Source of the DNA: a virus
Virus record (IMG/VR): IMGVR_UViG_3300030117_007745
Location: 48,655 to 112,654 of that record
Direction: 5' to 3' (one strand)
DNA: 64,000 bases
Positions 1 through 64,000 of this stretch are shown piece after piece. Under the pieces are notes generated by a model. It worked only from the letters and a program-made list of their open reading frames with translations. It had not been told where the DNA came from and made no database searches. The position numbers were made by a program, and so were the translations under genes. How positions within the stretch are numbered: position 1 is the first letter of the stretch; each line of letters begins with the position of its first letter.

Positions 1-3000
1 ATCGACAATGCAATCATTCGGCATTGTAACACTAACCCAGTATTCCCCATCAGCTCTGTGATAATATGGCTGATCCATATCTCTATACCAAGTTGGGATT
101 AGGGCCTCTGCCATTTCGGACATAAATGTCACAAGAGTTCCTTTAAGTGGCCGATTCGGAAATCTTTGCTCAAAGAATATTTTATAAGATGTTTTAGCGC
201 TGGGTGATATAGGTCTTAAAAACTTTGGATGTATGAAACCCTCTTTCCCATTGTGAGTAGAGGAGGGGTCTCTTACAACAATCTTGTTATACTCGCCTTT
301 GCCATTAACCCACTCTTTTAGAACTTTTACAGTTGTGTTATCATCTAAGTAGCCAACATTTGGCGCATTTGGGCCCGGGGCTTCTTTAAATCTAACTGTG
401 GGAACATTGAAATCTGAAAGGCAAATGTAACTAGTTACAGCAAATATGTCTTCTGGAGATTGTTCCAATATTTGGGTTGCTTTTTCTGTTACGACATCCG
501 GTGGGAATGGGGGGCAGTCAAAATCTGGATTTGATCCAAAAAGAGATGGAAAGTCATTCAAGTCCACTCCCAAAGAAGTAGAAAAATCATAATCTCCACT
601 TTCATAAGTTTCAATTAAATCGGCAGATGAAACATTTCCATTTGATTTTCCTAATAATTCTGTTATGACAAATCCTGCGTTCTCATACTCTTCTACAGTT
701 CCATCAAAAGAAGCAACCCCTTGCCCAACCATGTCCATTATAAGTTTTCTTTCGTCAATATCAAGTTCAACAACGTATCTTACTTCAACATAGCCGTAAT
801 GGCCGAAGCCAGCAAAAGAAGGCTCTGCAATAATCTTTACAGCCGCAGATGTAACTTCTTCCATAGGCTTGTTTTTGTAACTTCCCAGTTGGGCTATTCC
901 ACTAGTTGTCTGGGGTGTATTGGAGCCAGCGAACGGATCAACGCGAGTTGCTATAGTTTGATTATCTGTGCATGGGTAAATCCTCAATCCCGTCACCCAC
1001 TCTGGTATTCCATAGTTTACAATTGCCGTCAAAGATGGGTTCTGAGAAAAGGCTTCTTTTAATGCGTCTTCTTTATCTTTAAATTCGTTTAACTTTTTCC
1101 ATTCAATTTGGCTAATTTCTTGTTTAGTGCCAGCATCATATTTCCAAATTGGAAATGCCAAAGGAGATTCTTGATTAATTTTAAGATCAGGTTGATCGCC
1201 ACTGTCTCCATCTGTTTCATTGTAGTCCTTGATAACGAGGTTAGCGCTTTCACCAGTAAGGGAGCCAGTTTCCTTATAAATATCAATTTGATCTTGCTTA
1301 ATGGTACCATCTTCACCCATGGCGATAGCAGGGAGGCTCGCATCGGATAGGCCCAATTCTGAATATGTGAAGCCTTTAAGAAGAGCCTTTATCTCTTCAG
1401 ATGATAAGTTCGGATTCAAGATAGAGGGATAATACATTGGGGCCGCAGGTGCATTAAAAACATCGACATCCAGCTCATTTGCTAGGGTTGCGGCTGGATT
1501 AAGATAAGCTAAAACATTGCCGGTCTGATAGCCAGATGGCCTTTTTAAGAACATATAACTCAACAACTTTGTGGAAAAAAATACAGATTTTTCCAACATG
1601 TTAAAGCCATCGTCAGAATCTGCATGCTTGCTGTATTCTCCAACCATTTCACTCGGGATGTAATGAGATCCGCCGCCAGAAATATCTTCTGAATTAGGAA
1701 GAATTCCTTTTGTTTGCACCGGCAATTGTTCTTTTTGAAGTGGAGAAAAATACCCATTAACGGCAAATTGGTACTTATCGAAGTGGTATCCTCCTTTGCC
1801 TTGTGGATTTAAAAAATAGTCTAGGTGTAATTGTGTTTTAAATATGACTGAGAACTTATTTCTGAAATATCGTATAGTAGGATCTTCATTTTGATTCTTG
1901 ATGTCATAAAATGCTAGGGCTGCCTTTGTTTTGTCCAAAGAACCAATTATGTGTGTTGGCCCTAACTTATCATATTTATAAGATTCAATTGGTTGGCTAG
2001 AAATTTGCTTAAATTCTTGAAGTTCCCATCCTAGTCTAAATTTCCTTAAAAAACTCTTGTTCTGTAATCCATCCGGAGATTCTAGGGCTTCTGGAGTTAT
2101 TATGTCCGATGCATTAAGAGGTGTGCTAACTGTGCCACCTCCCGCCGGCGATGGTATGCGTCCCTGAGTCATAAACATAGGGACAACATCTCTAACATAT
2201 TTAAAAATTCTCGGATATATTTTATTAAGAGTTTTAGCTGGATCTTCTCTAAAAGGCAATAAATTTTGTGGTGCTACGTCTAAATTTGATGGCACAAGCT
2301 TATAAAGAGATGCTATGTTGGCTGTTTTAAAATCGATTGGAACTTGAGAATCTGGGTCGTCTACTTGCTCGATATAGCTCGCAGGATAGTGTTGCCAATC
2401 AGAAGAATTGTTAAAAGTGTCGCCTAATGTCAAGGACAAAGAGTTTAGCAAACTATCATCTATAAAAGCGTTTGGAGTCATTTGCTGTCTCCAAGTGTAG
2501 TTTCCTAGGGTTGTTTGGGCACTGCTATATAGATAGAACGCTTTTGTTCCGGGGATATATTCTCCCTGATAGTTGAAATTGCCGTCTGCCGTTGATGGAG
2601 CCCATGCTCTGCTGTATGTTCTATCTATAGGATTGCTTTCGTGACTCCATTTCCCGTAAAATCTAAGGTCCATTTGTTGAAATCCTTCGATTGTGGAATC
2701 GTTTTCTACTTTAAGGCCGGAAGCTTGGGCGTCAACACCTATTGGCTCAACATATGAAAACGACCCTCCTATGGAGGCTTGGGTCTCGCCATTGCCCAAG
2801 GATCCGTGAAGAAAATTAAAAAACTCTTTCACAGGATTATAAGATGGAGACTCGGTATTTATAGCAGTTGTGTTAAGTTTTTCAGGAATTGTTCCAAAAA
2901 TATTCTCGGGAGGAGATTGAGGGACATCATCAACAAAGGATGGCAATTCTCCAAGTTCCCCAAGTTGATATAGGCCCTTTGCGTATTCAATGAAAACAGC

Positions 3001-3591
3001 CTTGGGAGTTGCATCAAACTCAGAAGCTCCCAGCTCGTTTCCCGGTAGATCTGCGTTGTCTGCCATAAAAATACTAGTGGCTCCATCTTCAACTTGTACA
3101 GAATTAAGGCCAAAGGACTTATCTCTACTTGCGACTCTACGGCGTATCTGGAACCTATTGTCACCAAATTTTGTAGCATTTATTTGTAGATAATTCTCAT
3201 CAACAAATATTCCGGAATTAAGGTTTGCCACTGGAAATCCGAAATAGTTATACAATAAGCCATATCTGATTGCCTTGCTCAAGGCACCATTTTCAGTAAT
3301 TAATCTAGCAAAATCTTCAGGACCATAGTTTCTATAAACGTTTTGAAAAGACAACATCCCCTCTTTTCCCGGCACAGGAGAGGTTTCTTCAGCAACTGCA
3401 TCGTATAAAGGCAATCTAATGACAACCGACGACTTTATCTTTATTGGATTATTTGGTGGCTTTTGTTTGAAATAGAATTTATTTGGCAGAAATGAATTGC
3501 TGTCAACAAGGTAGTCTTCTACGAGGTCTTGGCCTGCTAGTTTAACTTCTTTATCGCCTATTACAACTATTTTAGGTGGTTTTATTGCCAT
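1..3591 (-). CDS. Large tail/baseplate structural protein, partial (C-terminus beyond window)
   Basis: An open frame of 1197 codons runs from an ATG at 3591 through position 1 with no stop, so the protein is longer than what is visible. It starts MAIKPPKIVVIGDKEV. Most of it is not recognisable. Residues about 1077-1120 look like a bacterial SH3 (SH3b) fold (VGYLDD, TVKVLKEW, GFIHPKFLRPI), a domain often used to bind cell walls or other structural proteins. It is followed upstream by two spike-type genes and the sigma factor, which suggests a baseplate or tail structural role. A TATAAATA box at 3637-3644 lies 46 bases before the start and would make it a late gene. Function inferred from context only. 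Confidence 0.7.
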   Translation of the reverse strand, partial: MAIKPPKIVVIGDKEVKLAGQDLVEDYLVDSNSFLPNKFYFKQKPPNNPIKIKSSVVIRLPLYDAVAEETSPVPGKEGMLSFQNVYRNYGPEDFARLITENGALSKAIRYGLLYNYFGFPVANLNSGIFVDENYLQINATKFGDNRFQIRRRVASRDKSFGLNSVQVEDGATSIFMADNADLPGNELGASEFDATPKAVFIEYAKGLYQLGELGELPSFVDDVPQSPPENIFGTIPEKLNTTAINTESPSYNPVKEFFNFLHGSLGNGETQASIGGSFSYVEPIGVDAQASGLKVENDSTIEGFQQMDLRFYGKWSHESNPIDRTYSRAWAPSTADGNFNYQGEYIPGTKAFYLYSSAQTTLGNYTWRQQMTPNAFIDDSLLNSLSLTLGDTFNNSSDWQHYPASYIEQVDDPDSQVPIDFKTANIASLYKLVPSNLDVAPQNLLPFREDPAKTLNKIYPRIFKYVRDVVPMFMTQGRIPSPAGGGTVSTPLNASDIITPEALESPDGLQNKSFLRKFRLGWELQEFKQISSQPIESYKYDKLGPTHIIGSLDKTKAALAFYDIKNQNEDPTIRYFRNKFSVIFKTQLHLDYFLNPQGKGGYHFDKYQFAVNGYFSPLQKEQLPVQTKGILPNSEDISGGGSHYIPSEMVGEYSKHADSDDGFNMLEKSVFFSTKLLSYMFLKRPSGYQTGNVLAYLNPAATLANELDVDVFNAPAAPMYYPSILNPNLSSEEIKALLKGFTYSELGLSDASLPAIAMGEDGTIKQDQIDIYKETGSLTGESANLVIKDYNETDGDSGDQPDLKINQESPLAFPIWKYDAGTKQEISQIEWKKLNEFKDKEDALKEAFSQNPSLTAIVNYGIPEWVTGLRIYPCTDNQTIATRVDPFAGSNTPQTTSGIAQLGSYKNKPMEEVTSAAVKIIAEPSFAGFGHYGYVEVRYVVELDIDERKLIMDMVGQGVASFDGTVEEYENAGFVITELLGKSNGNVSSADLIETYESGDYDFSTSLGVDLNDFPSLFGSNPDFDCPPFPPDVVTEKATQILEQSPEDIFAVTSYICLSDFNVPTVRFKEAPGPNAPNVGYLDDNTTVKVLKEWVNGKGEYNKIVVRDPSSTHNGKEGFIHPKFLRPISPSAKTSYKIFFEQRFPNRPLKGTLVTFMSEMAEALIPTWYRDMDQPYYHRADGEYWVSVTMPNDCIVD

Positions 3592-3613
3592 TATTTACTT
3601 TACCTGTTCTTTA

Positions 3614-4585
3614 CTAGTTTACATGATTCGCTTTGCTATTTATATACCTAGCACCATATGGATTTAAAAATTCAATCTCTTCAGAAATATTATTAAAAGT
3701 TTGTACAATCTGAGATGGTATATCAGAAACTATTCTCTTTATCTGAGAATTGATTGTATAAATACCAAGTTCGATTGAAGGGATTGCTACTCCGGGACCT
3801 GCTGCGCCGCCTGTGGTGTGTGTATGGCAAGCTAGCATAGATTCTAGAGCTGCCTGACCTAGGGTTAGCGAATGAATCATCTGAGCCAGTCTTCTACTAT
3901 CGTCTACCATATACTTTAATAACTGCGCTAAATTTTCACCCTTTACCATTGGCTGCAAATCTGAATCATCATCTCCGGCGATGATGTCAACACCAAGTAT
4001 AACATCCATTCTTCCGCCCATTGAATTTTTTTCATCAGGTCTGGTAACCAATTTTATACCTTCTCTGGCCATAATTCTAACATTATCGGCCTTGATTCCT
4101 ATACCAGATCTACCTCTGGGGTTTCCAATTTTTCCGGGAACTAATCCAAAATTTAAATCTATGTCTGTTCTTTCTGAAATATATATTCTCGCTGAGTCTG
4201 CTACAAAATCATTATCGACTTTTAGTGTTTTATCTTTTTTGTCAACTCTCCTAGCATTTCTCCCTGATCTACCTACTACTAAATCAATTGCACTAGCGCC
4301 GCCAGCACCGATTCCGCCATATCCGCTGCCGGCCTCTCCGGGTCGGTCGCGGCCTAAAACTATGTAACTATTGTTTTGCCCTTCGTATACTGTCTCGCAT
4401 TCTACTTCATTAAAAATTGGTTTTGGTTCAATCTTTTTTTTACCCATCAAACCGCTAGCATGATAGAAGAATGGTTCTTCTGGAATCTGATCGAGTCTTT
4501 CTTTTAAGTTTTTAGACAGGGCTTCAATATAGGGTCCTTCATTAAGCTGAACTCTTTCCCCACCATCGTCATATGATATTCCCAT
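3614..4585 (-). CDS. Baseplate/tail spike-like structural protein
   Basis: A 323-residue protein starting MGISYDDG after a good GGGAGG ribosome site. The centre contains repeated short beta-like stretches (ARIYISERTDIDLNFGL, GIGIKADNVRIMAREGIKLVTR) similar to beta-helical or gp5-like spike segments of phage baseplates. Near residue 253 there is a CHTHTTGG motif, a pattern often seen at metal- or trimer-stabilised positions in spike proteins. It lies 14 bases downstream of the spike/DUF2272 gene and directly upstream of the large tail gene, which supports a baseplate role. No catalytic domain is seen. The exact component cannot be assigned. Confidence 0.6.
   Translation of the reverse strand: MGISYDDGGERVQLNEGPYIEALSKNLKERLDQIPEEPFFYHASGLMGKKKIEPKPIFNEVECETVYEGQNNSYIVLGRDRPGEAGSGYGGIGAGGASAIDLVVGRSGRNARRVDKKDKTLKVDNDFVADSARIYISERTDIDLNFGLVPGKIGNPRGRSGIGIKADNVRIMAREGIKLVTRPDEKNSMGGRMDVILGVDIIAGDDDSDLQPMVKGENLAQLLKYMVDDSRRLAQMIHSLTLGQAALESMLACHTHTTGGAAGPGVAIPSIELGIYTINSQIKRIVSDIPSQIVQTFNNISEEIEFLNPYGARYINSKANHVN
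3637..3644 (-). promoter_or_regulatory. T4-type late promoter box TATAAATA
   Basis: Reading on the minus strand the sequence is TATAAATA, the exact -10 consensus used by T4 gp55 holoenzyme. It lies at the end of the preceding gene and about 46 bases before the start of the large tail gene. A gp55-like sigma factor is encoded nearby at 6299-6982. Confidence 0.45.
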
Positions 4586-4599
4586 AGATCTACCTCCCC

Positions 4600-5982
4600 T
4601 TATGCAACCGCTTCTGATTTTGGAAGTGCTTTGTATTTTAATATCACTTCGTAGTCTTCCTTGCCATCACTACCTTTAACGCTTGCATAGGTACCATCCG
4701 CCAGATTCAAACGCAATTCTGCGGCAATTTTTCCTGTTGCTTTGCCGGATGGGCCCAAATTTCCCCCCGCTAATAATGCCCTGTCGCCCTCTATTTTATA
4801 AACCACATCGCCATGGCTGGCTGCCGGTTGTTTCTTATTGTTCTTTGGAAATCTTGGTTTTACTAGAATATCCCCAATGTTTGCCACAATTTTACCGGGC
4901 TGATCTCCTAATAATGAGTATGCTTTCCATGGACTACTTGCGGAGGTTTTTCCCTTTGTATCACCATTGGCACCAATATAAAAATAATGTGATTGCCTAC
5001 CAGAAAATTCTAAATCTCTAAAAATATAAGAAATAAATGCAGCGCTCCATGGTGCATCGTTTTTGTATTTCTTAGCTGGGTTTGCGTTTACGTTCTTCCA
5101 GTATTCTGCTATCCTGTCATACTCGGGCCGGCCGGGCTTATACTTTCCATTTCCCTCGTGCTTGCCATTCCAAAAATCTAATTCTTCTTGGGCTGCTTTG
5201 GTGACTTCTGTGTAATCTGTTCCCACTATAATCTTTCCTTCAGGGATTACTCTATCTTTATTAGCTAATCTCTCAGAGATTTTAGTTATAAAATTTTTAG
5301 CGTATCCGGGGGGAGGCGCTGTTCCAGTGTACTCTGAGCCGTCTCCTTCTTCCACTTCTTCTTCGCCGCCGGGGGCTGTCTCCTCCGGCGGTACAGTTTC
5401 TTCTTTTTTAAATGCCTCGGTAGATAAAATAGTTTCTCTTGCGGGAAGCTGGGGTGTTCTGCTATCAACGATATCAATATAGATTCCACCATTCATCGTT
5501 TCTTTATTCTGAAAGTCAACCCACACCAATTGCCCCCTAGATGGCACACTGACTTCAGCTGTTTGCGCTGTGAACAAAGGATATTGATTTATGATGTCAT
5601 GATCGGGACTAGAAGTAGAATCATTTGGTAAGTCTTGAGGTATTGGCAAGCATGCATGAATTTCAGGTACTCTGACTCTAATTTGCACGAGGGCCGGCCC
5701 ATCTGATGCTATATCGCCATGGATAATTGAATTTGTTGTCGCATGCCAACTAGTTGGGTCCATTGCAGCACCTTGATTTGTATACCCCTCAACTCTTAAA
5801 ACTATTCCAACCATCGGGCCCGGGTTTGCTAGGTCCTGTGTTCCAAGTGTATCTTTGGCAGTTTTCATCATCGTGCTAAAAAAACTGACTTCATCAGTAT
5901 CATAACTTTTTTTATGCTGACTATCAAAAGACGGGTTTAGGACTCCGTACCCTGCGTCAAGCATTTTATATCTACTAACCAT
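4600..5982 (-). CDS. Baseplate spike with OB-fold and DUF2272 wall-degrading domain
   Basis: Residues about 50-190 resemble the OB-fold of T4 gp5-type spikes (VRVPEIHACLPIP, VSVPSRGQLVWVDF). A Glu/Pro-rich linker at about 195-225 (EEEVEEGDGSEY) leads to a C-terminal region with the DUF2272/NlpC-like signature (IAEYWKN, then PWSAAFISYIFRD and later SHGDVVYKIEG), a predicted peptidoglycan hydrolase. This arrangement would let the spike open the cell wall during injection, like the lysozyme domain of T4 gp5. I chose the ATG at 5982, six bases inside an upstream TTG, because AAGGGGG stands at proper distance. It overlaps the preceding small gene by eight bases. Confidence 0.7.
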   Translation of the reverse strand: MVSRYKMLDAGYGVLNPSFDSQHKKSYDTDEVSFFSTMMKTAKDTLGTQDLANPGPMVGIVLRVEGYTNQGAAMDPTSWHATTNSIIHGDIASDGPALVQIRVRVPEIHACLPIPQDLPNDSTSSPDHDIINQYPLFTAQTAEVSVPSRGQLVWVDFQNKETMNGGIYIDIVDSRTPQLPARETILSTEAFKKEETVPPEETAPGGEEEVEEGDGSEYTGTAPPPGYAKNFITKISERLANKDRVIPEGKIIVGTDYTEVTKAAQEELDFWNGKHEGNGKYKPGRPEYDRIAEYWKNVNANPAKKYKNDAPWSAAFISYIFRDLEFSGRQSHYFYIGANGDTKGKTSASSPWKAYSLLGDQPGKIVANIGDILVKPRFPKNNKKQPAASHGDVVYKIEGDRALLAGGNLGPSGKATGKIAAELRLNLADGTYASVKGSDGKEDYEVILKYKALPKSEAVA

Positions 5983-6265
5983 CGCCAACCCCCTTTATAA
6001 GATCAAATAGTTCATTTTTATCTTGATCCGTCAGTCCCTGTTCTGCTCCGGCTTTCTTTTGTAGCAATGCACTAATCTTTACTAATTGCTCATTTGATCT
6101 TTGCAAAGTTTCAACGTATTTTGCTGCTATAGTGCCGACAGATCCCTTTTTGTCATCGTCTTTTTTCATATACTCCATCAACTCCATTAATAAAGTTGTG
6201 GTGATTGCTCTATCGCTACGTATGTTTTTAATTGCTTCGTCTATGTATGCTTCCAAATCTTTCAT
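5975..6265 (-). CDS. Small helical phage protein of unknown function
   Basis: 96 residues, predicted largely helical and charged (KKDDDKKGSVGTIAAKYVETLQ). No family recognised. It heads the baseplate pair and overlaps the next gene by eight bases, so it may be a small tail or chaperone component. There is no Shine-Dalgarno sequence; an ACTATTTA motif at 6274-6281 stands just before the start. Confidence 0.55.
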   Translation of the reverse strand: MKDLEAYIDEAIKNIRSDRAITTTLLMELMEYMKKDDDKKGSVGTIAAKYVETLQRSNEQLVKISALLQKKAGAEQGLTDQDKNELFDLIKGVGDG

Positions 6266-6273
6266 AACAAAAA

Positions 6274-6281
6274 TAAATAGT
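6274..6281 (-). promoter_or_regulatory. ACTATTTA motif, candidate late promoter
   Basis: Minus-strand ACTATTTA nine bases before the ATG at 6265, a start with no ribosome site. The same octamer precedes four other gene starts in the window (41963, 46749, 51113, 43426). Confidence 0.35.
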
Positions 6282-6298
6282 TGTGCATTAAAAAAGTA

Positions 6299-6982
6299 TT
6301 ATAAATCGCCTCTGTCCCATTTCTTTTTAAAAACTCTATATTTTATTCTCATCTTGTTTAGATTGTTGACTACCTGTTTTGTATTAAGGCCAGTAATCTC
6401 TCTTATATAAAAATATATTGCTTTTTTATTAAAAATGTCTATTCGATCTGGGTTTGAGAAAATTAATCTAATTGCCTCGTATACCTTCTCTTCATTAGGC
6501 TTCATGTTAGAAGTTTCCCAAGAATTAACCTCTTGCCAAAAACTCATCCAAAATTCCTTTTCAACCCTCTTTGATTCATATTCATTTACAACAGTAAATT
6601 GTCTTATCTCTACATTTTTTGGTATTTGATCAAACTTTACTTCTCTTTTGTTTTCTAAAGTTGTTTTTTTAACCTTGTGGATAAACCAATTTTTAGTAAT
6701 AACACTAAAATATGAAAAAGCTTTAGAGCCTTTGTTTGGATCGTACTTATCTAATATGGTTGTAAGCCATATCTTACAATCATCTTTTAGCACTTCTATG
6801 TTTGGGAGGTTGGTAAATTTATAAGTGTAGATAATTTTATCTACCATTTCACTAAATGCAGGCTCTATATATTCAATATATAAATCAGTTCTTATCTTTA
6901 TATCATTTGTATTCGCATACTTAACGATTGCATCTTCATGAACCTGTGTAAAGTATAAGTTTTTCTTTTTTGCTTTTGGCAT
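6299..6982 (-). CDS. gp55-like late RNA polymerase sigma factor
   Basis: 227 residues. The segment around residues 80-105 (DKYDPNKGSKAFSYFSVITKNWFIHKVKK) matches the region 2-like core of T4 gp55-type sigma factors, with the D-P-x-K-G-x-x-A-F-x-Y-F pattern. The C-terminal part (ITGLNTKQVVNNLNKMRIKYRVFKKKW) looks like a helix-turn-helix of region 4 type. It would redirect the host polymerase to late promoters. The start codon overlaps the stop of the previous gene (TAATG). Its presence next to tail genes fits T4-like gene order only loosely. Confidence 0.72.
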   Translation of the reverse strand: MPKAKKKNLYFTQVHEDAIVKYANTNDIKIRTDLYIEYIEPAFSEMVDKIIYTYKFTNLPNIEVLKDDCKIWLTTILDKYDPNKGSKAFSYFSVITKNWFIHKVKKTTLENKREVKFDQIPKNVEIRQFTVVNEYESKRVEKEFWMSFWQEVNSWETSNMKPNEEKVYEAIRLIFSNPDRIDIFNKKAIYFYIREITGLNTKQVVNNLNKMRIKYRVFKKKWDRGDL

Positions 6983-7281
6983 TATTCTTGTTCTTCATCT
7001 TCTAGGCCTTCGTTCGTTAGTGTATAGATGTCTTCAAATTCTTTTATATCTTCTATTACTTGCTTTGAGTGCCTGATCAAAGAACCTAGTGTTTCGTCTC
7101 CATAATATGTCTCCAAGGAATGTAAATTATCCAAGTGACTAGAGAAATTTTTGGCACTAACCAATAAAGATCCAATGCTATCAGAAACGTATAACAATTT
7201 TGCTAGCATCTTCCTAATATACCATATTAAAAGTGCGTTAATTCCCAAAGATAGAACTAGGGAAAAGATAAGTATACTCAA
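6982..7281 (-). CDS. Small membrane-anchored phage protein
   Basis: 99 residues with one N-terminal membrane helix (LIFSLVLSLGINALLIWYI) followed by a charged cytoplasmic part containing YYGDETLGSLIRHSKQVIEDI. Comparable one-helix proteins with a D-x-x-x-x-x-L-I-x-H-x-K segment are common beside T4-like late genes, but their job is unknown to me. Translation starts at a TTG with AAGGAG eight bases before it; that TTG overlaps the stop of the preceding gene (TTGA). Confidence 0.6.
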   Translation of the reverse strand: MSILIFSLVLSLGINALLIWYIRKMLAKLLYVSDSIGSLLVSAKNFSSHLDNLHSLETYYGDETLGSLIRHSKQVIEDIKEFEDIYTLTNEGLEDEEQE

Positions 7282-7520
7282 TTTTTATACTCCTTTCTCA
7301 TTTGTTCTTTATCCTCACGAACTTGCTGCTTGGCATCTTCAATGTGCTGCTTAACAACTTTACCAGCGTTATTGCTATTTAAATAAATTGGGACTTCTGG
7401 TATTTTATTTAGTGCATTTTGGGCCCCGCATGCTTCGCAGTCAGTTCGGTCCTCACTCATTGAATGAAAAACCTCAAAAACCTCTTCACATTCAGAGCAC
7501 TCATACACATAGCTAGGCAT
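7278..7520 (-). CDS. FmdB-type zinc-ribbon protein
   Basis: 80 residues beginning MPSYVYECSECEEVFEVFHSM, the hallmark of the FmdB/CxxC_CxxC_SSSS regulatory zinc ribbon. Cys8 and Cys11 (CSEC) pair with Cys30 and Cys33 (CEAC) to bind zinc. The rest is a charged helix (KQHIEDAKQQVREDKEQMRKEYKN). Such proteins are widespread in large phages; a nucleic-acid or protein-binding regulatory role is possible but not shown. Confidence 0.75.
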   Translation of the reverse strand: MPSYVYECSECEEVFEVFHSMSEDRTDCEACGAQNALNKIPEVPIYLNSNNAGKVVKQHIEDAKQQVREDKEQMRKEYKN

Positions 7521-7522
7521 TA

Positions 7523-7723
7523 CTATACCTCTTCAGCTACTTCTTCGCTGCCCATCTTTACAAGTGGAGGATTTTTTACGTAAAGTTGTGCCTCATCACC
7601 TTCTTTATCGGCTGCGGGTACAAATTCAAAACCCTTAATTACGGGAACAATATCGCTTTGCTCCAAAATGCTCTTTTGTAGTGCCATCATAACGGCCCCC
7701 ACTGCTTGATCTGAAAGTTTCAT
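7523..7723 (-). CDS. Small conserved phage protein (MKLSDQAVGAVMMALQKS type)
   Basis: 66 residues. An upstream ATG at 7738 exists, but the ATG at 7723 has GGTAGGAG seven bases before it and gives the natural start MKLSDQAVGA. I recall similar short proteins in marine T4-like phages, of unknown function. It follows the dehydratase gene closely and precedes the zinc ribbon gene, so it is the border between sugar genes and structural genes. Confidence 0.6.
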   Translation of the reverse strand: MKLSDQAVGAVMMALQKSILEQSDIVPVIKGFEFVPAADKEGDEAQLYVKNPPLVKMGSEEVAEEV

Positions 7724-7731
7724 ATATTCTC

Positions 7732-8688
7732 CTACCATTTAAAATTATCTATGTAGAATTTTACCATCTTTTCTACTTCTTCGTTAAATATTTTTTCAGG
7801 TTTCCAGCCCAAAGATCGCAACTTGTCATCATTTAGGGCATACCTTACGTCTTGTCCAAGCCTTTTGTAGCCAAGATCTACATATTGTTGCCAATTCTCG
7901 TCTGTTCCATGGTAAGCTTTGATGACTTTTCTAACAGTTTCCCTGTTTTCTTGCTCAAATCCGCCGGCGATGTTGTAAATTTCGTTTGTTTTTCCACTAT
8001 TTATGATAGTTACAACTGCATTTGCCGTATCTTCAGCATGTAACCAGTTTCTTATAGGCTTACCCTCATCATGAAGTCTAATTTTTTTACCTCTCATTAA
8101 AAGTTTGACTGTTAAAGGGACCAGTTTCTCTGGATACTGGTAAGAGCCATAGTTGTTTGTAGGTCGAAGGATAATATACTCTAATCCATAAGTTCTTGCC
8201 CAAGATTTTACAAGCATATCTGCGGCCGCTTTGGAGGCAGAGTATGGATTACTAGGGTTTAGGGGGTCAGTTTCTATGTGTTCTCCGTCTGCTATGTCAC
8301 CATACACTTCATCAGTACTAAATTGCAAAAATACGGGCCTTTCTACAACATTATTTGGCTTTTTTTTGATTAATTCTAATAAATTGTGCACTCCATCGAC
8401 ATTTGTTCTTAAAAATTCTTTACTATCAAGAATACTATTGCCAACATGAGTTTCTGCCGCAACATTAATGACATAATCGCAATCTGGTAAGCTCTTTAGC
8501 TCTGTTATATCCTCATCAATAAAAGTAAAGTTATCTTTATAATGAGTTTTGAATTTTCTGATCAAACTAGGGTTTGATGCGTATGTTTTGTTGTCTATAC
8601 CATACACTTTCCAGCCTTGACCTAAGCACTTATTCGTCACATGAGACCCAATAAACCCCAAACAACCTGTTATAACAACTAATTTCAT
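7732..8688 (-). CDS. dTDP-glucose 4,6-dehydratase-like enzyme
   Basis: 318 residues, extended short-chain dehydrogenase. The NAD-binding motif TGCLGFIGSH is at the N-terminus; the RmlB hallmarks FSTDEVYGD, the active-site YSASK and RPTNNYGSYQYPEKL follow in order. This enzyme class turns an NDP-hexose into NDP-4-keto-6-deoxyhexose, the entry step to rhamnose and many deoxysugars. RBS GGGAG. Last gene of the sugar operon. Length is slightly below typical RmlB (about 350). An RmlC-like epimerase at 19210 could be a partner. Substrate nucleotide is inferred. Confidence 0.85.
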   Translation of the reverse strand: MKLVVITGCLGFIGSHVTNKCLGQGWKVYGIDNKTYASNPSLIRKFKTHYKDNFTFIDEDITELKSLPDCDYVINVAAETHVGNSILDSKEFLRTNVDGVHNLLELIKKKPNNVVERPVFLQFSTDEVYGDIADGEHIETDPLNPSNPYSASKAAADMLVKSWARTYGLEYIILRPTNNYGSYQYPEKLVPLTVKLLMRGKKIRLHDEGKPIRNWLHAEDTANAVVTIINSGKTNEIYNIAGGFEQENRETVRKVIKAYHGTDENWQQYVDLGYKRLGQDVRYALNDDKLRSLGWKPEKIFNEEVEKMVKFYIDNFKW

Positions 8689-9048
8689 CTAATCTCCCTT
8701 GTGAATCCTGTGACTGTCACTATCGAAGTGTTGTGTTGAAAATTCAAACAATTCGGTGTCCTCTAAAGCTATCATTTGGTGCCTTAAACCTCTGTAAACA
8801 TGGAAGTTATCGCCTCTATTCAAGATTAACTCCTTTGCAGACTCAATATCATCTTCGTCAGAGTACTTAACCAACATTTTACCTGACTGAATATAAAATA
8901 CCTCGTCTTTTAACTCATGATAATGCCATGAACACCTCTTGCCCTTGACAAAATAGAGCAATTTTCCACAATATTCTTCATTATTTACGATCCACTTTTC
9001 AAATCCCCAACCTTTAGGGACAAATTTCATTGGTAAAGAAGTGTCCAT
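8689..9048 (-). CDS. Cupin, sugar-phosphate isomerase-like
   Basis: A single cupin barrel of about 119 residues: PKGWGFEKWIVNNEEYCGK is similar to the lid of the cupin domain of mannose-6-phosphate isomerase type II; metal ligands would be in SWHYHELKDEVFY (His-x-His and Glu), and GLRHQM. I chose the ATG at 9048 (MDTSLPMKF) because AAGGGG precedes it; an ATG at 9066 lacks a ribosome site. It overlaps the HAD gene by 35 bases. A sugar isomerase or epimerase role is plausible. Confidence 0.65.
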   Translation of the reverse strand: MDTSLPMKFVPKGWGFEKWIVNNEEYCGKLLYFVKGKRCSWHYHELKDEVFYIQSGKMLVKYSDEDDIESAKELILNRGDNFHVYRGLRHQMIALEDTELFEFSTQHFDSDSHRIHKGD

Positions 9049-9349
9049 CACTAATCCCCTTATCATCTATGTATAGGTCTCCGCTTGGTTTACCTAAAAT
9101 TAACTGGTGGTATTTAACTTTCCAAGAATTTAATTGATTTTCCGTCAAAGCGTAAAATTCTTGTATCGCTAAAGTAGCATTATTGTTATACCTGCCCATC
9201 CCTCGGGCCGTAAAGAAAACTATTTCATTTCCTTCATCATAAAGCCTATTTATAAATTCTATTCTGTGATCATAGGGCTCTGACTTGTCATAATCTTCAT
9301 TATCTTTTTTGTAACAAATTGTTCCGTCAATGTCAAAAACATATCTCAT
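9014..9349 (-). CDS. Small HAD phosphatase, EcbF/BcbF-like
   Basis: 111 residues. Catalytic Asp pair in FDIDGTICYK, motif II Thr in FFTARGMG, and a C-terminal LYIDDKGIS acidic motif. Small HADs with the Y-I-D-D-K ending are found in capsule clusters (EcbF/BcbF type). Adjacent to the heptose-type kinase and adenylyltransferase, it could supply the GmhB-like step that removes the 7-phosphate of a heptose bisphosphate. Two paralogues lie at 17606 and 25664. It overlaps its upstream neighbour by four bases. Confidence 0.72.
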   Translation of the reverse strand: MRYVFDIDGTICYKKDNEDYDKSEPYDHRIEFINRLYDEGNEIVFFTARGMGRYNNNATLAIQEFYALTENQLNSWKVKYHQLILGKPSGDLYIDDKGISDGHFFTNEICP

Positions 9350-9726
9350 AACTTACTCAACGTGCTAGTAGTGGAATAACCATCAATATAATTAAATATT
9401 TTAACATCACACAAGTCGCTACCAACAACTGTGCTGACTGTATAATCACCACCTTTAACTATTATATCAGGTTTTGTCTGTTTTATTAAGTTATAAGGAG
9501 TGTCTTCGTCAAATATATGCACTTCGTCAACATACTTACAAGAAAGAAGCATAAATATTCTGTCTTCCTGAGAAAAGACTGGCCTAGATGGGCCCTTTAA
9601 CTCCCTGACACTAGTGTCGCTATTTAGGCCAACGATAACATAGCCTAGAGATTTGCAATACCTAAGCAGTTCAAAGTGCCCTCGATGCAATACATCAAAG
9701 CACCCATTGGTAAAAATCTTCTTCAT
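9346..9726 (-). CDS. rfaE2: Sugar-phosphate adenylyltransferase (HldE C-terminal type)
   Basis: 126 residues of the nucleotidyltransferase family. TNGCFDVLHRGH contains the HxGH site (His14, His17), and VGLNSDTSVRELKGPSRP plus the DIIVKGGDY segment match the RfaE domain II / HldE C-terminal half, which converts heptose-1-phosphate to an ADP-heptose. In most bacteria it is fused to the kinase; here the two are separate genes overlapping by four bases. Substrate could instead be another hexose or glycerol phosphate. Confidence 0.78.
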   Translation of the reverse strand: MKKIFTNGCFDVLHRGHFELLRYCKSLGYVIVGLNSDTSVRELKGPSRPVFSQEDRIFMLLSCKYVDEVHIFDEDTPYNLIKQTKPDIIVKGGDYTVSTVVGSDLCDVKIFNYIDGYSTTSTLSKL

Positions 9727-10463
9727 ACAATGCTAACCCCTCGTTTTTGAACAACTTTTGTTGCACACTGATTAGCAAATTTAATTGCATCAACTATGTC
9801 TTTTGTCCGGACATACTCAAAGCACAGGCCGGATACAAATGTGTCTCCTGCTCCTGATGTATCCTTCACTTCAACTGTTGGGACTGAATAGATATTGTTT
9901 TGAAACTCTGAACCGTATTGCCCTTTTGTTAAAATCACTTTTTGCTTAAGGGTGTCTGTAAAATTATCTCGATTGTTCTCGTATTCTTTATGATTTAGCT
10001 TAATAAAATTAAATCCTTCGGCCCAATCAGATAAAAGTCTTTTTGTGTCAATAAAAGTTGTGTGATGCATTCCAGAGATAGCATGCAATACTTCTTCCGA
10101 CATATAACCTTTGTTATAATCAGACACAATCACAGCATCATAATCTTCAAAGTTTATTTCCTGTAGCTGATCCAGTGTCAGGGTTCCGTAAGAATTGTCG
10201 TTTTCATCAACACGCAGGAACATGTGATTTGTTCTGTTGTCCATGTACCTTGTTTTTGTTATTGAGTCGTTGGTAGCGTTGGTAATTAAATCTACTCTTG
10301 CACCCAAAGATAGTAGGTTTCTTTCAACGTTCTTGGCCATACCCCATGTTTCAACTGTATTTATCAGCTTAAAGACAGGGACAGGTGCATCAGGGCACAG
10401 ACGGCTACAATCTCCGTAATGAAATACATCTTTGCAGCTTTCACCAAAAACTAATATTTTCAT
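9723..10463 (-). CDS. rfaE1: PfkB-type sugar kinase (HldE N-terminal type)
   Basis: 246 residues. Begins MKILVFGESCKDVFHYGDC and contains the PfkB signature DTSGAGDTFVSGL near residue 207 with the catalytic Asp, plus SDYNKGYMSEEV typical of RfaE domain I. Expected to phosphorylate a heptose-7-phosphate at C1. It is shorter than usual for the domain (about 315), mainly in the middle lid. Gene order kinase, adenylyltransferase, HAD phosphatase matches an ADP-heptose route. No isomerase (GmhA) is seen in the window. Confidence 0.78.
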   Translation of the reverse strand: MKILVFGESCKDVFHYGDCSRLCPDAPVPVFKLINTVETWGMAKNVERNLLSLGARVDLITNATNDSITKTRYMDNRTNHMFLRVDENDNSYGTLTLDQLQEINFEDYDAVIVSDYNKGYMSEEVLHAISGMHHTTFIDTKRLLSDWAEGFNFIKLNHKEYENNRDNFTDTLKQKVILTKGQYGSEFQNNIYSVPTVEVKDTSGAGDTFVSGLCFEYVRTKDIVDAIKFANQCATKVVQKRGVSIV

Positions 10464-11467
10464 CGAGTTAAGAACCTTCTACCAGTTTTTATTTGTTGTC
10501 TCCAATATTCTAACAGATCTTTCATTGTTTTGTCAAATGAAATTTCAGGCTCCCACCCAGTATGCTCTTTAAACTTTGATGTATCAGGCACCTGAAGATC
10601 TGCATCAATTGGTCGAAGGCGATCAGGGTCGATCTCTACCTTAATATCTTTGACGGTAGATAATGATATAAGATGTTCTAACATTTCTCGAACAGTGCAG
10701 GTGTAAGACCCTCCAATGTTATAGTACTCTCCAGCTTGTGGATTCTCTGTAACCAATAAATAATAAGCTCGCACCGCATCTCTAACATCAGACCAAGTTC
10801 TAAGTGAATCTAAGTTTCCAACCTTAATAACAGGAGGTATCAAGCCTTCCTCAATCATTGCAATTTGCTTTGCAAATGTTGACTCTGCAAAAACATCTCC
10901 TCGTCTTGGCCCTGTGTGAGTAAACATTCTGGTTGTCATCACTGTCATACCATATGCTTCTCCATAGAAGCGGCCAACCAAATCTGTGCCGACTTTGGAA
11001 ATTGCATACGGAGAAGCTGGATGAAACGTTATGTCTTCGTGAATTGGCAAAAACTCTTTTGGCACTCTTCCAAACACTTCTGAAGATGCACAAACATGCA
11101 CCACTGGATTTTGTCCGAGAACTCTGATTGCTTCTAAAACCTTTGCAGTACCAAGCACATTTGTCTCTAGCGTTTCTAGCGGAGCAGAAAAGCTTGTCTT
11201 TGGATAACTTTGTGCTGCCAAGTGAAATACATAATCAGGCTTTGATTCCTCAAAGCATGTTATCAGCGAGGCCAAATCATTAATGTCAGCATTTAAAAGA
11301 TGTACCCTTTCTTTATTGTTGATTAAGGGCATAAGGTGCTCAATGTTATCCATCTTATCATTCCATCGAACTAATCCATAAACTTCCCAGTCCGTATTCT
11401 CAAGTAGATAATCGGCTAGATGAGAGCCAACCATACCAGTGATTCCAGTGATTACTGCTTTTTTCAT
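10460..11467 (-). CDS. gmd: GDP-mannose 4,6-dehydratase family enzyme
   Basis: 335 residues. NADP-binding ITGITGMVGSHL, catalytic CASSEVFG, active-site SPYAISK, and MFTHTGPRRGDVFAESTFAKQ typical of GDP-mannose dehydratases. It should form GDP-4-keto-6-deoxy-D-mannose from GDP-mannose, the common precursor for fucose, perosamine and colitose. It sits with a ColD-like 3-dehydratase and two fucose-synthase-like epimerases. A related reductase (RMD) cannot be excluded without alignment. RBS CGGAG before ATG. Confidence 0.8.
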   Translation of the reverse strand: MKKAVITGITGMVGSHLADYLLENTDWEVYGLVRWNDKMDNIEHLMPLINNKERVHLLNADINDLASLITCFEESKPDYVFHLAAQSYPKTSFSAPLETLETNVLGTAKVLEAIRVLGQNPVVHVCASSEVFGRVPKEFLPIHEDITFHPASPYAISKVGTDLVGRFYGEAYGMTVMTTRMFTHTGPRRGDVFAESTFAKQIAMIEEGLIPPVIKVGNLDSLRTWSDVRDAVRAYYLLVTENPQAGEYYNIGGSYTCTVREMLEHLISLSTVKDIKVEIDPDRLRPIDADLQVPDTSKFKEHTGWEPEISFDKTMKDLLEYWRQQIKTGRRFLTR

Positions 11468-12252
11468 TTGTTTTTCTCCGCGTCATAACGATCTAAAAGG
11501 CGGCGTTGTGCAGTGAATCCGGGCCAGAATGGCTCTTTTTCTTTAATATACACTGAGTATATTGTTCTACGCCATCGTGTTGGATGCATATTCTTGTCAG
11601 CTTTATGAAGTAATAAGCCATTAACTACAAGAATATCTCCTGCATTGTACTTTAATTGTTTTGTTGGTAGCTCATCAGAAAGTATATTTCCATCAGAATC
11701 TCTATAATCACTTAACTTCTTAGCATCTCCAATGGGCGCAACCTGAACTATTCGACCCTCTTCGTCACGAGAAAAATTTGGGCTTGGATCAAAAGACAGC
11801 ATTCCAAACTTATGACTTTTTGGTACGACAATTAAAGATCCGTTTGTCTCATCTGCGTCGTCTACAATTATAGCCAAGTTTATGTAATTGTTCCCGTTTG
11901 GGGCCATTGGGGCAAAGTTATCTTGATGCCATATAGAACCATACTCCAATGGATTACTCGGCTTACAGAAAAAAGTAGTCGAGGCTATTGGAATTGCGCG
12001 GCCTTTACATATTGCATCACCAATATCACACATCTTCTTTCCCCTGTGTGCCTGTTTGATGCTTTTATGAAAATGCATATCTAAGCGAACCGTAAAGTGT
12101 CCATTAGCAGCGTCGTCCAAGTCTTTTCTGATGATGTCTACTTCTTCGCTGTTCCACACCTGTGGGATTAGCAAGTACCCATTTTCCTCATAAAAATCGA
12201 GCTGATCTGGACTTAGTTCATACGAGTCCATATGTGTCCTTAATTCACTCAC
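11464..12252 (-). CDS. PhyH-type Fe(II)/2-oxoglutarate oxygenase
   Basis: 262 residues. FYEENGYLLIPQVWNSEEVD at the N-terminus is the standard opening of phytanoyl-CoA dioxygenase relatives; WHQDNFAPMAPN carries the His-x-Asp iron site, the distal His is probably in LLLHKADKNM, and the following RWRRT Arg would bind 2-oxoglutarate. Hydroxylation of a sugar or lipid precursor is the likely role. Starts at GTG with AGGAG eight bases upstream. Four-base overlap with gmd links their translation. Confidence 0.78.
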   Translation of the reverse strand: MSELRTHMDSYELSPDQLDFYEENGYLLIPQVWNSEEVDIIRKDLDDAANGHFTVRLDMHFHKSIKQAHRGKKMCDIGDAICKGRAIPIASTTFFCKPSNPLEYGSIWHQDNFAPMAPNGNNYINLAIIVDDADETNGSLIVVPKSHKFGMLSFDPSPNFSRDEEGRIVQVAPIGDAKKLSDYRDSDGNILSDELPTKQLKYNAGDILVVNGLLLHKADKNMHPTRWRRTIYSVYIKEKEPFWPGFTAQRRLLDRYDAEKNK

Positions 12253-13198
12253 TACAGTTCTCCTGATACCACTTGATTGTTTTTTCCAAACCTCTCCCTA
12301 AAGTATGGGCTGGCTTCCAATCAAGCTCTTTCTCTGCTTTTGTGCAATCTAAAAATAAAGATGTTGGCACAGTCGGCTTTGTTAAATCGTGCCTAATCGC
12401 AAGATCTCTACCAGAGCATTGTATCACTTTCTCAACCAAATTTTTAATTTTTATTCCCTCTCCTAAGCCCACATTGTAAAGCTCATAGTTGCCTTCTTGC
12501 TTCGATAGAGCAGCCTCTATAAAAGAGATAAAATCTTCTACGTACAGCAAATCTCTTGCTTCTTCGCCTGTTCCCCATACATTAACAAGCCCATCCTGAG
12601 ATGTCATTACCTTAGTGATTGTTGCCCCTGTAACATGAGACTTCTCCAAATCGTACTTATCGTAGGGGCCATATAGATTAGAATGCCTGATCACTGTGTG
12701 CTTTGTTTTTCCAAAGCCAGCATAAAATTTACACATGTTCTCCAAGTATACCTTTGTGTGGCCTGCTCCGTAATAAAAAGGCAGAATATCATCTGATGGG
12801 TTGTAGTCACTTTCCTTTAAGGCTTTTTCTGATTTTTGGTACATTATTGTACAACTAGGGAAAATGAAATGCTCTATACCTTGCTCAAATGCCTCTCGTA
12901 AAAGATATGAATTCATTACAACATTGTCTGTTACGTGGATGTATGGCTTAGAAACAATATCTTTGGCTCCAGTTGTTGTGGCAGCAAACTGCATAACAAT
13001 ATCCACGTCTTTAAGAATATTTGATACCTGCTTTGGATCGCGCAGATCACACTGCACCCATTCGACATCTGCATATTCAGATAACGCTGGTCTTTTGAAG
13101 TGAGTGGCCCTAATTTTATATTTGTTAGTCTTAGAATAAAAATCTAATAAGTTTTTTCCTATAAACCCTGTTGCTCCACAAATCAAAATTCTTTTCAT
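12245..13198 (-). CDS. NAD-dependent sugar epimerase, GDP-fucose synthase-like
   Basis: 317 residues; ICGATGFIGKNL Rossmann motif and a fucose-synthase-like middle (IRHSNLYGPYDKYDLEKSHVTGATITKV, VWGTGEEARDLLYVEDF). Candidate for a 3,5-epimerase/4-reductase or the ColC step to a GDP-3,6-dideoxyhexose. The active-site segment is YYGAGHTKVYLE: Lys keeps its usual distance to the following Glu, but the Tyr is six rather than four residues before it, so the normal YxxxK pair is shifted. Overlaps the next gene by eight bases. Confidence 0.75.
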   Translation of the reverse strand: MKRILICGATGFIGKNLLDFYSKTNKYKIRATHFKRPALSEYADVEWVQCDLRDPKQVSNILKDVDIVMQFAATTTGAKDIVSKPYIHVTDNVVMNSYLLREAFEQGIEHFIFPSCTIMYQKSEKALKESDYNPSDDILPFYYGAGHTKVYLENMCKFYAGFGKTKHTVIRHSNLYGPYDKYDLEKSHVTGATITKVMTSQDGLVNVWGTGEEARDLLYVEDFISFIEAALSKQEGNYELYNVGLGEGIKIKNLVEKVIQCSGRDLAIRHDLTKPTVPTSLFLDCTKAEKELDWKPAHTLGRGLEKTIKWYQENCSE

Positions 13199-13776
13199 TT
13201 CTTTCTCCCGTCCAGTATTAGCTCTTCTTTCTTTTCTATGAAAGCATTGTAGATCTTATCAACGACCATATCAATGTCCATAGCATTAACTCTATCTGGA
13301 GTTGTCTTTATGTTCGTGGGATACACATCTAATACCTGAATATTGTTTTCTTTTTTGAAACTATTTGAAAACCCTCGAAGGCCCCACTTAGTAGCAGAAT
13401 ACAGAGTTCTGGGTGTCTTTACTTCTAATCCTACCATCGAGTTTATATTTATAACCCCTTTAAGATTTTTCAATAATCTCTTGGTTAAAAGAACTGGGGC
13501 CTTTAAATTAACTTCTATCATGGAATTAATTAAATCATCTTCATATTCTTCCAAAGGAATGTTCGGACAGACAATCGCAGCGTTATTAACCAACACATTT
13601 ACCTGTAGTCTGTTGGCCTCTTGAGATAGTTTCTTAACCTCATCTGCATTTGTCAGGTCGTAATGTTTCCTTCCTTCGTGCCGAAAAACAAAATGGCCCT
13701 CGTTTTCAAATTTATTAGCTAAATGAAAACCAAGGCCAGAAGAGCATCCAGTTATTAAAATTCTAAACTTATTCAA
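13195..13776 (-). CDS. Short-chain dehydrogenase/reductase
   Basis: 193 residues, shorter than classical SDRs (about 250). ITGCSSGLGFHLA cofactor loop, NVLVNNAAIV structural motif, Ser in INSMVGLE and the catalytic YSATKWGLRGF are all intact. Starts at TTG with GGAG before it. In this neighbourhood it could reduce the keto group left by sugar dehydratases or the carbonyl made by the two-carbon-transfer enzyme. Role is inferred. Confidence 0.78.
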   Translation of the reverse strand: MNKFRILITGCSSGLGFHLANKFENEGHFVFRHEGRKHYDLTNADEVKKLSQEANRLQVNVLVNNAAIVCPNIPLEEYEDDLINSMIEVNLKAPVLLTKRLLKNLKGVININSMVGLEVKTPRTLYSATKWGLRGFSNSFKKENNIQVLDVYPTNIKTTPDRVNAMDIDMVVDKIYNAFIEKKEELILDGRKK

Positions 13777-14748
13777 TTATTTCTCCAATAATTTAAAAAC
13801 ATCCTTACCAGAGTCTGCCACTGCTTTATTCTCTAGGTACCATTGAATTGTTTCCTTCACACCCTCTTCAATTGAAATTTGAGGCTGAAATCCATAAGAC
13901 TTTGCCCTTTCCATATCGAAGACCCTCCTGTGATCGCCTGTCGGCTTGGAGGTATCCCACTCTATTTCTACGTTTGCTTCGGCTGCTACAGCTTCAGCAA
14001 TTCTTTTAATGCTAATTTCATCACCTGATCCGAGATTAAGCGGCTCTGTTATTTTGTTTTCAACTGCAAAAACCATTCCTCGTGCAACATCTCTAGCATG
14101 GATAAAATCCCGAATAGAAGATCCATCTCCCCACACTTCTAGAGTATTATTACTAAAGGCTTTTCTTATAAGAGAGGGAATCACCATTGCACTATCTAAA
14201 TCAAAATTATCATGAGGGCCATATACATTTGCAGGCCTAACAATGCTGCACTTTCCTTCGCCATATTGCTTTTGGTATGCCTGACATTGAAGCTCGCCCA
14301 TTCTTTTTGCCCAACCGCCGAACCAATCATTTCTTGACGGCTGTGTTTGCCATACATCATCCTCTCTTAGTACCTCTGCTGGCTGATATACTCCAACAGT
14401 GCTTGTATACAAATACCACTCTACATTGTGATACATGGCCGCTTCTAGCATATTTGTGTTAAACTGCATCATTGGTCCCATGATTTTTGCCGGCTCTTCA
14501 ATGCAGACGCGAGGTGAACATTTGATGCCAACTAAATTAAAAACATAGTCCATTCCCTCACAAATTTTTAAACACGAAGAGTATTCTCTTAAGTCTACTT
14601 TGACAAATGTGACCTTTTCTTTTAAATCTTCTGGCTGTTTTAAGTCTGCAACATGAACATCTGCACCTTTGTCTAAAAGAATCGTTACCAGTTCACGGCC
14701 GATCATTCCTGCTCCGCCTGTTACTAATACTTTTTTATTCTCAAACAT
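13777..14748 (-). CDS. NAD-dependent sugar epimerase/dehydratase
   Basis: 323 residues. VTGGAGMIGREL Rossmann motif, VRPANVYGPHDNFDLDSAM and VWGDGSSIRDFIHARDVARG resemble GDP-fucose synthase and UDP-glucose epimerase relatives. The catalytic segment is NDWFGGWAKRMGELQ: Lys is present but the usual Tyr four residues earlier is a Gly, with Phe next to it. Similar FGGWAKRMGE segments are, as far as I recall, a natural subfamily in polysaccharide clusters. Overlaps the aminotransferase-like gene by eight bases. Confidence 0.75.
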   Translation of the reverse strand: MFENKKVLVTGGAGMIGRELVTILLDKGADVHVADLKQPEDLKEKVTFVKVDLREYSSCLKICEGMDYVFNLVGIKCSPRVCIEEPAKIMGPMMQFNTNMLEAAMYHNVEWYLYTSTVGVYQPAEVLREDDVWQTQPSRNDWFGGWAKRMGELQCQAYQKQYGEGKCSIVRPANVYGPHDNFDLDSAMVIPSLIRKAFSNNTLEVWGDGSSIRDFIHARDVARGMVFAVENKITEPLNLGSGDEISIKRIAEAVAAEANVEIEWDTSKPTGDHRRVFDMERAKSYGFQPQISIEEGVKETIQWYLENKAVADSGKDVFKLLEK

Positions 14749-15898
14749 TGTTTAACCTCTTGCAAAGCTCTAAAATCTGCTCTTCTCTAAGCTCGGGGTG
14801 ATTTCCTATGTAAAGTCCGTAGTCTTGTATGTAATCAGAAACTTCCAACTTTCCAACTACCTTATGATCGTATCTTTCAAGGTATGGCTGCCTAGCTTGG
14901 TTGCCGCCGCCTGCCGTGCCGAGACGATATTCTACCTTTTCTTCTTCCAAAATCTCACAAACTAGCTTAATTTTATCGTTATCTTTTGTTAAGATCAAAG
15001 GTAGTGCATAATTGCTGCTACCCTCTACATTATACTCTGTATAATACAACATATTGTCCAAGTTTGTCAACCAAACATTTAGATTTTCTTGCCTTTTTTC
15101 AATATTATAATCAAGACGTTGGATCTGTTCGAGTCCCAAAACTGCATTAATCTCGCTTGATCGCATGTTATATCCCGGTACTGCAAAAGTAAACAGCGGA
15201 TTTACATCTGGCTTTGCGTATTTCTCATGTGTTTCTTGGCTAGCTTCCCTTGTCATACCATGAGACCTAAACATTCGCGCCAACTGATAAATTTCTTCGT
15301 TATTTGTGCAAAGCATGCCACCTTCAATTGTTGTCATGTGATGTCCAAAATAGAAAGAAAAACAAGACATATCTCCGTAAGAGCCCACTTTCTTGTCTTT
15401 GTATGTTGCTCCATGAGATTCGCAACAATCCTCAATTAAAATCAAATCATGCTCTTTTGCCAACTCAATAATCTTATCGTTAATTCCATTAAATCCCAAA
15501 GCATGAACAAGAACTATAGCTTTTGTATTCTCATTTATTGCTTTTTTTATGTTTTCATAGGAAATAGCCATTGTATCCAAATCAACGTCTACAAAAACAG
15601 GCAAGAAACCAGTGTTTATTACTGAAGAAATGTCAGACACCCAGCCGATTGGAGGCACAATAATTTCCCCTTTTTGACCTTTTAATTCTCTTACAATAGA
15701 TGTTGTTATGTAGTTGGACGCTGCTCCAGATCCAACCATTACACTATACTTCACGCCAAGCCATTCGGACCACTTTTTTTCAAACTCTTTTACTTTTGGA
15801 CCGTTTGTGAAGCGGTTAGTGTTCAAAACAAAGTCTGCGAGGGCTCTCTTGTCATCATTTGTTATATTATCGTTAATTAATGGCCAATCAAACACCAC
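14741..15898 (-). CDS. ColD/RfbH-type PLP-dependent sugar 3-dehydratase
   Basis: 385 residues, DegT/DnrJ fold. The PLP lysine of sugar aminotransferases is replaced by histidine: SFYFGHHMTTIEGGM has His186 where Lys is normal. That substitution defines 3-dehydratases such as ColD (GDP-4-keto-6-deoxymannose 3-dehydratase), where His acts as base and forms no aldimine. Asp157 (IEDCCE) would hold the PLP ring nitrogen. The product would be a 4-keto-3,6-dideoxy sugar. With gmd in the operon the substrate is probably GDP-linked. Starts at one of two tandem GTG codons after GGGAGG. Confidence 0.8.
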   Translation of the reverse strand: MVFDWPLINDNITNDDKRALADFVLNTNRFTNGPKVKEFEKKWSEWLGVKYSVMVGSGAASNYITTSIVRELKGQKGEIIVPPIGWVSDISSVINTGFLPVFVDVDLDTMAISYENIKKAINENTKAIVLVHALGFNGINDKIIELAKEHDLILIEDCCESHGATYKDKKVGSYGDMSCFSFYFGHHMTTIEGGMLCTNNEEIYQLARMFRSHGMTREASQETHEKYAKPDVNPLFTFAVPGYNMRSSEINAVLGLEQIQRLDYNIEKRQENLNVWLTNLDNMLYYTEYNVEGSSNYALPLILTKDNDKIKLVCEILEEEKVEYRLGTAGGGNQARQPYLERYDHKVVGKLEVSDYIQDYGLYIGNHPELREEQILELCKRLNNV

Positions 15899-16793
15899 AT
15901 ACCTCCCTTACTTTAGCCTCAATTTCACTTGCATTCGGCGGCAAGTTGTCCACTGTTGGGTAAAATCCTGCTGTTCGATGTCTTAAGCAGAATGTTCTCA
16001 CCCTCTTATCCACATCCATCATCATTTGGTGGGCGATGCTACTTGCGGCACCCTCTTCATAGTCATCATCTAGCACAATTCCTCCATGTTTTGAGGAGGA
16101 TAGAGCTTTTTTCCAGTCTTCTTTGAAATCAAACGGCTTGATCCACAGTTGGTGGATTACATTAACTTTTAGGCCCATAGACTCCAAGTTTTTAGATGCC
16201 TCTTGAGCGGCAAATCTGGTAATGGAAATAGGGAACAATGTGATATCGGCATCTTCATGTACGATATTCTCTAGTTCCTCTGTGTTATCATAGCTTTTTC
16301 TATGCTCTGAAATGTAATATACATCATCTTCTTTCATAAACTGATCGTATGCATACTGCCATTCTACTGGCGTCATTGGGGAAATAATTTTTGCTCCGGG
16401 CATTCTCTGGTAGATTGAGTGGTGTGATGATCCAGCAACGGGGCCGATGCCACCTTCCATTGCAATACTTCTTATGAATAGGGGGCATGGGCGTTGCCAA
16501 ATTTCCTTTGATTTCATAGCATAGTTTGCGATGATTGGCGAATTGTACCATTGGAAACCTTGATACCTGACTACATAGAAGGGCCTTTCGCCAGCCAGTG
16601 CAGCGCCAACAACGATACCAGAGCCGGCAACGTCAGCCATTGATAGCTCAACCATTCCATCTTCTTCGTATAGTTCTGGCAGAGTACCCCCAACCCAACC
16701 AACTGCTGTGAGGCACTGGCCGTAGCACTTGGATCCCCCTTTCAGGTGTTCTCTGGTGATGTCTTTTATTGTTTGTCTAACTGTTTTTGCCAT
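15888..16793 (-). CDS. Thiamine-diphosphate enzyme, beta subunit (E1-beta/transketolase C-like)
   Basis: 301 residues. VELSMADVAGSGIVVGAALAGERPFYVV and GPVAGSSHHSIYQRMPGAKIISPMTPVEW are standard for the pyrimidine-binding and C-terminal domains of 2-oxoacid dehydrogenase E1-beta. Partners the alpha gene, which it overlaps by 28 bases. No E2 or E3 component lies nearby, which argues against a normal dehydrogenase complex. In antibiotic and LPS clusters such split pairs transfer a two-carbon unit from pyruvate to a 4-keto sugar. Confidence 0.8.
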   Translation of the reverse strand: MAKTVRQTIKDITREHLKGGSKCYGQCLTAVGWVGGTLPELYEEDGMVELSMADVAGSGIVVGAALAGERPFYVVRYQGFQWYNSPIIANYAMKSKEIWQRPCPLFIRSIAMEGGIGPVAGSSHHSIYQRMPGAKIISPMTPVEWQYAYDQFMKEDDVYYISEHRKSYDNTEELENIVHEDADITLFPISITRFAAQEASKNLESMGLKVNVIHQLWIKPFDFKEDWKKALSSSKHGGIVLDDDYEEGAASSIAHQMMMDVDKRVRTFCLRHRTAGFYPTVDNLPPNASEIEAKVREVCGV

Positions 16794-17599
16794 GCTCTTT
16801 CCACTTTAATTTTAGTTTCATTGTGAATTTTATCAGCGATATCACCAAGCTTAGACATCTCGTGCTCATACCTATCAAAGGTATTTGGATCATCAATGCC
16901 AGCGCCAGAGTGCCAATATTTCCTATGGGTGTTTACATTCAATAACATTGGCTTTTCAAAAACATTCTCTAGACACTTCTTAATCTCTAGCGGATCGTCA
17001 GAGGTTTGCATGCCCTCCATTCCAAAAGCTTTTGCTACATCATCCATTTCCCACTTTCTTCTTACTCTTTTTTCTGTCAAGATAGAAAGATTATTGTCCT
17101 CGACAATGAAAAGTATAGGCAAGTTTTTAGTAGAAGCCCACCCCATAGCGCCCAAAACATAATCTTCTTCGGCGGAGGCGTCACCCATATAAACAATTGT
17201 TGGATGCTTTGTTTTATAACAATGACCAACGGCAATCGGTACTTGACTACCCATAAGGCCATCGTGTCCATAAATATTTTTTACTTTAGATTGTATAGAA
17301 GCAGAACCCCCCATGCCATGAGCACACCCTGTTTTTCGACCTAACAATTCATCAATTAGCTCCTCAATAGGTGCTTTAAAGGACAAGTAAGTTGAGTGCC
17401 CTCGATGCTGAATAAATATGTTTGGTTGGATATTCTTCTCTGACATGACCTCTGCAATAGAAGCAGAGATATATTCTTGTCCTGCTGATAAATAAATTGG
17501 AAACTTAAACATTTTATTTTGAATGCCTTCAAAAACGTATTGCTCAAAGTTTCTGTTTAAAGATGCCCTCTTAAAAACATTTACTCTATAATCTTGCAT
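16766..17599 (-). CDS. Thiamine-diphosphate enzyme, alpha subunit (E1-alpha-like)
   Basis: 277 residues. FPIYLSAGQEYISASIA, FIQHRGHSTYLSF, GCAHGMGGSASI and the ThDP motif region VYMGDASAEEDYVLGAMGW ending in VEDNN match E1-alpha subunits. It binds ThDP-Mg through Asp of GDA and Asn of DNN. Placed directly before the beta subunit and after a HAD gene. The alpha/beta pair would form an acyloin-type transferase or decarboxylase acting on a sugar intermediate (inference). Confidence 0.8.
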   Translation of the reverse strand: MQDYRVNVFKRASLNRNFEQYVFEGIQNKMFKFPIYLSAGQEYISASIAEVMSEKNIQPNIFIQHRGHSTYLSFKAPIEELIDELLGRKTGCAHGMGGSASIQSKVKNIYGHDGLMGSQVPIAVGHCYKTKHPTIVYMGDASAEEDYVLGAMGWASTKNLPILFIVEDNNLSILTEKRVRRKWEMDDVAKAFGMEGMQTSDDPLEIKKCLENVFEKPMLLNVNTHRKYWHSGAGIDDPNTFDRYEHEMSKLGDIADKIHNETKIKVERAWQKQLDKQ

Positions 17600-17605
17600 G
17601 TAACC

Positions 17606-17995
17606 TCAAAAGTTTTCATTTAAATATTTTAGAGTGTCTTTCCAATTTTGAAAATGATACCCCTTGTCATCGATATAAATTTGGGAGCGTGGCTTTTCTG
17701 AAGTTATATCTGAAACATACTGCATAACATTATGTTTTTCAAGCCACTCTTGAACCAACTCAGTCCCCGTTTTTCCATTGACTAATGGCCTAGATGGCTT
17801 GGCTTTAGCTGTAAAAATAATTATATTATAATTTTCTGATAGGGTTTTTATAGCTTGAAGCGACCCCTTGATTGGATCGCCATAACAAGTTCCATCGTGA
17901 TATCCCTTATCAAAATTGTGAATTACTCCATCAAAATCAATAGCAAGATTGTTTGCATCTTTTTCAAAACCGGGAGGATAATCTTTTGCAGTCAT
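17606..17995 (-). CDS. Small HAD phosphatase, EcbF/BcbF-like
   Basis: 129 residues. Motif I LAIDFDGVIHNFD, motif II IIFTAKAKPS, and the acidic motif IYIDDKGYHFQNW. Same short-HAD class as the genes at 9014 and 25664 but only distantly similar in sequence. Likely removes a phosphate from a sugar phosphate. Its start overlaps the stop of the cupin gene (TAATG). Confidence 0.7.
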   Translation of the reverse strand: MTAKDYPPGFEKDANNLAIDFDGVIHNFDKGYHDGTCYGDPIKGSLQAIKTLSENYNIIIFTAKAKPSRPLVNGKTGTELVQEWLEKHNVMQYVSDITSEKPRSQIYIDDKGYHFQNWKDTLKYLNENF

Positions 17996-18657
17996 TATTC
18001 AAACACCATTACAATTGTTTCTATTTTAACCTTGTTAAATACTTTTGTCAACTCTTTTATTACTTTGCTTGAAACAATATCGCCGGGGCCAGCTACATTA
18101 ATACCATATTCAGTTACAATTCCGCCCTTTAAAAACATTATGTTTTTGTTGTCGTCTAAATTGTCAAAAAACTTTATATCTTCTATGTTGCAAACTCGAA
18201 GGGTTGCTTGACCAGACTTATATATGTTTTCTTGTCCAATCAAAGGCTCTTCAATCTTTAAGCACTCTTCAAGTTTTGGATATTCATAGCTAACATCTTC
18301 GTATGGCTTTCCCTCTCGACCATAGCTGTCTTTGAGTCTGACTAAATCAAATTTATCTACGGGAGTTTCTATTTCAAATAAGCTAATGCCATCTTTACTT
18401 GTCGCTTTTGTAGAATGAAAGAGGCCTTTTCTTATCATAATTTTATGATTCGGATTAAGAACAAACGAATCACTTATAAAAGAAACCTCTGCTGTACCCT
18501 CCAACAAGATAAGACCAGTTGTTTTATTGGGGTGACAATGCATTGACGTGCTGTGTTGATTTTTTATATGCAAAAACCACAAGGCACAATGTTCGTTTTC
18601 ATAAGCAACATATTCATATCCCCATGGCTTTTTAACAATATTGTCAAACTTTCTCAC
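17995..18657 (-). CDS. Cupin protein, possibly two-domain
   Basis: 220 residues. The N-terminal half is a cupin: VKKPWGYEYVAYENEHCALWFLHI, metal ligands in SMHCHPNKTTGLILLEG, and GLFHSTKATS. It looks like phosphomannose isomerase type II cupins. The C-terminal half (from about residue 140) has beta-rich sequence with a second, degenerate barrel (MFLKGGIVTEYGINVAGPGDIV). Starts at GTG. Probably a sugar-isomerase-like or sugar-binding function. Confidence 0.6.
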   Translation of the reverse strand: MRKFDNIVKKPWGYEYVAYENEHCALWFLHIKNQHSTSMHCHPNKTTGLILLEGTAEVSFISDSFVLNPNHKIMIRKGLFHSTKATSKDGISLFEIETPVDKFDLVRLKDSYGREGKPYEDVSYEYPKLEECLKIEEPLIGQENIYKSGQATLRVCNIEDIKFFDNLDDNKNIMFLKGGIVTEYGINVAGPGDIVSSKVIKELTKVFNKVKIETIVMVFE

Positions 18658-18660
18658 AAA

Positions 18661-19200
18661 TTACTTGCCTCTTTCCTCAAGTGTCTGATATCCGGTCCTC
18701 ATCCATTCTCCCATGAAATCATAGTGAGGGGAGGAGACTATATTGCTATCGACTACAACTGGGCCACGATGGTAAGTTGCTCCAGCATTATTAATATCTG
18801 CTTCAATGGCATAATAACCAGAAACAGTTTTTCCCCTAATAACGTCTGCTGTGATTAGCAACTGTGCGCCGTTACACAAGGAGAAAATAGTTTTATCCAA
18901 CTCATTCCATTCGCGAACAAACTGCACTACACCCTCTTCTAGTCTTAACTTTTCCAGTGCTTTGACTCCTCCGGGAACAACCAGCAGATCATATTCTAAG
19001 TATTTTTTTCTGTTTTCGGCGTCGTTGAAATCGGTTGTTAACACATCGCCCACCATGTGGCAGCCCAAAATACCATAAAATCTACCTAATTGATTTGCAA
19101 CAATAGTAACTTCAAAGTTGTTTTCCTTTAGGCTATGGTACGGGTAAATCACCTCGTGGTCTTGAAAGCCTGCATATGTCAGAATAAGTGCTTTTTTCAT
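18661..19200 (-). CDS. DJ-1/PfpI family protein
   Basis: 179 residues. LLVVPGGVKALEKL and the nucleophile elbow FSLCNGAQLLI with a conserved Cys match DJ-1/PfpI, then HRGPVVVDSNIVSSPHYDF. The family includes glyoxalases, amidases and chaperones. Start ATG with AAGGAG. An unusual member of a sugar operon; removing reactive carbonyl by-products of keto-sugars is one guess. Confidence 0.75.
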   Translation of the reverse strand: MKKALILTYAGFQDHEVIYPYHSLKENNFEVTIVANQLGRFYGILGCHMVGDVLTTDFNDAENRKKYLEYDLLVVPGGVKALEKLRLEEGVVQFVREWNELDKTIFSLCNGAQLLITADVIRGKTVSGYYAIEADINNAGATYHRGPVVVDSNIVSSPHYDFMGEWMRTGYQTLEERGK

Positions 19201-19209
19201 TGTTTCTCC

Positions 19210-19686
19210 TTATTTATCTCTTAACTGAAGTATTGGCTTATCTATAGGCCAGTTTATATTAATATCTTTGTCATTCCACTTTATTGTGAATTGCTGATCT
19301 ACATCCGGATATTCTCCTTCGTAAGACCATTTGTAATGGAACACGGAGTTTTCTGATAATACCAAAAACCCATTCCCTACTCCGGGCGGTACTAGTACTT
19401 GTTTTCTAGTTTTATCATTTAAGATTAGCCAGTCCCATTGCTTGTATGTTGAGGAATCAGGCCTGTTATCAACAACCACAAAATATATTTCTCCATGTAA
19501 ACATGTTATAAGCTTGTGTGATTTACGATCTCCATGGATGCCGCGTAGAACGTTCTTTCTGCTAGTTGAAACCTTGTCATGATTAAATTCTAAATCATGA
19601 TCCCCAGATTTCCACAAAGTCCAAAGATCTCCCCTGTAGTCTACAAAGACATCCGGTTCGATAACTTTGACATCATGAATTTTCAT
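19210..19686 (-). CDS. dTDP-4-dehydrorhamnose 3,5-epimerase-like (RmlC)
   Basis: 158 residues. VFVDYRGDLWTLW, the catalytic His in NVLRGIHGDRKSHKLI, LHGEIYFVVVDNRPDS and VPPGVGNGFLVLS follow RmlC order. Epimerises C3 and/or C5 of an NDP-4-keto-6-deoxy sugar. Could act after the RmlB-like enzyme at 7732. Overlaps the next gene by 14 bases. Confidence 0.78.
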   Translation of the reverse strand: MKIHDVKVIEPDVFVDYRGDLWTLWKSGDHDLEFNHDKVSTSRKNVLRGIHGDRKSHKLITCLHGEIYFVVVDNRPDSSTYKQWDWLILNDKTRKQVLVPPGVGNGFLVLSENSVFHYKWSYEGEYPDVDQQFTIKWNDKDININWPIDKPILQLRDK

Positions 19687-20095
19687 CCCAACTAATTTCC
19701 CAATCTTTAAATTCTGCCGCTAAACAGTCAATTTTATAATCTTTTCGGCCGCCTACAATCTCTTGGATCTTATTCTTGGCAGTGTTTCTTATGCCATTTA
19801 ATCCATGTGTAAGCTCTAGATTGTTGCCGTCTTTAATGCCTTTTCTGTAATTTGACTCGTTGTGCCAAATATGCAAATTCATCTGTGATAATACCACAAT
19901 TGCGCGGATTGTTTCAGCATTTATTTGCCCTTTATTCTCGTCTAGACAGAGCTGGATATCATGCACAATGTCACTTATTTCTTGTGCATACTCTTCTCTA
20001 TGGTCCGAGATAAATACTTCTTTTAACTGTGCAATGGATAGTCTGTCTATAAGTTCAGAGAGGGTTGGTAAGTATTTTCTATTTTTCACAAGCAT
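19673..20095 (-). CDS. Uncharacterised polysaccharide-cluster protein
   Basis: 140 residues, mostly helical. LPTLSELIDRLSIAQLKEVF and LSQMNLHIWHNESNYRKG resemble small helical proteins (DUF4254-like) found in LPS clusters; this is from memory. An AAGGA abuts the ATG at 20095, so translation may instead begin at the GTG two codons later (20089), which gives normal spacing. No catalytic motif is visible. Confidence 0.5.
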   Translation of the reverse strand: MLVKNRKYLPTLSELIDRLSIAQLKEVFISDHREEYAQEISDIVHDIQLCLDENKGQINAETIRAIVVLSQMNLHIWHNESNYRKGIKDGNNLELTHGLNGIRNTAKNKIQEIVGGRKDYKIDCLAAEFKDWEISWDENS

Positions 20096-21075
20096 TCCTT
20101 TTTAATTTTTTCTACAAAATGTTCTGTTGAATAATTGTTTACTGCCTTATTAAAGGCATTTTCAACTATTTGTTCATAGTTTTTCCAATTAATTTTAACA
20201 TCTTCTAGAATAGAATGCAATTCTTTTTTGTCGTTATAATAAATAAATTCCTTATCAGGCTCGAAAAAATCCTCTTGAATATTCCACGGGTCCTTTTTCA
20301 CAACCATCAAGCATCTATTAACAGCAGTCTCTATTGGTCTAGATTTTATTTGTGGCATAATAAATTGATCTAAGTTTTCAAACGCTTCGTGTTTTTCCCA
20401 ATGATCATGCTGTCTTATATTGTTGTTTATTTTTTCATCTGTGTAAAGAAGATTGGACATAACGTTAACCTTAGTCTTTCTGAGTAGCTGCCACATCAAT
20501 GTTCTCTTTACATTAATTCCGGTTATGTAAGAAGCATATTGATCAATGGGAGGCAAAGAACTTTCCCTGCCCCACCATAAATTCCAAGTTTGAGGTCCAA
20601 CAGTTAAGAAGTTGTAATTATAATCTCTTATTGAATCAATTATGTCTTTGTGATCTAAACCATGCATTCCTCCCCAGTAGAGTGCATCAAACTGTTTATC
20701 TTCTTTTTTATCAACAACAAAGTCTTTATTAAATGGTGTAAATATGTATTTAAACCTATCATTTTCTTCTATAAAATTTGCCCACTTGGCAGTATAAGGA
20801 CAGAGTGTATAAACTGTATTAAAAACCTTATTTGAGTCCATCGACAGAGAAATTGAATTGGGGTCTGAAGTTTGGAGAAGGCATGGGTGCTCGTTATTTA
20901 AATAAACTCTATTTTTGTATTGAATTATGGTAGACATATGCCTTGCTAGATTGTCCATATAGGCCCAGCCCATAAACAATGCATTGTTGGAGTCCTCCTC
21001 TGAATGTTTTGATAAATTCCAATAATGGTTTAGTGCATCAGGATATGTTGAGCTGTAATCCTCATAAATTTTCAT
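20086..21075 (-). CDS. Putative glycosyltransferase (GT-B like)
   Basis: About 329 residues from the ATG at 21075 (MKIYEDYSSTYPD), chosen over 21120 because AAGGA precedes it and the overlap with the epimerase is then 14 bases. C-terminal region (FENLDQFIMPQIKSRPIETAVNRCLMVVKKDPWNIQEDFFEPDKEF) looks like the nucleotide-binding half of GT-B enzymes that end with a glycosyltransferase-1 type stretch. N-terminal half not recognisable. A glycosyltransferase role is inferred from this and the operon. Confidence 0.5.
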   Translation of the reverse strand: MKIYEDYSSTYPDALNHYWNLSKHSEEDSNNALFMGWAYMDNLARHMSTIIQYKNRVYLNNEHPCLLQTSDPNSISLSMDSNKVFNTVYTLCPYTAKWANFIEENDRFKYIFTPFNKDFVVDKKEDKQFDALYWGGMHGLDHKDIIDSIRDYNYNFLTVGPQTWNLWWGRESSLPPIDQYASYITGINVKRTLMWQLLRKTKVNVMSNLLYTDEKINNNIRQHDHWEKHEAFENLDQFIMPQIKSRPIETAVNRCLMVVKKDPWNIQEDFFEPDKEFIYYNDKKELHSILEDVKINWKNYEQIVENAFNKAVNNYSTEHFVEKIKKECL

Positions 21076-22072
21076 TTTTAATTTGTTCCTTAATCCATTT
21101 AAAAGTTTTTTCCATTCCAACCCTTAGTGGCTGTTCATAATCCCAGCCAAGCTTTTCTCTAATCAAATTATTATCAGAGTTTCGACCCATCACACCTATT
21201 GGGCATGGAAAGCCGTACTTGTTTTGAAATTCTTGCCCTTGTATGTTATGTATTTTAACAGACTTGCCAGAGATGTCAATAGCCATTTGTGCAAAATCAT
21301 TAATAGCAATCATCTCCTCGGAACCAATGTTAACAGGACCTTGGAAGCTCTCATTATCCATAAATCTTCTAGTTGCTTCAATGCATTCATCAATATACAA
21401 AAAAGATCTGGTTTGCTTGCCATCGCCCCAAACCTCAATCTCACCACCGTCTTCAGCTAGTGCAGCTTTTCTACAAAAGGCTGCTGGTGCTTTTTCTCGG
21501 CCGCCATCCCATGTTCCCTCTGGTCCAAAGATATTGTGATACCTAGCCACTCTTACGTTTAAGCGATAATTTCTAGCAAATGCAAACCAAAGTCTTTCAC
21601 TAAATAATTTTTCCCAACCATATTCACTATCTGGCGCGGCTGGATATGCAGAGTCCTCAGTGCATGTTGGATTATCAGGATCTAACTGATTGTGCTCTGG
21701 GTACATACAGGCAGAAGATGAATAGAATATCTTACTTATCCCCTTTTTAACACATTGTTCAGCAATATTCAAATTAATCATTGCTGAATTGTGCATAATA
21801 TCAGCATCATTTTCTCCTGTAAAAACAAAACCAGCGCCGCCCATATCTGCTGCAAATTGGTATATTTCATCAATATCCATTGATACAACTTTATTACACA
21901 CTTCAGGATCCCTAAGATCACCAACTATGAATTCATCAGCGATGTCATAGCAATTAAAATATTCATGCTCTTTAATATCTACACCTCGAACCCAGTGGCC
22001 TTCACTTTTTAATCTTTTTACCATGGCACCTCCGATAAAACCTCCAGCGCCACAAACTAATATTCTTTTCAT
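21062..22072 (-). CDS. GDP-mannose 3,5-epimerase-like
   Basis: 336 residues. VCGAGGFIGGAM, QFAADMGGAGFVFTGENDA, SSSACMYPEHNQLD, the catalytic YGWEK, and GREKAPAAFCRKAAL closely follow plant-type GDP-mannose 3,5-epimerase, which makes GDP-L-galactose and GDP-L-gulose. It would give a second GDP-sugar branch beside gmd. The second of two adjacent ATG codons (22072) has the better spacing from AAGGAG. Confidence 0.82.
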   Translation of the reverse strand: MKRILVCGAGGFIGGAMVKRLKSEGHWVRGVDIKEHEYFNCYDIADEFIVGDLRDPEVCNKVVSMDIDEIYQFAADMGGAGFVFTGENDADIMHNSAMINLNIAEQCVKKGISKIFYSSSACMYPEHNQLDPDNPTCTEDSAYPAAPDSEYGWEKLFSERLWFAFARNYRLNVRVARYHNIFGPEGTWDGGREKAPAAFCRKAALAEDGGEIEVWGDGKQTRSFLYIDECIEATRRFMDNESFQGPVNIGSEEMIAINDFAQMAIDISGKSVKIHNIQGQEFQNKYGFPCPIGVMGRNSDNNLIREKLGWDYEQPLRVGMEKTFKWIKEQIKNENL

Positions 22073-23298
22073 CATTTCTCCTTAACTCCCCATAAATCTA
22101 TAAGCTCAACATTGTCATAATTTAATTTTGAAAAATCTTTATCCGGATGCATAATAACCACAACATCACTTTTATCAATGCAATCTTGTGCCGTCACGCA
22201 CTCGACTGTGTTGAGACTTAAATTTGTATGAGTTTCCTTTAATTTATCATAAGTATTAACAATTTTTTTCTCTTTCAACAAAGAATTAATAAGTGTCTTT
22301 GAGGGAGACCCAACGGTTACTGGGGATGTTGGCTTAAAAGATACTCCCAGAACACCAACCTTTTTAAAACTCTTGCATTTATCAAAAATAAGCTGCTGAA
22401 GTTCTTCATTAACTTCCTCTGCAAACATTAAATTTTTTGCTTTCAAGCCTCTGTCCTTGGCAAACTTAATAAACGCCAGAGCATCCCTAGGAAAGCATGT
22501 GCCCCCATAGGGTGTCCCACTTCTAAAAAAATGAGGAGATATGCGCCTATCTAAGCCAATTACACTAGAGACGTTATGAACACTAACATTGTCCATTTCA
22601 TCGCACATCATGCCTAAAAAATTAGCAAAAGTAATTTTATTTACAATAAAAGCATTTAAGCTAACTTTGGCAACTTCAGTCTCCTCTAGGGTCAATTTAA
22701 ACTCTTGACATCCGTTTTTGTGAACTCCTTTAAATATTTTATGAGTTGTATTGTAATCCTTCTCTTTGTTTGCTCCTATGGCAAAAAATTCAGGGTTTTC
22801 AAAATCATGTATAACGCTTCCTAGTTTTACAAAATCTGGCACGTATGAAAATCCAAATCCTGTTCCATATTTCCTGCCTGATATTTTTTCAAACAGTGGT
22901 ATCAGTTCGTCAACAATTGTTCCGGGAAGAACAGTTGAAGAGAGTATAATTGTAAAATATTTTTTATCAGACTTCTTAAGATTAATAGCCAGATCAGTGA
23001 TGGCTGATTCAACAAACTCTGCTGAGTATCCGTTGTCTCCTAGCTGCGTATTGACCAAAATAACTGCTGCATCGGTTTCTATAATGGCCCTCTTATACGA
23101 GTCAGTATAATCAATAATGTTGTTAGAAACCGTAAGTAATAATTCTTTTAGGCCGGCCTCATAAAAAGGGAGGGTGCCCTCACTTAATTGGTTTAAAACA
23201 TATTCATTTTTATCAATACAAAGGACTTTATTATTTTTTGCTAATAGTCCAGCTAAAGGCAGTCCTAATTTCCCTAGGCCTATAAAAGATATGTTCAT
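22072..23298 (-). CDS. UDP-sugar 6-dehydrogenase (Ugd/WecC family)
   Basis: 408 residues. N-terminal ISFIGLGKLGLPLAGLLA binds NAD; the catalytic Cys is in YGGTCFPRDALAFIKFA; the C-terminal domain begins VGVLGVSFKPTSPVT. Oxidises C6 of an NDP-sugar to a carboxylate. With the UDP-GlcNAc 2-epimerase at 29389 the product could be UDP-ManNAcA (WecB/WecC pair), or it could make UDP-glucuronate. Four-base overlaps on both sides. Confidence 0.82.
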   Translation of the reverse strand: MNISFIGLGKLGLPLAGLLAKNNKVLCIDKNEYVLNQLSEGTLPFYEAGLKELLLTVSNNIIDYTDSYKRAIIETDAAVILVNTQLGDNGYSAEFVESAITDLAINLKKSDKKYFTIILSSTVLPGTIVDELIPLFEKISGRKYGTGFGFSYVPDFVKLGSVIHDFENPEFFAIGANKEKDYNTTHKIFKGVHKNGCQEFKLTLEETEVAKVSLNAFIVNKITFANFLGMMCDEMDNVSVHNVSSVIGLDRRISPHFFRSGTPYGGTCFPRDALAFIKFAKDRGLKAKNLMFAEEVNEELQQLIFDKCKSFKKVGVLGVSFKPTSPVTVGSPSKTLINSLLKEKKIVNTYDKLKETHTNLSLNTVECVTAQDCIDKSDVVVIMHPDKDFSKLNYDNVELIDLWGVKEK

Positions 23299-24347
23299 TT
23301 CGTGCTCTCCAATACTTCAATAATTCTTTTTGTAGTTTCTAACGATCCAACAGTTATTCTAATACAATTGTTTAAATTTTTAAAAGAACTTCTGTCTCTA
23401 ATTGAAATTTTATTCTCGATCATTTTTTTTATTACTCTTTCTGAGCTATTTGTTTTAACTAAAACAAAATTTGAATGGCTTTTTGCACAAGAAAGGTGTT
23501 CTGATTTATCAATGTAATCCTCTAAAAGTTTTCTTGATTGCTTTGTTTCTGCCACACATTTGTTTAAATAATTTAAATCTTTCAAACAAGCGATAGCTGC
23601 CACTTGGGCAATAGAATTTATGCTTTTAACATTTTTAATTTTATTCAAAAATGATATTTTTTCTTTTGGACCCAGTGCATATCCAATCCTAAGTGAAGCT
23701 AAACCAAAAGCCTTAGAAAATGTTCTGGTGATTATTATATTATCATATTTTAAAACCAAATCAGAACAAGAGACTTGAGAAAACTCATAATAAGCCTCGT
23801 CAATAATAAAAATAGTATTGGGATTACTAGAAATAATTTGTTCAATTACATCTTTTTCAATGATATGACCTGTCGGATTGTTTGGGTTGGCCAGATATGC
23901 TATATCATAGTTTTTTAAAACTTCAAAATCGTATTCATGGTCTCCAAGAGGATCTTTTATAGGATGTTTTTGATGAATATTTGTAGACATTGCAATAAAT
24001 GTGTCTACCTGAGTATACGATGGGCAATAAGTTACAATTTTTGTTTGTTGATCAGCAAAAGAAAGAAAAATATCTTTTAGGGCATCATCTGATCCATTAT
24101 AAACTGTTATGTTCTCTGTTTGTAAGCCCGTGTAATCACTCAATAGCTCCAAAAGCTCTTTGTTGTTCGTACAAGGATATTTTTCAATGTTTCCATTCAG
24201 TAAAAAGTCTTCAATACTCGATATTACTAGTGGTGACGGAGAGAACTGAGACTCATTCCAGTCGCAATAAGACCAATTTTTAGAATCAAAATCTCGATTA
24301 CTAGGAATATATGGATCTAATTTAGATATTCTATCAACTACATTCAT
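23295..24347 (-). CDS. HisC-like class I/II aminotransferase
   Basis: 350 residues, full length for histidinol-phosphate aminotransferase relatives. LANPNNPTGHII, IDEAYYEF and PLP Lys in TRTFSKAFGLASLRIGYA are intact, with a C-terminal RITVGSLE. In a sugar operon such enzymes may make an amino-acid-derived or phosphoserinol-like substituent. It overlaps the adenylate-forming ligase gene by 14 bases, so the two may work together, for instance to activate an acyl or amino acid. Confidence 0.78.
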   Translation of the reverse strand: MNVVDRISKLDPYIPSNRDFDSKNWSYCDWNESQFSPSPLVISSIEDFLLNGNIEKYPCTNNKELLELLSDYTGLQTENITVYNGSDDALKDIFLSFADQQTKIVTYCPSYTQVDTFIAMSTNIHQKHPIKDPLGDHEYDFEVLKNYDIAYLANPNNPTGHIIEKDVIEQIISSNPNTIFIIDEAYYEFSQVSCSDLVLKYDNIIITRTFSKAFGLASLRIGYALGPKEKISFLNKIKNVKSINSIAQVAAIACLKDLNYLNKCVAETKQSRKLLEDYIDKSEHLSCAKSHSNFVLVKTNSSERVIKKMIENKISIRDRSSFKNLNNCIRITVGSLETTKRIIEVLESTK

Positions 24348-25677
24348 TGAATATACACCTTATCTTGCCTGTTGTTCTGTTCCTTTCAATAGAGTCTTTT
24401 ATTAAGATATTGACTTTTATGTTTCCTAGGCGTTGTTGAAGGCCAGTCCTAATCTGGTCGATGGTTTTATCAGAGAAAAGTTCATTTGGTACCAAATAAA
24501 AATCTATAGTTTTTCGATCAATCTGTCTGATTTGGAACATTTTAACACCATCTATCTTATACATCATTGTATAAAAATTGACCCCGGGTAGGCGGCAGCC
24601 GTCTTCTGATATTAGTATATCGTCACATCTCCCATTAATATCCTTAACTCTAAATAAAGTATTTTTTTCTTTGGATAAAATAGCAGTGTCGTTTGTCTTA
24701 TATCTAATAAAGGGCATGTAATGATTTATAAATCCTGTTCCAACAATAATGTTTTGATCGTCTTCTTCAACGAATTCAGTTACCCCATATTCTAAATTTT
24801 CATAGTATAAACTACTATCTGATATTTGGTGGTGAAAGCATACTTTTTCTTGCATTCCGTAATGGCTTTTTGGTTCAATTCCAAAAACATCACTTATTTT
24901 TCTTTCCCACTCTGGTAGCATTTTTTCGGATGCAGTGTGAATCGCCTTTATGTGTTCTAGGCCTAGGGAGGCCTCTTCGCACAAGCATGCCAAAACATAT
25001 ATGCTAGAGGGATATCCAACTAAAGTGTGATATTTTTTTGAATTAATCTCATCAACATATTTTTTTGCGCTCTTCAAGTTAAGATGATAGGCAGACATAT
25101 ATAATCTTTTTAACTCATAATCATAGTACCACAATTTTTCTTTAGTTGATGGAACAAACCTTCTTAGCCACACACTAGGCTTATCATACATGGTTGCTCC
25201 ATGGTCCCTAAATGCTCTCAATACAAATGCAGCTTCTTTCTTATACACATCATCGGTACCTAAGAAGATTAATTTTTTACCAGTTGACCCGCTTGTTCTG
25301 AATTCAACTGGCTTTACATGTTTCATGTTTTGCGCGATTAGATCATCAAAATTATTTGTTATAATTTCTTTTGTCAAAAAAGGCAACAAGGATATGTCTT
25401 CTACAGATTTAAATGATTCAGGAGTTAATTGTCTATCAATCATAATTTTTCTATAATATGGAACATTTTTGTAAGCGTGTTCAATAAGGTTCCTGAATTT
25501 AATGTATTGATAATCTTGTAAATTCTGAATTGGTAGGTCCCTCAACTTGCTAATATTATTAAATGTTTCTTGAAAAACTTTTCCATATCTTCGCTCAAAA
25601 GGAACAAGATTGTAATATAACTTCTTGATAAAAAAGGGGCTTTTTTTTATTATCTTATTAACACTACCCATCTTCAA
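24334..25677 (-). CDS. Adenylate-forming ligase, PaaK/CapK family
   Basis: 447 residues. The AMP-binding P-loop is FRTSGSTGKKLIFLG; IKAIHTASEKMLPEWERKI and YGMQEKVCFHHQ are characteristic of the phenylacetate-CoA ligase/CapK clan found in capsule clusters; the C-terminal hinge is GRCDDILISEDGCRLPG. Activates a carboxylic acid for attachment to a sugar, lipid or protein. Starts at TTG with AAGGA five bases upstream; an ATG two codons later is also possible. Confidence 0.78.
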   Translation of the reverse strand: MKMGSVNKIIKKSPFFIKKLYYNLVPFERRYGKVFQETFNNISKLRDLPIQNLQDYQYIKFRNLIEHAYKNVPYYRKIMIDRQLTPESFKSVEDISLLPFLTKEIITNNFDDLIAQNMKHVKPVEFRTSGSTGKKLIFLGTDDVYKKEAAFVLRAFRDHGATMYDKPSVWLRRFVPSTKEKLWYYDYELKRLYMSAYHLNLKSAKKYVDEINSKKYHTLVGYPSSIYVLACLCEEASLGLEHIKAIHTASEKMLPEWERKISDVFGIEPKSHYGMQEKVCFHHQISDSSLYYENLEYGVTEFVEEDDQNIIVGTGFINHYMPFIRYKTNDTAILSKEKNTLFRVKDINGRCDDILISEDGCRLPGVNFYTMMYKIDGVKMFQIRQIDRKTIDFYLVPNELFSDKTIDQIRTGLQQRLGNIKVNILIKDSIERNRTTGKIRCIFNECS

Positions 25678-25990
25678 AAAAGTCCTTATCGCTTACACCT
25701 TTGTCATCGATGTAATAATCTGCAACAAGTTTTACGCCCACTCTTAATTGATGAAATTTTAATCCCCATGAAATCAATTGATTGTGAGTTTCCATATACC
25801 AATTGTTTTTAGAACTGGATCCCCTAGCAGTTTCAATGTAAATTGTATTACCTTTTTCAAACAAATCATTTACTTTTGCTATTCTATCCCTGTAAGGTTC
25901 TGCACCAAAGTAATCCCAGTCTCCATTTTCTTTCTTTAAGGTGTTGCAGAGAGTATGGTCTAGATCAAATACGTATGTTTTATTCTTCAT
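25664..25990 (-). CDS. Small HAD phosphatase, EcbF/BcbF-like
   Basis: 108 residues. Motif I YVFDLDHTLCNT, motif II IYIETARGSS and acidic motif DYYIDDKGVSDKDFF. Shares layout and the NQLISWGLKFHQL segment with the protein at 9014 (NQLNSWKVKYHQL), so those two are paralogues. Likely sugar phosphatase. Overlaps the ligase gene by 14 bases. Confidence 0.72.
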   Translation of the reverse strand: MKNKTYVFDLDHTLCNTLKKENGDWDYFGAEPYRDRIAKVNDLFEKGNTIYIETARGSSSKNNWYMETHNQLISWGLKFHQLRVGVKLVADYYIDDKGVSDKDFFEDG

Positions 25991-25993
25991 GTA

Positions 25994-26893
25994 TCACTCA
26001 ATAATAGTCCAGTTTGAAGGAAATGTGCCATTAGATATTCTAGCATCACTTTTTTCTTTTGGCATCTCAAAATAATAATGTTCTGGTGCGGTTACGATTC
26101 TGCCCTTGTTATCATTCATATAAGAGGCCCACCAACCAAAGCTAGTTTGATGACAAGAAATATTGTGGTCACAAGACATTATCAAAGAAAAATCTTGCAT
26201 TGGATCATTTGAATCAGAGATTATAAATCTGTCATCGTTAAATACTTTTTTTATATATTGAATATCACTAGAGTCATCTGCACTTCTATTTCCACCCGAA
26301 AATACTAAGTACTTAACTTTCTTGTTCTCGAACAAAGACATGGCCTTATTTAAATAATTGCCATATATTGTATTGTCATCAAAGATATTTTCTGGTCCAT
26401 AAACTTGGTCTGGGTGTATTCCTGTGGCCGGATACATGACAGTCATCATATCTCCTCTCCTAATATGTATGCTAACTATTTCGTGACCATCTTGTTTATA
26501 TAAGTCTAGTTTTTTCTTAGCGTCTAATAAGAACTCTTCTTTTGGTTTAAGCTCTTGCCTTATCAATTCCTCGCAGTGATCAAAATATTTAGTAAATTGA
26601 AAAAAACCATGAATATTAGAATTGCTAGGAATGTTGAAAAAATCTTGATAAAACATGTTTGGATCTGGTTCGATCACATTTCTTTCTATGGATTTAATTT
26701 CTTGTTCATCATAAAAATCTGCTTTAATATTAAAATTACTTAGCAAGCATTTTTGTCCATGCCATAGAAAGTTTTCAAAGTCTGGTATTTTGCATTTTAT
26801 ACCAGTTTTTTCGCTTATTCCTCGGAGCGCTGCATACTGATAAAGCTGGTTGCCTAATCGTCCATGCTTTCCAAGTTGAACAAAAGTGATCAT
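25994..26893 (-). CDS. GT11 alpha-1,2-fucosyltransferase-like
   Basis: 299 residues, the usual size for GT11. GRLGNQLYQYAALRGIS, VSIHIRRGDMM and SCHQTSFGWWASYMN match the three conserved blocks of bacterial GT11 (FutC/WbsJ type). Transfers L-fucose or a related GDP-linked 6-deoxy sugar to galactose-like acceptors. Fits the GDP-sugar enzymes in the same operon. Confidence 0.82.
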   Translation of the reverse strand: MITFVQLGKHGRLGNQLYQYAALRGISEKTGIKCKIPDFENFLWHGQKCLLSNFNIKADFYDEQEIKSIERNVIEPDPNMFYQDFFNIPSNSNIHGFFQFTKYFDHCEELIRQELKPKEEFLLDAKKKLDLYKQDGHEIVSIHIRRGDMMTVMYPATGIHPDQVYGPENIFDDNTIYGNYLNKAMSLFENKKVKYLVFSGGNRSADDSSDIQYIKKVFNDDRFIISDSNDPMQDFSLIMSCDHNISCHQTSFGWWASYMNDNKGRIVTAPEHYYFEMPKEKSDARISNGTFPSNWTIIE

Positions 26894-27618
26894 TTTTTCC
26901 TCAATACTTGAATAGGTTGATAAGGGGTGCCATTTACGCCATTAACATCATTGGTGTAGGATTGTTCGAAGAAGCCAAATTTGTCAACCACTTCCCACCC
27001 TGTCAGGATTTTTGGCATTCTGTTTTCTCCATAAACTCTGTGTACATTAAAGACAGTCTTATCTAGGCCAACAGGGACGGCAAAGTATACAAAGGCGTCA
27101 TCTTTTATGAAGTTTTTAAGGCTTTTCATTGCTTTTAAATCTCCGTCAGGATCAAGAGGGTCGCCATACCTTCCCAAGCCATCATGTTCAACAGAAGAGA
27201 TAGAAAAACAAGCATCAAAATTGCCCTCAGTAATCTCATGTGGCTGTAAATATGTGATCTTTTCGTGGAAAGATTCGCGCTTAGAATATTCAATGACAGT
27301 GCATGATTTAGCTCCAAAAGAAACGGCGATGGCCTCATACCATGGATTGGCAGAGCCAATAATGCAAATATCTTTTCCCTCAATAGGATACTTTGTTAAG
27401 GCCTCATAGAGCCAGCCGTCTGTTGGGCCGTAATAAAAATTCTCTCTTTTTGATGCCTTTTGCAGATATTCTTCAAATATTTCTGACTTAAAATTGTCGT
27501 TGAAAAGCTTTTGTATTTCATCAGAACAGTCATTCGCATATTTGTATTCTAAAGCTGCTTCTCCATCCATTGTATAACCATCAAAAAGTTTTGATGGAAT
27601 TCTTTCTGGGGCCTTCAT
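26890..27618 (-). CDS. DUF268-type methyltransferase-like protein
   Basis: 242 residues. ICIIGSANPWYEAIAVSFGAKSCTVIEYS resembles a degenerate SAM-binding loop; FSISSVEHDGLGRYGDPLDPDGDLKAMK is the DUF268 hallmark. DUF268 proteins are probable methyltransferases or glycan enzymes linked to surface sugars. RBS GAGGTG; overlaps the GT11 gene by four bases. Confidence 0.7.
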   Translation of the reverse strand: MKAPERIPSKLFDGYTMDGEAALEYKYANDCSDEIQKLFNDNFKSEIFEEYLQKASKRENFYYGPTDGWLYEALTKYPIEGKDICIIGSANPWYEAIAVSFGAKSCTVIEYSKRESFHEKITYLQPHEITEGNFDACFSISSVEHDGLGRYGDPLDPDGDLKAMKSLKNFIKDDAFVYFAVPVGLDKTVFNVHRVYGENRMPKILTGWEVVDKFGFFEQSYTNDVNGVNGTPYQPIQVLRKK

Positions 27619-28239
27619 TTATCTCACCTCGATGTTTTTAAATAATTCAAATTCTGTTAAGTCTCTATAGGGCGGAGACTCTGGAATATCTGGTACATTT
27701 TCAGGGTAATTTTGCATTAACATTAACCCCCTAACTGCTTGCTCGGGTGTCATGTACATGTTCCACCCCTCTTCATCAATCATATCTTCATGATATCTCA
27801 TGCCATCGGTTCGGCCTTCATATCGCCTTGCCTTAAGCCATTTTACTGCTTCTAGATCATCGCAAAGTATCATACCACCTTTACCAATTTTAAGATGTTT
27901 TTTAATATGAAACGATAAGCACATCATTGTTCCGGGAATGTACATATTTGATGTAAGTCGCTTTGCTGCGTCATATATTGGAAATGGTTTGAATTGATAT
28001 ATGCCTTCCCATTCTATATCTTCAAAAATTAATTTTCCGCCGGCCTGTATAACAGACTGCGGTGGGGAAAGGTAAGTCCTCTTTGGGAGTATGACCTCTT
28101 TTCCTTCTATTTTATGCCATTTGCATGCAAGAAATAAAGCATTTGTGCAGCTATTGACCGATACAGCGTATGGGGCTCCGGTGTAGTGGGCTATTTCTTC
28201 CTCAAACATTTGCACTACCTTATAAGGATTGTGAAGCAC
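27619..28239 (-). CDS. Short DegT-type sugar aminotransferase
   Basis: 206 residues, about half the usual size for DegT/DnrJ enzymes (370-400). The N-terminal core is kept: YAVSVNSCTNALFLA, PIYDAAKRL in place of the usual D-x-A-Q, and the PLP Lys in CLSFHIKKHLKIGKGGM. The small C-terminal domain is strongly reduced. No frameshift is evident; the stop is followed directly by the next gene. Starts at GTG with GGAG. Could be a minimal aminotransferase or a degenerate one. Confidence 0.65.
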   Translation of the reverse strand: MLHNPYKVVQMFEEEIAHYTGAPYAVSVNSCTNALFLACKWHKIEGKEVILPKRTYLSPPQSVIQAGGKLIFEDIEWEGIYQFKPFPIYDAAKRLTSNMYIPGTMMCLSFHIKKHLKIGKGGMILCDDLEAVKWLKARRYEGRTDGMRYHEDMIDEEGWNMYMTPEQAVRGLMLMQNYPENVPDIPESPPYRDLTEFELFKNIEVR

Positions 28240-28622
28240 TATTCTTTCTCCATTATATAATATTTCTTTTTAAATCCGCAAGATTCAAATAATCTCATAC
28301 TTGCATTATTTTCTAATTTAACTTTAGCATATGCACTAGGGTGCATGTCCATCAATTTCTTGATCATAAATTTTCCAACTCCACGGCCTTGAAAATCCGG
28401 ATGTGTTGCTACTCTGATATCTTCATCGATAACTCCCACGTATCCTGCTGGTTGGTCATCTATTAGGCAAACATAGAAGAATAGGCCGTATCTAAGCATA
28501 TACTTTTCGTGACAATCTTTTCTAATTGCTTCTTGTTGAATAAACCCTCTTTTAACATCTGGGTGATTGCGAAGATTTCTAATGAATTCCCAATATTTTG
28601 GCTTGTTTTGTACTAATTCCAT
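28239..28622 (-). CDS. GNAT acetyltransferase
   Basis: 127 residues. The acetyl-CoA loop is ATHPDFQGRGVGKFMIKKL, followed by LENNASMRLFESCGFKKKYYIM. A small N-acetyltransferase probably acting on an amino sugar made by the neighbouring aminotransferase (a one-base overlap). Sugar substrate is inferred from position. Confidence 0.8.
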   Translation of the reverse strand: MELVQNKPKYWEFIRNLRNHPDVKRGFIQQEAIRKDCHEKYMLRYGLFFYVCLIDDQPAGYVGVIDEDIRVATHPDFQGRGVGKFMIKKLMDMHPSAYAKVKLENNASMRLFESCGFKKKYYIMEKE

Positions 28623-29399
28623 TTACACACACGATTTGAATAGGTCAGGGTGAGGGAAGTTGTTATGATAAGCTCTCAAATAATCCCTCTCTATGCTTAA
28701 CCCAATATAAGGATGAAGAGTTGTTCCAATGTCGATGTACGTATTTTTATCACTGTGTTTAAACAACTCATATATAAGAACTTCACTTAAGCTGCTAGCA
28801 GACAACAAAAATACATGATCTTCTACATTATTATCGTCTATCCATTGCTTAATGTCAACAACTAAATGATGATCATTAACAATACAATTTTTTCCAACTT
28901 TAAAAGATTTTACAACATCAAACTCAGTATTGGATAAGTCAGCATTCTCACTACAAACAAAAACAACTTTTTTCTTCTTGAGTTCTGGTACGAAATGGCC
29001 AATGAATAAAGGATAGTTTGAATTTACCAAGAGATTAGCAGAAGTGAGATTATCGTCTACTTGGCCATATAATTCATGCATCCAAGGGGCAAATTCCATA
29101 GAGGCGCAGGTACAATCTTTGCAAATGCCGCCAACAAAATAGTTTTCTTTTTTGTATTTATAGGCTTCGATTAAAATATCTTTTAAGAAGCCATGCTGAT
29201 TTGGATCGTAGTGTTTATGGTCGTCTGAAGAATATCCAAAATTATAATGAGTCTCGCCCATTACAACATGATCATTCGCTAGCTTAAGCTCTTTGTCTTG
29301 CATAACACAGATTTCGCCATCAGAAAAACGAGTGTATGCAAAGTGTTCATTTCTTTTTAATTTACCGAGCAGATTGAAAAAATCTTCTTCAAACTTCAT
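28623..29399 (-). CDS. GT-D-like putative glycosyltransferase
   Basis: 258 residues. TRFSDGEICVM near the N-terminus fits the D-G-E nucleotide-binding motif of GT-D fold glycosyltransferases, and YIDIGTTLHPYIGLSIERDYLRAY matches their C-terminal block. An unusual CKDCTCASMEF segment lies in the middle. Overlaps the epimerase gene by 11 bases. Function as glycosyltransferase is inferred from these motifs. Confidence 0.62.
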   Translation of the reverse strand: MKFEEDFFNLLGKLKRNEHFAYTRFSDGEICVMQDKELKLANDHVVMGETHYNFGYSSDDHKHYDPNQHGFLKDILIEAYKYKKENYFVGGICKDCTCASMEFAPWMHELYGQVDDNLTSANLLVNSNYPLFIGHFVPELKKKKVVFVCSENADLSNTEFDVVKSFKVGKNCIVNDHHLVVDIKQWIDDNNVEDHVFLLSASSLSEVLIYELFKHSDKNTYIDIGTTLHPYIGLSIERDYLRAYHNNFPHPDLFKSCV

Positions 29400-30384
29400 C
29401 CTTCAGGACCTCATATACTTTTTCAGCAGCGTGTCCGTCGCCATATGGGCAGTCGCCTTCAGGTATATGATCTTCATTGAGTTGATTGAAAATACCTTCC
29501 AGAGACTTTGGCTCAAAACACATAAAAGCAAAAGTATTGACGCCTTCAACTCTCTCTGTCTTCTTTCGACAGACAATGCACTTCTTTTTTAGGAATGAAG
29601 TTTCTTCTTGTAATCCGCCAGAATCAGTTATAACGAGCCTTGTTTTCGCCAACAACTTTATAAATTCATTATACTCCATTGGCTCAACAATTTTAAGGTT
29701 TTTTAGCAAATGTTTATGCTTTTGAACATTCGGATTTGGGTGAAGAGGGATGATGAATTCTAGTTCTTTGTTACCTTCTGCTATCTTATTAATTGCCTTG
29801 AACCACTCATCCATATTGTGGTGGTTTTCTCTGCGGTGCATTGTTACAACAACTTTATTTGTATACTCTGTCTTGGTTCCCAACAGGTTATCTAACACAG
29901 TATTTCCGACAACTTCGATTCTTCCCTCTGTATTTTCATTCCTTAAAAATATTTCAGACAATTCAGTTGGGCACAAATGTACATCAGCTATTCTGGATAT
30001 AGCTTGGCGATTGAACTCTTCTGGATAGGGCTGATTTTTATCGTAAGTTCTCAGGCCTGCCTCTAGATGCATCACTTTTATTCTGCGATGAAAAGCAGCA
30101 AGGGCAATAGAGAAAGCAGAGGTCGTATCGCCCTGTACTAAAACAGAAGTTACGCCTTCAAAAATCTCTTCCAAATTCATAACGGAACTGACAATAGAGT
30201 CAAGTCGATTTGGCCCGTCTTTGATCTCTAGCTTAATCAAATCCTTGCCTTCTCCAACTTTTGATAGCAGGTCTGTGTGTTGGCCTGTAAACAAAAGCCG
30301 ATAAGGAATTTTGCCTTCCATTTGGTCTAGCAAAGGCTTAATCTTAATCCATTCTGGTCTTGTGCCAAAGCTTAATAAAATCAT
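29389..30384 (-). CDS. wecB: UDP-N-acetylglucosamine 2-epimerase
   Basis: 331 residues. Starts MILLSFGTRPEWIKIKPLL at the ATG forming an ATGA overlap with the upstream gene (an earlier start at 30411 is less likely). VLVQGDTTSAFSIALAAFHRRIKVMHLEAGLRT, FNRQAISRIADVH and SGGLQEE are the WecB signature. Converts UDP-GlcNAc to UDP-ManNAc; may feed the dehydrogenase at 22072. Slightly shorter than typical (about 370). Confidence 0.85.
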   Translation of the reverse strand: MILLSFGTRPEWIKIKPLLDQMEGKIPYRLLFTGQHTDLLSKVGEGKDLIKLEIKDGPNRLDSIVSSVMNLEEIFEGVTSVLVQGDTTSAFSIALAAFHRRIKVMHLEAGLRTYDKNQPYPEEFNRQAISRIADVHLCPTELSEIFLRNENTEGRIEVVGNTVLDNLLGTKTEYTNKVVVTMHRRENHHNMDEWFKAINKIAEGNKELEFIIPLHPNPNVQKHKHLLKNLKIVEPMEYNEFIKLLAKTRLVITDSGGLQEETSFLKKKCIVCRKKTERVEGVNTFAFMCFEPKSLEGIFNQLNEDHIPEGDCPYGDGHAAEKVYEVLKDEV

Positions 30385-31988
30385 ACCTTTATACCTCGCA
30401 CGGTTTTCCAACCGCCTTTAATCGCTGTCTGAACACACACGTCTCTTTCGTTAAAAAACTGTTGATGTGATACAGCTTGATTTGTTGAGGTCGCTTTCAC
30501 ATCAATTCCCAATTCATTGCCCAACACTGAACCGTGCATCGATTTATCTTCGGGAGGATGTGGAGGGCAGTATGTTTGAATGTTGCCATATTTCTGGGCA
30601 AGGTAAGAAAACTGAATATCTTCTCCGTTATCCCAAGTTGTTGGCTTTTCTCTCCACAAATATTGTAGCCATTCTCGTTTAAAAAACCAAGCGTGTCCAA
30701 CTAAGTCAACCCTTGTTGTTTCACTATTTTGTGTTGGCCATCCGCAACGATCATGCTTAACATAAAATTTATCATTCAATGTAACTCCGGCAGATCCCAA
30801 GATTCCTTCATTAGTTTTCATTGTTTCTAGGCAGTTATCAAACCACTTTTCTCCGGGTATTGTATCGTCGTCAAATATGGCTACATATTCAGTGTCAGCC
30901 AACAAAGCAGCGGCAAACCTTCCATAGAACTTCCAGTTGTAATCATTGTGGAATATTCTATCAAGGTCAAGTTCTTTAAAATTGAATCCATCATTATCCT
31001 CGTGTTGATTTACCCACAGCCAAATCTGTGTTGGTCTAGTTGTCTGCTTTCTGATTGCATCAATCTGCATTTTAAGATTGTATGGGCGTCGATAAGCATT
31101 GAGAATCACAGTGATTGGAGCTTTTTTGGCCTCGGGCCTTTTGTCACTTTCTAGAACCTCTATAACTTTGTCAATAACCTTTGTTTTTTGAGACCTTACA
31201 AAATCTAGAAGCTCTTGTCCTTTATATTTAGAGAACCATTCCTCGCTAGCACAGCCGAGGTTATTATTGGTCTTAAGTTTGCAATTTACAATACGAGCTT
31301 CAACGGCCAAACGGCAGAAAGTTTCGAGAACCTGAGAAAAGAAAACCAACCCGTCGTGTTCTGCAAGTTGTTTGATAAAATTGTTATAATCTAGTGAGAC
31401 AATAAGGTTGTAAGGAATCTTGTTTTGTTCGCAGAAACTTTTAGCTTGCTCTGTTCCTTTAATTTGATTAGTGCTGTTCAAAACAGCCATCTTCCCATTC
31501 TTCTTGCTGTTCACATGTTGTTGTAGCGTATCGAACTCTTCGTCAGACCATAGAGAACATCCCAGATTGATTACATTTGCTTCTCTAATGTTTTTACTGA
31601 TTACTTCAGCGTGTAATTTAGATTGAGCAAAGACTGCTTTCGCGCTTCTGTAAAAATCAAGATTAAGCAATCTGTTGGGTGGTACTTTGTAATCTTTGTA
31701 CGGGGAAGGATCTCTGCCAACAATGTATTTGTGGTCGTGTTCGTATATCACGTAGTCGCAAGACTTAAGTAAGTTGATGCACATGCCGGGAAGCATAACA
31801 AAATTAGAAACAATAAAAAGCTTATCTGCGTTATCCTTGATTAGTTTTTCTGTGACATGTTTTGATTTAACTCGCGCTACTTTATAGCCCCTTTTAACGA
31901 GCGAAGAGACGACAATCTCGTCTACGAGTTCACCGCCTCCTCTAATCTCTGAAGCATAAAAATCCGCTATGTGAATAATTTGTTTCAT
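30381..31988 (-). CDS. Two-domain glycosyltransferase
   Basis: 535 residues. The first 275 residues look like a GT-B fragment (DKLFIVSNFVMLPGMCINLL, VLNSTNQIKGTEQAKSF, FFSQVLETFCRLAVEAR). From about residue 288 comes a GT-A type domain: PITVILNAYRRPYNLKMQID, AIFDDDTIPGEKWFDNCLETM with the metal-binding acidic triplet, and CGWPTQ. The fusion may build two linkages. Overlaps neighbours by one and four bases. Confidence 0.72.
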   Translation of the reverse strand: MKQIIHIADFYASEIRGGGELVDEIVVSSLVKRGYKVARVKSKHVTEKLIKDNADKLFIVSNFVMLPGMCINLLKSCDYVIYEHDHKYIVGRDPSPYKDYKVPPNRLLNLDFYRSAKAVFAQSKLHAEVISKNIREANVINLGCSLWSDEEFDTLQQHVNSKKNGKMAVLNSTNQIKGTEQAKSFCEQNKIPYNLIVSLDYNNFIKQLAEHDGLVFFSQVLETFCRLAVEARIVNCKLKTNNNLGCASEEWFSKYKGQELLDFVRSQKTKVIDKVIEVLESDKRPEAKKAPITVILNAYRRPYNLKMQIDAIRKQTTRPTQIWLWVNQHEDNDGFNFKELDLDRIFHNDYNWKFYGRFAAALLADTEYVAIFDDDTIPGEKWFDNCLETMKTNEGILGSAGVTLNDKFYVKHDRCGWPTQNSETTRVDLVGHAWFFKREWLQYLWREKPTTWDNGEDIQFSYLAQKYGNIQTYCPPHPPEDKSMHGSVLGNELGIDVKATSTNQAVSHQQFFNERDVCVQTAIKGGWKTVRGIKV

Positions 31989-33250
31989 TAGTCAAAGCTC
32001 ACAACTGATTCTTCTCTTTCCTGTTCTTCCTGCATAACAGCGTTTGCAAACATGTCATATTGTTTGCTTGGCTCATATTCTTTCTTAACAAATTTTTTCA
32101 AATTTTGTGCGAGCTTTTTGTAATGATCGTAATTGTTATACATGCTGTTTAAGCTTTTTTGGTAACTATCTTTTTCTGGATATGCCCACATTGAATCTGG
32201 TACCAAGACTCCTTGCCATGCAGCCTCCGGCTGAATTGGCCCAATTGTGTATTCAACTTCACAAAAATGTGGCTTATAAACAGTTGTAGTTTTGCTTTTT
32301 GATCCTTTCTTTCTTTGTTTAGTGGGAACATTCAAAAAGTCACATTGTCCACCCCAATTTATGCTAATAATTGGCAGTCCCGTGTAAGACGCCTCATACA
32401 TTGGTAGCCCCCATCCTTCCGCATTTGAAATACAAATCAATGACTTAACTTTTTCATGATCATATAAGCCAACCATTTGCTCATCTGACAGATCTCCATG
32501 GAGCAAGTATATTTTACATTTTGCATCTGGTGGGACCAGCGCTTTCATCATTGATTCTGCTCGCAACCTATCACTAGTTGCATTGTTTTTTACAAAACCT
32601 TTGACAATTAGTCCAACATCTGGGTTGTCTTTGAAATTGTCCACAAACCAAGAAATAGTATTGTTCATGTTTTTTCTTGGGCCCCACTGAGACACGGTAA
32701 GAAAATTAAAATCGGTTTCTAAATCTAAATCAATTTTTTCTTTTTTTAGATCTTTTGCTGGATATCCAACAAACTTCACAGGCGTTGTTACAGATGCCTT
32801 TCCAACCGGCTGATTTGTATTTCTATCAATCATATCATAGGATGTCTTAACCATACTTGTTCTTGCATGATTACTAATAACAATGATTCTATCCATTATA
32901 TTACATTTTTCAATCCACTCTGGTGCGATCTTTGTTGACTCGATGCCGGCAGTATAGCCTATATTTACTGGAGCTAATTTTTCCCATTCATTAGGTATTG
33001 TTATTTGCAAAGACAGGTCAAATTGTCCCTTGCTTTGAATGAAGTGGAAAGTCTTTTGTATGAGAAAGTCAATATATTTTCTTTCTTCGTTATCTTGAGA
33101 GGCCCATCCAGTTTGGCCCCAAGATGTATTAATCAGATAAATATCATATCTATGCTCATGTTTTTTTAAAGATCTTAGTGCAAATCTTGACTGCTCTCCA
33201 TAGCCTGACCTGCTCAATACTGGTCCTCGGAGGATTATTTTTTTTCTCAT
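31988..33250 (-). CDS. GT4-type glycosyltransferase
   Basis: 420 residues. LRGPVLSRSGYGEQSRFALRSL at the N-terminus, FNFLTVSQWGPRKNMNN in the middle and CISNAEGWGLPMYEASYTGLPIISINWGG with the E-x7-E nucleotide-binding segment at the C-terminal half. Sequence-related to the next gene in size and layout, so possibly an old duplication. Transfers a sugar from an NDP donor. Confidence 0.8.
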   Translation of the reverse strand: MRKKIILRGPVLSRSGYGEQSRFALRSLKKHEHRYDIYLINTSWGQTGWASQDNEERKYIDFLIQKTFHFIQSKGQFDLSLQITIPNEWEKLAPVNIGYTAGIESTKIAPEWIEKCNIMDRIIVISNHARTSMVKTSYDMIDRNTNQPVGKASVTTPVKFVGYPAKDLKKEKIDLDLETDFNFLTVSQWGPRKNMNNTISWFVDNFKDNPDVGLIVKGFVKNNATSDRLRAESMMKALVPPDAKCKIYLLHGDLSDEQMVGLYDHEKVKSLICISNAEGWGLPMYEASYTGLPIISINWGGQCDFLNVPTKQRKKGSKSKTTTVYKPHFCEVEYTIGPIQPEAAWQGVLVPDSMWAYPEKDSYQKSLNSMYNNYDHYKKLAQNLKKFVKKEYEPSKQYDMFANAVMQEEQEREESVVSFD

Positions 33251-33259
33251 AAAAATTCC

Positions 33260-34516
33260 TTAGTTTATTTTCTTAAGCGTCCATGGGGAGTAAACTTTTC
33301 TATTTTCCCATGACCCATGCTTTTCATGTATTTCATCTAAAAGTTCTACCCATTTTTCTTGATATTGATCAAAAGAATAGTTGTTGGTAACATGTTCTCT
33401 TCCCATATCTCCGAGCTTTTTCAAATCTTCTTTTTTCATGTTATACATTTTTTCACATGCATCCATAAAATCTTTTTCGGAGATCCTATCTTCAAAAATA
33501 TAAGGAACCTGTTGAGAGCCAATAAGCGCCTTTGAAGCTGGCTCCAAACCAATACCAAACCAATTTTCTCCATCGGTAACCTGCTCTTGCAATCCTCCGG
33601 TCATTGTGGCGATGATGGGTGTACCGCAAGAAAGAGATTCTAGAGTCGCTAAACCAAACCCCTCTGCATCTGATATATTAATCGTGCAATCGGAAATATT
33701 ATACATTGCTGATAATTCTTCTGGTCCAACTTTTTCCCTAGATATTCTTACTTGGCCCTCGTTTGCTCCAAAATGTTGTATTAGGTGATCTAGAGGCTGA
33801 CCATATGGATCGTTTGGATCAGTGTGCATAATCAAGACACATTTATCTTTGCCTACTTTATCACAAAACTTTTTAAACCAATAAACTAAACTTCCGCTTT
33901 GTTTTCTTCTAGCATTTCTATTGTTCCAAAAGAAAATAAATTTATCTTTCAGGCCATGGTGTTCTTTTAAATTATCAATTGCTTCTTGAGACATCGGCTT
34001 GAATACTTCTGAGTCTACAGCATGTGGTAGATACAATGATTCAACTTTGTCTGTAACTTCTTTAACAATTGAATGTGTTACTTTTGAAATACAAGCTACA
34101 ACATCATTAGATTCATAAAAACCTTTATTGAAAACTGGTGCTGGATAATTGTCCCAAACGTGATAATAGATCATAGGAGCATGGGCCCTCACTTCGTTAT
34201 CAATATCCCATAACCATTCATAAAACCTAGGATCTGTCATAAACCAAACCATATCAGGCTTTTGAGTTCTCAGGATTGATCTAACCTGATCTTGGGTTCC
34301 ATAGCCATCTACTGGTAATATAACCCAGTCGTCTCCAAATTTGTCAACTTTCATTGGCTCATAATTTTCATGCTTGACTGCACCGCCTAAAGAAAAAACT
34401 TGATACCTTCCAGTTTTAAGGAGTGCTTCAATCATGTATCTTGTTTGGTTTGCTACCCCGGAAGGAGAAAGGGGGTGATCGCTAATGGTAAGTAATTTTA
34501 TCTTTTTATCTGTCAT
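33260..34516 (-). CDS. GT4-type glycosyltransferase
   Basis: 418 residues from the ATG at 34516, which overlaps the nuclease stop as ATGA; a TTG two codons earlier is the alternative. TISDHPLSPSGVANQTRYMIEAL, FIFFWNNRNARRKQSG and INISDAEGFGLATLESLSCGTPIIATMTGG match GT4. First of the sugar genes in reading direction, coupled in translation to a nuclease gene. Confidence 0.82.
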   Translation of the reverse strand: MTDKKIKLLTISDHPLSPSGVANQTRYMIEALLKTGRYQVFSLGGAVKHENYEPMKVDKFGDDWVILPVDGYGTQDQVRSILRTQKPDMVWFMTDPRFYEWLWDIDNEVRAHAPMIYYHVWDNYPAPVFNKGFYESNDVVACISKVTHSIVKEVTDKVESLYLPHAVDSEVFKPMSQEAIDNLKEHHGLKDKFIFFWNNRNARRKQSGSLVYWFKKFCDKVGKDKCVLIMHTDPNDPYGQPLDHLIQHFGANEGQVRISREKVGPEELSAMYNISDCTINISDAEGFGLATLESLSCGTPIIATMTGGLQEQVTDGENWFGIGLEPASKALIGSQQVPYIFEDRISEKDFMDACEKMYNMKKEDLKKLGDMGREHVTNNYSFDQYQEKWVELLDEIHEKHGSWENRKVYSPWTLKKIN

Positions 34517-35286
34517 GGACAATGTTCCGTTCTGTGAAATTCACACTTGCGACAAGCAAGTCTGTTCTTTATGAAGTTTTTCTTCTCAATATTATAAACA
34601 GCTTTTTCTAAAAATTTAAGAGCGTTTTGAGTTTTTTTTGGGCCGCTAGTCACTCGGAAAATTTCAACTCTATCGCTTTTTGCTGTCCTTTTAAGTAATG
34701 CAAAATGAGTTTCTACTGTTTTTGGATCGACATTATGCTTCTTTGCCCAATAGTGTTTGTAGAATGTAAGCTGATATGTCATCATTGGGTCGGATTTCTT
34801 TCGAGCATCCCATCCCCATGAGCACGTTTTCCAATCAATGATGTGAACTTTGTCGTCTGGGGTCTTTATTACTAAATCGATGAACCCTTTAAACTTGTTT
34901 TTCTCTTTACAAGGGAAGTCTTCCATCATTTCCATCAGATCTTCCTCTGCTGCTAACACTTCGTAGTCTCCAAAGTGCTCTTTCATAGCCGGGAGCACCT
35001 CATCAAGGATCAAAGGGCCCTGATTTTGCATAGAATTGACTAATTTTGGGTCTTTATTGGCGTTTTCAGGTAGATTTTGCAGTATTTCTTTGAATTTTAG
35101 GGCAAAAAACGTCTTTTTATCGTCTAAACCCTCCGTCATCATCTTTTCACATGTGTCGTGGATAGCGTTACCAAAAGCAGTAAAAGCGTTGCCTTCAAAG
35201 CCTTTTACCTTGTCAATGTTCATTAATTTGTGATAAAAAGGGCAAAAATTCCAGTTTTTTGCTTCAGAAAAGCTAATGTGACCCAT
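34513..35286 (-). CDS. RecB/Cas4-like PD-(D/E)xK exonuclease with Fe-S cysteines
   Basis: 257 residues. Starts with the ISFSEAKNWNFCPFYHKL helix; nuclease core GFIDLVI and VHIIDWKTCSWG (D-x-K). Cys15 with C-terminal Cys245, Cys248 and Cys256 (CRKCEFHRTEHC) gives the four-Cys layout of AddB/Cas4 Fe-S nucleases. Common in T4-like phages for DNA recombination or degradation. RBS GGAG. Confidence 0.82.
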   Translation of the reverse strand: MGHISFSEAKNWNFCPFYHKLMNIDKVKGFEGNAFTAFGNAIHDTCEKMMTEGLDDKKTFFALKFKEILQNLPENANKDPKLVNSMQNQGPLILDEVLPAMKEHFGDYEVLAAEEDLMEMMEDFPCKEKNKFKGFIDLVIKTPDDKVHIIDWKTCSWGWDARKKSDPMMTYQLTFYKHYWAKKHNVDPKTVETHFALLKRTAKSDRVEIFRVTSGPKKTQNALKFLEKAVYNIEKKNFIKNRLACRKCEFHRTEHCP

Positions 35287-35288
35287 TA

Positions 35289-35984
35289 TTACTCCATATC
35301 TGCTAAAGTTTCTATCCTATTATACAGTATGGGGCTCACAGATGCAAGTGTTTTTAGGTCTTTGTACAAAAAGAATGCCTCAAAACCTCTTGCGAAGTAT
35401 TCTCTAACAGAGGTGGCTGAATAAGGTGAGTAAAATAGACCACTTGTATAAGAAGAAAGGAGGGGGTATCCTAAAACAGTATACAAATATTCATCAAACT
35501 CTTCATCGTACATTGGATTCTTAAAAAAAGAAAAATCCACCAATGGCTCATTGTATGCTTTGAGTAATTGAAACAACTTTTCTCTTTTACCTAAAAATTC
35601 ATTCTCTACTCTGCCGTCTCCGTAGATATTATCATAGAATTTTTCTTCTACAGCATGTGCTATCTCATGTACAATATCGTCGGCCATGTCCACAGCATTA
35701 TCTTGAACATTTATAACGTAAATTGCGCCATTTTCATATGCTGCGTTGGTTTCACGCTCTTCAAAATGAGAAAAGTCTCCAACATAGATTACATCCACAT
35801 TGGAAACAAAGAAGGAAGGAAGTGAATTTTCTATAATTTTTATGACTTCTTCTAAAGAACTTTTTTGATCAGTAAAAATTAAATCATCTTTAATATAAAT
35901 CGGTATTTGAGAACCGTATAAAGAGTAGTGATTAAAAGTTTTAGATTTTTTCAAACTTTCTTTTATGTAATCACTTTTGCTCAT
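35289..35984 (-). CDS. HExxH metallopeptidase-like protein
   Basis: About 231 residues from the ATG at 35984 (MSKSDYIKESL); a further in-frame ATG at 36029 would cause a longer overlap and lacks a ribosome site. HEIAHAVEE (His106, Glu107, His110) is a zincin motif. Upstream part is beta-rich (VDVIYVGDFSHFEERETNAAYENGAIYVINVQ). C-terminal helical part unknown. Could process phage structural proteins or act on host proteins. Confidence 0.6.
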   Translation of the reverse strand: MSKSDYIKESLKKSKTFNHYSLYGSQIPIYIKDDLIFTDQKSSLEEVIKIIENSLPSFFVSNVDVIYVGDFSHFEERETNAAYENGAIYVINVQDNAVDMADDIVHEIAHAVEEKFYDNIYGDGRVENEFLGKREKLFQLLKAYNEPLVDFSFFKNPMYDEEFDEYLYTVLGYPLLSSYTSGLFYSPYSATSVREYFARGFEAFFLYKDLKTLASVSPILYNRIETLADME

Positions 35985-36267
35985 TTGATTGCTGCTCTTC
36001 TTCCCAAGCCTTTCTTCCGATATCAACATCTGTCAAAGCTTGGCGATAACCTCTCATAAAGTTTTCTTCTGCAACTGCTAAAACAAATTCAGGAAACTCA
36101 TCTGCTAATTGATCTACAATCATTTCAACGGTAACACTATCATCTTCGGGAGACTTTTTTTCCCCAACATAGTTTACCAACATTTTCTTAAGATCATTTT
36201 CTGGGTGAACAACTTCGTCTAGCACTTCGTTAGTATCTTCGCTGTTTTCTTTAAATTCAATATCCAT
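35971..36267 (-). CDS. Small acidic phage protein
   Basis: 98 residues, acidic, no family recognised. EENFMRGYRQALTDVDIGRKAWEEE is an amphipathic helix like those in small proteins of marine T4-like phages. RBS GGAG. Overlaps the next gene by 14 bases. First coding gene after the tRNA at 36282, and so first of the long operon. Confidence 0.5.
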   Translation of the reverse strand: MDIEFKENSEDTNEVLDEVVHPENDLKKMLVNYVGEKKSPEDDSVTVEMIVDQLADEFPEFVLAVAEENFMRGYRQALTDVDIGRKAWEEEQQSNEQK

Positions 36268-36281
36268 TTTTTCTCCATATT

Positions 36282-36358
36282 TGGTGGACCCCCTCGGACT
36301 CGAACCGAGGACCTAACCGTTATGAGCGGTGTGCTCTAACCAACTGAGCTAGAGGTCC
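36282..36358 (-). tRNA. tRNA with CAT anticodon (Met, or Ile2 if modified)
   Basis: 77 bases including an encoded CCA. Acceptor GGACCTC pairs with GGGGTCC, T-loop TTCGAGT, anticodon loop CTCATAA. It could be elongator tRNA-Met or a lysidine-type tRNA-Ile. Sits at the head of the long minus-strand operon behind a TTGACA promoter. Confidence 0.92.
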
Positions 36359-36370
36359 TTAATATATAAT

Positions 36371-36399
36371 AATATAATATAATGTTTAAATTTTGTCAA
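36371..36399 (-). promoter_or_regulatory. Sigma70-like promoter for the CAT tRNA and operon
   Basis: TTGACA (36394-36399) and TATATT (36371-36376) with a 17-base spacer on the minus strand, about 13 bases before the tRNA 5' end. Confidence 0.6.
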
Positions 36400-36407
36400 G
36401 AAAAAAA

Positions 36408-37715
36408 TTACAAAATCTTTGCTGCTAGAGTAGCAACCTTTGATCGCTCACCTTTTTGGAGTGTAATATGACCTGAAATATCATAATTCTTAAATTTCTC
36501 AACTGCATAAGTTAGGCCATTTGAAGTTTCGTCAATATAAATGTTATCAATTTGTTCGATATCCCCGGTTAAAATTATTTTTGTTCCCTCGCCAACACGG
36601 GTCAGAATTGTTTTTAATTCGTGCCTTGTAAGGTTTTGTGCTTCATCTATAATAATAAAGGCATTCGTAATAGATCTGCCGCGAATATAAGTGATGGCCT
36701 CTATCTCTATAACTCCCTTTTCAAAATAATCCTGAACAACATATCTATCATTTCCCATTAAAAATTCTAGATTATCTTTAATTGGCATAAGCCATGGATC
36801 CATTTTCTCCTCTAGTGTTCCCGGCAAGAAACCAATATCTTTTCCTAGGGGCTGGACTGGTCTAGATACAATAAGTTTTTTATACTTTGATTCTTCTCCC
36901 AATACTTGCTCCAAACCTGCGGCGACCGCCAAAAGAGTTTTCCCAGATCCAGCTTGTCCAATTAGAGAAACAACCTCGACACCAGAGTCCATTAAAAGAT
37001 CTAATGCAAATGTTTGTTCTTTATTTCTTGCAGAAATCCCCCAAACATCTTCATTTTTGTACAATTTTTTTAGTGGGCTATTGTAACCGAAAAATCTGGC
37101 CAATGCAGTTTTTTTATCATTAGAGTTTGAAACAAGCATCACATATTGATTTGGATTGAGACTTATTTCTTCCTCATATGCATATATTTCATCTCCAGAA
37201 TAAAAAGAATCGATCACTTGCTCATCAACAAGGTACTGGGAAAATCCAGTAAATACTTCATCTTTGCTGTCAACCGTGTCATGTGCAATATAATCCTCAC
37301 ACAAAAGACCCAAAGCATCACACTTGACTCTCATGTTTATATCTTGCGATACAACAATTATTTTTTTTCTTTTATAATTTGATTTTTCAGTTAAAGCAGT
37401 AGCTATAATTTGATTGTCTGGAACTGTGAGATCAAAATCATGTGGCAGGTTTTCAGTATCGTAGTGTTTTACAAATAGCTTACCCTTGTCATCTCCTAAA
37501 GATACACCTTTTACTAAGCTTCCCTTCGTTCTATAAACATCTAGAATTCTTATAATATATCTAGCATTAAACCCAGCACCATCTTGTCTGGCTTTGTTTT
37601 TATCAATTTCATCTAAAACCTTAAGGGGTATAATGATATCATTATTATCAAAGTGCTTAAGGCAACTAGGGTCTGACAAAAAAACACAAGTATCTAGAAC
37701 AAAAGTTTTTTTCAC
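36408..37715 (-). CDS. phoH: PhoH-like ATPase with N-terminal PIN domain
   Basis: 435 residues. PIN domain at residues 1-150 (FVLDTCVFLSD, VLDEIDKNK, VPDNQIIATAL) then a PhoH ATPase: Walker A GQAGSGKTLLA, VSRPVQPLGKDIGFLPG, Walker B FIIIDEAQNLTRHELK, and ILTGDIEQID. PIN-PhoH proteins are predicted RNA nuclease-helicases and are common in marine phages. Starts at GTG with AAGGAG five bases before it. Confidence 0.85.
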   Translation of the reverse strand: MKKTFVLDTCVFLSDPSCLKHFDNNDIIIPLKVLDEIDKNKARQDGAGFNARYIIRILDVYRTKGSLVKGVSLGDDKGKLFVKHYDTENLPHDFDLTVPDNQIIATALTEKSNYKRKKIIVVSQDINMRVKCDALGLLCEDYIAHDTVDSKDEVFTGFSQYLVDEQVIDSFYSGDEIYAYEEEISLNPNQYVMLVSNSNDKKTALARFFGYNSPLKKLYKNEDVWGISARNKEQTFALDLLMDSGVEVVSLIGQAGSGKTLLAVAAGLEQVLGEESKYKKLIVSRPVQPLGKDIGFLPGTLEEKMDPWLMPIKDNLEFLMGNDRYVVQDYFEKGVIEIEAITYIRGRSITNAFIIIDEAQNLTRHELKTILTRVGEGTKIILTGDIEQIDNIYIDETSNGLTYAVEKFKNYDISGHITLQKGERSKVATLAAKIL

Positions 37716-37783
37716 GGAGGCTCCTTATAACATAAATACAACTTTAAAAAATAAAAGTTTATTTTTCTAAACTAGTTAAAAAT

Positions 37784-38614
37784 ATGGCCAATAGAATTTA
37801 TTACATATTATCATGTTTATTGCTTAGTATTTTAACTCTTTCTTGTGCATCTACAAATTTAAATTTTTCAAATGATGCTAGAGATACATTTGTAAAAATT
37901 AAACAAAATGTCAAAATAACTATTTGCAATCCAGAAAATAAAAAAGAATGTGTTAGCAAAAGTAGTGTTTCAAGTGGATCTGGAGCTGTTGTTTATTTGA
38001 CAGATGAGGGTTCTTATGTGCTAACTGCTGGACATGTCTGCACATTTGATAGAGAGTTGCAAATAGCAGCAGAACTGAACGCTGATAGGATGGATGTTCA
38101 GATGAAAGCTATAAATTTTAAAATGGGAGAATATGTTGCAGATATTATTGCGGTTGACGAAACAATAGATGCATGTATACTGTTCGCTCATAATTTATAC
38201 ACAACAAAAGTAGCCAAATTGGCCCCTAAAATAAAAAAATTAGAAGTTGGAGAAAGAGTGTACAATGCGGCCGCTCCAGTTGGAATATTTTATGAAAATG
38301 TAGTTCCTTTGTTAGAAGGATTTTTTATGGGGAATAGGGATACTAGGGCTTATTATTCTATACCTGCAATGGGTGGCAGCTCTGGATCTCCTATATTTAA
38401 TTCAGATGATGAAATAGTCGGTATGATTCATTCTGTTAATGTTTATTTCCCAGTTGTGTCTGTCTCTCCCCCCTTGGATGAATTAAGAGAATTTACAAAA
38501 AATAGTATAAAAAAGGGAGAGAGACTAAGGCTTAAGAACGAAACGGATCCAGAATCTTTTTGGGATTCTTTGAGATTATCTCCAATGAGCAAGCCAAGCA
38601 ATTCTAGTCTTTAG
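37784..38614 (+). CDS. Exported trypsin-like serine protease, lipoprotein-like
   Basis: 276 residues. N-terminal signal (YYILSCLLLSILTLSCAS) ends in a Cys resembling a lipobox, though Thr at -3 is unusual. Catalytic triad visible: His in VLTAGHVCTF, Asp in DETIDACILFA, Ser in AMGGSSGSPIF. DegP/V8-type fold likely; acts outside the cytoplasm, perhaps on host envelope or competitor proteins. No Shine-Dalgarno sequence. It lies divergent from phoH and ends at a tRNA gene. Confidence 0.75.
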   Translation: MANRIYYILSCLLLSILTLSCASTNLNFSNDARDTFVKIKQNVKITICNPENKKECVSKSSVSSGSGAVVYLTDEGSYVLTAGHVCTFDRELQIAAELNADRMDVQMKAINFKMGEYVADIIAVDETIDACILFAHNLYTTKVAKLAPKIKKLEVGERVYNAAAPVGIFYENVVPLLEGFFMGNRDTRAYYSIPAMGGSSGSPIFNSDDEIVGMIHSVNVYFPVVSVSPPLDELREFTKNSIKKGERLRLKNETDPESFWDSLRLSPMSKPSNSSL

Positions 38615-38700
38615 TGTCGAGAGGGGGATTCGAACCCCCACACACGCTTTAGTGCGGCAGATTTTAAGTCTGCTGTGTCTACCAGTTCCACCACCCCGAC
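38615..38700 (-). tRNA. tRNA-Leu(TAA)
   Basis: 86 bases with long variable arm. Acceptor GTCGGGG pairs with TCTCGAC, anticodon stem GCAGA/TCTGC with loop CTTAAAA, T-loop TTCGAAT. CCA is not encoded. Decodes UUA, common in this AT-rich phage. Confidence 0.93.
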
Positions 38701-38713
38701 ATATTTTTTTATT

Positions 38714-38742
38714 ATTATATTAAAATATATTTTATTTGTCAA
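38714..38742 (-). promoter_or_regulatory. Consensus sigma70 promoter for tRNA-Leu
   Basis: TTGACA (38737-38742), 17-base spacer, TATAAT (38714-38719), both perfect, ending 14 bases before the tRNA. Confidence 0.75.
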
Positions 38743-38748
38743 CAAAAT

Positions 38749-38778
38749 TTAACATAAGAATAAACCTAGCCTTATAGT
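38749..38778 (+). promoter_or_regulatory. Sigma70-like promoter for DUF3307 gene
   Basis: TTAACA (38749-38754), 18-base spacer, TATAGT (38773-38778), then AAGGA and ATG at 38798. Back-to-back with the tRNA-Leu promoter. Confidence 0.5.
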
Positions 38779-38797
38779 TATAACTAAGGACAAACAA

Positions 38798-39196
38798 ATG
38801 GTATCAATAGGTCTTTTTAGTTATATTTTATTTTTACACTATCTTGGAGATTATATTCTCCAGCCATATAGTATGTCTGTTCAGAAATCAGAAAATAATA
38901 TTATGTTGCTATATCATACAATAATATATTCCATTACAATTTATTTTGGGTTATTGTTTGTAGTTGAGGTATATGATGCAATGCTATTTTTTGCATTGAC
39001 TTTTATTACTCATTTTGCAGTTGATTTTGCTACTAGTAGAGTTATTTCTGATAATTCTTCTGAGCTTAGATTGGACCCTGATGTATCAAAGCCTATACAC
39101 AAAAGGCTTAAACTTTGGGGTCCAATCAGTTTGCTTGGATTTGACCAACTTCTTCATCAAGCCTGTCTCTTGATAACAGCTTACATAGTTTTTTAA
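38798..39196 (+). CDS. DUF3307 membrane protein
   Basis: 132 residues with several membrane helices. HYLGDYILQPYSMSV (the H-x-x-x-D-x-x-L-Q signature), LLYHTIIYSITIYF and THFAVDFATSR are typical of DUF3307. The function of the family is unknown; such genes occur in bacteria and large phages. RBS AAGGA. Its end overlaps the convergent nucleotidyltransferase gene by four bases. Confidence 0.78.
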   Translation: MVSIGLFSYILFLHYLGDYILQPYSMSVQKSENNIMLLYHTIIYSITIYFGLLFVVEVYDAMLFFALTFITHFAVDFATSRVISDNSSELRLDPDVSKPIHKRLKLWGPISLLGFDQLLHQACLLITAYIVF

Positions 39197-39699
39197 TCTT
39201 CTGCAAGTGTAGCTCTATGTATTTCTCTGTATCTATCTAATTTTTCTAACTCTGGTATTGCAGTTCTTTGAATTGTATCTTGAACAAGAATTAAATACTT
39301 CTCTTCTATCGAATCGCTATTTTCTCCTAAACTAAAAATAGGAACAATGTCTAATTCCGAACAAGTGTCTAGTTCTTTTTTTGGGATTGTTGTGTTTTTT
39401 GCTGTACCACCATTACCAAAGAAAGTTGGCCTAACCTTTTTAAGAGCATCGCAAACAGTGCCGTCTGAGTCATCAAATTCCACTACTTCGCTGACATATG
39501 GGACATCTTCTAGGGTTATTTTACGAACATCAAAATCAAAAAGTAAATAACCTTTATTTTTTATGACCCATTCGTCACTATTTAGGGCTACAACAACGTC
39601 ACCGTATGAACTGGCATGTTTGAGTAATAATAAATGCCCGAGATGGAGAGGATTAAAAGCTCCGCTTATTAATATTTTTGGTTTTCTATCAAAGTTCAT
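39193..39699 (-). CDS. Cytidylyltransferase-like nucleotidyltransferase
   Basis: 168 residues. ILISGAFNPLHLGHLLLLKHA contains the HxGH active site (His19, His22). Second half GNGGTAKNTTIPKKELDTCSELDIV resembles the sugar/polyol-phosphate nucleotidyltransferase end. Related by fold to the enzyme at 9346 and to the central domain of the protein at 46762. Substrate unknown (sugar, glycerol or NMN). Confidence 0.75.
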   Translation of the reverse strand: MNFDRKPKILISGAFNPLHLGHLLLLKHASSYGDVVVALNSDEWVIKNKGYLLFDFDVRKITLEDVPYVSEVVEFDDSDGTVCDALKKVRPTFFGNGGTAKNTTIPKKELDTCSELDIVPIFSLGENSDSIEEKYLILVQDTIQRTAIPELEKLDRYREIHRATLAED

Positions 39700-40316
39700 G
39701 GAGTGATAATATCATCAACGAGACCATACTTTAAACAAGTTTTTGCATCCCACCATAAATCTCTCTTTAGGATATCTTTAATTTTTGTTTTTGGAATTTT
39801 TGTATGCTCTTCATAAATCTTAATAATCCTTTTCATTAACATTTCATTGTTTTTCATATCATCTTTCATGTCTTCAAATTTTCCCCACATGCCTGATGAT
39901 AATTGATGAATTAACATAAAAGCATGCTCATTGATATATCTTTCATTAGCGACGACACTCATGATTGTCGCAGCGGAAGCTGCACATCCATCTATGATCG
40001 AGACGACAGGTGCTGGACAGTTTCTAATATAATCAACAGATCCAAATCCTGCAAAAACAGACCCTCCATAAGAATTAATATGAAGATTTACTTTTGGAGT
40101 CTCGGACAAATGGTACAATTGCTGTATATTTTTAAGCTTGTGGCCAGTTGTATGCAAAAGTTTATTTAAAACTAAATTATCTTGCCTTGTTACGCCAGAA
40201 TAAAAATAAATTTTATTATATTCTACAGATACTCTACTATCATCAGCTGATCCAGCAGACATTGTGGGCTCTCCTTTTTCAATATCTTTTAATTTTGTGT
40301 TCCAATATTCGTTCAT
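39696..40316 (-). CDS. clpP: ClpP-family serine protease
   Basis: 206 residues. Ser114 in GCAASAATIM, His137 in FMLIHQLSSG and Asp186 in KRDLWWDA form the ClpP triad; INSYGGSVFAG is the oxyanion strand. A 30-residue N-terminal extension precedes the core. May serve as a phage Clp peptidase for host Clp ATPases, or as a prohead protease. A tmRNA whose tag ends ALAA lies 3 kb away. Confidence 0.85.
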   Translation of the reverse strand: MNEYWNTKLKDIEKGEPTMSAGSADDSRVSVEYNKIYFYSGVTRQDNLVLNKLLHTTGHKLKNIQQLYHLSETPKVNLHINSYGGSVFAGFGSVDYIRNCPAPVVSIIDGCAASAATIMSVVANERYINEHAFMLIHQLSSGMWGKFEDMKDDMKNNEMLMKRIIKIYEEHTKIPKTKIKDILKRDLWWDAKTCLKYGLVDDIITP

Positions 40317-40335
40317 GTTTACCTCTTTTATTTAG

Positions 40336-40409
<74 letters not shown>

Positions 40410-40410
40410 T

Positions 40411-40761
40411 TTATAATATAATATTCTTCTGGAGATGGTCTCCTGCCTTTCTCATATCAGTTTCTAATTTATGAAGATAAGCTGCTATTAATATAAATCT
40501 AGCAACAAAATCTATTTCAGTTTTTGATAGGATTGTACCAAAAATTCTACCTTCTTTGTTTTCATGATAATAAACAGTATTGAACATATACTGCTCTGTT
40601 TGAATTCCCACTCTCTCAGCTAAATCTTTATAAGATTGATGGCAAAATTTGCATTCATTCACCCAGACATTAGAATGCCTTCTTACTTGTGAATAATCTT
40701 GTGCTTGTGCAGCAAAAGGAAGGAAAAAAAGAATAGAAATAAATTTTACAATGTTCTTCAT
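40411..40761 (-). CDS. Exported small protein with CxxCH heme-type motif
   Basis: 116 residues. Signal peptide MKNIVKFISILFFLPFAAQA with likely cut after Ala20. Cys37, Cys40, His41 in NECKFCHQSY match the c-type heme attachment motif. A Met about 20 residues later could be the second ligand but alignment is needed. The remainder is helical (EIDFVARFILIAAYLHKLE). It ends adjacent to tRNA-Arg. It may be a c-type cytochrome or a chance zinc-like pair. Confidence 0.55.
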   Translation of the reverse strand: MKNIVKFISILFFLPFAAQAQDYSQVRRHSNVWVNECKFCHQSYKDLAERVGIQTEQYMFNTVYYHENKEGRIFGTILSKTEIDFVARFILIAAYLHKLETDMRKAGDHLQKNIIL

Positions 40762-40781
40762 TAGAACATAATAACCTATTT

Positions 40782-41933
40782 TTATTTTAATTTCAAGAAC
40801 TTTTTTAATTCTTCTATTCTTTTCTTTGGAGACTTTAATCCTCCAACAATTGTATAAGCAACCAACTTTTCTCTTTCAGGATCTTCATAGATTCCCCTGT
40901 GAATGATTGCTCCACCAGTTAAGGTAGCCAAAGTATCGAACCCATATTCAATATTATCCATGAGGCCGGGAACTGTTTCATATAGCTCTGTACCACCAAC
41001 AATAATAGATGCGGCACCCTTTGCAGAGGTTAAATCAAAACCGCTAGCGAGGAGTGTTTTTTCTAAGTTATTACGGAGGCCCTGAGAAACTGAAGTTGGG
41101 CTTTCTGGATCTTTGATTGTTGTAGCGCCAAAAATCATGCAACCAGCTGTTTTCATAATACTTTCATAGTCCGCTGGATCAAACACTGTATAATCAGAGT
41201 TTTTTGTGCATAACAAATTAAAAATATGAAAAAGGCCGGCAACTGTATTGTTGAGCGTTGGCCAAAATTGCTTAACTGTTAGTTTAGAGTATAATTTTTT
41301 AATTTTATCATTATCGATAATTATTAAAGGAGCGAACTTTCCTTTTTCTGCTTGATCACAAAGTTCTGTCATCCTATTGTAAGAATTTTCAGCCACAATT
41401 GGGGATGCACATTCTCCTGTCGTTGGAAGAGAGGCAATAACTCCAACTCTTTCATTTGGATTTTCCACTCCAATATAAGTGAAATATCTTTTTGCGGTAT
41501 CCAATAGAGACATGACACTACCGCCGCCTGTTCCACCGCCAACACCAACGCAAATTAAAATACGGTCGATGTTATCTCCAAAAATTTCTTTGAATTTATT
41601 AAATATTTCTTGGCTTCTGTCATCGAATGCTTCCTTTGAGACGGCATGATTCTTGCCGGCACCGGAAGCGCCTTCATAAACCAAATGGTGTTTGTGGTTT
41701 TCTGGAAGTCCTAAGTGTGTAAGATCAGATTTGGCCAAATTAAATGCAATTGTCTTTCTATATCCTAAATCAAAGAATGCTTTTGCCATTCTTCCGCCAC
41801 CTTGACCGGATCCAACAATACCATAGCGAATGGCTCCTCCGCTTTCGTCTTCCACAAGATCCATCTTTGATTGTTCAATCTCTTCAACATCAATATCTTC
41901 AATATCTAAAGTAGGCAAATTTAAATCATTCAT
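40782..41933 (-). CDS. Tubulin/FtsZ-superfamily GTPase
   Basis: 383 residues. Nucleotide loops GSGQGGGRMAKAF and the tubulin signature CVGVGGGTGGGSVMSL. The T7-like loop FDPADYESIM keeps two acidic residues for GTP hydrolysis. Phage relatives (PhuZ, TubZ) form filaments that centre DNA or move capsids. An N-terminal acidic extension (DIEDIDVEEIEQSKM) is unusual. RBS AGGAG; an ACTATTTA box lies 30 bases upstream. Confidence 0.8.
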   Translation of the reverse strand: MNDLNLPTLDIEDIDVEEIEQSKMDLVEDESGGAIRYGIVGSGQGGGRMAKAFFDLGYRKTIAFNLAKSDLTHLGLPENHKHHLVYEGASGAGKNHAVSKEAFDDRSQEIFNKFKEIFGDNIDRILICVGVGGGTGGGSVMSLLDTAKRYFTYIGVENPNERVGVIASLPTTGECASPIVAENSYNRMTELCDQAEKGKFAPLIIIDNDKIKKLYSKLTVKQFWPTLNNTVAGLFHIFNLLCTKNSDYTVFDPADYESIMKTAGCMIFGATTIKDPESPTSVSQGLRNNLEKTLLASGFDLTSAKGAASIIVGGTELYETVPGLMDNIEYGFDTLATLTGGAIIHRGIYEDPEREKLVAYTIVGGLKSPKKRIEELKKFLKLK

Positions 41934-41962
41934 AGTAATCTCCTAATGATAATATAGTACAA

Positions 41963-41970
41963 TAAATAGT
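41963..41970 (-). promoter_or_regulatory. ACTATTTA motif before the tubulin-like gene
   Basis: Minus-strand ACTATTTA 30 bases before the ATG at 41933. A sigma70-like TATATT is present just downstream too, so either could be used. Confidence 0.3.
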
Positions 41971-41987
41971 TTGAAATTTTAAAATAA

Positions 41988-42464
41988 TTATTTTGAATGC
42001 TTATCTGCAATTGAAGCAGCAGCGAAAGCGTAAGGCTTTATTCTACATTCGTAACCAGAGCCTTTAACATAGCCAACCAACATGTTGGCGAGATGACTAG
42101 TTCCTTCGTTATTTTCTTGAGGACTTATATCTAGATGAAGTTCTAATTTTGCAGAGGGTATCAATTCTATAATGTTATTTGCTAAAATTATGGTATTTTC
42201 TGCTTCTTTTATCATTCTAATGCTTAATTCTGGAAATTTCTTCTTATTTAGTCTAGTTTTTGTATAGAAATATCTACCACCTTGTTGATTATCTGCTCCA
42301 TATAAACAGATAGCAGTAGAAAATATACATTTATTTTTTATAAAAAAAGAATCAGTACCAATATAAACAGTACCATTATACTTGCAGTGTATTTTAATCT
42401 GTTCTATAATATCATTAAATTGTATGATATCTTTAGAACCAGTATTCCAAGTAGTTTTTAACAT
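41988..42464 (-). CDS. RNase H-like protein (YkuK/DUF458 type)
   Basis: 158 residues. VYIGTDSFFIKNKCIFSTAICLY, LSIRMIKEAENTI, LELHLDISPQENNEGTSHLANMLVGYVKG and CRIKPYAFAAASIADKHSK follow the DUF458 RNase H-like arrangement, with Asp in TDS and Asp in LDIS and the final ADKHS. Nuclease activity not proven. Divergent from the plus-strand gene at 42531. Confidence 0.72.
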   Translation of the reverse strand: MLKTTWNTGSKDIIQFNDIIEQIKIHCKYNGTVYIGTDSFFIKNKCIFSTAICLYGADNQQGGRYFYTKTRLNKKKFPELSIRMIKEAENTIILANNIIELIPSAKLELHLDISPQENNEGTSHLANMLVGYVKGSGYECRIKPYAFAAASIADKHSK

Positions 42465-42530
42465 GCTAATAATAACTAGTAATTAGTTGTTTTGAGGGTA
42501 ACACAGTAATTTTCCAAAGTCAAATAAAAA

Positions 42531-42875
42531 ATGAAAAAACAATCAAAAAATAAAAAAAGTTACAGCATTATTAGAAAGTTACGCAACGAAGGAAAACTAC
42601 CAGAAGAAGCTGAAATATTTCTCTCTAACATATCATTAGAAGATTTGATCGGTTTAAAATTAGAATTGGCCAGTAAACCAATCGGAGGAAAGCTGTTTGG
42701 AATTCCAATTTGGAAATCAATACCATTTATTGTTAGAGATGCTCTTCTAAAAACTGCTATTTCAGTTTGCAAAACAAAAATAGAAGCTGCTAATTTCTTA
42801 GGAATGGATGTCGATAAATTAGACAAACTCCTCAGAAAGTATAATACAAAAGATTTTTTTGAAAAAAACGATTGA
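42531..42875 (+). CDS. Small DNA-binding protein with Fis-like helix-turn-helix
   Basis: 114 residues. The C-terminal part (RDALLKTAISVCKTKIEAANFLGMDVDKLDKLLRKY) is similar to the Fis-type HTH: helix, a turn at E-A-A-N-F-L-G-M-D, recognition helix. A basic N-terminus (KKQSKNKKSYSIIRKLR) may bind DNA too. A transcription or nucleoid role is likely. No clear Shine-Dalgarno sequence. Confidence 0.65.
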   Translation: MKKQSKNKKSYSIIRKLRNEGKLPEEAEIFLSNISLEDLIGLKLELASKPIGGKLFGIPIWKSIPFIVRDALLKTAISVCKTKIEAANFLGMDVDKLDKLLRKYNTKDFFEKND

Positions 42876-42899
42876 CATATTATCATAAACCTGTATAGT
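42872..42899 (+). promoter_or_regulatory. Sigma70-like promoter for the leader RNA and tmRNA
   Basis: TTGACA (42872-42877) and TATAGT (42894-42899), 16-base spacer. The -35 box overlaps the end of the preceding gene. The context TATAGTTATgATTAGG resembles the DUF3307 promoter. Confidence 0.65.
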
Positions 42900-42905
42900 T
42901 ATGAT

Positions 42906-43080
42906 TAGGAAGTTGAAAGGCGTTACTTATAACAATAATAGAGGTTAACCTTCCAAGCCCTTAACGAAGGGGATAAATATTGAAGAAGGGATAGCACGAC
43001 GGCTCTGCGAGTATCCGTTCGCTTTTTAACAATGCCCCCTCGTTGGCTTAGGATGGCGAGGGGGCAAAGTTCTTTGAAAT
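42906..43080 (+). ncRNA. Structured leader or small RNA upstream of tmRNA
   Basis: No gene is here. Visible hairpins in order: GGAAG pairing with CTTCC enclosing a GTTA/TAAC stem-loop; CCCTT-AACG-AAGGG; GGATA with TATCC around GCACGACGGCTCTGCGAG; and a perfect ten-pair stem of TGCCCCCTCG with CGAGGGGGCA at about 43032-43065, not followed by a T-run. It is either the 5' leader of pre-tmRNA or a separate RNA. It does not match 6S, SRP or RNase P RNA motifs I know. Confidence 0.5.
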
Positions 43081-43082
43081 AT

Positions 43083-43407
43083 GGGGGTGTACAGGTTTCG
43101 ACTGGGTAGTGAAACTAATGTGTGCAAGGCAGAGGGCAGCGAAGGTCTCTGTAAAAACGCTGAAATTAATAAGTGCAAATACTGACACTTACTCTGAATA
43201 CGCACTAGCTGCGTAATCGGGGGTAGCCATACCTTCTTAACCAAAATGGCATATGGTTTCTTATTTCCTAAAAATGAGTGGTGCGAAAGAAGGCTTGTGG
43301 AAAATAAATTGTCTGTGTTGTTTTCCAGTATTTTACAGACTAACCTTGTGAACGACTCATTAGCAGAGTTATTTAGGACGGGGGTTCGATTCCCCCCACC
43401 TCCACCA
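43083..43407 (+). ncRNA. ssrA: tmRNA
   Basis: 325 bases. The 5' end GGGGGTG pairs with CACCTCC at the 3' end, followed by A and an encoded CCA. The 5' TACAGGTTTCGACTGG element and the 3' GGTTCGATTCC T-arm are canonical. The tag frame (43175-43216) is GCA AAT ACT GAC ACT TAC TCT GAA TAC GCA CTA GCT GCG TAA, giving ANTDTYSEYALAA. It rescues stalled ribosomes and marks proteins for ClpXP/ClpAP. Confidence 0.94.
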
Positions 43408-43425
43408 ACTTTTTATATTTTATCA

Positions 43426-43433
43426 ACTATTTA
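43426..43433 (+). promoter_or_regulatory. ACTATTTA motif before the lysis cassette
   Basis: Plus-strand ACTATTTA five bases before the ATG at 43439, in front of a start without Shine-Dalgarno sequence. Confidence 0.35.
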
Positions 43434-43438
43434 CATTC

Positions 43439-44575
43439 ATGAGCAATATACACAAAAATTGGAAAGAATTTATTATAAATGAGGCTGGTTTAAATAAAAT
43501 TAGGCAAGATATGTCTGATTATGATACAGCCTTTATTACAGCATTTCGTGGCGATATAAATGACAAAACTATGTGCGTTTATACACCTCCTTCAGAAGAA
43601 GAACTATCCGAAAGAGATAAAATGGGAAAAAGAGGCAAGAGCAACAAAAGAAACAATAAAGAACTCTCAGCTTTTCTTCTTAGTCAAGGATACGGTATCA
43701 AGAATGTTCAAGGTTCTTATATTGAGAATTTTGGATCTATTGACCCAGAAAAGATCCCCAGAGAAGTTAAAGAAGCAAGTTTCTTTGTTACTAACTTAAA
43801 AAATGACCCTGAATTTGCGGAACAAATAATAAATCTTGGAAAAAGATTTTGTCAGGATTCGGTCATTGTTGTTCCAAAGGGAGAAGAAGGATACATTTAT
43901 GGAACAAACAAAAGTAAATACCCCGGACTAGACCAAAAAGAAACTGTTGGTAAATTTATGGGCGGCGAAACTGGAGAATTTATGTCTCGTATAGGTGGCC
44001 GGCCCTTTGTTATGAAGGAAGATGAAGAAACGCAGACATATGAGGATTTTCCCGGAAAACAGAGGCAAGCCATAAAAATTATGGCCAATAGAACAGATAG
44101 AGAAATAAACGAAATGCACATGGTGTATAATATAAGTGAAGCAGATTTATCAGCCTATGATAATAGCGGAAAGACCACTCTATATCATTACGCACCAGTT
44201 GATTCTGAAGATATAAAAGTTGATCCTAGTATGTTTGGAAAGCAATCTTATTCTAGAAGAGAAAAAGAAAGGTCCACATATCCTAGATCTTTCTTTTATG
44301 TAAATTTAGATCAAGCCGAGAGTCAAGTAAAACAGGGCAGTACTCTATATTCCCTTAACATTCCAACCAATAAGTTGTATAGTATAAAAAGTGATCCAGA
44401 TGGGCTGGTAAAATCTATAAGGCATCCCACGTATGGTTTTAGAAATGATATCGAATGGACTGAACTTTTTGAAACAATACATGAAAATTACCTTGGCGCT
44501 TATTATTCTACCCCCTCTATGGACCTTGTGGTTCTGTTTGAGCCAATTACAGCGAGCAAGATGGAGAAAGAATGA
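43439..44575 (+). CDS. Putative head-cargo protein with T4-CTS-like N-terminus
   Basis: 378 residues. The opening NWKEFIINEAGL resembles the T4 internal-protein leader and has an I-N-E site. The middle has an unknown domain (SAFLLSQGYGIKNVQGSYIENFG, SFFVTNLKNDPEFAEQIINLGKRF). The C-terminal 130 residues (TTLYHYAPVDSEDIKVDP, SRREKERSTYPRSFFYVNL, LYSLNIPTNKLYSI) faintly recall ADP-ribosyltransferase-like folds, but no catalytic triad can be stated. No ribosome site; ACTATTTA precedes it. Confidence 0.5.
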   Translation: MSNIHKNWKEFIINEAGLNKIRQDMSDYDTAFITAFRGDINDKTMCVYTPPSEEELSERDKMGKRGKSNKRNNKELSAFLLSQGYGIKNVQGSYIENFGSIDPEKIPREVKEASFFVTNLKNDPEFAEQIINLGKRFCQDSVIVVPKGEEGYIYGTNKSKYPGLDQKETVGKFMGGETGEFMSRIGGRPFVMKEDEETQTYEDFPGKQRQAIKIMANRTDREINEMHMVYNISEADLSAYDNSGKTTLYHYAPVDSEDIKVDPSMFGKQSYSRREKERSTYPRSFFYVNLDQAESQVKQGSTLYSLNIPTNKLYSIKSDPDGLVKSIRHPTYGFRNDIEWTELFETIHENYLGAYYSTPSMDLVVLFEPITASKMEKE

Positions 44576-44850
44576 AAACAGGTGACATAGTATTTCAGAA
44601 TTACTCTGGGATACACAGATACGGAAAAGTTATCGAAAAAAAAGAAAATCTAAAAGGTGATGGCTGGGCTTGGTTTTCTATTAATTGGGTTAATGATGAA
44701 AAATATATTGATGCTCAAAAATGGAAAGCGAGACTAAGAGGTTTGAATGATAACGCATACCTTCCAAAGTATTATCGCGCAGACGATATCCAACTAATAG
44801 ACCTTAACAAAACACTAAGAACTCTAATAAATTTAAAAGAAGCGTCATGA
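44572..44850 (+). CDS. Small uncharacterised phage protein
   Basis: 92 residues, beta-rich start (GDIVFQNYSGIHRYGKVIEKKENLKGDGWAWF) like an SH3-type barrel, then a charged tail. Joined by ATGA overlaps to both the preceding gene and the endolysin, so translationally coupled. Function unknown; possibly a lysis accessory by position. Confidence 0.5.
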   Translation: MKTGDIVFQNYSGIHRYGKVIEKKENLKGDGWAWFSINWVNDEKYIDAQKWKARLRGLNDNAYLPKYYRADDIQLIDLNKTLRTLINLKEAS

Positions 44851-45707
44851 AACAATATACACTTAGAAGCGGAGACAAAGGCCAAGAAGTTAAGAAATTA
44901 CAGTTGGCCATCGGAAACCTATTAGCAGATGGTGATTTTGGCCCCGCTACCGAAAATGCTGTAAAAAACTATCAATCAAGCCACAACTTAGTTGCTGATG
45001 GAATTGCAGGAGTTAAAACTTTAACTTCATTAGAAATTCCAGTGGAAATAGGAGTAGATCTTAGCCGCCACAATGGCGATGTTGACTTCGAGACCATGGC
45101 AAGAGCAGGCGTAAAATACGCTTGGATTAAGTGCTCAGAGGGTACAACGCACGTAAATCCGGGTTACGAATTAAAGTTTAGACAAGCTAGAGAAGCCGGC
45201 ATACAGGTCGGTGGATATCATTTTTCTAGACCAGATACATATCCTAGTTTACAGGATGCTATTGATGAATCCCTCAACTTCCTAGGCGCTCTTTCAAAAG
45301 TTGGCTTTTATAAAGGAGACTTACTGCCTGTTTTAGACGTTGAAGATGGATTAAAGACTGATGATAAGTATAATGTTGAATGGACGCTAAAATGGCTTGC
45401 ATCTGTTGAAAAATCTTTAGGTGTTCGACCTGTAATATATACTGGAAAATGGGCCTACGATCTTTATTTAAGAAATGGAGACCCTGACCATCTACAAGAA
45501 TTGAAGACTTATCCTCTTTGGGTAGCATCTTACAATGATGGAATAGAACCAGAAAGAATGGTTAGCCTTTGGGATGAATGGGATGTGTGGCAGTGGACAG
45601 GAGAAGGTCAAGTTCCCGGTGTTAAAGGAAAATGTGATATAAACTGGGCTGCTGGAGGTGTTTTGCCAACGCTGACTTATAAAAGAGAAATTAATATATG
45701 CGGCTAA
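44847..45707 (+). CDS. GH25 endolysin with peptidoglycan-binding domain
   Basis: 286 residues. Residues 1-60 are a PG_binding_1 domain (LRSGDKGQEVKKLQLAIGNLL, DGDFGPATENAVKNYQ). Residues 66-280 are a GH25 muramidase: IGVDLSRHNGDVDF (Asp71), GGYHFSRPD, LLPVLDVEDG (Asp164, Glu166), and DVWQWTGEGQVPGVKGKCDINW. Cleaves peptidoglycan for lysis. No signal peptide, so a holin is needed; none is obvious nearby. Overlaps both neighbours. Confidence 0.9.
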   Translation: MKQYTLRSGDKGQEVKKLQLAIGNLLADGDFGPATENAVKNYQSSHNLVADGIAGVKTLTSLEIPVEIGVDLSRHNGDVDFETMARAGVKYAWIKCSEGTTHVNPGYELKFRQAREAGIQVGGYHFSRPDTYPSLQDAIDESLNFLGALSKVGFYKGDLLPVLDVEDGLKTDDKYNVEWTLKWLASVEKSLGVRPVIYTGKWAYDLYLRNGDPDHLQELKTYPLWVASYNDGIEPERMVSLWDEWDVWQWTGEGQVPGVKGKCDINWAAGGVLPTLTYKREINICG

Positions 45708-45976
45708 CATCTAAGAGAATAAGCAAACAAGATATAGACGAAGTTAAAGATTGGTCAGAGGATCACGCTCTTTATTGTTCTAAAATATGGGGAGTTGATT
45801 TTAATTTTGAGAAATATGATTCAGAGGTCCAAACTTTTTATATAAGAGACTTGCAGATAAAAGGTAGAGAAGAGTTACAATTTCGTCACTTATTTGAGCT
45901 AGAAGAGAAGATTCAAGCTAAGTTTGGCAAGAGATACAGAGTCGGCATAATATACGAGAATGCGCCACTAGAATAG
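45698..45976 (+). CDS. Small uncharacterised protein
   Basis: 92 residues, no recognised family: charged helix at the start, then a compact alpha/beta portion (LFELEEKIQAKFGKRYRVGIIYENAP). It overlaps the endolysin by ten bases and ends 12 bases before a convergent gene. May be a lysis or tail accessory. Confidence 0.45.
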   Translation: MRLTSKRISKQDIDEVKDWSEDHALYCSKIWGVDFNFEKYDSEVQTFYIRDLQIKGREELQFRHLFELEEKIQAKFGKRYRVGIIYENAPLE

Positions 45977-45988
45977 AAATGTGGGATA

Positions 45989-46726
45989 CTATAAGTCTGC
46001 GATGTCTGCTAAGTCTGTATCATCAGCTTCAGGAGGAGTTGTCTCGCCAGAAGGAATTCCGCCCGGAGCCTCAACAGATGGCTGGATTTCGTCTTCAAAC
46101 TTCTTGAAATAAAGATCCAAGTTCATAAGTAGTCCATCATAAAATGCTTTAATATCTGATGAATTGTGCAAAGTCTTATAGGCTTCAACGATTTGAGTTT
46201 CAACTTTGTTAAACGTTTCATATGCCTTATCACGTCCAGTTAAATCTTCGCCCTCAATACCAAAGTCCTCTTTTCCTAATTCATCTTTATCTTTTCTTAC
46301 ATCTTTCATATCTTCCGGACTGTCAGAACCTATATCTATATCTATATCTTCGCTCATTTGATCTGAGTTGTCCAAGGCCCTAAGAGGTGCTAATGTATTC
46401 TCAACGGCTTTTAGCATGTGTGCAGAGAAAGAATCTCTTTGTTCTTTTGAAGATGCCAATTCCTTATATCCCGTTTCTATTGTTTTGAGGATATTGTCAA
46501 ATAATGTATTAAGAGTATTGAGACCAGTGTTGTCATAAGGAGAATCCTCAGTATCCCCAATTTCATCTTCCATAATAAGATTTCTTACGATTTTACGAAG
46601 TCTCATTTCTTCAGCTAAATATTGATCAGACTCTTTTTGTCTTCTAGATTCTACAATTTTTATAGCTTTGCGAACAAGCTTGCGAAGTCTGAGTTCTTCA
46701 ACTATCTCTTCTCTATCAATATACAT
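45989..46726 (-). CDS. Acidic head-scaffold-like protein with duplicated N-terminal helix
   Basis: 245 residues, acidic. The N-terminus repeats one motif: EEIVEELRLRKLVRKAI then YLAEEMRLRKIVRNLIMED. The second copy ends with an I-M-E site. Middle and end are helical and acidic (EDIDIDIGSDSPEDMKD, PPEADDTDLADIADL). Properties fit a prohead core/scaffold or internal protein. RBS AAGGAG; ACTATTTA box upstream. Confidence 0.45.
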   Translation of the reverse strand: MYIDREEIVEELRLRKLVRKAIKIVESRRQKESDQYLAEEMRLRKIVRNLIMEDEIGDTEDSPYDNTGLNTLNTLFDNILKTIETGYKELASSKEQRDSFSAHMLKAVENTLAPLRALDNSDQMSEDIDIDIGSDSPEDMKDVRKDKDELGKEDFGIEGEDLTGRDKAYETFNKVETQIVEAYKTLHNSSDIKAFYDGLLMNLDLYFKKFEDEIQPSVEAPGGIPSGETTPPEADDTDLADIADL

Positions 46727-46748
46727 TTATTAGTTCTCCTTAATAACC

Positions 46749-46756
46749 TAAATAGT
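46749..46756 (-). promoter_or_regulatory. ACTATTTA motif
   Basis: Minus-strand ACTATTTA 22 bases before the ATG at 46726. Confidence 0.3.
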
Positions 46757-46761
46757 GTTGA

Positions 46762-49602
46762 TTATTTGCTTTTGTTCATCCTTTGTGTTTTTCTTTTGGA
46801 TGCCTCTTTTCTTGTCTTGGCATAATCATACGCTTTTTTTAGGCGAGATTTAACCTTTGGGTCTTTTGCATTGTTGTAGGCAGCTCTTGACCTTTGGTGA
46901 ATAAGATTAATAATTTGTGACTGTCTTTTGTGAGACTTGGATTTAAAACTAGCTTTTGAAAGAGTATCTTTTATATCTTGAACGGTGCTAAATTTCACAG
47001 ATACAGTATCGGATGGATCTTCATCTGTGTATAATCTTCTACCGGATCCCTTTGGTTTTTTGCCAGTTCCCTTTTTTGGTTCCTTGGCCTCATCTTGATG
47101 CATATGGGGCTCCATATAAGGTTTTCCGGACTTTTTATTCTTCTTTCTTTTCTTTGGCTTTGCCCCTAACGGCAATGAATAACCAGCTACAGAACCTCCA
47201 GCCATTGATGAAATCTCCCCTAATTCAATTTCGGTAGGCTCTAAAATGTCTGGATTTACAACAAAAATCTTTTCAAACCCTTGTTTATAATCAGGAATGT
47301 CCCAAACTATATCAATATTCCTGTATGTAAAATCGTCCCACCTATCTCTTAGATAACCTAGAGTGTCTAAATTGTAAGGTAACATGCGTTTCATTTCTTC
47401 ATCAGCGCCAAGATCAAACCACTTAGCTTGGGGTTTAATGTTAAAAGCATGAACATGCTTGCCCATCATTTCTGCTGTTTCTCTGCTTGGCACAAGATAC
47501 ATTGGCTTGAGATCTCCCAATTCTGATTCATCAGATGAAAAATACCAAGTCTCATCTTTTATCCCTTCAGATATCCTGTGTTCTTCTTCTAGTGCTCCCC
47601 CAAATCCGGGAGGAGCAGATTTAGATCTTGCCTTGGGGGGGTTTTTGTCAAAAGGTGCACCACCCTTCTTTCTTTCTCCCTTTGTAGACATTCTTTTTTT
47701 TGCATGATCTTTTGCATAAAACTTTTGAACAGGCTCCATTTCATTCAGAACCTCTTCAATTAGCCGAAAAAACAAAGGGAGGGCGACGTGTTCATTGGTT
47801 TCTTCAACCTCGCCCTGAACATTTAAAATGTCTAACACGTTTTCTGGATTTATTCCGCTAGGTAGAAATTTTCTTATTTCACCACTCTCAAGAGCTGCTC
47901 TAAAATCAGTAGCACTTAATTCTTCGCCAACTGGGTCGAATGCAAATTTCATTGGATCTAAAACTGTTACGTCATCTTTTGCATATTTTTGAACGTTTTT
48001 TGCGAATCTGCTTTGATCACCGCCCTTGGTGCTCGTCCCTAAAATAACTAACTCTCCGGGTTTGGCATCTTCGCCAACATATTCATATGCAGATCTAACT
48101 GGAGAAGGGTGAGGAGAAGGAATAACATCCACGTTATTTAAATTAGCTACATCAAAATAGTGATTCCAAAGATCTAACGAATTTTCCTGTGTAATTTCTG
48201 TTCCTTTGGGAGTTTTTCGGGGATTTGGTGACACCATTACGACAACTCGGTCTGATTTGTCAGAATAATGTTTAACCATATCTAAATGGCCTCTATGCGG
48301 AGGCTTAAATGCTCCGGGTATAATGGCCACAGTCTCAGTTCTTTCCATTGCTTCGTCAACTCTTGGTATTTTCACACCTCCTCGACCAAACCTGAACAGG
48401 CCCAAAATTTGATTAATCGGAGCAAAGTTTCCTGTAAATTTATATAACTGGCCATCATATTCAAAAACAAAGCCCTCTGCGACAGATGTAATGTTGTCTA
48501 AATGCTTTATTTTTCGCAACTGTTTGGCCAAAATTTCATGTGCCATCTCTTGGCCCGGCCCTTGGTATGCCTGAATTGATTTAATGGCTGTTTCCACTTC
48601 TTTTTTAAGGCGATCAAGTTCTTTAGCATTGTCAAGAACATAAGCACTTTCCATACCTTCCAACATCGCGACGGCAAAGTCATGAATTGCATCTTCAATA
48701 GGCCAGATTAGTTTAGAGATAGTCTTGTTACCGCTTTGAACATATTTTTTAACTTGTTCTCTCATTTGCTGGTCTTTGCCGAGACTGCGGTAAATTTGCG
48801 TAAGAGTTGGAGCGCCTTCCAACTTTAAAGTTCGAGCAACAATTTTATCTTTTACATCATCGCCCAAGGAAGGAAACTTTTCATTTATATCTTCAAGAAG
48901 ATTATCTGTTAGAAATTCTTCAACAGTTATGTCTCCCTCAAGACCAACTTTCTTAATTCTTTCTAAAGCTATTTTTAAATCACTTTTATTATCTATTTTT
49001 TGAAGATTAACAAATGCAGTTCTTTGAACATCAAACTTCTTTCCTTGATTTGCTTGCTCAAATCGATCAATAACACTATCTAAAGCTTTTGATTGTTGTT
49101 CAGTGTTGGCATTCACAACCTTATCTGTTTCTGAGTCGTATTTTTTATGGCCGGCCCCATGAATTGTGATTATGTCTGCATCGTAATTTACTACATTCGA
49201 TGCTCCCGGTCCCATAATTTCAGAATTGTAAAATATTTCTCCATCAGGACCAAATATGGACTCTTTTTCTTCGGGTGACAGTGTTGCAACAGCATTCTCA
49301 AAAGCTGTAAATGCATCTACATACACTTTTTTGACTCTTTCGCCGCCTTGAAATTCTCTCATTGCAAGATCAACAGCGTTCATGCCGCCTTTCTGCATGT
49401 CGCCTTTATTTCTGGCAGCGCGAGCTTCACCGTTTTTAACGCCCAAATAAACATTAAACCCGTCAGTCTTTTCAGTCCCAACGAGTTCTCCTCTACTTGC
49501 AGCCGTCAAAATTTCTGCTATTTTATTGAAAGTTAAGCTTCTGTTATCATATATGTGAGCTAGATGACCAGCTACTCCACCTTCAGCTATCAGTTTTACC
49601 AT
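46762..49602 (-). CDS. Large fusion: ligase-like domain plus nucleotidyltransferase, putative head cargo
   Basis: 946 residues. Residues 38-60 (GELVGTEKTDGFNVYLGVKNGEARA) contain a KxDG motif as in nucleic-acid ligases. Around residue 425-500 is a cytidylyltransferase domain: VAIIPGAFKPPHRGHLDMVKHY with HxGH, then SPNPRKTPKGTEIT. Residue 640 onward is basic (DHAKKRMSTKGERKKGG) and ends with SMAGGSVAGYSLPLG plus a Lys-rich tail. An LIEEVLNEM site lies between the second and third parts. Packaging in the head or RNA/NAD repair are possible. Confidence 0.55.
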   Translation of the reverse strand: MVKLIAEGGVAGHLAHIYDNRSLTFNKIAEILTAASRGELVGTEKTDGFNVYLGVKNGEARAARNKGDMQKGGMNAVDLAMREFQGGERVKKVYVDAFTAFENAVATLSPEEKESIFGPDGEIFYNSEIMGPGASNVVNYDADIITIHGAGHKKYDSETDKVVNANTEQQSKALDSVIDRFEQANQGKKFDVQRTAFVNLQKIDNKSDLKIALERIKKVGLEGDITVEEFLTDNLLEDINEKFPSLGDDVKDKIVARTLKLEGAPTLTQIYRSLGKDQQMREQVKKYVQSGNKTISKLIWPIEDAIHDFAVAMLEGMESAYVLDNAKELDRLKKEVETAIKSIQAYQGPGQEMAHEILAKQLRKIKHLDNITSVAEGFVFEYDGQLYKFTGNFAPINQILGLFRFGRGGVKIPRVDEAMERTETVAIIPGAFKPPHRGHLDMVKHYSDKSDRVVVMVSPNPRKTPKGTEITQENSLDLWNHYFDVANLNNVDVIPSPHPSPVRSAYEYVGEDAKPGELVILGTSTKGGDQSRFAKNVQKYAKDDVTVLDPMKFAFDPVGEELSATDFRAALESGEIRKFLPSGINPENVLDILNVQGEVEETNEHVALPLFFRLIEEVLNEMEPVQKFYAKDHAKKRMSTKGERKKGGAPFDKNPPKARSKSAPPGFGGALEEEHRISEGIKDETWYFSSDESELGDLKPMYLVPSRETAEMMGKHVHAFNIKPQAKWFDLGADEEMKRMLPYNLDTLGYLRDRWDDFTYRNIDIVWDIPDYKQGFEKIFVVNPDILEPTEIELGEISSMAGGSVAGYSLPLGAKPKKRKKNKKSGKPYMEPHMHQDEAKEPKKGTGKKPKGSGRRLYTDEDPSDTVSVKFSTVQDIKDTLSKASFKSKSHKRQSQIINLIHQRSRAAYNNAKDPKVKSRLKKAYDYAKTRKEASKRKTQRMNKSK

Positions 49603-49867
49603 TATCTAAATCCTCTTTTATTTCTTCAAGGACATTAACTCTCTCTTCAAGAACATTAATTTGCTCATTCATTTTCTTGGCCATTTTTTTAATTTCTTTA
49701 AGCTGTTGTTTTGCCATTGATAAGCGTCTGCTTTCAACTTGCGTTCTAGGCCTCATATTATCAATAACCTCAGAAAGTGCTTGAATATAAGTTAGTATAT
49801 TAGCGTCAGGAATCTGACCCTCGTGAAGTAAGAAATTTTTTGTCATTCTATAATAATCTGTAGACAT
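49583..49867 (-). CDS. Small coiled-coil protein
   Basis: 94 residues, nearly all helical with heptads (QLKEIKKMAKKMNEQINVLEERVNVLEEIKED). No known family. Overlaps the fusion gene by 20 bases. May be a scaffold or adaptor for it. RBS TAGGAT before ATG. Confidence 0.5.
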   Translation of the reverse strand: MSTDYYRMTKNFLLHEGQIPDANILTYIQALSEVIDNMRPRTQVESRRLSMAKQQLKEIKKMAKKMNEQINVLEERVNVLEEIKEDLDNGKTDS

Positions 49868-49878
49868 ATTTCATAATC

Positions 49879-50088
49879 CTAATTATTTGTTGTTTTCCCC
49901 TTCTTTACAACGTAAGCCTGCGAACTGCCTCTTATTAAAAATGGTATGATACCATTCATTCCAACACTGAAAGGGACTTGATCAACACCATCTTTCTGAT
50001 AGTTAGAAGATGCATTTTCAAATTGATTAATTGTAAAATCAGAACCTATGTCAGGTTTAGGCTCATTGCTAAACGGTCCAAAAGCCAT
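49879..50088 (-). CDS. Small uncharacterised phage protein
   Basis: 69 residues, polar and rich in Asn, Ser, Gly (FTINQFENASSNYQKDGVDQV, MNGIIPFLIRGSSQAYVVKKG). No family recognised. RBS AAAGGAT. Between a Lys-rich protein and a coiled-coil protein in the structural block. Confidence 0.45.
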   Translation of the reverse strand: MAFGPFSNEPKPDIGSDFTINQFENASSNYQKDGVDQVPFSVGMNGIIPFLIRGSSQAYVVKKGKTTNN

Positions 50089-50090
50089 AA

Positions 50091-50297
50091 TTATTTATCC
50101 TTTTTTGCAGCTTTCTTTGCCTTCTTTGGCTCTGCCTTCTTTGGCTCTGCTTTCTTTACTTCCTCGACAACTGGCTCATCGAGCAAGGGGGCTACTTTTT
50201 CTACAACCTCTTCCACAATTTCTTGAACGACAGCTTTTGCTCGCGCTGCTGCTGCTCTAAGTTTTTTCTTTAATCTTCTTCTTCTTGGGCTTGGCAT
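50091..50297 (-). CDS. Lys/Ala/Pro-rich histone-like small protein
   Basis: 68 residues. Arg-rich start (PSPRRRRLKKKLRAAAARAKA), an acidic helix, and the repeat KKAEPKKAEPKKAKKAAKK at the end. Composition is like bacterial histone H1-type or DNA-compacting tails. RBS AAAGGAG. Could help condense DNA in the head. Confidence 0.5.
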   Translation of the reverse strand: MPSPRRRRLKKKLRAAAARAKAVVQEIVEEVVEKVAPLLDEPVVEEVKKAEPKKAEPKKAKKAAKKDK

Positions 50298-50298
50298 T

Positions 50299-51105
50299 TT
50301 ATTGCTCTCCTTTTTTTGTCCATTTGGACACTAGTTTATTATAAAGACTTGTATTATACCAAGCCTTGTTGGTTTCTTTAACTTCTTTTTGTTGCCTTGG
50401 TGTTTCTGTTACGATTTGCTTAGACTCTTCTAGCTTGCCGGCAAGCTTCGCTCCAAGTTCTTTAGCATCGTCATGCTCTTTGTCTTGGCTCTTGGCGTAT
50501 TTAGGCTTATCTTTTCCTGAGCCATGTTTTTCTTCCTTAACCTCTTTTTCTTTTTTATCCTTGGCCGCCTTTTTCATCGGCTCTTTTTTATCACCATCTT
50601 TATCTAAATCAAGAAAATCAGGCTTGGCTGCTTTTTCGGCCATAACTTGCTTAAAAGTTTCCGCCACCACTTTCTTTAACTCTTCTTTTGCTATTTGATA
50701 ATGCTCGTTCATTTGGTTTTCTCCTTTAAACTTTAACTGATCTTCATAATCTCTTACATTTAAATTACCTTGTAAATAGGCTTCTTCTTCAATTTCTCTG
50801 CCTTTTCCATCTTTTGCATAATGTCCATCGGTAGTCATATCATCTAAATCACCTCGACAATTTTGTGCGTGGTGAACCAATTCGTGTGAAAAAGAACGCA
50901 AAACATCTTTTGGATGCCTGTTCGTAACATATAAAACTATTAGATTTTGTTCTGGATCATAGTATGCTGTTTTTCCCAAAGGATTTTCAGCATTCTCAGC
51001 ATCTTTACGCATAATAACACGCACTGGGTGATCAAAACCCAAAGCGTTTTTTGCGTGTGGATAGAACTTTTGAACTAGATCTTTAATGTTTTGAGTATTT
51101 TCCAT
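50299..51105 (-). CDS. Phage HExxH metallopeptidase with cargo-type tail
   Basis: 268 residues from the ATG at 51105 (a GTG three bases earlier also exists). FSHELVHHAQNC gives His74, Glu75, His78; a further acidic cluster (IEEEAYLQGN) may hold the third ligand. From residue 130 the sequence switches to a helix with a V-M-A-E site and the PDFLDLDKDGDKKEPMKKA stretch, which I recall from marine phage proteins, then a Lys-rich tail. May be a prohead or host-directed protease. No ribosome site. Confidence 0.6.
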   Translation of the reverse strand: MENTQNIKDLVQKFYPHAKNALGFDHPVRVIMRKDAENAENPLGKTAYYDPEQNLIVLYVTNRHPKDVLRSFSHELVHHAQNCRGDLDDMTTDGHYAKDGKGREIEEEAYLQGNLNVRDYEDQLKFKGENQMNEHYQIAKEELKKVVAETFKQVMAEKAAKPDFLDLDKDGDKKEPMKKAAKDKKEKEVKEEKHGSGKDKPKYAKSQDKEHDDAKELGAKLAGKLEESKQIVTETPRQQKEVKETNKAWYNTSLYNKLVSKWTKKGEQ

Positions 51106-51112
51106 CACTTAA

Positions 51113-51120
51113 TAAATAGT
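51113..51120 (-). promoter_or_regulatory. ACTATTTA motif
   Basis: Minus-strand ACTATTTA seven bases before the ATG at 51105, which lacks a Shine-Dalgarno sequence. Confidence 0.35.
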
Positions 51121-51131
51121 GATGAAAAAGT

Positions 51132-52127
51132 TTAAATTCTATCTTTATTTCCGGAAAAGTAGACGTTGGTGACTGGCGAAGAAAGTGAGATGTGGGAGGT
51201 GAGATATCTTTTCACTTGGTCTTCTTCTTCAAACTTTATAAGTTGATTGCCATTGTAGAATTTCCATTGGCCGACTTCCCTTAAAACATCCATCTTATTA
51301 AAAACAAGATCTGTTACACCATTCATGCGAACTGCTTTTAAGAGATTATCAAGATCCATCCAATTACATTGTCTTTTTCTGCCAGTTGTAGCGCCAAATT
51401 CTTCTCCGATTAGTTGCAGAGCATTAAAGACATCACCGTCTGGTTGGAAACGCTTTGCACCGACATAAGTCTCATAAATCTTAGCAACTCCCCACACTTT
51501 GCGAATAGCCTGTGGGGGTACTCCGTTTAAAAGAGCGGCAGCAGTTGTGCAATGAGAAGAGGTTACATAAGGATAATCTCCATGATCAATATCCAATCCA
51601 AAGCCCTGAGCGCCTTCAAAAAGAATTTCTACATTTGGTTTTGAATATAATTCCTCATACATATCAACAAGATAAGGCTTTAAGCAAGGCATGTCTTCTG
51701 CTCTAAATCCGCTTCTATTGTATTTATCGCGATAGGCCGGCCCATTTCCGCGTTTAGTGGTGCCAATTTTTGAGTCTTTACCATCTTCTTCTTTATGCGA
51801 TTTAGTAATTACATGGGCATTTTTTGCAATCGAAACTAAAGTAGATGCTGGAATACCTGCGTCTTCTAGTTCTTCTATTTCTTTAAAGAATTGATCTGGG
51901 TCTACAACACAGCCCGGTCCAATAATTGATTCAATTCCATAGAAAACTCCGGCCGGGATGTGGTGAGTTACAAATTTTTTACCTTCGTGATAGATGGTAT
52001 GGCCGGCATTGCAACCTCCATTAAATCTAATGACATGTGTGTAATTTCCCTTTGAACATAGGTGGTGGGTAATCTTACCCTTGGCTTCGTCTCCGTGCTG
52101 AAGACCAAGGACAACATCTGCGATCAT
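51132..52127 (-). CDS. purA: Short PurA-family adenylosuccinate synthetase
   Basis: 331 residues against about 430 for bacterial PurA. Retains the catalytic GDE (VVLGLQHGDEAKGKI with Asp), SKIGTTKRGNGPAYRDKYNR, YPYVTSSHCTTAAALLNGVPP and the GTP-binding TDLVFNKMDV. IMP or dGMP may be the acceptor: the diaminopurine enzyme PurZ is also short, but classic PurZ is reported to lack this Asp. A clear promoter lies upstream. RBS GAGAGG. Confidence 0.85.
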   Translation of the reverse strand: MIADVVLGLQHGDEAKGKITHHLCSKGNYTHVIRFNGGCNAGHTIYHEGKKFVTHHIPAGVFYGIESIIGPGCVVDPDQFFKEIEELEDAGIPASTLVSIAKNAHVITKSHKEEDGKDSKIGTTKRGNGPAYRDKYNRSGFRAEDMPCLKPYLVDMYEELYSKPNVEILFEGAQGFGLDIDHGDYPYVTSSHCTTAAALLNGVPPQAIRKVWGVAKIYETYVGAKRFQPDGDVFNALQLIGEEFGATTGRKRQCNWMDLDNLLKAVRMNGVTDLVFNKMDVLREVGQWKFYNGNQLIKFEEEDQVKRYLTSHISLSSPVTNVYFSGNKDRI

Positions 52128-52158
52128 AGTTCCTCTCTTTGTTTGGGTTTGTGATATG

Positions 52159-52187
52159 ACTATACCACATTGAGTATATAAAGTAAA
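52159..52187 (-). promoter_or_regulatory. Sigma70-like promoter for purA
   Basis: TTTACT (52182-52187), 17-base spacer, TATAGT (52159-52164), in the 62-base gap before purA. Confidence 0.55.
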
Positions 52188-52189
52188 GA

Positions 52190-54364
52190 TTATTCACAAG
52201 CATTATCATCAATAATTTGCATTAAGTTTTCATATAATTGAGCAGGATTACTCACAAGCTCAAACCATTGTCCACCATATATGGTTAGCGGCTCAAATCC
52301 AGCTGGTGCACCCATGAAGTTAGCAGGCCCTTTGTGTGCCTGCAATGTAAAAGTATACACATTTAAATCAACACAGCTTGAGATAAGTTGTTGCAAGTCT
52401 AATTGAGATATACCTTCGTGATATAGAGAGGATAAAACGTTTAATTGTTCAAGCATTGAAAGATAGCTTTGTCCAGCCTCATCTGTAAAGACAATTACAA
52501 CATGTTGAGCATCCTCTCTCCAGTTAATTTCAAAATTTTGAGGAGCAGGATCAGAATAAACATTATATATTGTCCCAAAGTTTTCTAAAAAGCTAAGGTC
52601 TGATATGGGCCATGGCAAAGCAGAAGGAGGTGCAAGATTCCATAAAGAGAGATAAATTATGTCATATATCGGCTCAAGACTAACATTCCAATCAATAGTG
52701 ATGCCGGATAAAGAGCTTATGAAATCGCTAAATGGAGATAAATTAGATAATATTTTTACTACTTGATTATACCCCCAGCCCTGTTCCTTTGGTTCAACAA
52801 ATGGTCCCATTATCAAGCCCCACTGTATCACCTCTTCATCTTTGTAAAATGTAGCGAACTGATTCATGGCCACAAGAACAGCATCAATTTCATCTTGCAT
52901 GGAGGCTGAAGCGTCAATAATAAAAAGAATATCTGTGTCTTTTAGTTCTTTTCCATCATCTACAATACCATCACAATTATCGTCTTCTCCATTACATTCA
53001 TCTGTTTCATTGGGAATAATCTCTCCCATACAATAGTCATTTATAAAAGTATTCCCATCTTCATAGTAATTTCCCCAAGATCCTTTTTCGCATGTCATTT
53101 GGCCGGGCACACAAACGCCAACATACAAGGTTTCAGGATCTCCCGTATAACAACCTTTGAAAAGATCTTCATCTATGGACTGGTTACAGTTGTCATCATG
53201 ATTATTGCAAATTTCATCTACAATAAGACCTTTGAATTTATCGCAATTTTCTGGAACTGGATTTTGATAGGAGCACATAGCAAAGCATTCTGTCATAAAA
53301 ATTTGTTCACAGTCCTCATCAAAACACTCACAAGTTTTATATCCCTGACCGCAAATCAGGGGGGATTCATAACAGGGGAATAGTGCACCTACCATTTGCT
53401 CTGTGCAGAGACACTCCAAGTCCTCATCTACACTTCCATCGCAATCATCATCTAGTCCATTACAGATCTCCATAAATGGAACCTGCGCTGTGCATCCAAT
53501 CCAAGACCCCGCAGCGCAAAATTCAACTCCAGTTTCACAATCTGTTTCACAAAGCTGTTCTAGCTCTTCGTCCGTTTTTCCATCACAATCATTATCAAAG
53601 CCATCGCAGACTTCCTCCGGCACATCCCCGCAGGTTCCACAAGCATTAGTCTGGCCTTCATCAATTAAGCCATCGCAATCATTATCTTTGTAATCGCAAA
53701 TTTCTTCTTGAGGCTCCTCCCCAAAACAAATTTCTTCCCCATCGACACATACTAATTCACCAGCACCACACTCATTTTCGCACTCTTGTATTGGTAAATT
53801 ATCTATTTCTCCGTCGCAATCATCATCTTTCCCATTGCACACTTCTGGCTCACATATTATGCAATCTGTATACTTCCATACACCTTTGTCACACCACTTT
53901 TCTTGAGACCCGTATGCATTACCCCCTGTTTCAACAGGAACTGAACACATAACCACCTCTGCTTCTGTTATAGAAGGGTCACATTCGAATTTTTGTTCGC
54001 AAGGGCCTTTATAAACAACCTCTTCAGGATTTTTACAAGTATCTGTTATTAATTGAAATTCCCATATTTCATTCAAAAATAAGGAAGGAGGGCAGAAAAA
54101 ATACTCTATTTTGTAGCAATCTTGTTGATATTGTTTTTCTAATTGAAAAAGAGTATTAATATTGTCCTTTTCTAATTCACGAGGAGAATATTCTTGATTG
54201 GTTACAATATCATTATCTAAATCATATTTTGGCTCTTCTTCAATTTCTAAATGACCGGGCCAAGGATATGGATTTTCATATATATCCGAGCATCCCATGA
54301 AATTTACCATTACAATAATGGCCATAATGATGAAGAATATTGCTGTTATGAAATGTTTAACCAT
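52190..54364 (-). CDS. Lipoprotein with six MopE-type Cys/Asp motifs and a VWA domain
   Basis: 724 residues. Signal IIMAIIVMVNFMGC with probable lipid Cys25. Cys-rich middle with six C-N-G-x-D-D-D-C-D-G-x-x-D-E motifs (first at about residue 176: CNGKDDDCDGEID; others CDYKDNDCDG, CDGFDNDCDG, CNGLDDDCDG, CNNHDDNCNQ, CNGEDDNCDG), each a putative Ca or Cu site. A VWA domain starts near residue 475 with the MIDAS IDASASM. Such proteins are abundant in Myxococcota/Bradymonadia. Likely a surface metal-binding adhesin. No ribosome site. Confidence 0.75.
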   Translation of the reverse strand: MVKHFITAIFFIIMAIIVMVNFMGCSDIYENPYPWPGHLEIEEEPKYDLDNDIVTNQEYSPRELEKDNINTLFQLEKQYQQDCYKIEYFFCPPSLFLNEIWEFQLITDTCKNPEEVVYKGPCEQKFECDPSITEAEVVMCSVPVETGGNAYGSQEKWCDKGVWKYTDCIICEPEVCNGKDDDCDGEIDNLPIQECENECGAGELVCVDGEEICFGEEPQEEICDYKDNDCDGLIDEGQTNACGTCGDVPEEVCDGFDNDCDGKTDEELEQLCETDCETGVEFCAAGSWIGCTAQVPFMEICNGLDDDCDGSVDEDLECLCTEQMVGALFPCYESPLICGQGYKTCECFDEDCEQIFMTECFAMCSYQNPVPENCDKFKGLIVDEICNNHDDNCNQSIDEDLFKGCYTGDPETLYVGVCVPGQMTCEKGSWGNYYEDGNTFINDYCMGEIIPNETDECNGEDDNCDGIVDDGKELKDTDILFIIDASASMQDEIDAVLVAMNQFATFYKDEEVIQWGLIMGPFVEPKEQGWGYNQVVKILSNLSPFSDFISSLSGITIDWNVSLEPIYDIIYLSLWNLAPPSALPWPISDLSFLENFGTIYNVYSDPAPQNFEINWREDAQHVVIVFTDEAGQSYLSMLEQLNVLSSLYHEGISQLDLQQLISSCVDLNVYTFTLQAHKGPANFMGAPAGFEPLTIYGGQWFELVSNPAQLYENLMQIIDDNACE

Positions 54365-54390
54365 AATATAAATATATGGAAAAATTTTAT

Positions 54391-54759
54391 TTAGGAAAGT
54401 TTTTCTGGGCGGCTTTGAATATCTTGAATATCAATGCCTTGAATATCTCGAATACCGGGTACCAATGTTTTCTTTAGATAAGTTATTGGATTGGAGTTTT
54501 TACCGACTAGCTCAAACTTTATTTCATACATAACAAAGTTAAATGTATCGGTTTTTCTGGCATAATCTGAAAGGTGTATTACAGTTGTAACCCCAGCTAT
54601 GCCTCTTATTTCATTTAAAATTTGTGTCGTTTCACCAGCTCTTGAATTGTTGGTTCTTAATTTTACAGAAGTTTTATAAATACTTTGTACGTTATCTTGT
54701 TCGGATAAAACAAGTTGATTTTCAACCATTTCTACGAGTTTGTCTAAGCCAATGTTCAT
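54391..54759 (-). CDS. Uncharacterised phage protein
   Basis: 122 residues. Starts with an amphipathic helix (LDKLVEMVENQLVLSEQD), then an alpha/beta core (NEIRGIAGVTTVIHLSDYARKT, FVMYEIKFELVG). The opening resembles other cargo-type leaders (ends L-S-E). RBS AGGAAG. No family known. Confidence 0.4.
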   Translation of the reverse strand: MNIGLDKLVEMVENQLVLSEQDNVQSIYKTSVKLRTNNSRAGETTQILNEIRGIAGVTTVIHLSDYARKTDTFNFVMYEIKFELVGKNSNPITYLKKTLVPGIRDIQGIDIQDIQSRPEKLS

Positions 54760-55560
54760 TTACCACTTCCTGCAAGACCAATACCTTGCCTTTGTTTTGG
54801 GACCCGGATTATCACAGTTGTGCCTAGCCCTGAATGATTTGCGTCTTGCTGGGTTTGATTTTTTGATTCTCATATTTGGGTCACCAAAATTAACTTTCTT
54901 AACATTGCCTGTTTTTGGGTCTTTTACAAAAACTTTAAACTTTTTTACGTCACCACGCATTGGCTTGTTAAGTTTCACTTTTCTGCCTCTATATTCTGCC
55001 TCAACAACAACATCGTCCCAAAACTCAAGCACAAAGTCAACAACATTGCCATCATCATAAGTTGCATCACTAGGATGAATATAATTGTATTCAATTTCTT
55101 CTATTTGTTCTTTTTTTTGTAGATTGGAGCCTCTGCGTTTGTAGCCTTTGCATTGCGCTGGGGTAGGTCTACATCTGGGATACTTCGATCTCTTTTCTCC
55201 TTTTTGTCTTCCGCAGGATTTACATTTCTTTTTTCCGGTTTTTTTGTCTTTTCGGCAAGTATTGCAATCAACCCATCCTCCTTTTTTACCGGGGGCTCCT
55301 TGACGCTTAAACCATTTCCTTAAGCTCTCATCCTCCTCTAAGGCCTCCATCTGTTCATTTTCTGTGTTTTCATCCAGATTATCATCCGTTTCTTTGAGAC
55401 CTTTCCAGATCTTTCCAGCCCTGCAACGGACAACAGCGCCGGAAGCATAAGCCGAAGGCCAAGCATCATACTTGCGCTTTGCAATACGAGTGCAACGGTC
55501 ATCCTTCTCCTGTAATGAATCTACTTTTTGCCTAAGCCTTTCAACCAATCCTTTGATCAT
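54760..55560 (-). CDS. Basic Cys-rich phage protein
   Basis: 266 residues, strongly basic. AKRKYDAWPSAYASGAVVRCRAGKIWKG is followed by an acidic linker and SLRKWFKRQGAPGKKGGWVDC, a Cys-rich stretch with CNTC and CKSC (zinc-like), and SKYPRCRPTPAQC. The C-terminal end (ARRKSFRARHNCDNPGPKTKARYWSCRKW) is Cys/Arg-rich. Similar segments occur in marine phages and giant viruses (DUF5872/DUF6321-like, from memory). It probably binds nucleic acid or the capsid interior. Confidence 0.55.
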   Translation of the reverse strand: MIKGLVERLRQKVDSLQEKDDRCTRIAKRKYDAWPSAYASGAVVRCRAGKIWKGLKETDDNLDENTENEQMEALEEDESLRKWFKRQGAPGKKGGWVDCNTCRKDKKTGKKKCKSCGRQKGEKRSKYPRCRPTPAQCKGYKRRGSNLQKKEQIEEIEYNYIHPSDATYDDGNVVDFVLEFWDDVVVEAEYRGRKVKLNKPMRGDVKKFKVFVKDPKTGNVKKVNFGDPNMRIKKSNPARRKSFRARHNCDNPGPKTKARYWSCRKW

Positions 55561-56192
55561 TTTTTGTTGTCCTTGTCATCTAGATAAGCTGCTATTGCCA
55601 TTTTTTGTTTCTTTTTATCGCTCTTTCCCTTGAATTGAGGAGCTTTTGATTTACGAAAATCATCAACATAGGCACCTGCACCCATGCTAGGTTTTAGTTT
55701 TTCTTCCATTTCCTGCGATGGGACAAGAAGATAGTCTCTCATTTTATTTAACATTGAGGCAGATACAGCCATCTTGTTCGTCCACCAAGTTGGAAGATGG
55801 CCATCCATTTGCTCTAAAGCTTGAAGCATTTGGCCGGCATCTTCAATAATTGTCTTCATTGCTCGAACAGCAGAGGGAATATCTGTATGACCATCTTCGT
55901 TTAATTCAACTTCTGATTTCATAGCATCCTCTATCGCATCAGATACCATAGACATGATCACCTTTACAGCCTCTTCATGCATATCTTTAGGATCTTTAGA
56001 TACTGGCTCATCTGTATCAGCATACACTTGATCTTGCTTAACTGGGATCATCATCTCTTTATATGCCGCCTGAACAGCAGAATCAATGTTTTCCATTGTT
56101 TCCACATCAATACCTTCGTTTAGTTGCGAAGCTTTATAAGAATTAATTTCTTCTTGGATAATCTGTTGTAATCTTTGCTTTGTAATTTTCAT
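55557..56192 (-). CDS. Internal-head-type protein with MKITKQ leader
   Basis: 211 residues. Leader MKITKQRLQQIIQEEI carries an I-Q-E site. The rest is helical (AVKVIMSMVSDAIEDAMKSEVEL, ALEQMDGHLPTWWTNKMAVSAS) and ends GAGAYVDDFRKSKAPQFKGKSDKKKQK with a Lys-rich tail. ATGA overlap with the gene before it. Function unknown; a packaged protein is likely. Confidence 0.55.
   Translation of the reverse strand: MKITKQRLQQIIQEEINSYKASQLNEGIDVETMENIDSAVQAAYKEMMIPVKQDQVYADTDEPVSKDPKDMHEEAVKVIMSMVSDAIEDAMKSEVELNEDGHTDIPSAVRAMKTIIEDAGQMLQALEQMDGHLPTWWTNKMAVSASMLNKMRDYLLVPSQEMEEKLKPSMGAGAYVDDFRKSKAPQFKGKSDKKKQKMAIAAYLDDKDNKK
56145..56192 (-). repeat. MKITKQ leader module, copy 1
   Basis: First 16 codons; the most diverged of five DNA copies (ATGAAAATTACAAAGCAAAG start). 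Confidence 0.7.
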
Positions 56193-56416
56193 TCTGATTC
56201 GCTTTCCTTTAAAGCTTTATGAAGCGCTTGAATAACTCCACCATCTAAATGAGGATACTTACCCTCTAGAGCATCTTCGGCGGCCTCTTTCAACATTTCA
56301 GCTAACTTTCTTCTAACTTGCCCTTTAAGAAGCTTTCCATAGCCGGGAACCATAATAATATCATCATCGAGTTCCTCTTTAATTATTTCTTTTAATCTTT
56401 GTTTTGTAATTTTCAC
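56189..56416 (-). CDS. Small internal-head-type protein with MKITKQ leader
   Basis: 75 residues. Leader VKITKQRLKEIIKEEL, start codon GTG (RBS AAAGGTC). The rest is a short helical stretch (YGKLLKGQVRRKLAEMLKEAAEDAL). The I-K-E site would release a very short product. Overlaps the following gene by four bases. Confidence 0.5.
   Translation of the reverse strand: MKITKQRLKEIIKEELDDDIIMVPGYGKLLKGQVRRKLAEMLKEAAEDALEGKYPHLDGGVIQALHKALKESESE
56369..56416 (-). repeat. MKITKQ leader module, copy 2
   Basis: First 16 codons, GTG start, otherwise close to copies 3-5. Confidence 0.7.
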
Positions 56417-57331
56417 TTATCTTTGACCTTTTTTTCTTTTTTTAAGTTCTCTGTCTGTTCCTCCAAAGTCTGAAGGACTTGGATTGTCAAAGTTTACTTT
56501 TCCTGTTGATAGAGCTTTGTTGACTGTATCTTGCGACACACCAGAATCTCCAGCTTGAGGCATAACCTTTTCTCTTGAGAATTTACCTTTTGCTCTTTTG
56601 ATAACAGGAAGGTTACCTGCAATGTATTTTGCTGCTAATGTTTTGTCTGGCTTTTCTATTTTACCAGCTTGAGCAAGAAGTTGCAAAACTTCATCGCTTA
56701 CGTTTTTCATTACAAATTGTGCAACCTGTTCTGGGCTAGCTCCCATGAGGTTTTCTCCCTCGAATGGCTTAGTAACAACTTTATCGGCAGTTGCAGCGAT
56801 TGCAAACTGCATAGCCTTTAAGGCTTCTTCTTCATTTTCTAAGCCCGGGCCTTGTATATTATCTACTTTTACCTTTCCAGTCGGATTGACCATCATTATT
56901 TGAGACCACCTGTGGTGACCATCCAAAACATACTTTCCATTATAAACAAGAATTGGCACTGGGCCTGATTTTGAACTCATTACAATCGGAGACCCATTCA
57001 GTCCCAAGGCTGTTTTTGTAGCATCATACTTATTTTGAACTTGATCTGCTAGGCTATTTCCAAATCCAATTTCAGCTTGTGTAGCGATCAAATCAGATGC
57101 CTGAACCTCTCCTGAAGCCACGGATATCTTTTCGTCTTGAGGGCTTCCATCTGTTTGGCCAGCGGCTGCAACCTTGTCAAAGACAGGATCGTTAGCATAT
57201 TTTTTAAGAATAGCTACGTAAGTTTCTATGGGAGTTGATTCGTCTGCCAATGCGCGGAATACACCTTTATCAGCCTTTTCGTTTAAAACATCTGCGCTAA
57301 ATTTTCTCCAAGATTCCATCAATTCTTTCAT
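56417..57331 (-). CDS. ParB/Srx-like nuclease domain protein with cargo leader
   Basis: 304 residues from the ATG at 57331 (MKELMESWRKFSADVLNEKADK), chosen for AAAGGA upstream; a start at 57385 would overlap the previous gene. The leader resembles T4 internal proteins and contains L-N-E. Residues about 115-160 (PVPILVYNGKYVLDGHHRWSQIMMVNPTGKV) match ParB/sulfiredoxin-like DGHHR. C-terminus is Lys-rich. May be delivered into the host. Confidence 0.6.
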   Translation of the reverse strand: MKELMESWRKFSADVLNEKADKGVFRALADESTPIETYVAILKKYANDPVFDKVAAAGQTDGSPQDEKISVASGEVQASDLIATQAEIGFGNSLADQVQNKYDATKTALGLNGSPIVMSSKSGPVPILVYNGKYVLDGHHRWSQIMMVNPTGKVKVDNIQGPGLENEEEALKAMQFAIAATADKVVTKPFEGENLMGASPEQVAQFVMKNVSDEVLQLLAQAGKIEKPDKTLAAKYIAGNLPVIKRAKGKFSREKVMPQAGDSGVSQDTVNKALSTGKVNFDNPSPSDFGGTDRELKKRKKGQR

Positions 57332-57332
57332 T

Positions 57333-57575
57333 TTATTTTTTTTCCTTTCTTTTTGGATCATCGTCTCTTTTTGGAGTGTGACCATGTTCTTTTACGACAA
57401 TCTGCTCAATATCAGATTCGGTTAAGTTGCGAATAACAGTATCGCCAAATTTCATATCATAAACGCCAATCTCGCCGCTTTCGTTAAGAGAATGCCAAAG
57501 AACAGTTCCAATAGCATCTTCTTCGTTGATGCCATATCTTTCTTGTAAAGCTGAACTCAGCTTTCCTTCCTTCAT
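57333..57575 (-). CDS. Small uncharacterised protein
   Basis: 80 residues. KLSSALQERYGINEEDAIGTVLWHSLNESGEIGVYDMKFGDTVIRNLTESDIEQIVVKEHGH with a charged end. No family recognised. Two bases separate its end from the start of the following gene; it begins directly after the previous stop. Possibly a partner of the ParB-like protein. Confidence 0.45.
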   Translation of the reverse strand: MKEGKLSSALQERYGINEEDAIGTVLWHSLNESGEIGVYDMKFGDTVIRNLTESDIEQIVVKEHGHTPKRDDDPKRKEKK

Positions 57576-58268
57576 TCACTTGTGCTTGAGAGTGTCAAGT
57601 TCTTTTTCAAGTTTTTTCTTTCTAGCCTTTTCTGTTTTTGTAAGCTCTTCTGCTATTAAAGACTTAAGATCTCTTCTTGTGATTTTACCTTCTTCCATAC
57701 GAGTCATATAGTTGTAGTTATCGCCTTCACCAGACTGCCATTTATCAAAACCAGACTTCCTAGATGAGCCACGCTCTCCGCTATTCGCATGATCCCTAGC
57801 TTGTTGAGCCCTTCTACTTCTTCGGGCCCGTCTTTCATAGTCTGCTTCTCTTTCTGCTCGCTCCCTTGCTTCTCTCTCAGCCTTTTCAGCAGCTTCTTTG
57901 GCTTCTCTAGCTCCCATTTGTTCCGCATAATCAGCTACATTTTCTAGTTCACTTCTGTACATCCTTACCGTGCTGTCGGTAGCGCTCTGCTGATCTTTTG
58001 TTAAATCTTCATCAGCCAATGCGTCCATATATTCATTATAGTTCGCTTCCATTGCTTTGATTGCTGCTTCTAGCTCTGCGCCTGTTTTCATGTCAAATTG
58101 TGCTCTATACAACCTAGTATTTTCTTTCTCAAATTTATCTGTAAGAGGTTTCCACTTTTTGCTTCCAAAACCCAGCTTCGCTTTCAGCTTACCAAATAAG
58201 CCCTCGTTCTGCGAGTTTTCCAACTCTTCTTTAATTATTTCTTTCAATCTTTGTTTTGTGATTTTCAT
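57576..58268 (-). CDS. Coiled-coil internal-head-type protein with two leader-like segments
   Basis: 230 residues. Leader MKITKQRLKEIIKEEL, then helical, strongly Glu/Arg/Ala-rich (AKEAAEKAEREARERAERE) coiled coil. A second leader-like segment near residue 197 (GKITRRDLKSLIAEEL) has an I-A-E site. RBS CAGGAG. Likely a packaged or core protein. Confidence 0.55.
   Translation of the reverse strand: MKITKQRLKEIIKEELENSQNEGLFGKLKAKLGFGSKKWKPLTDKFEKENTRLYRAQFDMKTGAELEAAIKAMEANYNEYMDALADEDLTKDQQSATDSTVRMYRSELENVADYAEQMGAREAKEAAEKAEREARERAEREADYERRARRSRRAQQARDHANSGERGSSRKSGFDKWQSGEGDNYNYMTRMEEGKITRRDLKSLIAEELTKTEKARKKKLEKELDTLKHK
58221..58268 (-). repeat. MKITKQ leader module, copy 3
   Basis: First 16 codons, nearly identical DNA to copies 2, 4 and 5. 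Confidence 0.75.
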
Positions 58269-58319
58269 CTTAATGTCTCCTGTAACATTATAATTATTAA
58301 CTCGTTTTAGTTTAAGCCC

Positions 58320-58661
58320 TTAAACTTTAAATTGTTTCCAAGCATATTTTTCTCTGTATTCTAAATAGTGTGGATCTGCCTCAAATGAGTACGCTTCTCT
58401 TTCAAACCTGATTGATCTATAGGCGTCATCATAGTTTTTATATTTTATAAATCCATGAACAAAATCCCATAGATAAAGAAAAAGAAATCCAACGACAAAC
58501 AATTCAGCGTATTGAACAATGTGAATTGACTCGTGATTTATTAATCTAGCATCCCCTTCGCCTCTAATAAAAATAAATGGAAATAGAGTTATACCTCCCA
58601 CCTCCATAAACCAACTTAACATTTTTGGTATTCTACTGTTTTTTACAATAATTGGTTTCAT
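58320..58661 (-). CDS. Small membrane protein with HExxH-like motif
   Basis: 113 residues. NHESIHIVQYAEL (His43, Glu44, His47) followed by a hydrophobic helix (VVGFLFLYLWDFV), and an N-terminal hydrophobic segment. A small membrane zinc-peptidase-like protein is possible. RBS GAGG. Sits between two non-leader genes in the cargo block. Confidence 0.5.
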   Translation of the reverse strand: MKPIIVKNSRIPKMLSWFMEVGGITLFPFIFIRGEGDARLINHESIHIVQYAELFVVGFLFLYLWDFVHGFIKYKNYDDAYRSIRFEREAYSFEADPHYLEYREKYAWKQFKV

Positions 58662-59219
58662 TTAACAAATCCTCTTCCCTTTTAAAAGTTGTTGTAACAT
58701 GTTGCTCTTGCTAAAAAATATAAATGACGTTGCGATCTTATCTTCATCAATTCCTAGTCTTTCGGACCAAGTTTTAGAAGACTTATTTAAGCATAGGGCG
58801 ACGGGCTTAGTGATTAAATCACCTCCTTGGCTGCCTAACAAATGGTTCCAGAGATGGTATTCAAACTCAGTGACTCTGAAACGGTCGGCTATAAGCCCAT
58901 CATTGTTTTTAGAGGCCCACTCAATAGCTATTTTTAACAATAGGGGGCCCCACTCATTATCTGATTCTATAATTTTTGCTATGTAAGCACCCTCACATTC
59001 GCCTTCAAATTCACTTGGCTTTGATATTGTTACATATCCCCAAGGCTTATCTTCGCCTTTTTCTGTGGCAGTGCAAATAGCATCATTAACATAGCGAAAA
59101 GTTCTTCTTCCACCAGCACCCCTCTCTATGCGAACAGCGATATTGGAGGGTAAATCATCAAAAGATTTTACGTTTTTTAATACAATATTCTTGTATACTT
59201 TTTTCTTTTTTCTTGGCAA
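58662..59219 (-). CDS. Uncharacterised protein, GNAT-like middle
   Basis: 185 residues. WGYVTISKPSEFEGECEGAYIAKIIESDNEWGPLLLKIAIEWASKN resembles the acyltransferase-type loop of phage proteins; GLIADRFRVTEFEYHLWNHLL follows. Starts at TTG with AAGGA nine bases upstream. Function unknown, possible acetyltransferase-like fold. Confidence 0.45.
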   Translation of the reverse strand: MPRKKKKVYKNIVLKNVKSFDDLPSNIAVRIERGAGGRRTFRYVNDAICTATEKGEDKPWGYVTISKPSEFEGECEGAYIAKIIESDNEWGPLLLKIAIEWASKNNDGLIADRFRVTEFEYHLWNHLLGSQGGDLITKPVALCLNKSSKTWSERLGIDEDKIATSFIFFSKSNMLQQLLKGKRIC

Positions 59220-59223
59220 GCAT

Positions 59224-60033
59224 TTATTTCCTTAAAAACTCTTTCCAAGTCTTTACAGTCTCAGACAGTTTTATCCTGATTAAGCCATCAGATTGTCTAG
59301 ACATTAACTTGTCATAGGCCATATGCTTAAGGTTACTCAGTTTTTCCAAGTATCCGTTTCTTCTTAGGACTTTAAAAGCGATATTCTCTCCCGAAAACTC
59401 TCCTGCTCTGTCTAGTCCTGTCTTTCTAAACTTGCGTATTTTTTCTTTTAACTTATCAATATATTGGAGGGAATCTGTATATTTTTTATCTTTGTATATT
59501 TTGACTGCTCTATCGATTTGGTCCATGATTCCTTCTGCTTTTTTCGTAATATCATTCCAGTCAAAAGAAGGCTCAACCCTATTTGGTTCTGTAAGCCACT
59601 CATCATTCATCACAGAGTATACTCCGGTTGATGTGTGGGGTTCGTTATCATCTTGCACATAAACTTCAACTTCAAATCCATCAATACGAATGTCATGTAT
59701 TCTGTTCCAAAGAGATTTTTTAGCATTAAAATAGTCTTTAGCTAGATCTGGATCTGCTTCTACTTCTGTATAATCAACGATTAGATGAAGATCAACATCA
59801 GAATATGGAGACCAGTTATAATTTGCGAGAGACCCAGTAAAGGTAATATCTTTTAACTCTGCGTCAATTTCGAGACTGTCATAGAAATCTTTAGCAATCT
59901 CAATAAGACGCTTGCGAATAGACGGTCTCAACTTCTTGCCCAAAGGCCAAAAGTTAGGCTCAAGGGTTTCCTGCGTGTTGAAGGTTCCCCTGAGTTCATC
60001 ATCTATTTCGCTCATTATTTGTTTAATGTTCAT
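59224..60033 (-). CDS. Pol-beta-type nucleotidyltransferase
   Basis: 269 residues. ITFTGSLANYNWSPYSDVDLHLIVDYTE carries the G-S then D-x-D active-site motif of the nucleotidyltransferase superfamily. Second half is helical and ends VKTWKEFLRK, similar to the leader-type W-x-x-F motif but at the C-terminus. Could transfer a nucleotide to RNA, protein or small molecules; MNT-HEPN-like toxins and phage RNA-repair enzymes are options. Confidence 0.7.
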   Translation of the reverse strand: MNIKQIMSEIDDELRGTFNTQETLEPNFWPLGKKLRPSIRKRLIEIAKDFYDSLEIDAELKDITFTGSLANYNWSPYSDVDLHLIVDYTEVEADPDLAKDYFNAKKSLWNRIHDIRIDGFEVEVYVQDDNEPHTSTGVYSVMNDEWLTEPNRVEPSFDWNDITKKAEGIMDQIDRAVKIYKDKKYTDSLQYIDKLKEKIRKFRKTGLDRAGEFSGENIAFKVLRRNGYLEKLSNLKHMAYDKLMSRQSDGLIRIKLSETVKTWKEFLRK

Positions 60034-60460
60034 TTATTTTTTTACCCTTAGCATATACACGTTGACCATCTGGCCTATCAATATAGGCACCAGCGTGTGC
60101 TGGTTTTTTATCTTTTAGCGTCAAAGGCTCGTCTGGCGCTAAGGACTGTATAGCTTTTTCAATGGCTTTTGATGCCATTCCTACGAGCATATCTGGAATT
60201 TTAGGAGCACCGCCAATTGGCATAAGCTTGTTTTTCATTGGATCGGAAAAGTGTTTTAGATAAAAATAGAGACCTTGATTGCCTAAAGTAACTTTATAAA
60301 CTTTATATGATCTAGGAATCGGTCCTAAATCTAGCAAATCTGGATCCCCCGACATTGCCAATTCAACGTTGGCAATATCACCGAAATCAAATTTTTCATT
60401 GACTGTATTGTCCACTTCCTCTTTAATAATTTGTTTTAATCTTTGTTTTGTAATTTTCAT
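60023..60460 (-). CDS. Internal-head-type protein with MKITKQ leader
   Basis: 145 residues. Leader MKITKQRLKQIIKEEV, then a beta-rich middle (DLGPIPRSYKVYKVTLGNQGLYFYLKHF) and an unusual C-terminus KPAHAGAYIDRPDGQRVYAKGKK. No family known. It overlaps the membrane-protein gene by 38 bases. Confidence 0.5.
   Translation of the reverse strand: MKITKQRLKQIIKEEVDNTVNEKFDFGDIANVELAMSGDPDLLDLGPIPRSYKVYKVTLGNQGLYFYLKHFSDPMKNKLMPIGGAPKIPDMLVGMASKAIEKAIQSLAPDEPLTLKDKKPAHAGAYIDRPDGQRVYAKGKKINEH
60413..60460 (-). repeat. MKITKQ leader module, copy 4
   Basis: First 16 codons; shares the first 30 bases with copy 5. Confidence 0.75.
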
Positions 60461-61193
60461 TTTTTACTCCTGCGATAATTTTCCATCTATCGTATTGTTT
60501 TGACTCGGCAACCATGGCTAATTCTTCTTCTGGTTCTGCGCTCCCTTGGGCTTGTTCCTTCGCTTCTTCATTCAACCTTTTTAGCACTTCGTCCATAGCT
60601 TGATCAAGATCACGAGTTAGTCTTATGATATCAAGTTCGTTATTCTCTTCTGACTTGATCATTTCTTTCATTTCATCACCAATTGCTCGAACTTTTTCAT
60701 CGACAGAGATGCTGTGCAGAACTAGTCCTATAAAAGTATCTATCTCGTCTTCAGTCATTTCTGTCTTTTCTGCTAACTTAATCTGGAGGGTGTTGACGAA
60801 TTCTTGTACTTGTTCTCCGGGTGTCATATCTATTTTTGCAATTTCCTTATATTTTTCTGGAAAGGCTTTTTTCATAAACTTATCAAATATTTTTCCTAAT
60901 AATTTTCCTCTTTGCCTATACAGATAGATTGCTAAACCAGCCCCAACAAAAGGTGTCCAGAGCGGATAAGTGATTATTGCTGCGATTGAAATTGCGGTGG
61001 TGAAGGCACCGATTCCGAGGACAATGTGTTTTAGGTCTTTTCTTTCGTCGTCGCTAATTCCTTCTACGGAAAAGCGAACTTTTCCTTTTTCACTTGCGTC
61101 AGCGGTAGCTTGCAATTCATCTAAATTCTGCTTTTTCTCTGCTGCTATCTTCTCTGATGTTTCTAGGAACACCTGTAAATTGCTTTTTTTCAT
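60423..61193 (-). CDS. Membrane protein with cargo-type N-terminus
   Basis: 256 residues. Start MKKSNLQVFLETSEKI includes an F-L-E like site. A hydrophobic pair at about residues 57-90 (IVLGIGAFTTAISIAAIITYPLW, FVGAGLAIYLY) spans the membrane; the rest is helical and acidic (EKTEMTEDEIDTFIGLVL). May anchor packaged proteins or act after injection. Overlaps the next gene by 38 bases. Confidence 0.5.
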   Translation of the reverse strand: MKKSNLQVFLETSEKIAAEKKQNLDELQATADASEKGKVRFSVEGISDDERKDLKHIVLGIGAFTTAISIAAIITYPLWTPFVGAGLAIYLYRQRGKLLGKIFDKFMKKAFPEKYKEIAKIDMTPGEQVQEFVNTLQIKLAEKTEMTEDEIDTFIGLVLHSISVDEKVRAIGDEMKEMIKSEENNELDIIRLTRDLDQAMDEVLKRLNEEAKEQAQGSAEPEEELAMVAESKQYDRWKIIAGVKNENYKTKIKTNY

Positions 61194-61199
61194 TTTATT

Positions 61200-61571
61200 T
61201 TAATCCTTATTTTCCTCTTCTGGTTCGTCTTGAAACATGTCAACCGTAGAAATTTCTACAGAAACCCTAGGGGCAATTTGTCTAATGAAACCAACAATCG
61301 CCTTTTTAACATTATCTACTGACCCAAATTTACCTTCTTCGGTAGCAGCTATAAGAGCGTCATCGAGAAGTGACATAAACTCAACCACTTCATCTGGGCT
61401 ATTAATTAATTGAAAAAAATAATCCAAGCCCTTTTCAACGTCGAATGATGTATCTTCTCCTTTTTCTTTACTGGTTTTTAAGTTATAGGTAAACTTTTCC
61501 AATCCTTTCTTCTTAGAGGATTCAAATTCTTCCTTGATGATCTGTTTTAATCTTTGTTTTGTAATTTTCAT
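61200..61571 (-). CDS. Internal-head-type protein with MKITKQ leader
   Basis: 123 residues. Leader MKITKQRLKQIIKEEF with an I-K-E site. The rest is helical and acidic (GLDYFFQLINSPDEVVEFMSLLDDALI, MFQDEPEEENKD). No known family. ATGA overlap with the gene before it. Confidence 0.5.
   Translation of the reverse strand: MKITKQRLKQIIKEEFESSKKKGLEKFTYNLKTSKEKGEDTSFDVEKGLDYFFQLINSPDEVVEFMSLLDDALIAATEEGKFGSVDNVKKAIVGFIRQIAPRVSVEISTVDMFQDEPEEENKD
61524..61571 (-). repeat. MKITKQ leader module, copy 5
   Basis: First 16 codons, nearly identical to copy 4 over the first 30 bases. Confidence 0.75.
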
Positions 61572-64000
61572 TTTAGCTTGATCCTAATTCTTCTTTTTGG
61601 CCTCATCCCGCAATGCTTTTCTCTCAACCCTGACTTGGGTCTTTGGTCTCTCGCTCGCTTGGCAAACTCTGCGTCTTTTAGATCTGCAAATCCGGGGTTG
61701 GTCTCAAATTGTTTTGCTATAGGCACAATCTTACTTGATATCCACTCGCCAACAAAATCTGAGACCTCTTGCCAGTTATCATCTAACCATTTAAAACCAT
61801 TAATATAAGCGTAGTATACCTCTGGGTTTGATTTGCGGACGGCTCGCAGGTCCTTTAGTGGTATTGCATCAAAACCCATCGTTGCTACACCGTATGCTCC
61901 TTCAATCTTTCTATCGCCAATTTCTGATTCAAAAGAATCTTTGTGACTTTGCTTTATTGTATCTATCAAACGAAGTTCAGGTCTGAACCTAAAGTTAGGT
62001 CTAAAGAAATCAACACCCTGCTGCTTCATTATACTCCCATACTCTTCAGCACCCCTGCCTTGTTGAGTGCCCATCTCTGGCTTGTCCTCCAATCCGGGGA
62101 TTTCTATTTGCTTTCTCTTGTCCCTAGTTTTTTCAATAGGGGCTGCTAATTTATCTGTAATGTCTCTTAGGAGATCTCCACGGAGCGGTCTGGATCCAAA
62201 ACGAGTATCCAGCGCATCTTCAAGTTGCTTTACATAGCCATGCTGTCTATTAAAGATTTCTTTTTCCTCATCGGGTATGCTTATACCAACAGCCTGACCA
62301 TCGGGTAGGGCAGGGAAGAACTTTTGCATTTCCTTGAAGTTTCTCATCATATTTGGAATTTCAAAAACAGATGTGCCATAAAGATTTAACTTCCCTTGGT
62401 TAACATCGTATTTCATATACTTGAGGTTTGATAGCATTTCTTTTATGTTGCCTCTGCCTCCTGCTCCTTCATCCTCCAAAGCATTTCGTGGATCAATAGC
62501 AACCCCGTCATCAACAAGGTCGTTAAAGGTCTTTTCTATTGCTTCCTCAAAATGCTGATCGTATCTCTTCATCCTATCCAAGAACTGACGGAAGCCTTCA
62601 AGACCTTCTCTCGGAGATTCGTCATAATCAGGCGTCATACGCAAATAAAATTCATAATCACTACCATCCTGAACTTCATCAACATACATACCAGCAGAGT
62701 CAAATGCGCTTTGGATAAGATCTCTTACCATTTCTCTGTCAGAATACGCTCCATAAGCCTCTTCAAAGTCATCTGTGAGTTCTTTAGAGCCATCTACATT
62801 TTCCACTTCATAACGAAGTTGATCAAAGGGAGCGTCGTCTAGCTGAACACTTATGTTGCCTTCCCAATTCCACTCGTCGTCACCGTAATCATCGTAATAC
62901 ACACTAATATGTTCAAGGTCAGCGTCTTCAACCATTTGTCGGAGTTCTTCTGAACTAAAAGTGCCGGGAGGATCGTCTATTGTGCTTTGGTATGCTTCAT
63001 TAGCAATAAGACTCCAAGTATCCTGTGCTAACTCTATAAACTCCGAAGCGGCTTCTTCACCGTTATACAGCGTTGTATCACCAATTTTTGGAGGATCAAC
63101 TTCATAAGCCAAGTCTCCCTGACCTTGAAGATACTTTATAATATCTTCATAAAGCTTCACATCTTCCTCGTTCATTTCTTCTGGGTCGTCACTTCCTAAA
63201 AAGTCTTCTAATGAGTCGCCGTCCAATAAAGCACCAGCAATCATATCAACAAACTCGTCTTTTAGTGGATAATCAGGATTCTGCTTGATCGCAGGAGCAA
63301 TAAGATTATAAAACAAGATTCTTATAAGTTCATAATCATCAGTATATCCCTCATCTTCCACATCGAAGAACTCTTCAAACTCGCCGTTCTTATCATAGAC
63401 AAGAGCAATCTTTCTGTATTTGGAGTCATCGTTCAAATTTTTGTTGAGGATAAAATAGAAAGCCTTTCCTTGTCTTGTATAGGAATCATAATAATTTTGT
63501 GATCGGGTTGCTGAAATGCACCACTTGGTTTTCTTACCAAAAAAGCATGAGGCTTCTTGTGTTTCAGGGCGAATAATAAAAAAGTCTTCGTCGTCCTGTA
63601 GAATAGAAGCGCCACCAAGGGCCACTTCCTTTTCTTTTCTTTTTTCTTCAGAACTAGATAAACCAATGTCATCGATAAAGTTCTCAAGTTGATCAAGAGT
63701 TCTGAACTGATTAATATCGTTTGGGTATGGAGCTTTGCCTTCTTTCTTTCTATTCTTATTTAGTTGGCTGATTCTTTGCTTGGCTTTGTGAAAGTCAGTA
63801 ACAATAGGAACAATATCAAATATGCGTTCGTTTGCCAAGCCCGGAACATCATAGACACCAGCACCAGAGTCTTTCATTGCTCTTGTCATCCACATCAAGT
63901 AAGCGTTCTTGCCTGATGGGTCACTAGCCGAAAGTTGCTTGATGATTGGCTCGGCTATTTCAGGAAACTTTTTCATAGTATCCTGTAATCTGCCCTCTAT
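61568..64000 (-). CDS. Large internal-head-type protein, partial (N-terminus beyond window)
   Basis: At least 810 residues. No stop is found upstream of the ATG at 63976, and the frame runs to the window edge (IEGRLQDT before the ATG), so the true start lies outside. CFFGKKTKWCISATRSQNYY and GKAFYFILNKN are a pattern I recall from large-phage proteins of unknown function. Middle is acidic; the end is basic (REKHCGMRPKRRIRIKLK). Joined by ATGA to the next MKITKQ gene. Confidence 0.6.
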   Translation of the reverse strand: MEGRLQDTMKKFPEIAEPIIKQLSASDPSGKNAYLMWMTRAMKDSGAGVYDVPGLANERIFDIVPIVTDFHKAKQRISQLNKNRKKEGKAPYPNDINQFRTLDQLENFIDDIGLSSSEEKRKEKEVALGGASILQDDEDFFIIRPETQEASCFFGKKTKWCISATRSQNYYDSYTRQGKAFYFILNKNLNDDSKYRKIALVYDKNGEFEEFFDVEDEGYTDDYELIRILFYNLIAPAIKQNPDYPLKDEFVDMIAGALLDGDSLEDFLGSDDPEEMNEEDVKLYEDIIKYLQGQGDLAYEVDPPKIGDTTLYNGEEAASEFIELAQDTWSLIANEAYQSTIDDPPGTFSSEELRQMVEDADLEHISVYYDDYGDDEWNWEGNISVQLDDAPFDQLRYEVENVDGSKELTDDFEEAYGAYSDREMVRDLIQSAFDSAGMYVDEVQDGSDYEFYLRMTPDYDESPREGLEGFRQFLDRMKRYDQHFEEAIEKTFNDLVDDGVAIDPRNALEDEGAGGRGNIKEMLSNLKYMKYDVNQGKLNLYGTSVFEIPNMMRNFKEMQKFFPALPDGQAVGISIPDEEKEIFNRQHGYVKQLEDALDTRFGSRPLRGDLLRDITDKLAAPIEKTRDKRKQIEIPGLEDKPEMGTQQGRGAEEYGSIMKQQGVDFFRPNFRFRPELRLIDTIKQSHKDSFESEIGDRKIEGAYGVATMGFDAIPLKDLRAVRKSNPEVYYAYINGFKWLDDNWQEVSDFVGEWISSKIVPIAKQFETNPGFADLKDAEFAKRARDQRPKSGLREKHCGMRPKRRIRIKLK

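Follow-up and report, generated by a model that had tools for sequence, protein, structure and literature searches.

Does an uncultured virus carry a working ribosome-rescue RNA of its own, and with which partners would such an RNA act? tmRNA rescues stuck ribosomes and marks their unfinished proteins for destruction. The question was raised by a 64-kb window (the whole stretch of DNA analysed here, positions 48655-112654 of a virus record of 112,654 bp in total), in which the initial annotation had placed a complete phage-encoded tmRNA and had suggested that it belongs to a module, encoded entirely by the phage, for ribosome rescue and degradation.

ARAGORN called a tmRNA at exactly 43083-43407 (plus strand) with the tag ANTDTYSEYALAA, and the Rfam model RF00023 matched along its full length (positions 1-374 of 374), scoring 141.6 bits (E-value 1.8e-55) where the curated cut-off is 47 bits. 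The two programs thus agree on the gene that had been claimed, a one-piece ssrA of 325 nt. Since the same gene was found in five further phage records, the match is not due to chance. The acceptor stem GGGGGUG pairs with CACCUCC and its third pair is G3-U70, a G-U pair at this position being the alanine identity element. The T arm reads GGGGG-UUCGAUU-CCCCC, the CCA end is encoded and the D-loop-like stretch is GGUUUCGAC. The tag reading frame (43175-43216, plus strand) opens at 43175 with the resume codon GCA, which follows UAAGU, and closes with a UAA stop inside helix 5. The acceptor stem, T arm, CCA and tag frame are therefore as intact as had been described, and the tag does end in ALAA, the canonical ClpXP-type ending. 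All the parts of a one-piece tmRNA were present: a full-length model match, a tRNA-like domain, an alanine resume codon, a degron-like end and a stop.

The source of the locus is a T4-like myovirus and not host DNA. The record, 112,654 bp long, is a fragment that stops just past the portal gene; genes for the large subunit of the terminase, a T4 gp20-type portal, baseplate wedge and tail fibres lie at the other end of it, and this gene set rules out host contamination. The structural and packaging genes thus share a record with the tmRNA, and the same locus occurs in other phage records. The gene order around the tmRNA is the same in the relatives, and this synteny, kept across five to six phage records, disposes of the concern that host chromosome had been misassembled with phage. 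Among isolates, Flavobacterium phage immuto (46%) and Microcystis phage Mel-JY01 (42%) come nearest in their terminases, and in both no tmRNA scored above the Rfam cut-off; a DNA search against annotated phages gave no match. Five records searched with the prohead protease and capsid protein of a Flavobacterium phage gave no matches either, because the record stops just past the portal; the head genes were seen instead in a close relative, L054 (portal 86% identical), which runs on into genes for a prohead protease of the T4 gp21 type and a major capsid protein of the T4 type.

An exact T-arm pattern and a degenerate tag pattern retrieved four further IMG/VR records with an identical tag, and a fifth relative, G020, was reached through the leader RNA described below. 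The tag is ANTDTYSEYALAA in five records, including the window, and ANTNTYVDYALAA in G020. In the six-record alignment, standard pairing was found in 99.8% of 426 base-pair cells, a percentage biased towards the window since the secondary structure was drawn up from its sequence; the two-sided changes at 7 pairs are not a consequence of that choice, and were matched in 0 of 500 shuffles, with slid controls giving 0-1. The acceptor stem, the T arm, helices 2 and 5 and two pseudoknot regions contain these changes. Compensatory change was thus seen in helix 5 and the pseudoknots, of which pseudoknots 1 and 2 were invariant and uninformative. The third acceptor pair is G-U in all six records and CCA is encoded in five; the tmRNA of relative G004 (L038) ends in CTA, so that copy would need repair of its CCA end. 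The tmRNA is 95-99% identical among the five closest records, and the surrounding region about 83% in two aligned relatives.

Between the window and G020, 10 of the 13 tag codons differ, 7 of them synonymously. Four codons of the YALAA degron are changed, all without altering the amino acid, which argues that the tag is translated and the degron kept. Together with the preserved pairs and the two-sided changes, this indicates that the gene is selected, and the alignment clearly speaks for selection on the tmRNA in at least six related viruses. We therefore regard the locus as very probably a genuine, functional phage-borne one-piece tmRNA of an environmental T4-like myovirus lineage.

As judged from the gene itself, its most likely role would be ordinary trans-translation with the SmpB, AlaRS and ClpXP of the host. 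SmpB (PF01668) was absent from the five records G000-G004, all of them fragments, in a search that found it in 10 of 14 control genomes, the other four being archaea, and no ClpX-type unfoldase (AAA_2 domain) was found in five records, again all fragments. With neither protein found in the fragments, the tmRNA must rely on the host. Transcription would start at the putative promoter at 42872-42899 and the RNA would then be trimmed; host AlaRS would charge it with alanine via the G3-U70 pair, host SmpB and EF-Tu would bind it, and it would enter ribosomes held up on truncated mRNA. The unfinished chain would gain ANTDTYSEYALAA and would then be degraded by the host's ClpXP or a protease like it. 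We infer the benefit to the phage, because a tmRNA of the host ought to cover this task anyway: during lytic infection a second one may keep ribosomes free while mRNA is cut and host genes are shut down.

A different use of the same RNA would be as a decoy or regulator, whose main effect would be to titrate SmpB or the function of the host tmRNA, or to give proteins another tag by which degradation is evaded or altered. There is a precedent in mycobacteriophage DS6A, whose form comprises little beyond the tRNA-like domain and inhibits tmRNA in E. coli (PMC11915505, PMC4131195). A decoy, however, needs none of the tag frame, resume codon, stop and degron, all of which are intact here, and the last five codons of the tag have changed only synonymously. 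Since the tag is preserved at the codon level, we consider this use improbable.

In a further reading, the tmRNA and the nearby ClpP gene would form a dedicated tagging and degradation module, independent of host proteases. The gene some 3 kb away is real: a ClpP-like (S14) serine protease is encoded at 39696-40316 on the minus strand, 2.8 kb from the tmRNA in the window, with several genes between them (PF00574, 106 bits). Its triad S114/H137/D186, aligned with solved ClpP, is invariant in five phages, in which the gene is kept at 82-83% and always lies 3-4 kb from the tmRNA. L054 has a separate gp21-type head protease by its portal, so the ClpP-like protein is unlikely to serve as the main one, which would leave room for a role in degradation. 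However, it scores below every curated ClpP cut-off (TIGR00493, 57.5 bits against the 308.6 required), and its top scores are to ClpP-related head maturation proteases (phrog_94; NF045542, 109.8 bits, itself short of the cut-off of 120). AlphaFold, given five close sequences, yielded a low-quality model of the protein (pLDDT 52). The gene is outside the tmRNA transcription unit, on the opposite strand and in a unit of its own, and the linkage is not specific to the pair, since the entire neighbourhood is conserved. As the records are fragments, the failure to find SmpB in these five does not prove that the phage lacks it, yet nothing supports a complete module; the missing AAA_2 unfoldase and the sub-cut-off ClpP scores likewise leave a phage-only degradation module without support. 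The claim of an entire module was thus not upheld, and we think it quite unlikely that the two genes work as a unit apart from host proteases.

That the gene is a functionless relic of a host tmRNA, left by prophage excision or misassembly, as might be imagined since tmRNA genes serve as integration sites and prophages hold fragments of them (PMC9004378), has next to no probability, the compensatory changes having already largely refuted it, in a full gene with one and the same location in six phage records, alongside a T4-like gene set, and with no close cellular copy either among 399 genomes of the Pseudomonas phylum or in an exact-tag scan.

That scan covered 84,980 cellular genomes and gave no match to the tag; the BLAST search of the tmRNA against the 399 genomes, run without a positive control, gave nothing at an E-value of 1e-12. 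In a relaxed tag scan the matches listed were mostly from Pseudomonas, and among them the cellular tag ANDETYGEYALAA of Pseudomonas and its relatives shares 10 of 13 residues and its length with the phage tag. The likeness is no evidence of a host; the phage tmRNA itself resembles that of Pseudomonas and its relatives mainly at the tRNA-like 3' end.

The genes lying between the ClpP-like protease and the tmRNA are tRNA-Arg (40335-40409), a 116-aa ORF (40411-40761), an FtsZ/TubZ-like GTPase (40782-41933, conserved at 81-96% in relatives) and an RNase H-like protein (41988-42464), all on the minus strand, and a 114-aa ORF (42531-42875) on the plus strand. On the other side, a gene with an S-adenosylmethionine lyase family domain (43439-44575, plus strand; PF23780, 31.7 bits, cut-off 28) starts 31 bases past the tmRNA and adjoins it in four relatives at 84-86%. 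The domain, possibly anti-restriction, lies in the first half of the 378-aa protein; Alishewanella phages and the Lak megaphages of Prevotella have similar stretches. It is followed by a 92-aa ORF and then a GH25 endolysin gene (44847-45707, plus strand). Further away in the window, an adenylosuccinate synthetase family gene of PurZ length (51132-52127, minus strand, 331 aa) matched phrog_1211 with 247 bits but fell short of the cut-off of the NCBIfam PurZ model; the gene suggests that this T4-like phage may have 2-aminoadenine (Z) in its DNA. A block of sugar genes (7732-34522, minus strand) encodes nucleotide-sugar epimerases, an aminotransferase, a UDP-GlcNAc 2-epimerase, a nucleotide-sugar dehydrogenase and several glycosyltransferases.

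Upstream of the tmRNA, a sigma-70-like promoter, TTGACA-16-TATAGT (42872-42899, plus strand), agrees with the consensus at 11 of 12 positions, and the relatives have similar boxes in the same position. About 50 nt past it begins a conserved leader RNA of about 80 nt (42949-43027, plus strand), kept in all six records and in a seventh contig that breaks there. Its invariant runs are CCCUU-ACGAAGG, GAAGGGAUA-CA-GACGGC and CCGUUC, and it ends in a weak terminator-like hairpin (43007-43022) followed by U5; after this U-rich run comes a GC-rich hairpin of about 12 pairs (43033-43066, plus strand), 16 nt ahead of the tmRNA 5' end. Among the six records covariation was found in two pairs, one in the terminator-like hairpin and one, a compensatory change of G-C to A-U, in the GC-rich hairpin. 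The 177-nt upstream region folds better than its shuffles (z -3.0), largely due to the GC-rich hairpin. No Rfam family matched the leader, and for a glutamine riboswitch (glnA or downstream-peptide RNA) there was no Rfam match in it up to E-values of 5 and 10. A collection-wide pattern search of viral contigs found the leader only in this lineage, and the tmRNA follows it wherever the contig continues.

The leader may be an attenuator, a riboswitch, a small RNA in its own right or a signal for processing. A plain terminator was considered as well. The hairpin is a weak one, with -0.8 to -4.7 kcal/mol, and three of the six records show this weakness; we commit ourselves to none of these readings. 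Tentatively, and with the odds against it, the leader, perhaps together with the hairpin at 43033-43066, could represent a new structured class that responds to the condition of the infected cell by gating transcription of the tmRNA and the SAM-lyase-family gene. Such a switch would parallel the glutamine riboswitch to which the Melnitz phage tmRNA is linked, although the leader RNA is unrelated to it.

Phage tmRNAs as such are already known. The initial annotation had called them uncommon and had named some mycobacteriophages, which overstates their rarity: in one survey a tmRNA was present in 402 of 18,146 phages (PMC9004378), ssrA occurs in mycobacteriophages Bxz1, Cali, Catera, Wildcat and others and also in Bacillus phage G (PMC4131195), and tmRNAs are carried by huge phages, some of which encode SmpB too (PMC7162821), as well as by Streptomyces BE phages (PMC11237712). 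Close in kind are the T4-like marine phage Melnitz, a phage of OM43, and the pelagimyophages (PMC9004378), which like the present phage are T4-like aquatic phages with a tmRNA linked to a regulatory RNA; the tmRNA of Melnitz is, however, a permuted two-piece molecule with a glutamine riboswitch, whereas the present one is a one-piece molecule with a leader outside Rfam. The mycobacteriophages and phage G (PMC4131195) have a phage ssrA in common with this uncultured T4-like lineage, but the phages are unrelated and the tag differs. With the huge phages (PMC7162821) it shares a phage-borne rescue RNA, but some of those encode SmpB, and none was found here.

Two other records gave tmRNA matches. 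The 484-kb phage LR756508 (L246:1501-1944), which has a related terminase, contains a divergent match of 72 bits; the predicted tag, GRRKPLSW, is of a non-ALAA kind and may be misread. A distant relative, known from a 190-kb T4-like phage record, has a tmRNA-like gene (L249:1501-1954; G005:C1:80966-81419) that matched RF00023 with 96.7 bits and has the tag ANNDVEIDDFAIAA and an odd T loop, AGUCGGAG. In place of its 3' pseudoknot region is a Shine-Dalgarno-led ORF of 61 aa (MSNKESGYGIRADLL...VVNR), so that one gene is nested within the other; the ORF had no PHROG, Pfam or annotated-phage match, and this arrangement was found in one record only.

The present locus thus adds a new example to the known phage tmRNAs, with a possibly new leader. 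An uncultured T4-like lineage joins the phages equipped with a ribosome-rescue RNA of their own, and in this case the degron is under visible coding selection. The leader hints that regulatory RNAs tied to phage tmRNAs arose more than once, and the six homologues offer a clean system for asking why a phage needs a second tmRNA beside that of its host.

Follow-up and report, generated by a model that had tools for sequence, protein, structure and literature searches.

A short N-terminal leader on unrelated proteins of uncultured T4-like phages and its likeness to the T4 capsid-targeting sequence

Described leaders of internal head proteins

Among known systems the nearest is that of T4, whose capsid-targeting sequence, carried by IPII and IPIII and represented in the propeptides of IPI and Alt, is processed by gp21. 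As in the phage studied here, one leader ending in I-x-E is placed on different bodies; in the T4 record, IPII and IPIII both start with MKTYQEFIAE, followed by A, over different bodies. A T4 leader with Asp at position 10 retains targeting but escapes cleavage. To our knowledge, internal cargo of this type in T4 is confined to three internal proteins and Alt. In the IPIII leader, residues 4 and 7 are critical for targeting and residues 8 and 10 for processing (PMC9026906).

The inner-head (ejection) proteins of SPN3US and phiKZ offer a second comparison. The first 15 residues of SPN3US gp53 and gp54 are identical (PMC5694885), and the prohead protease cuts these propeptides after glutamate, as is predicted here. 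However, they are mostly longer than 100 residues and are cut at A-x-E or S-x-E, whereas the leader described here is a short shared tag of 14-22 residues that ends in [I/L]-x-E and lacks the long-propeptide feature.

By large terminase, the nearest named relatives are Flavobacterium phage immuto and Microcystis phage Mel-JY01, which possess a T4-type head operon with a prohead protease in the order terminase, portal, protease, scaffold and capsid. Leaders of the MKKSQLRQIIKEA and MENFDLKKFLVENKL types also occur in phage immuto, although the leader sequences of both phages differ from those reported here, and we came across neither annotation nor proteomics describing their leader proteins as packaged. 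When named phages were searched by tblastn with the leader peptide, no match appeared, possibly owing to low-complexity filtering; a text search of the literature for the peptide was likewise without a match, and we found no description of the leader in the papers searched.

Compared with T4, the leader differs in sequence and is longer, at 14 residues versus 10, and a second [L/V]-x-E is often present. Leaders of several families occur side by side, and copies reach 25 or more in arrays, against 3-4 in T4. The gp21-type protease and gp23-type capsid protein of T4 are seen here in relatives. Taken together, our analysis strongly favours the view that the leader is a greatly expanded capsid-targeting and cleavage tag of the T4 kind, as judged from sequence comparison.

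Leader genes of the record

The DNA belongs to an uncultured virus record of 112,654 bp. The window, meaning the whole analysed stretch of 64,000 nucleotides, is its right part (48,655-112,654), and the right edge of the window coincides with the end of the record. Five minus-strand genes share an N-terminal leader of 14-15 residues, leader A, with the sequence MKITKQRL[KQ][QE]II[KQ]EE and variation at residues 9, 10 and 13. Because all five lie on the minus strand, positions 55557, 56189, 57576, 60023 and 61200 are their 3' ends; they start at 56192, 56416 (GTG), 58268, 60460 and 61571, respectively.

61200-61571, minus strand: leader-A gene, 123 aa, acidic body; leader at 61527-61571, MKITKQRLKQIIKE followed by E
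60023-60460, minus strand: leader-A gene, 145 aa; leader at 60416-60460, MKITKQRLKQIIKE followed by E
57576-58268, minus strand: leader-A gene, 230 aa, charged coiled-coil-like body; leader at 58224-58268, MKITKQRLKEIIKE followed by E
57642-57689, minus strand: internal leader near-copy KITRRDLKSLIAEEL near the C-terminus of gene 57576 (from sequence, and from local BLAST of residues 195-209 against other leaders)
56189-56416, minus strand: leader-A gene, 75 aa, GTG start; leader at 56372-56416, (M/V)KITKQRLKEIIKE followed by E
55557-56192, minus strand: leader-A gene, 211 aa; leader at 56148-56192, MKITKQRLQQIIQE followed by E

The leaders are nearly alike in DNA and the genes then diverge. 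Across the copies, including a sixth elsewhere in the record, pairwise identity is 36-43 of 48 bases in the leader and 11-18 of 48, the chance level, in the 48 bases that follow. An earlier note on this DNA had described a module of 16 codons with the first 26 or so bases identical in most copies; the shared module is real but spans 14-15 residues, and the identity of the 26 bases holds for three copies, setting the GTG start aside. The same note regarded the bodies as unrelated, and without the leader no significant similarity was found among the five genes (best E 0.014); full-length leader-A proteins match at E values down to 2e-8 because of the leader. A degenerate leader pattern matched four of the five genes, missing the fifth because of its GTG start, and none in 100 shuffles, which excludes chance. 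The internal near-copy in gene 57576 is a possible second cleavage site, for a C-terminal tail. Homologs of gene 55557 at two other loci (L036, L100) also carry leader A, and tblastn of this gene against phages returned chance matches only.

The sixth leader-A copy, MKIAKTKLKQIIKEE, lies at 7.4-9.3 kb of the record together with three copies (MKQLLENWRQYLNE, MKKILNEWKEYLNE and MKLILENWRKFLMSE) of a second leader type, B, with the sequence MKxLLENWRxYLNE. All four are transcribed ahead of the terminase and portal genes. Further genes in the window have leader-like N-termini or homologs with leaders.

61568-64000, minus strand: large gene cut by the record end; 18 residues are missing here, and in the homolog L176 these hold leader B
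59224-60033, minus strand: nucleotidyltransferase-like protein; short N-terminus MNIKQIMSE, followed by I, fits the common skeleton of the leaders described below
58662-59219, minus strand: no leader; homologs in other phages (L208, L237, L189, L436) carry leader B or leader A
56417-57331, minus strand: weakly ParB-like protein (Pfam ParBc_2, E 0.033, below cutoff); from the downstream start 57331, degenerate type-B leader MKELMESWRKFSADVLNE
54760-55560, minus strand: Cys-rich protein; homologs with leader B (L221) and leader A (L280)
43439-44575, plus strand: S-adenosylmethionine (SAM) lyase (Pfam PF23780, E 1.7e-7, above cutoff); leader-B-like N-terminus MSNIHKNWKEFIINE followed by A
5975-6265, minus strand: 96-aa gene with T4-like N-terminus MKDLEAYIDE followed by A (motif scan)

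Homologs clarify several of these N-termini. Those of gene 56417 in L190 and L205 have the canonical leaders MKLIMENWRRYLNE and MKLIMENWRKFLSE, those of gene 59224 carry leader-B variants (MKLLLESFRQYLEE in L176), and the immuto homolog of the Cys-rich gene has an IIKEILSE-type N-terminus. Residue 1 of the right-edge gene aligns to residue 19 of its homolog, whose residues 1-18 are MKLLFENWRQYLNEEQLL, supporting the earlier suggestion that this gene may have a leader beyond the window. Alignment further shows a second domain fused to the SAM lyase; in L243 and L251 this domain is encoded by a leader-B-like gene of its own.

Conservation of the leaders and the head operon

Among the matches listed for the degenerate pattern in the viral collection, leader A is widespread in uncultured T4-like myoviruses, and viral records of 240-290 kb contain 15-20 leader copies each. 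It is nearly absent from cellular genomes, where the pattern occurs in only 11 stretches, all on metagenome-assembled genomes; a gp21-type protease is present in two of seven cellular-collection genomes with the pattern. One 305,838-bp contig of the cellular collection holds 25 strict leader copies, about 19 of these within 9 kb. The reversed pattern, used as a control, gave zero matches in all collections searched. Two control T4-like records are without leader A, which therefore seems to be a marker of a divergent T4-like clade.

The conservation profile of family A was drawn from an unbiased sample of 172 matches, with the pattern fixed only to residue 11. I12 is conserved in 85% and E14 in 85-89%, and most exceptions resemble chance matches. 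K13 and residue 15 are less constrained, conservation is gone after residue 16, and a weak second [V/L]-x-E appears at residues 19-22. In family B (137 proteins), W8, [FY]11, L12 and E14 are conserved and information falls from 4.3 to 1.1 to 0.4 bits after E14; the search pattern partly fixes these four positions but not the drop. The residue after the family-A site (P1') is mostly E (74%), whereas capsid sites have A or S there, and because E15-L16 is also conserved the real cut may be further downstream.

The skeleton hydrophobic-x-x-hydrophobic-[I/L]-x-E is common to the two unrelated leader families and the T4 capsid-targeting sequence, where it reads hydrophobic-x-x-hydrophobic-I-x-E. The spacing of the critical IPIII residues equals that of W8/L8, Y/F/I11, L/I12 and E14 here. 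In a generic test for hydrophobic-x-x-hydrophobic-[ILM]-x-E within residues 2-20, the N-terminal rate was 9.9% in this record, 20% in leader loci, 22% in phage immuto and 6% in T4, compared with 1.8% in random viral loci and an internal background of 1.4-2.3%. A scaffold-tail motif, R[WM]xxLAGI, was also tried as a common docking motif; it is mostly C-terminal and N-terminal in one case.

In relatives, leader genes are linked to the head operon. A gp21-family prohead protease (PF03420) was detected in 24 of 29 leader-A records of at least 50 kb and 16 of 17 of at least 100 kb, the five without it possibly being fragments. Random control records gave 2/19 and 2/4 at the same sizes; as the latter figure indicates, the association is confounded by phage size and the size-matched comparison is weak. 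A gp23-type capsid protein was found in 29 of the 30 records searched, two non-leader controls among these. Nearly all capsid proteins recovered from relatives have [L/I]-x-E near residue 60 (e.g. KELLRE before AS), and T4 gp23 has FLTE before A at the corresponding place, the end of its 65-residue propeptide. The relatives' gene order is terminase, portal, two conserved genes, a small gene, leader genes, protease, scaffold and capsid, with the leader genes between portal and protease, directly before the protease, in L432-L435. In L436 they come after the capsid gene. L432-L436 have this gene order in common with the present record. The present record ends inside the small gene, so that its own protease and capsid genes would lie beyond its sequenced part. 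Where proteases were mapped, 43 of 70 leaders are within 15 kb of the protease, against 19 expected if uniform. The presence of the protease and gp23 in leader phages, with leader genes beside the protease, lends further support to the tag proposed in the earlier note.

We infer that leader proteins are packaged, cleaved and ejected. The N-terminal helix, with its hydrophobic-x-x-hydrophobic-[I/L]-x-E skeleton, would dock the protein into the prohead core during head assembly. The gp21-type protease would then cut after E14, although many copies may be cut in addition, or alternatively, at the second [L/V]-x-E near residues 19-22. Cutting would free the body inside the capsid for ejection with the DNA.

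A different possibility, which we consider unlikely, is that the leader is a never-removed binding peptide for another partner (a host membrane, a host protein or a phage compartment) and marks early host-takeover proteins. In AlphaFold models the leader forms a helix, predicted at low confidence, that stands apart from the body, as such a peptide might, and the cargo types would suit host takeover. However, the hydrophobic moment is not exceptional, conservation in two leader families falls once the invariant [I/L]-x-E is passed, the leader genes lie within the head operon, and the skeleton is shared with the T4 sequence.

Exchange of leaders, cargo and implications

The capsid-targeting and cleavage tag would be a detachable module on dozens of unrelated bodies. 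In the sampled loci, clustering by body divides 238 leader-A proteins of at least 90 aa into 194 unrelated groups; the 155 leader-B proteins form 96 such clusters. The same body carries leader A in one phage and leader B in another (L025 versus L108, L244 and L017; L052 versus L257), and homologous bodies without a leader include NUDIX and deoxyribonucleotidase proteins and window gene 58662. Because gene 58662 is leaderless and its homologs are not, the leader is optional on one and the same body. These exchanges bear on whether the five genes descend from a single old family of paralogs, with bodies diverged beyond recognition and the N-terminus alone conserved. The tandem arrangement and a short similarity that at times reaches about residue 25-40 would fit such an origin, but the occurrence of the same bodies with leader A, leader B or none already contradicts it for many of them, and the bodies come from different known families (SAM lyase, NUDIX, ParB, sigma), making it a quite improbable account.

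Recognised cargo of leader A comprises sigma-70 region 2, GNAT and pentapeptide repeats, and that of leader B SAM lyase, NUDIX, ParB, 5'-nucleotidase, M23 peptidase and polynucleotide kinase/zeta-like ATPase; most leader bodies have no recognised function. In T3, SAM lyase acts against restriction. The IPI protein that T4 packages inhibits a type IV restriction enzyme (PMC9026906) and serves a similar purpose. Injected host-takeover or anti-restriction functions are plausible for the recognised cargo, nucleotidyltransferase also among it, and many of the bodies are probably enzymes of these kinds. One leader-B protein has a weak ART-PolyVal match; an assignment of the LYHYA domain as an ADP-ribosyltransferase was dropped for want of Pfam support. 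AlphaFold models were too weak to serve as main evidence (mean pLDDT 60 for the SAM-lyase fusion and 48 for gene 55557). Foldseek gave no match at E ≤ 0.001; its top row, at E 0.008, was a phage SAM lyase. Solved structures searched by sequence gave no match either, and T4-type late promoters (TATAAATA) were not enriched. The end of conservation at E14, the T4 residue skeleton, the leader swaps and the kinds of cargo all argue for the head-targeting or cleavage tag.

The leaders were also compared at the DNA level. Codon identity among leaders of one locus is 0.61-0.69, compared with 0.41-0.46 expected from codon usage and 0.48-0.55 between loci. In the window, identity over bases 4-27 is 22.4/24, against 18.5 expected from codon usage and 19.5/24 with 5'-end codon usage (P=0.0003), with no excess over the codon-usage expectation in bases 28-45. 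The excess within genomes gives modest support to some copying of leaders between genes, and so to the recombination at the DNA repeat that had been suggested, with 5' codon preferences also contributing. A reading of the common stretch as chiefly a nucleic-acid element (a translation-initiation signal or recombination hot spot) with an incidental peptide is very improbable, since, despite this within-locus identity and the likeness of bases 4-27, amino acids are kept across loci through codon variation, family B has the same peptide skeleton in quite different DNA, and the leader is in frame at the start codon.

On balance, uncultured T4-like phages probably run a modular virion-delivery system, with dozens of exchangeable effectors per genome, a few interchangeable leader families, one releasing protease and leaders copied by recombination. 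If so, the leader alone would predict the injected proteome of such phages, and sequence would tell which phage proteins accompany the DNA into the cell. Should the T4 logic hold, a 14-residue motif would flag hundreds of unrelated, mostly unannotated proteins as injected virion cargo. Such cargo would reach the cell as infection begins and would comprise, among others, likely anti-restriction (SAM lyase) and host-takeover enzymes; it could thus provide a new source of phage effectors and new packaging tags for phage heads.

Genes outside the leader cluster

Features of the window (position, strand, description)
7732-31988, -, genes resembling sugar-nucleotide and glycan synthesis genes, from their sequences alone
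43083-43407, +, tmRNA gene (Rfam E 1e-55)
51132-52127, -, adenylosuccinate-synthetase-like gene (PurA/PurZ-like by eye), adjoining the cargo region
52190-54364, -, predicted lipoprotein, 724 aa

The predicted lipoprotein carries repeated CNGxDDDCDG-type motifs that appear MopE-like by eye, together with a VWA-like domain. The tmRNA gene is full-length, with the tag peptide ANTDTYSEYALAA, and the phage record also encodes three tRNAs. Genes of the glycan-synthesis-like cluster look like epimerases, aminotransferases, glycosyltransferases and kinases; its extent, about 24 kb, is unusual for a phage-borne cluster of this kind.

Leader families in other phages

A third leader family, MENFDLKKFLVENKLTxNSxxL, is present in three genes of Flavobacterium phage immuto and matches the hydrophobic-x-x-hydrophobic-[I/L]-x-E skeleton of the other families. 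On contig NHDW01000006.1, a phage-like contig of 306 kb binned as Methylococcaceae, some 19 leader genes form an array at positions of approximately 184-193 kb, and their bodies are unrelated.

A motif of scaffold and head proteins

Motif comparison places R[WM]xxLAGIxK at the C-terminal end of scaffold proteins and some nearby head proteins in four comparison loci.

Proteins with the motif
L126 (phage immuto), 25626-26867
L127, 23870-24970
L432, 14712-15959
L436, 8607-10346

In immuto gp83, the motif is instead N-terminal, as a leader with an IITE end. R[WM]xxLAGIxK is possibly a docking motif common to core and cargo.
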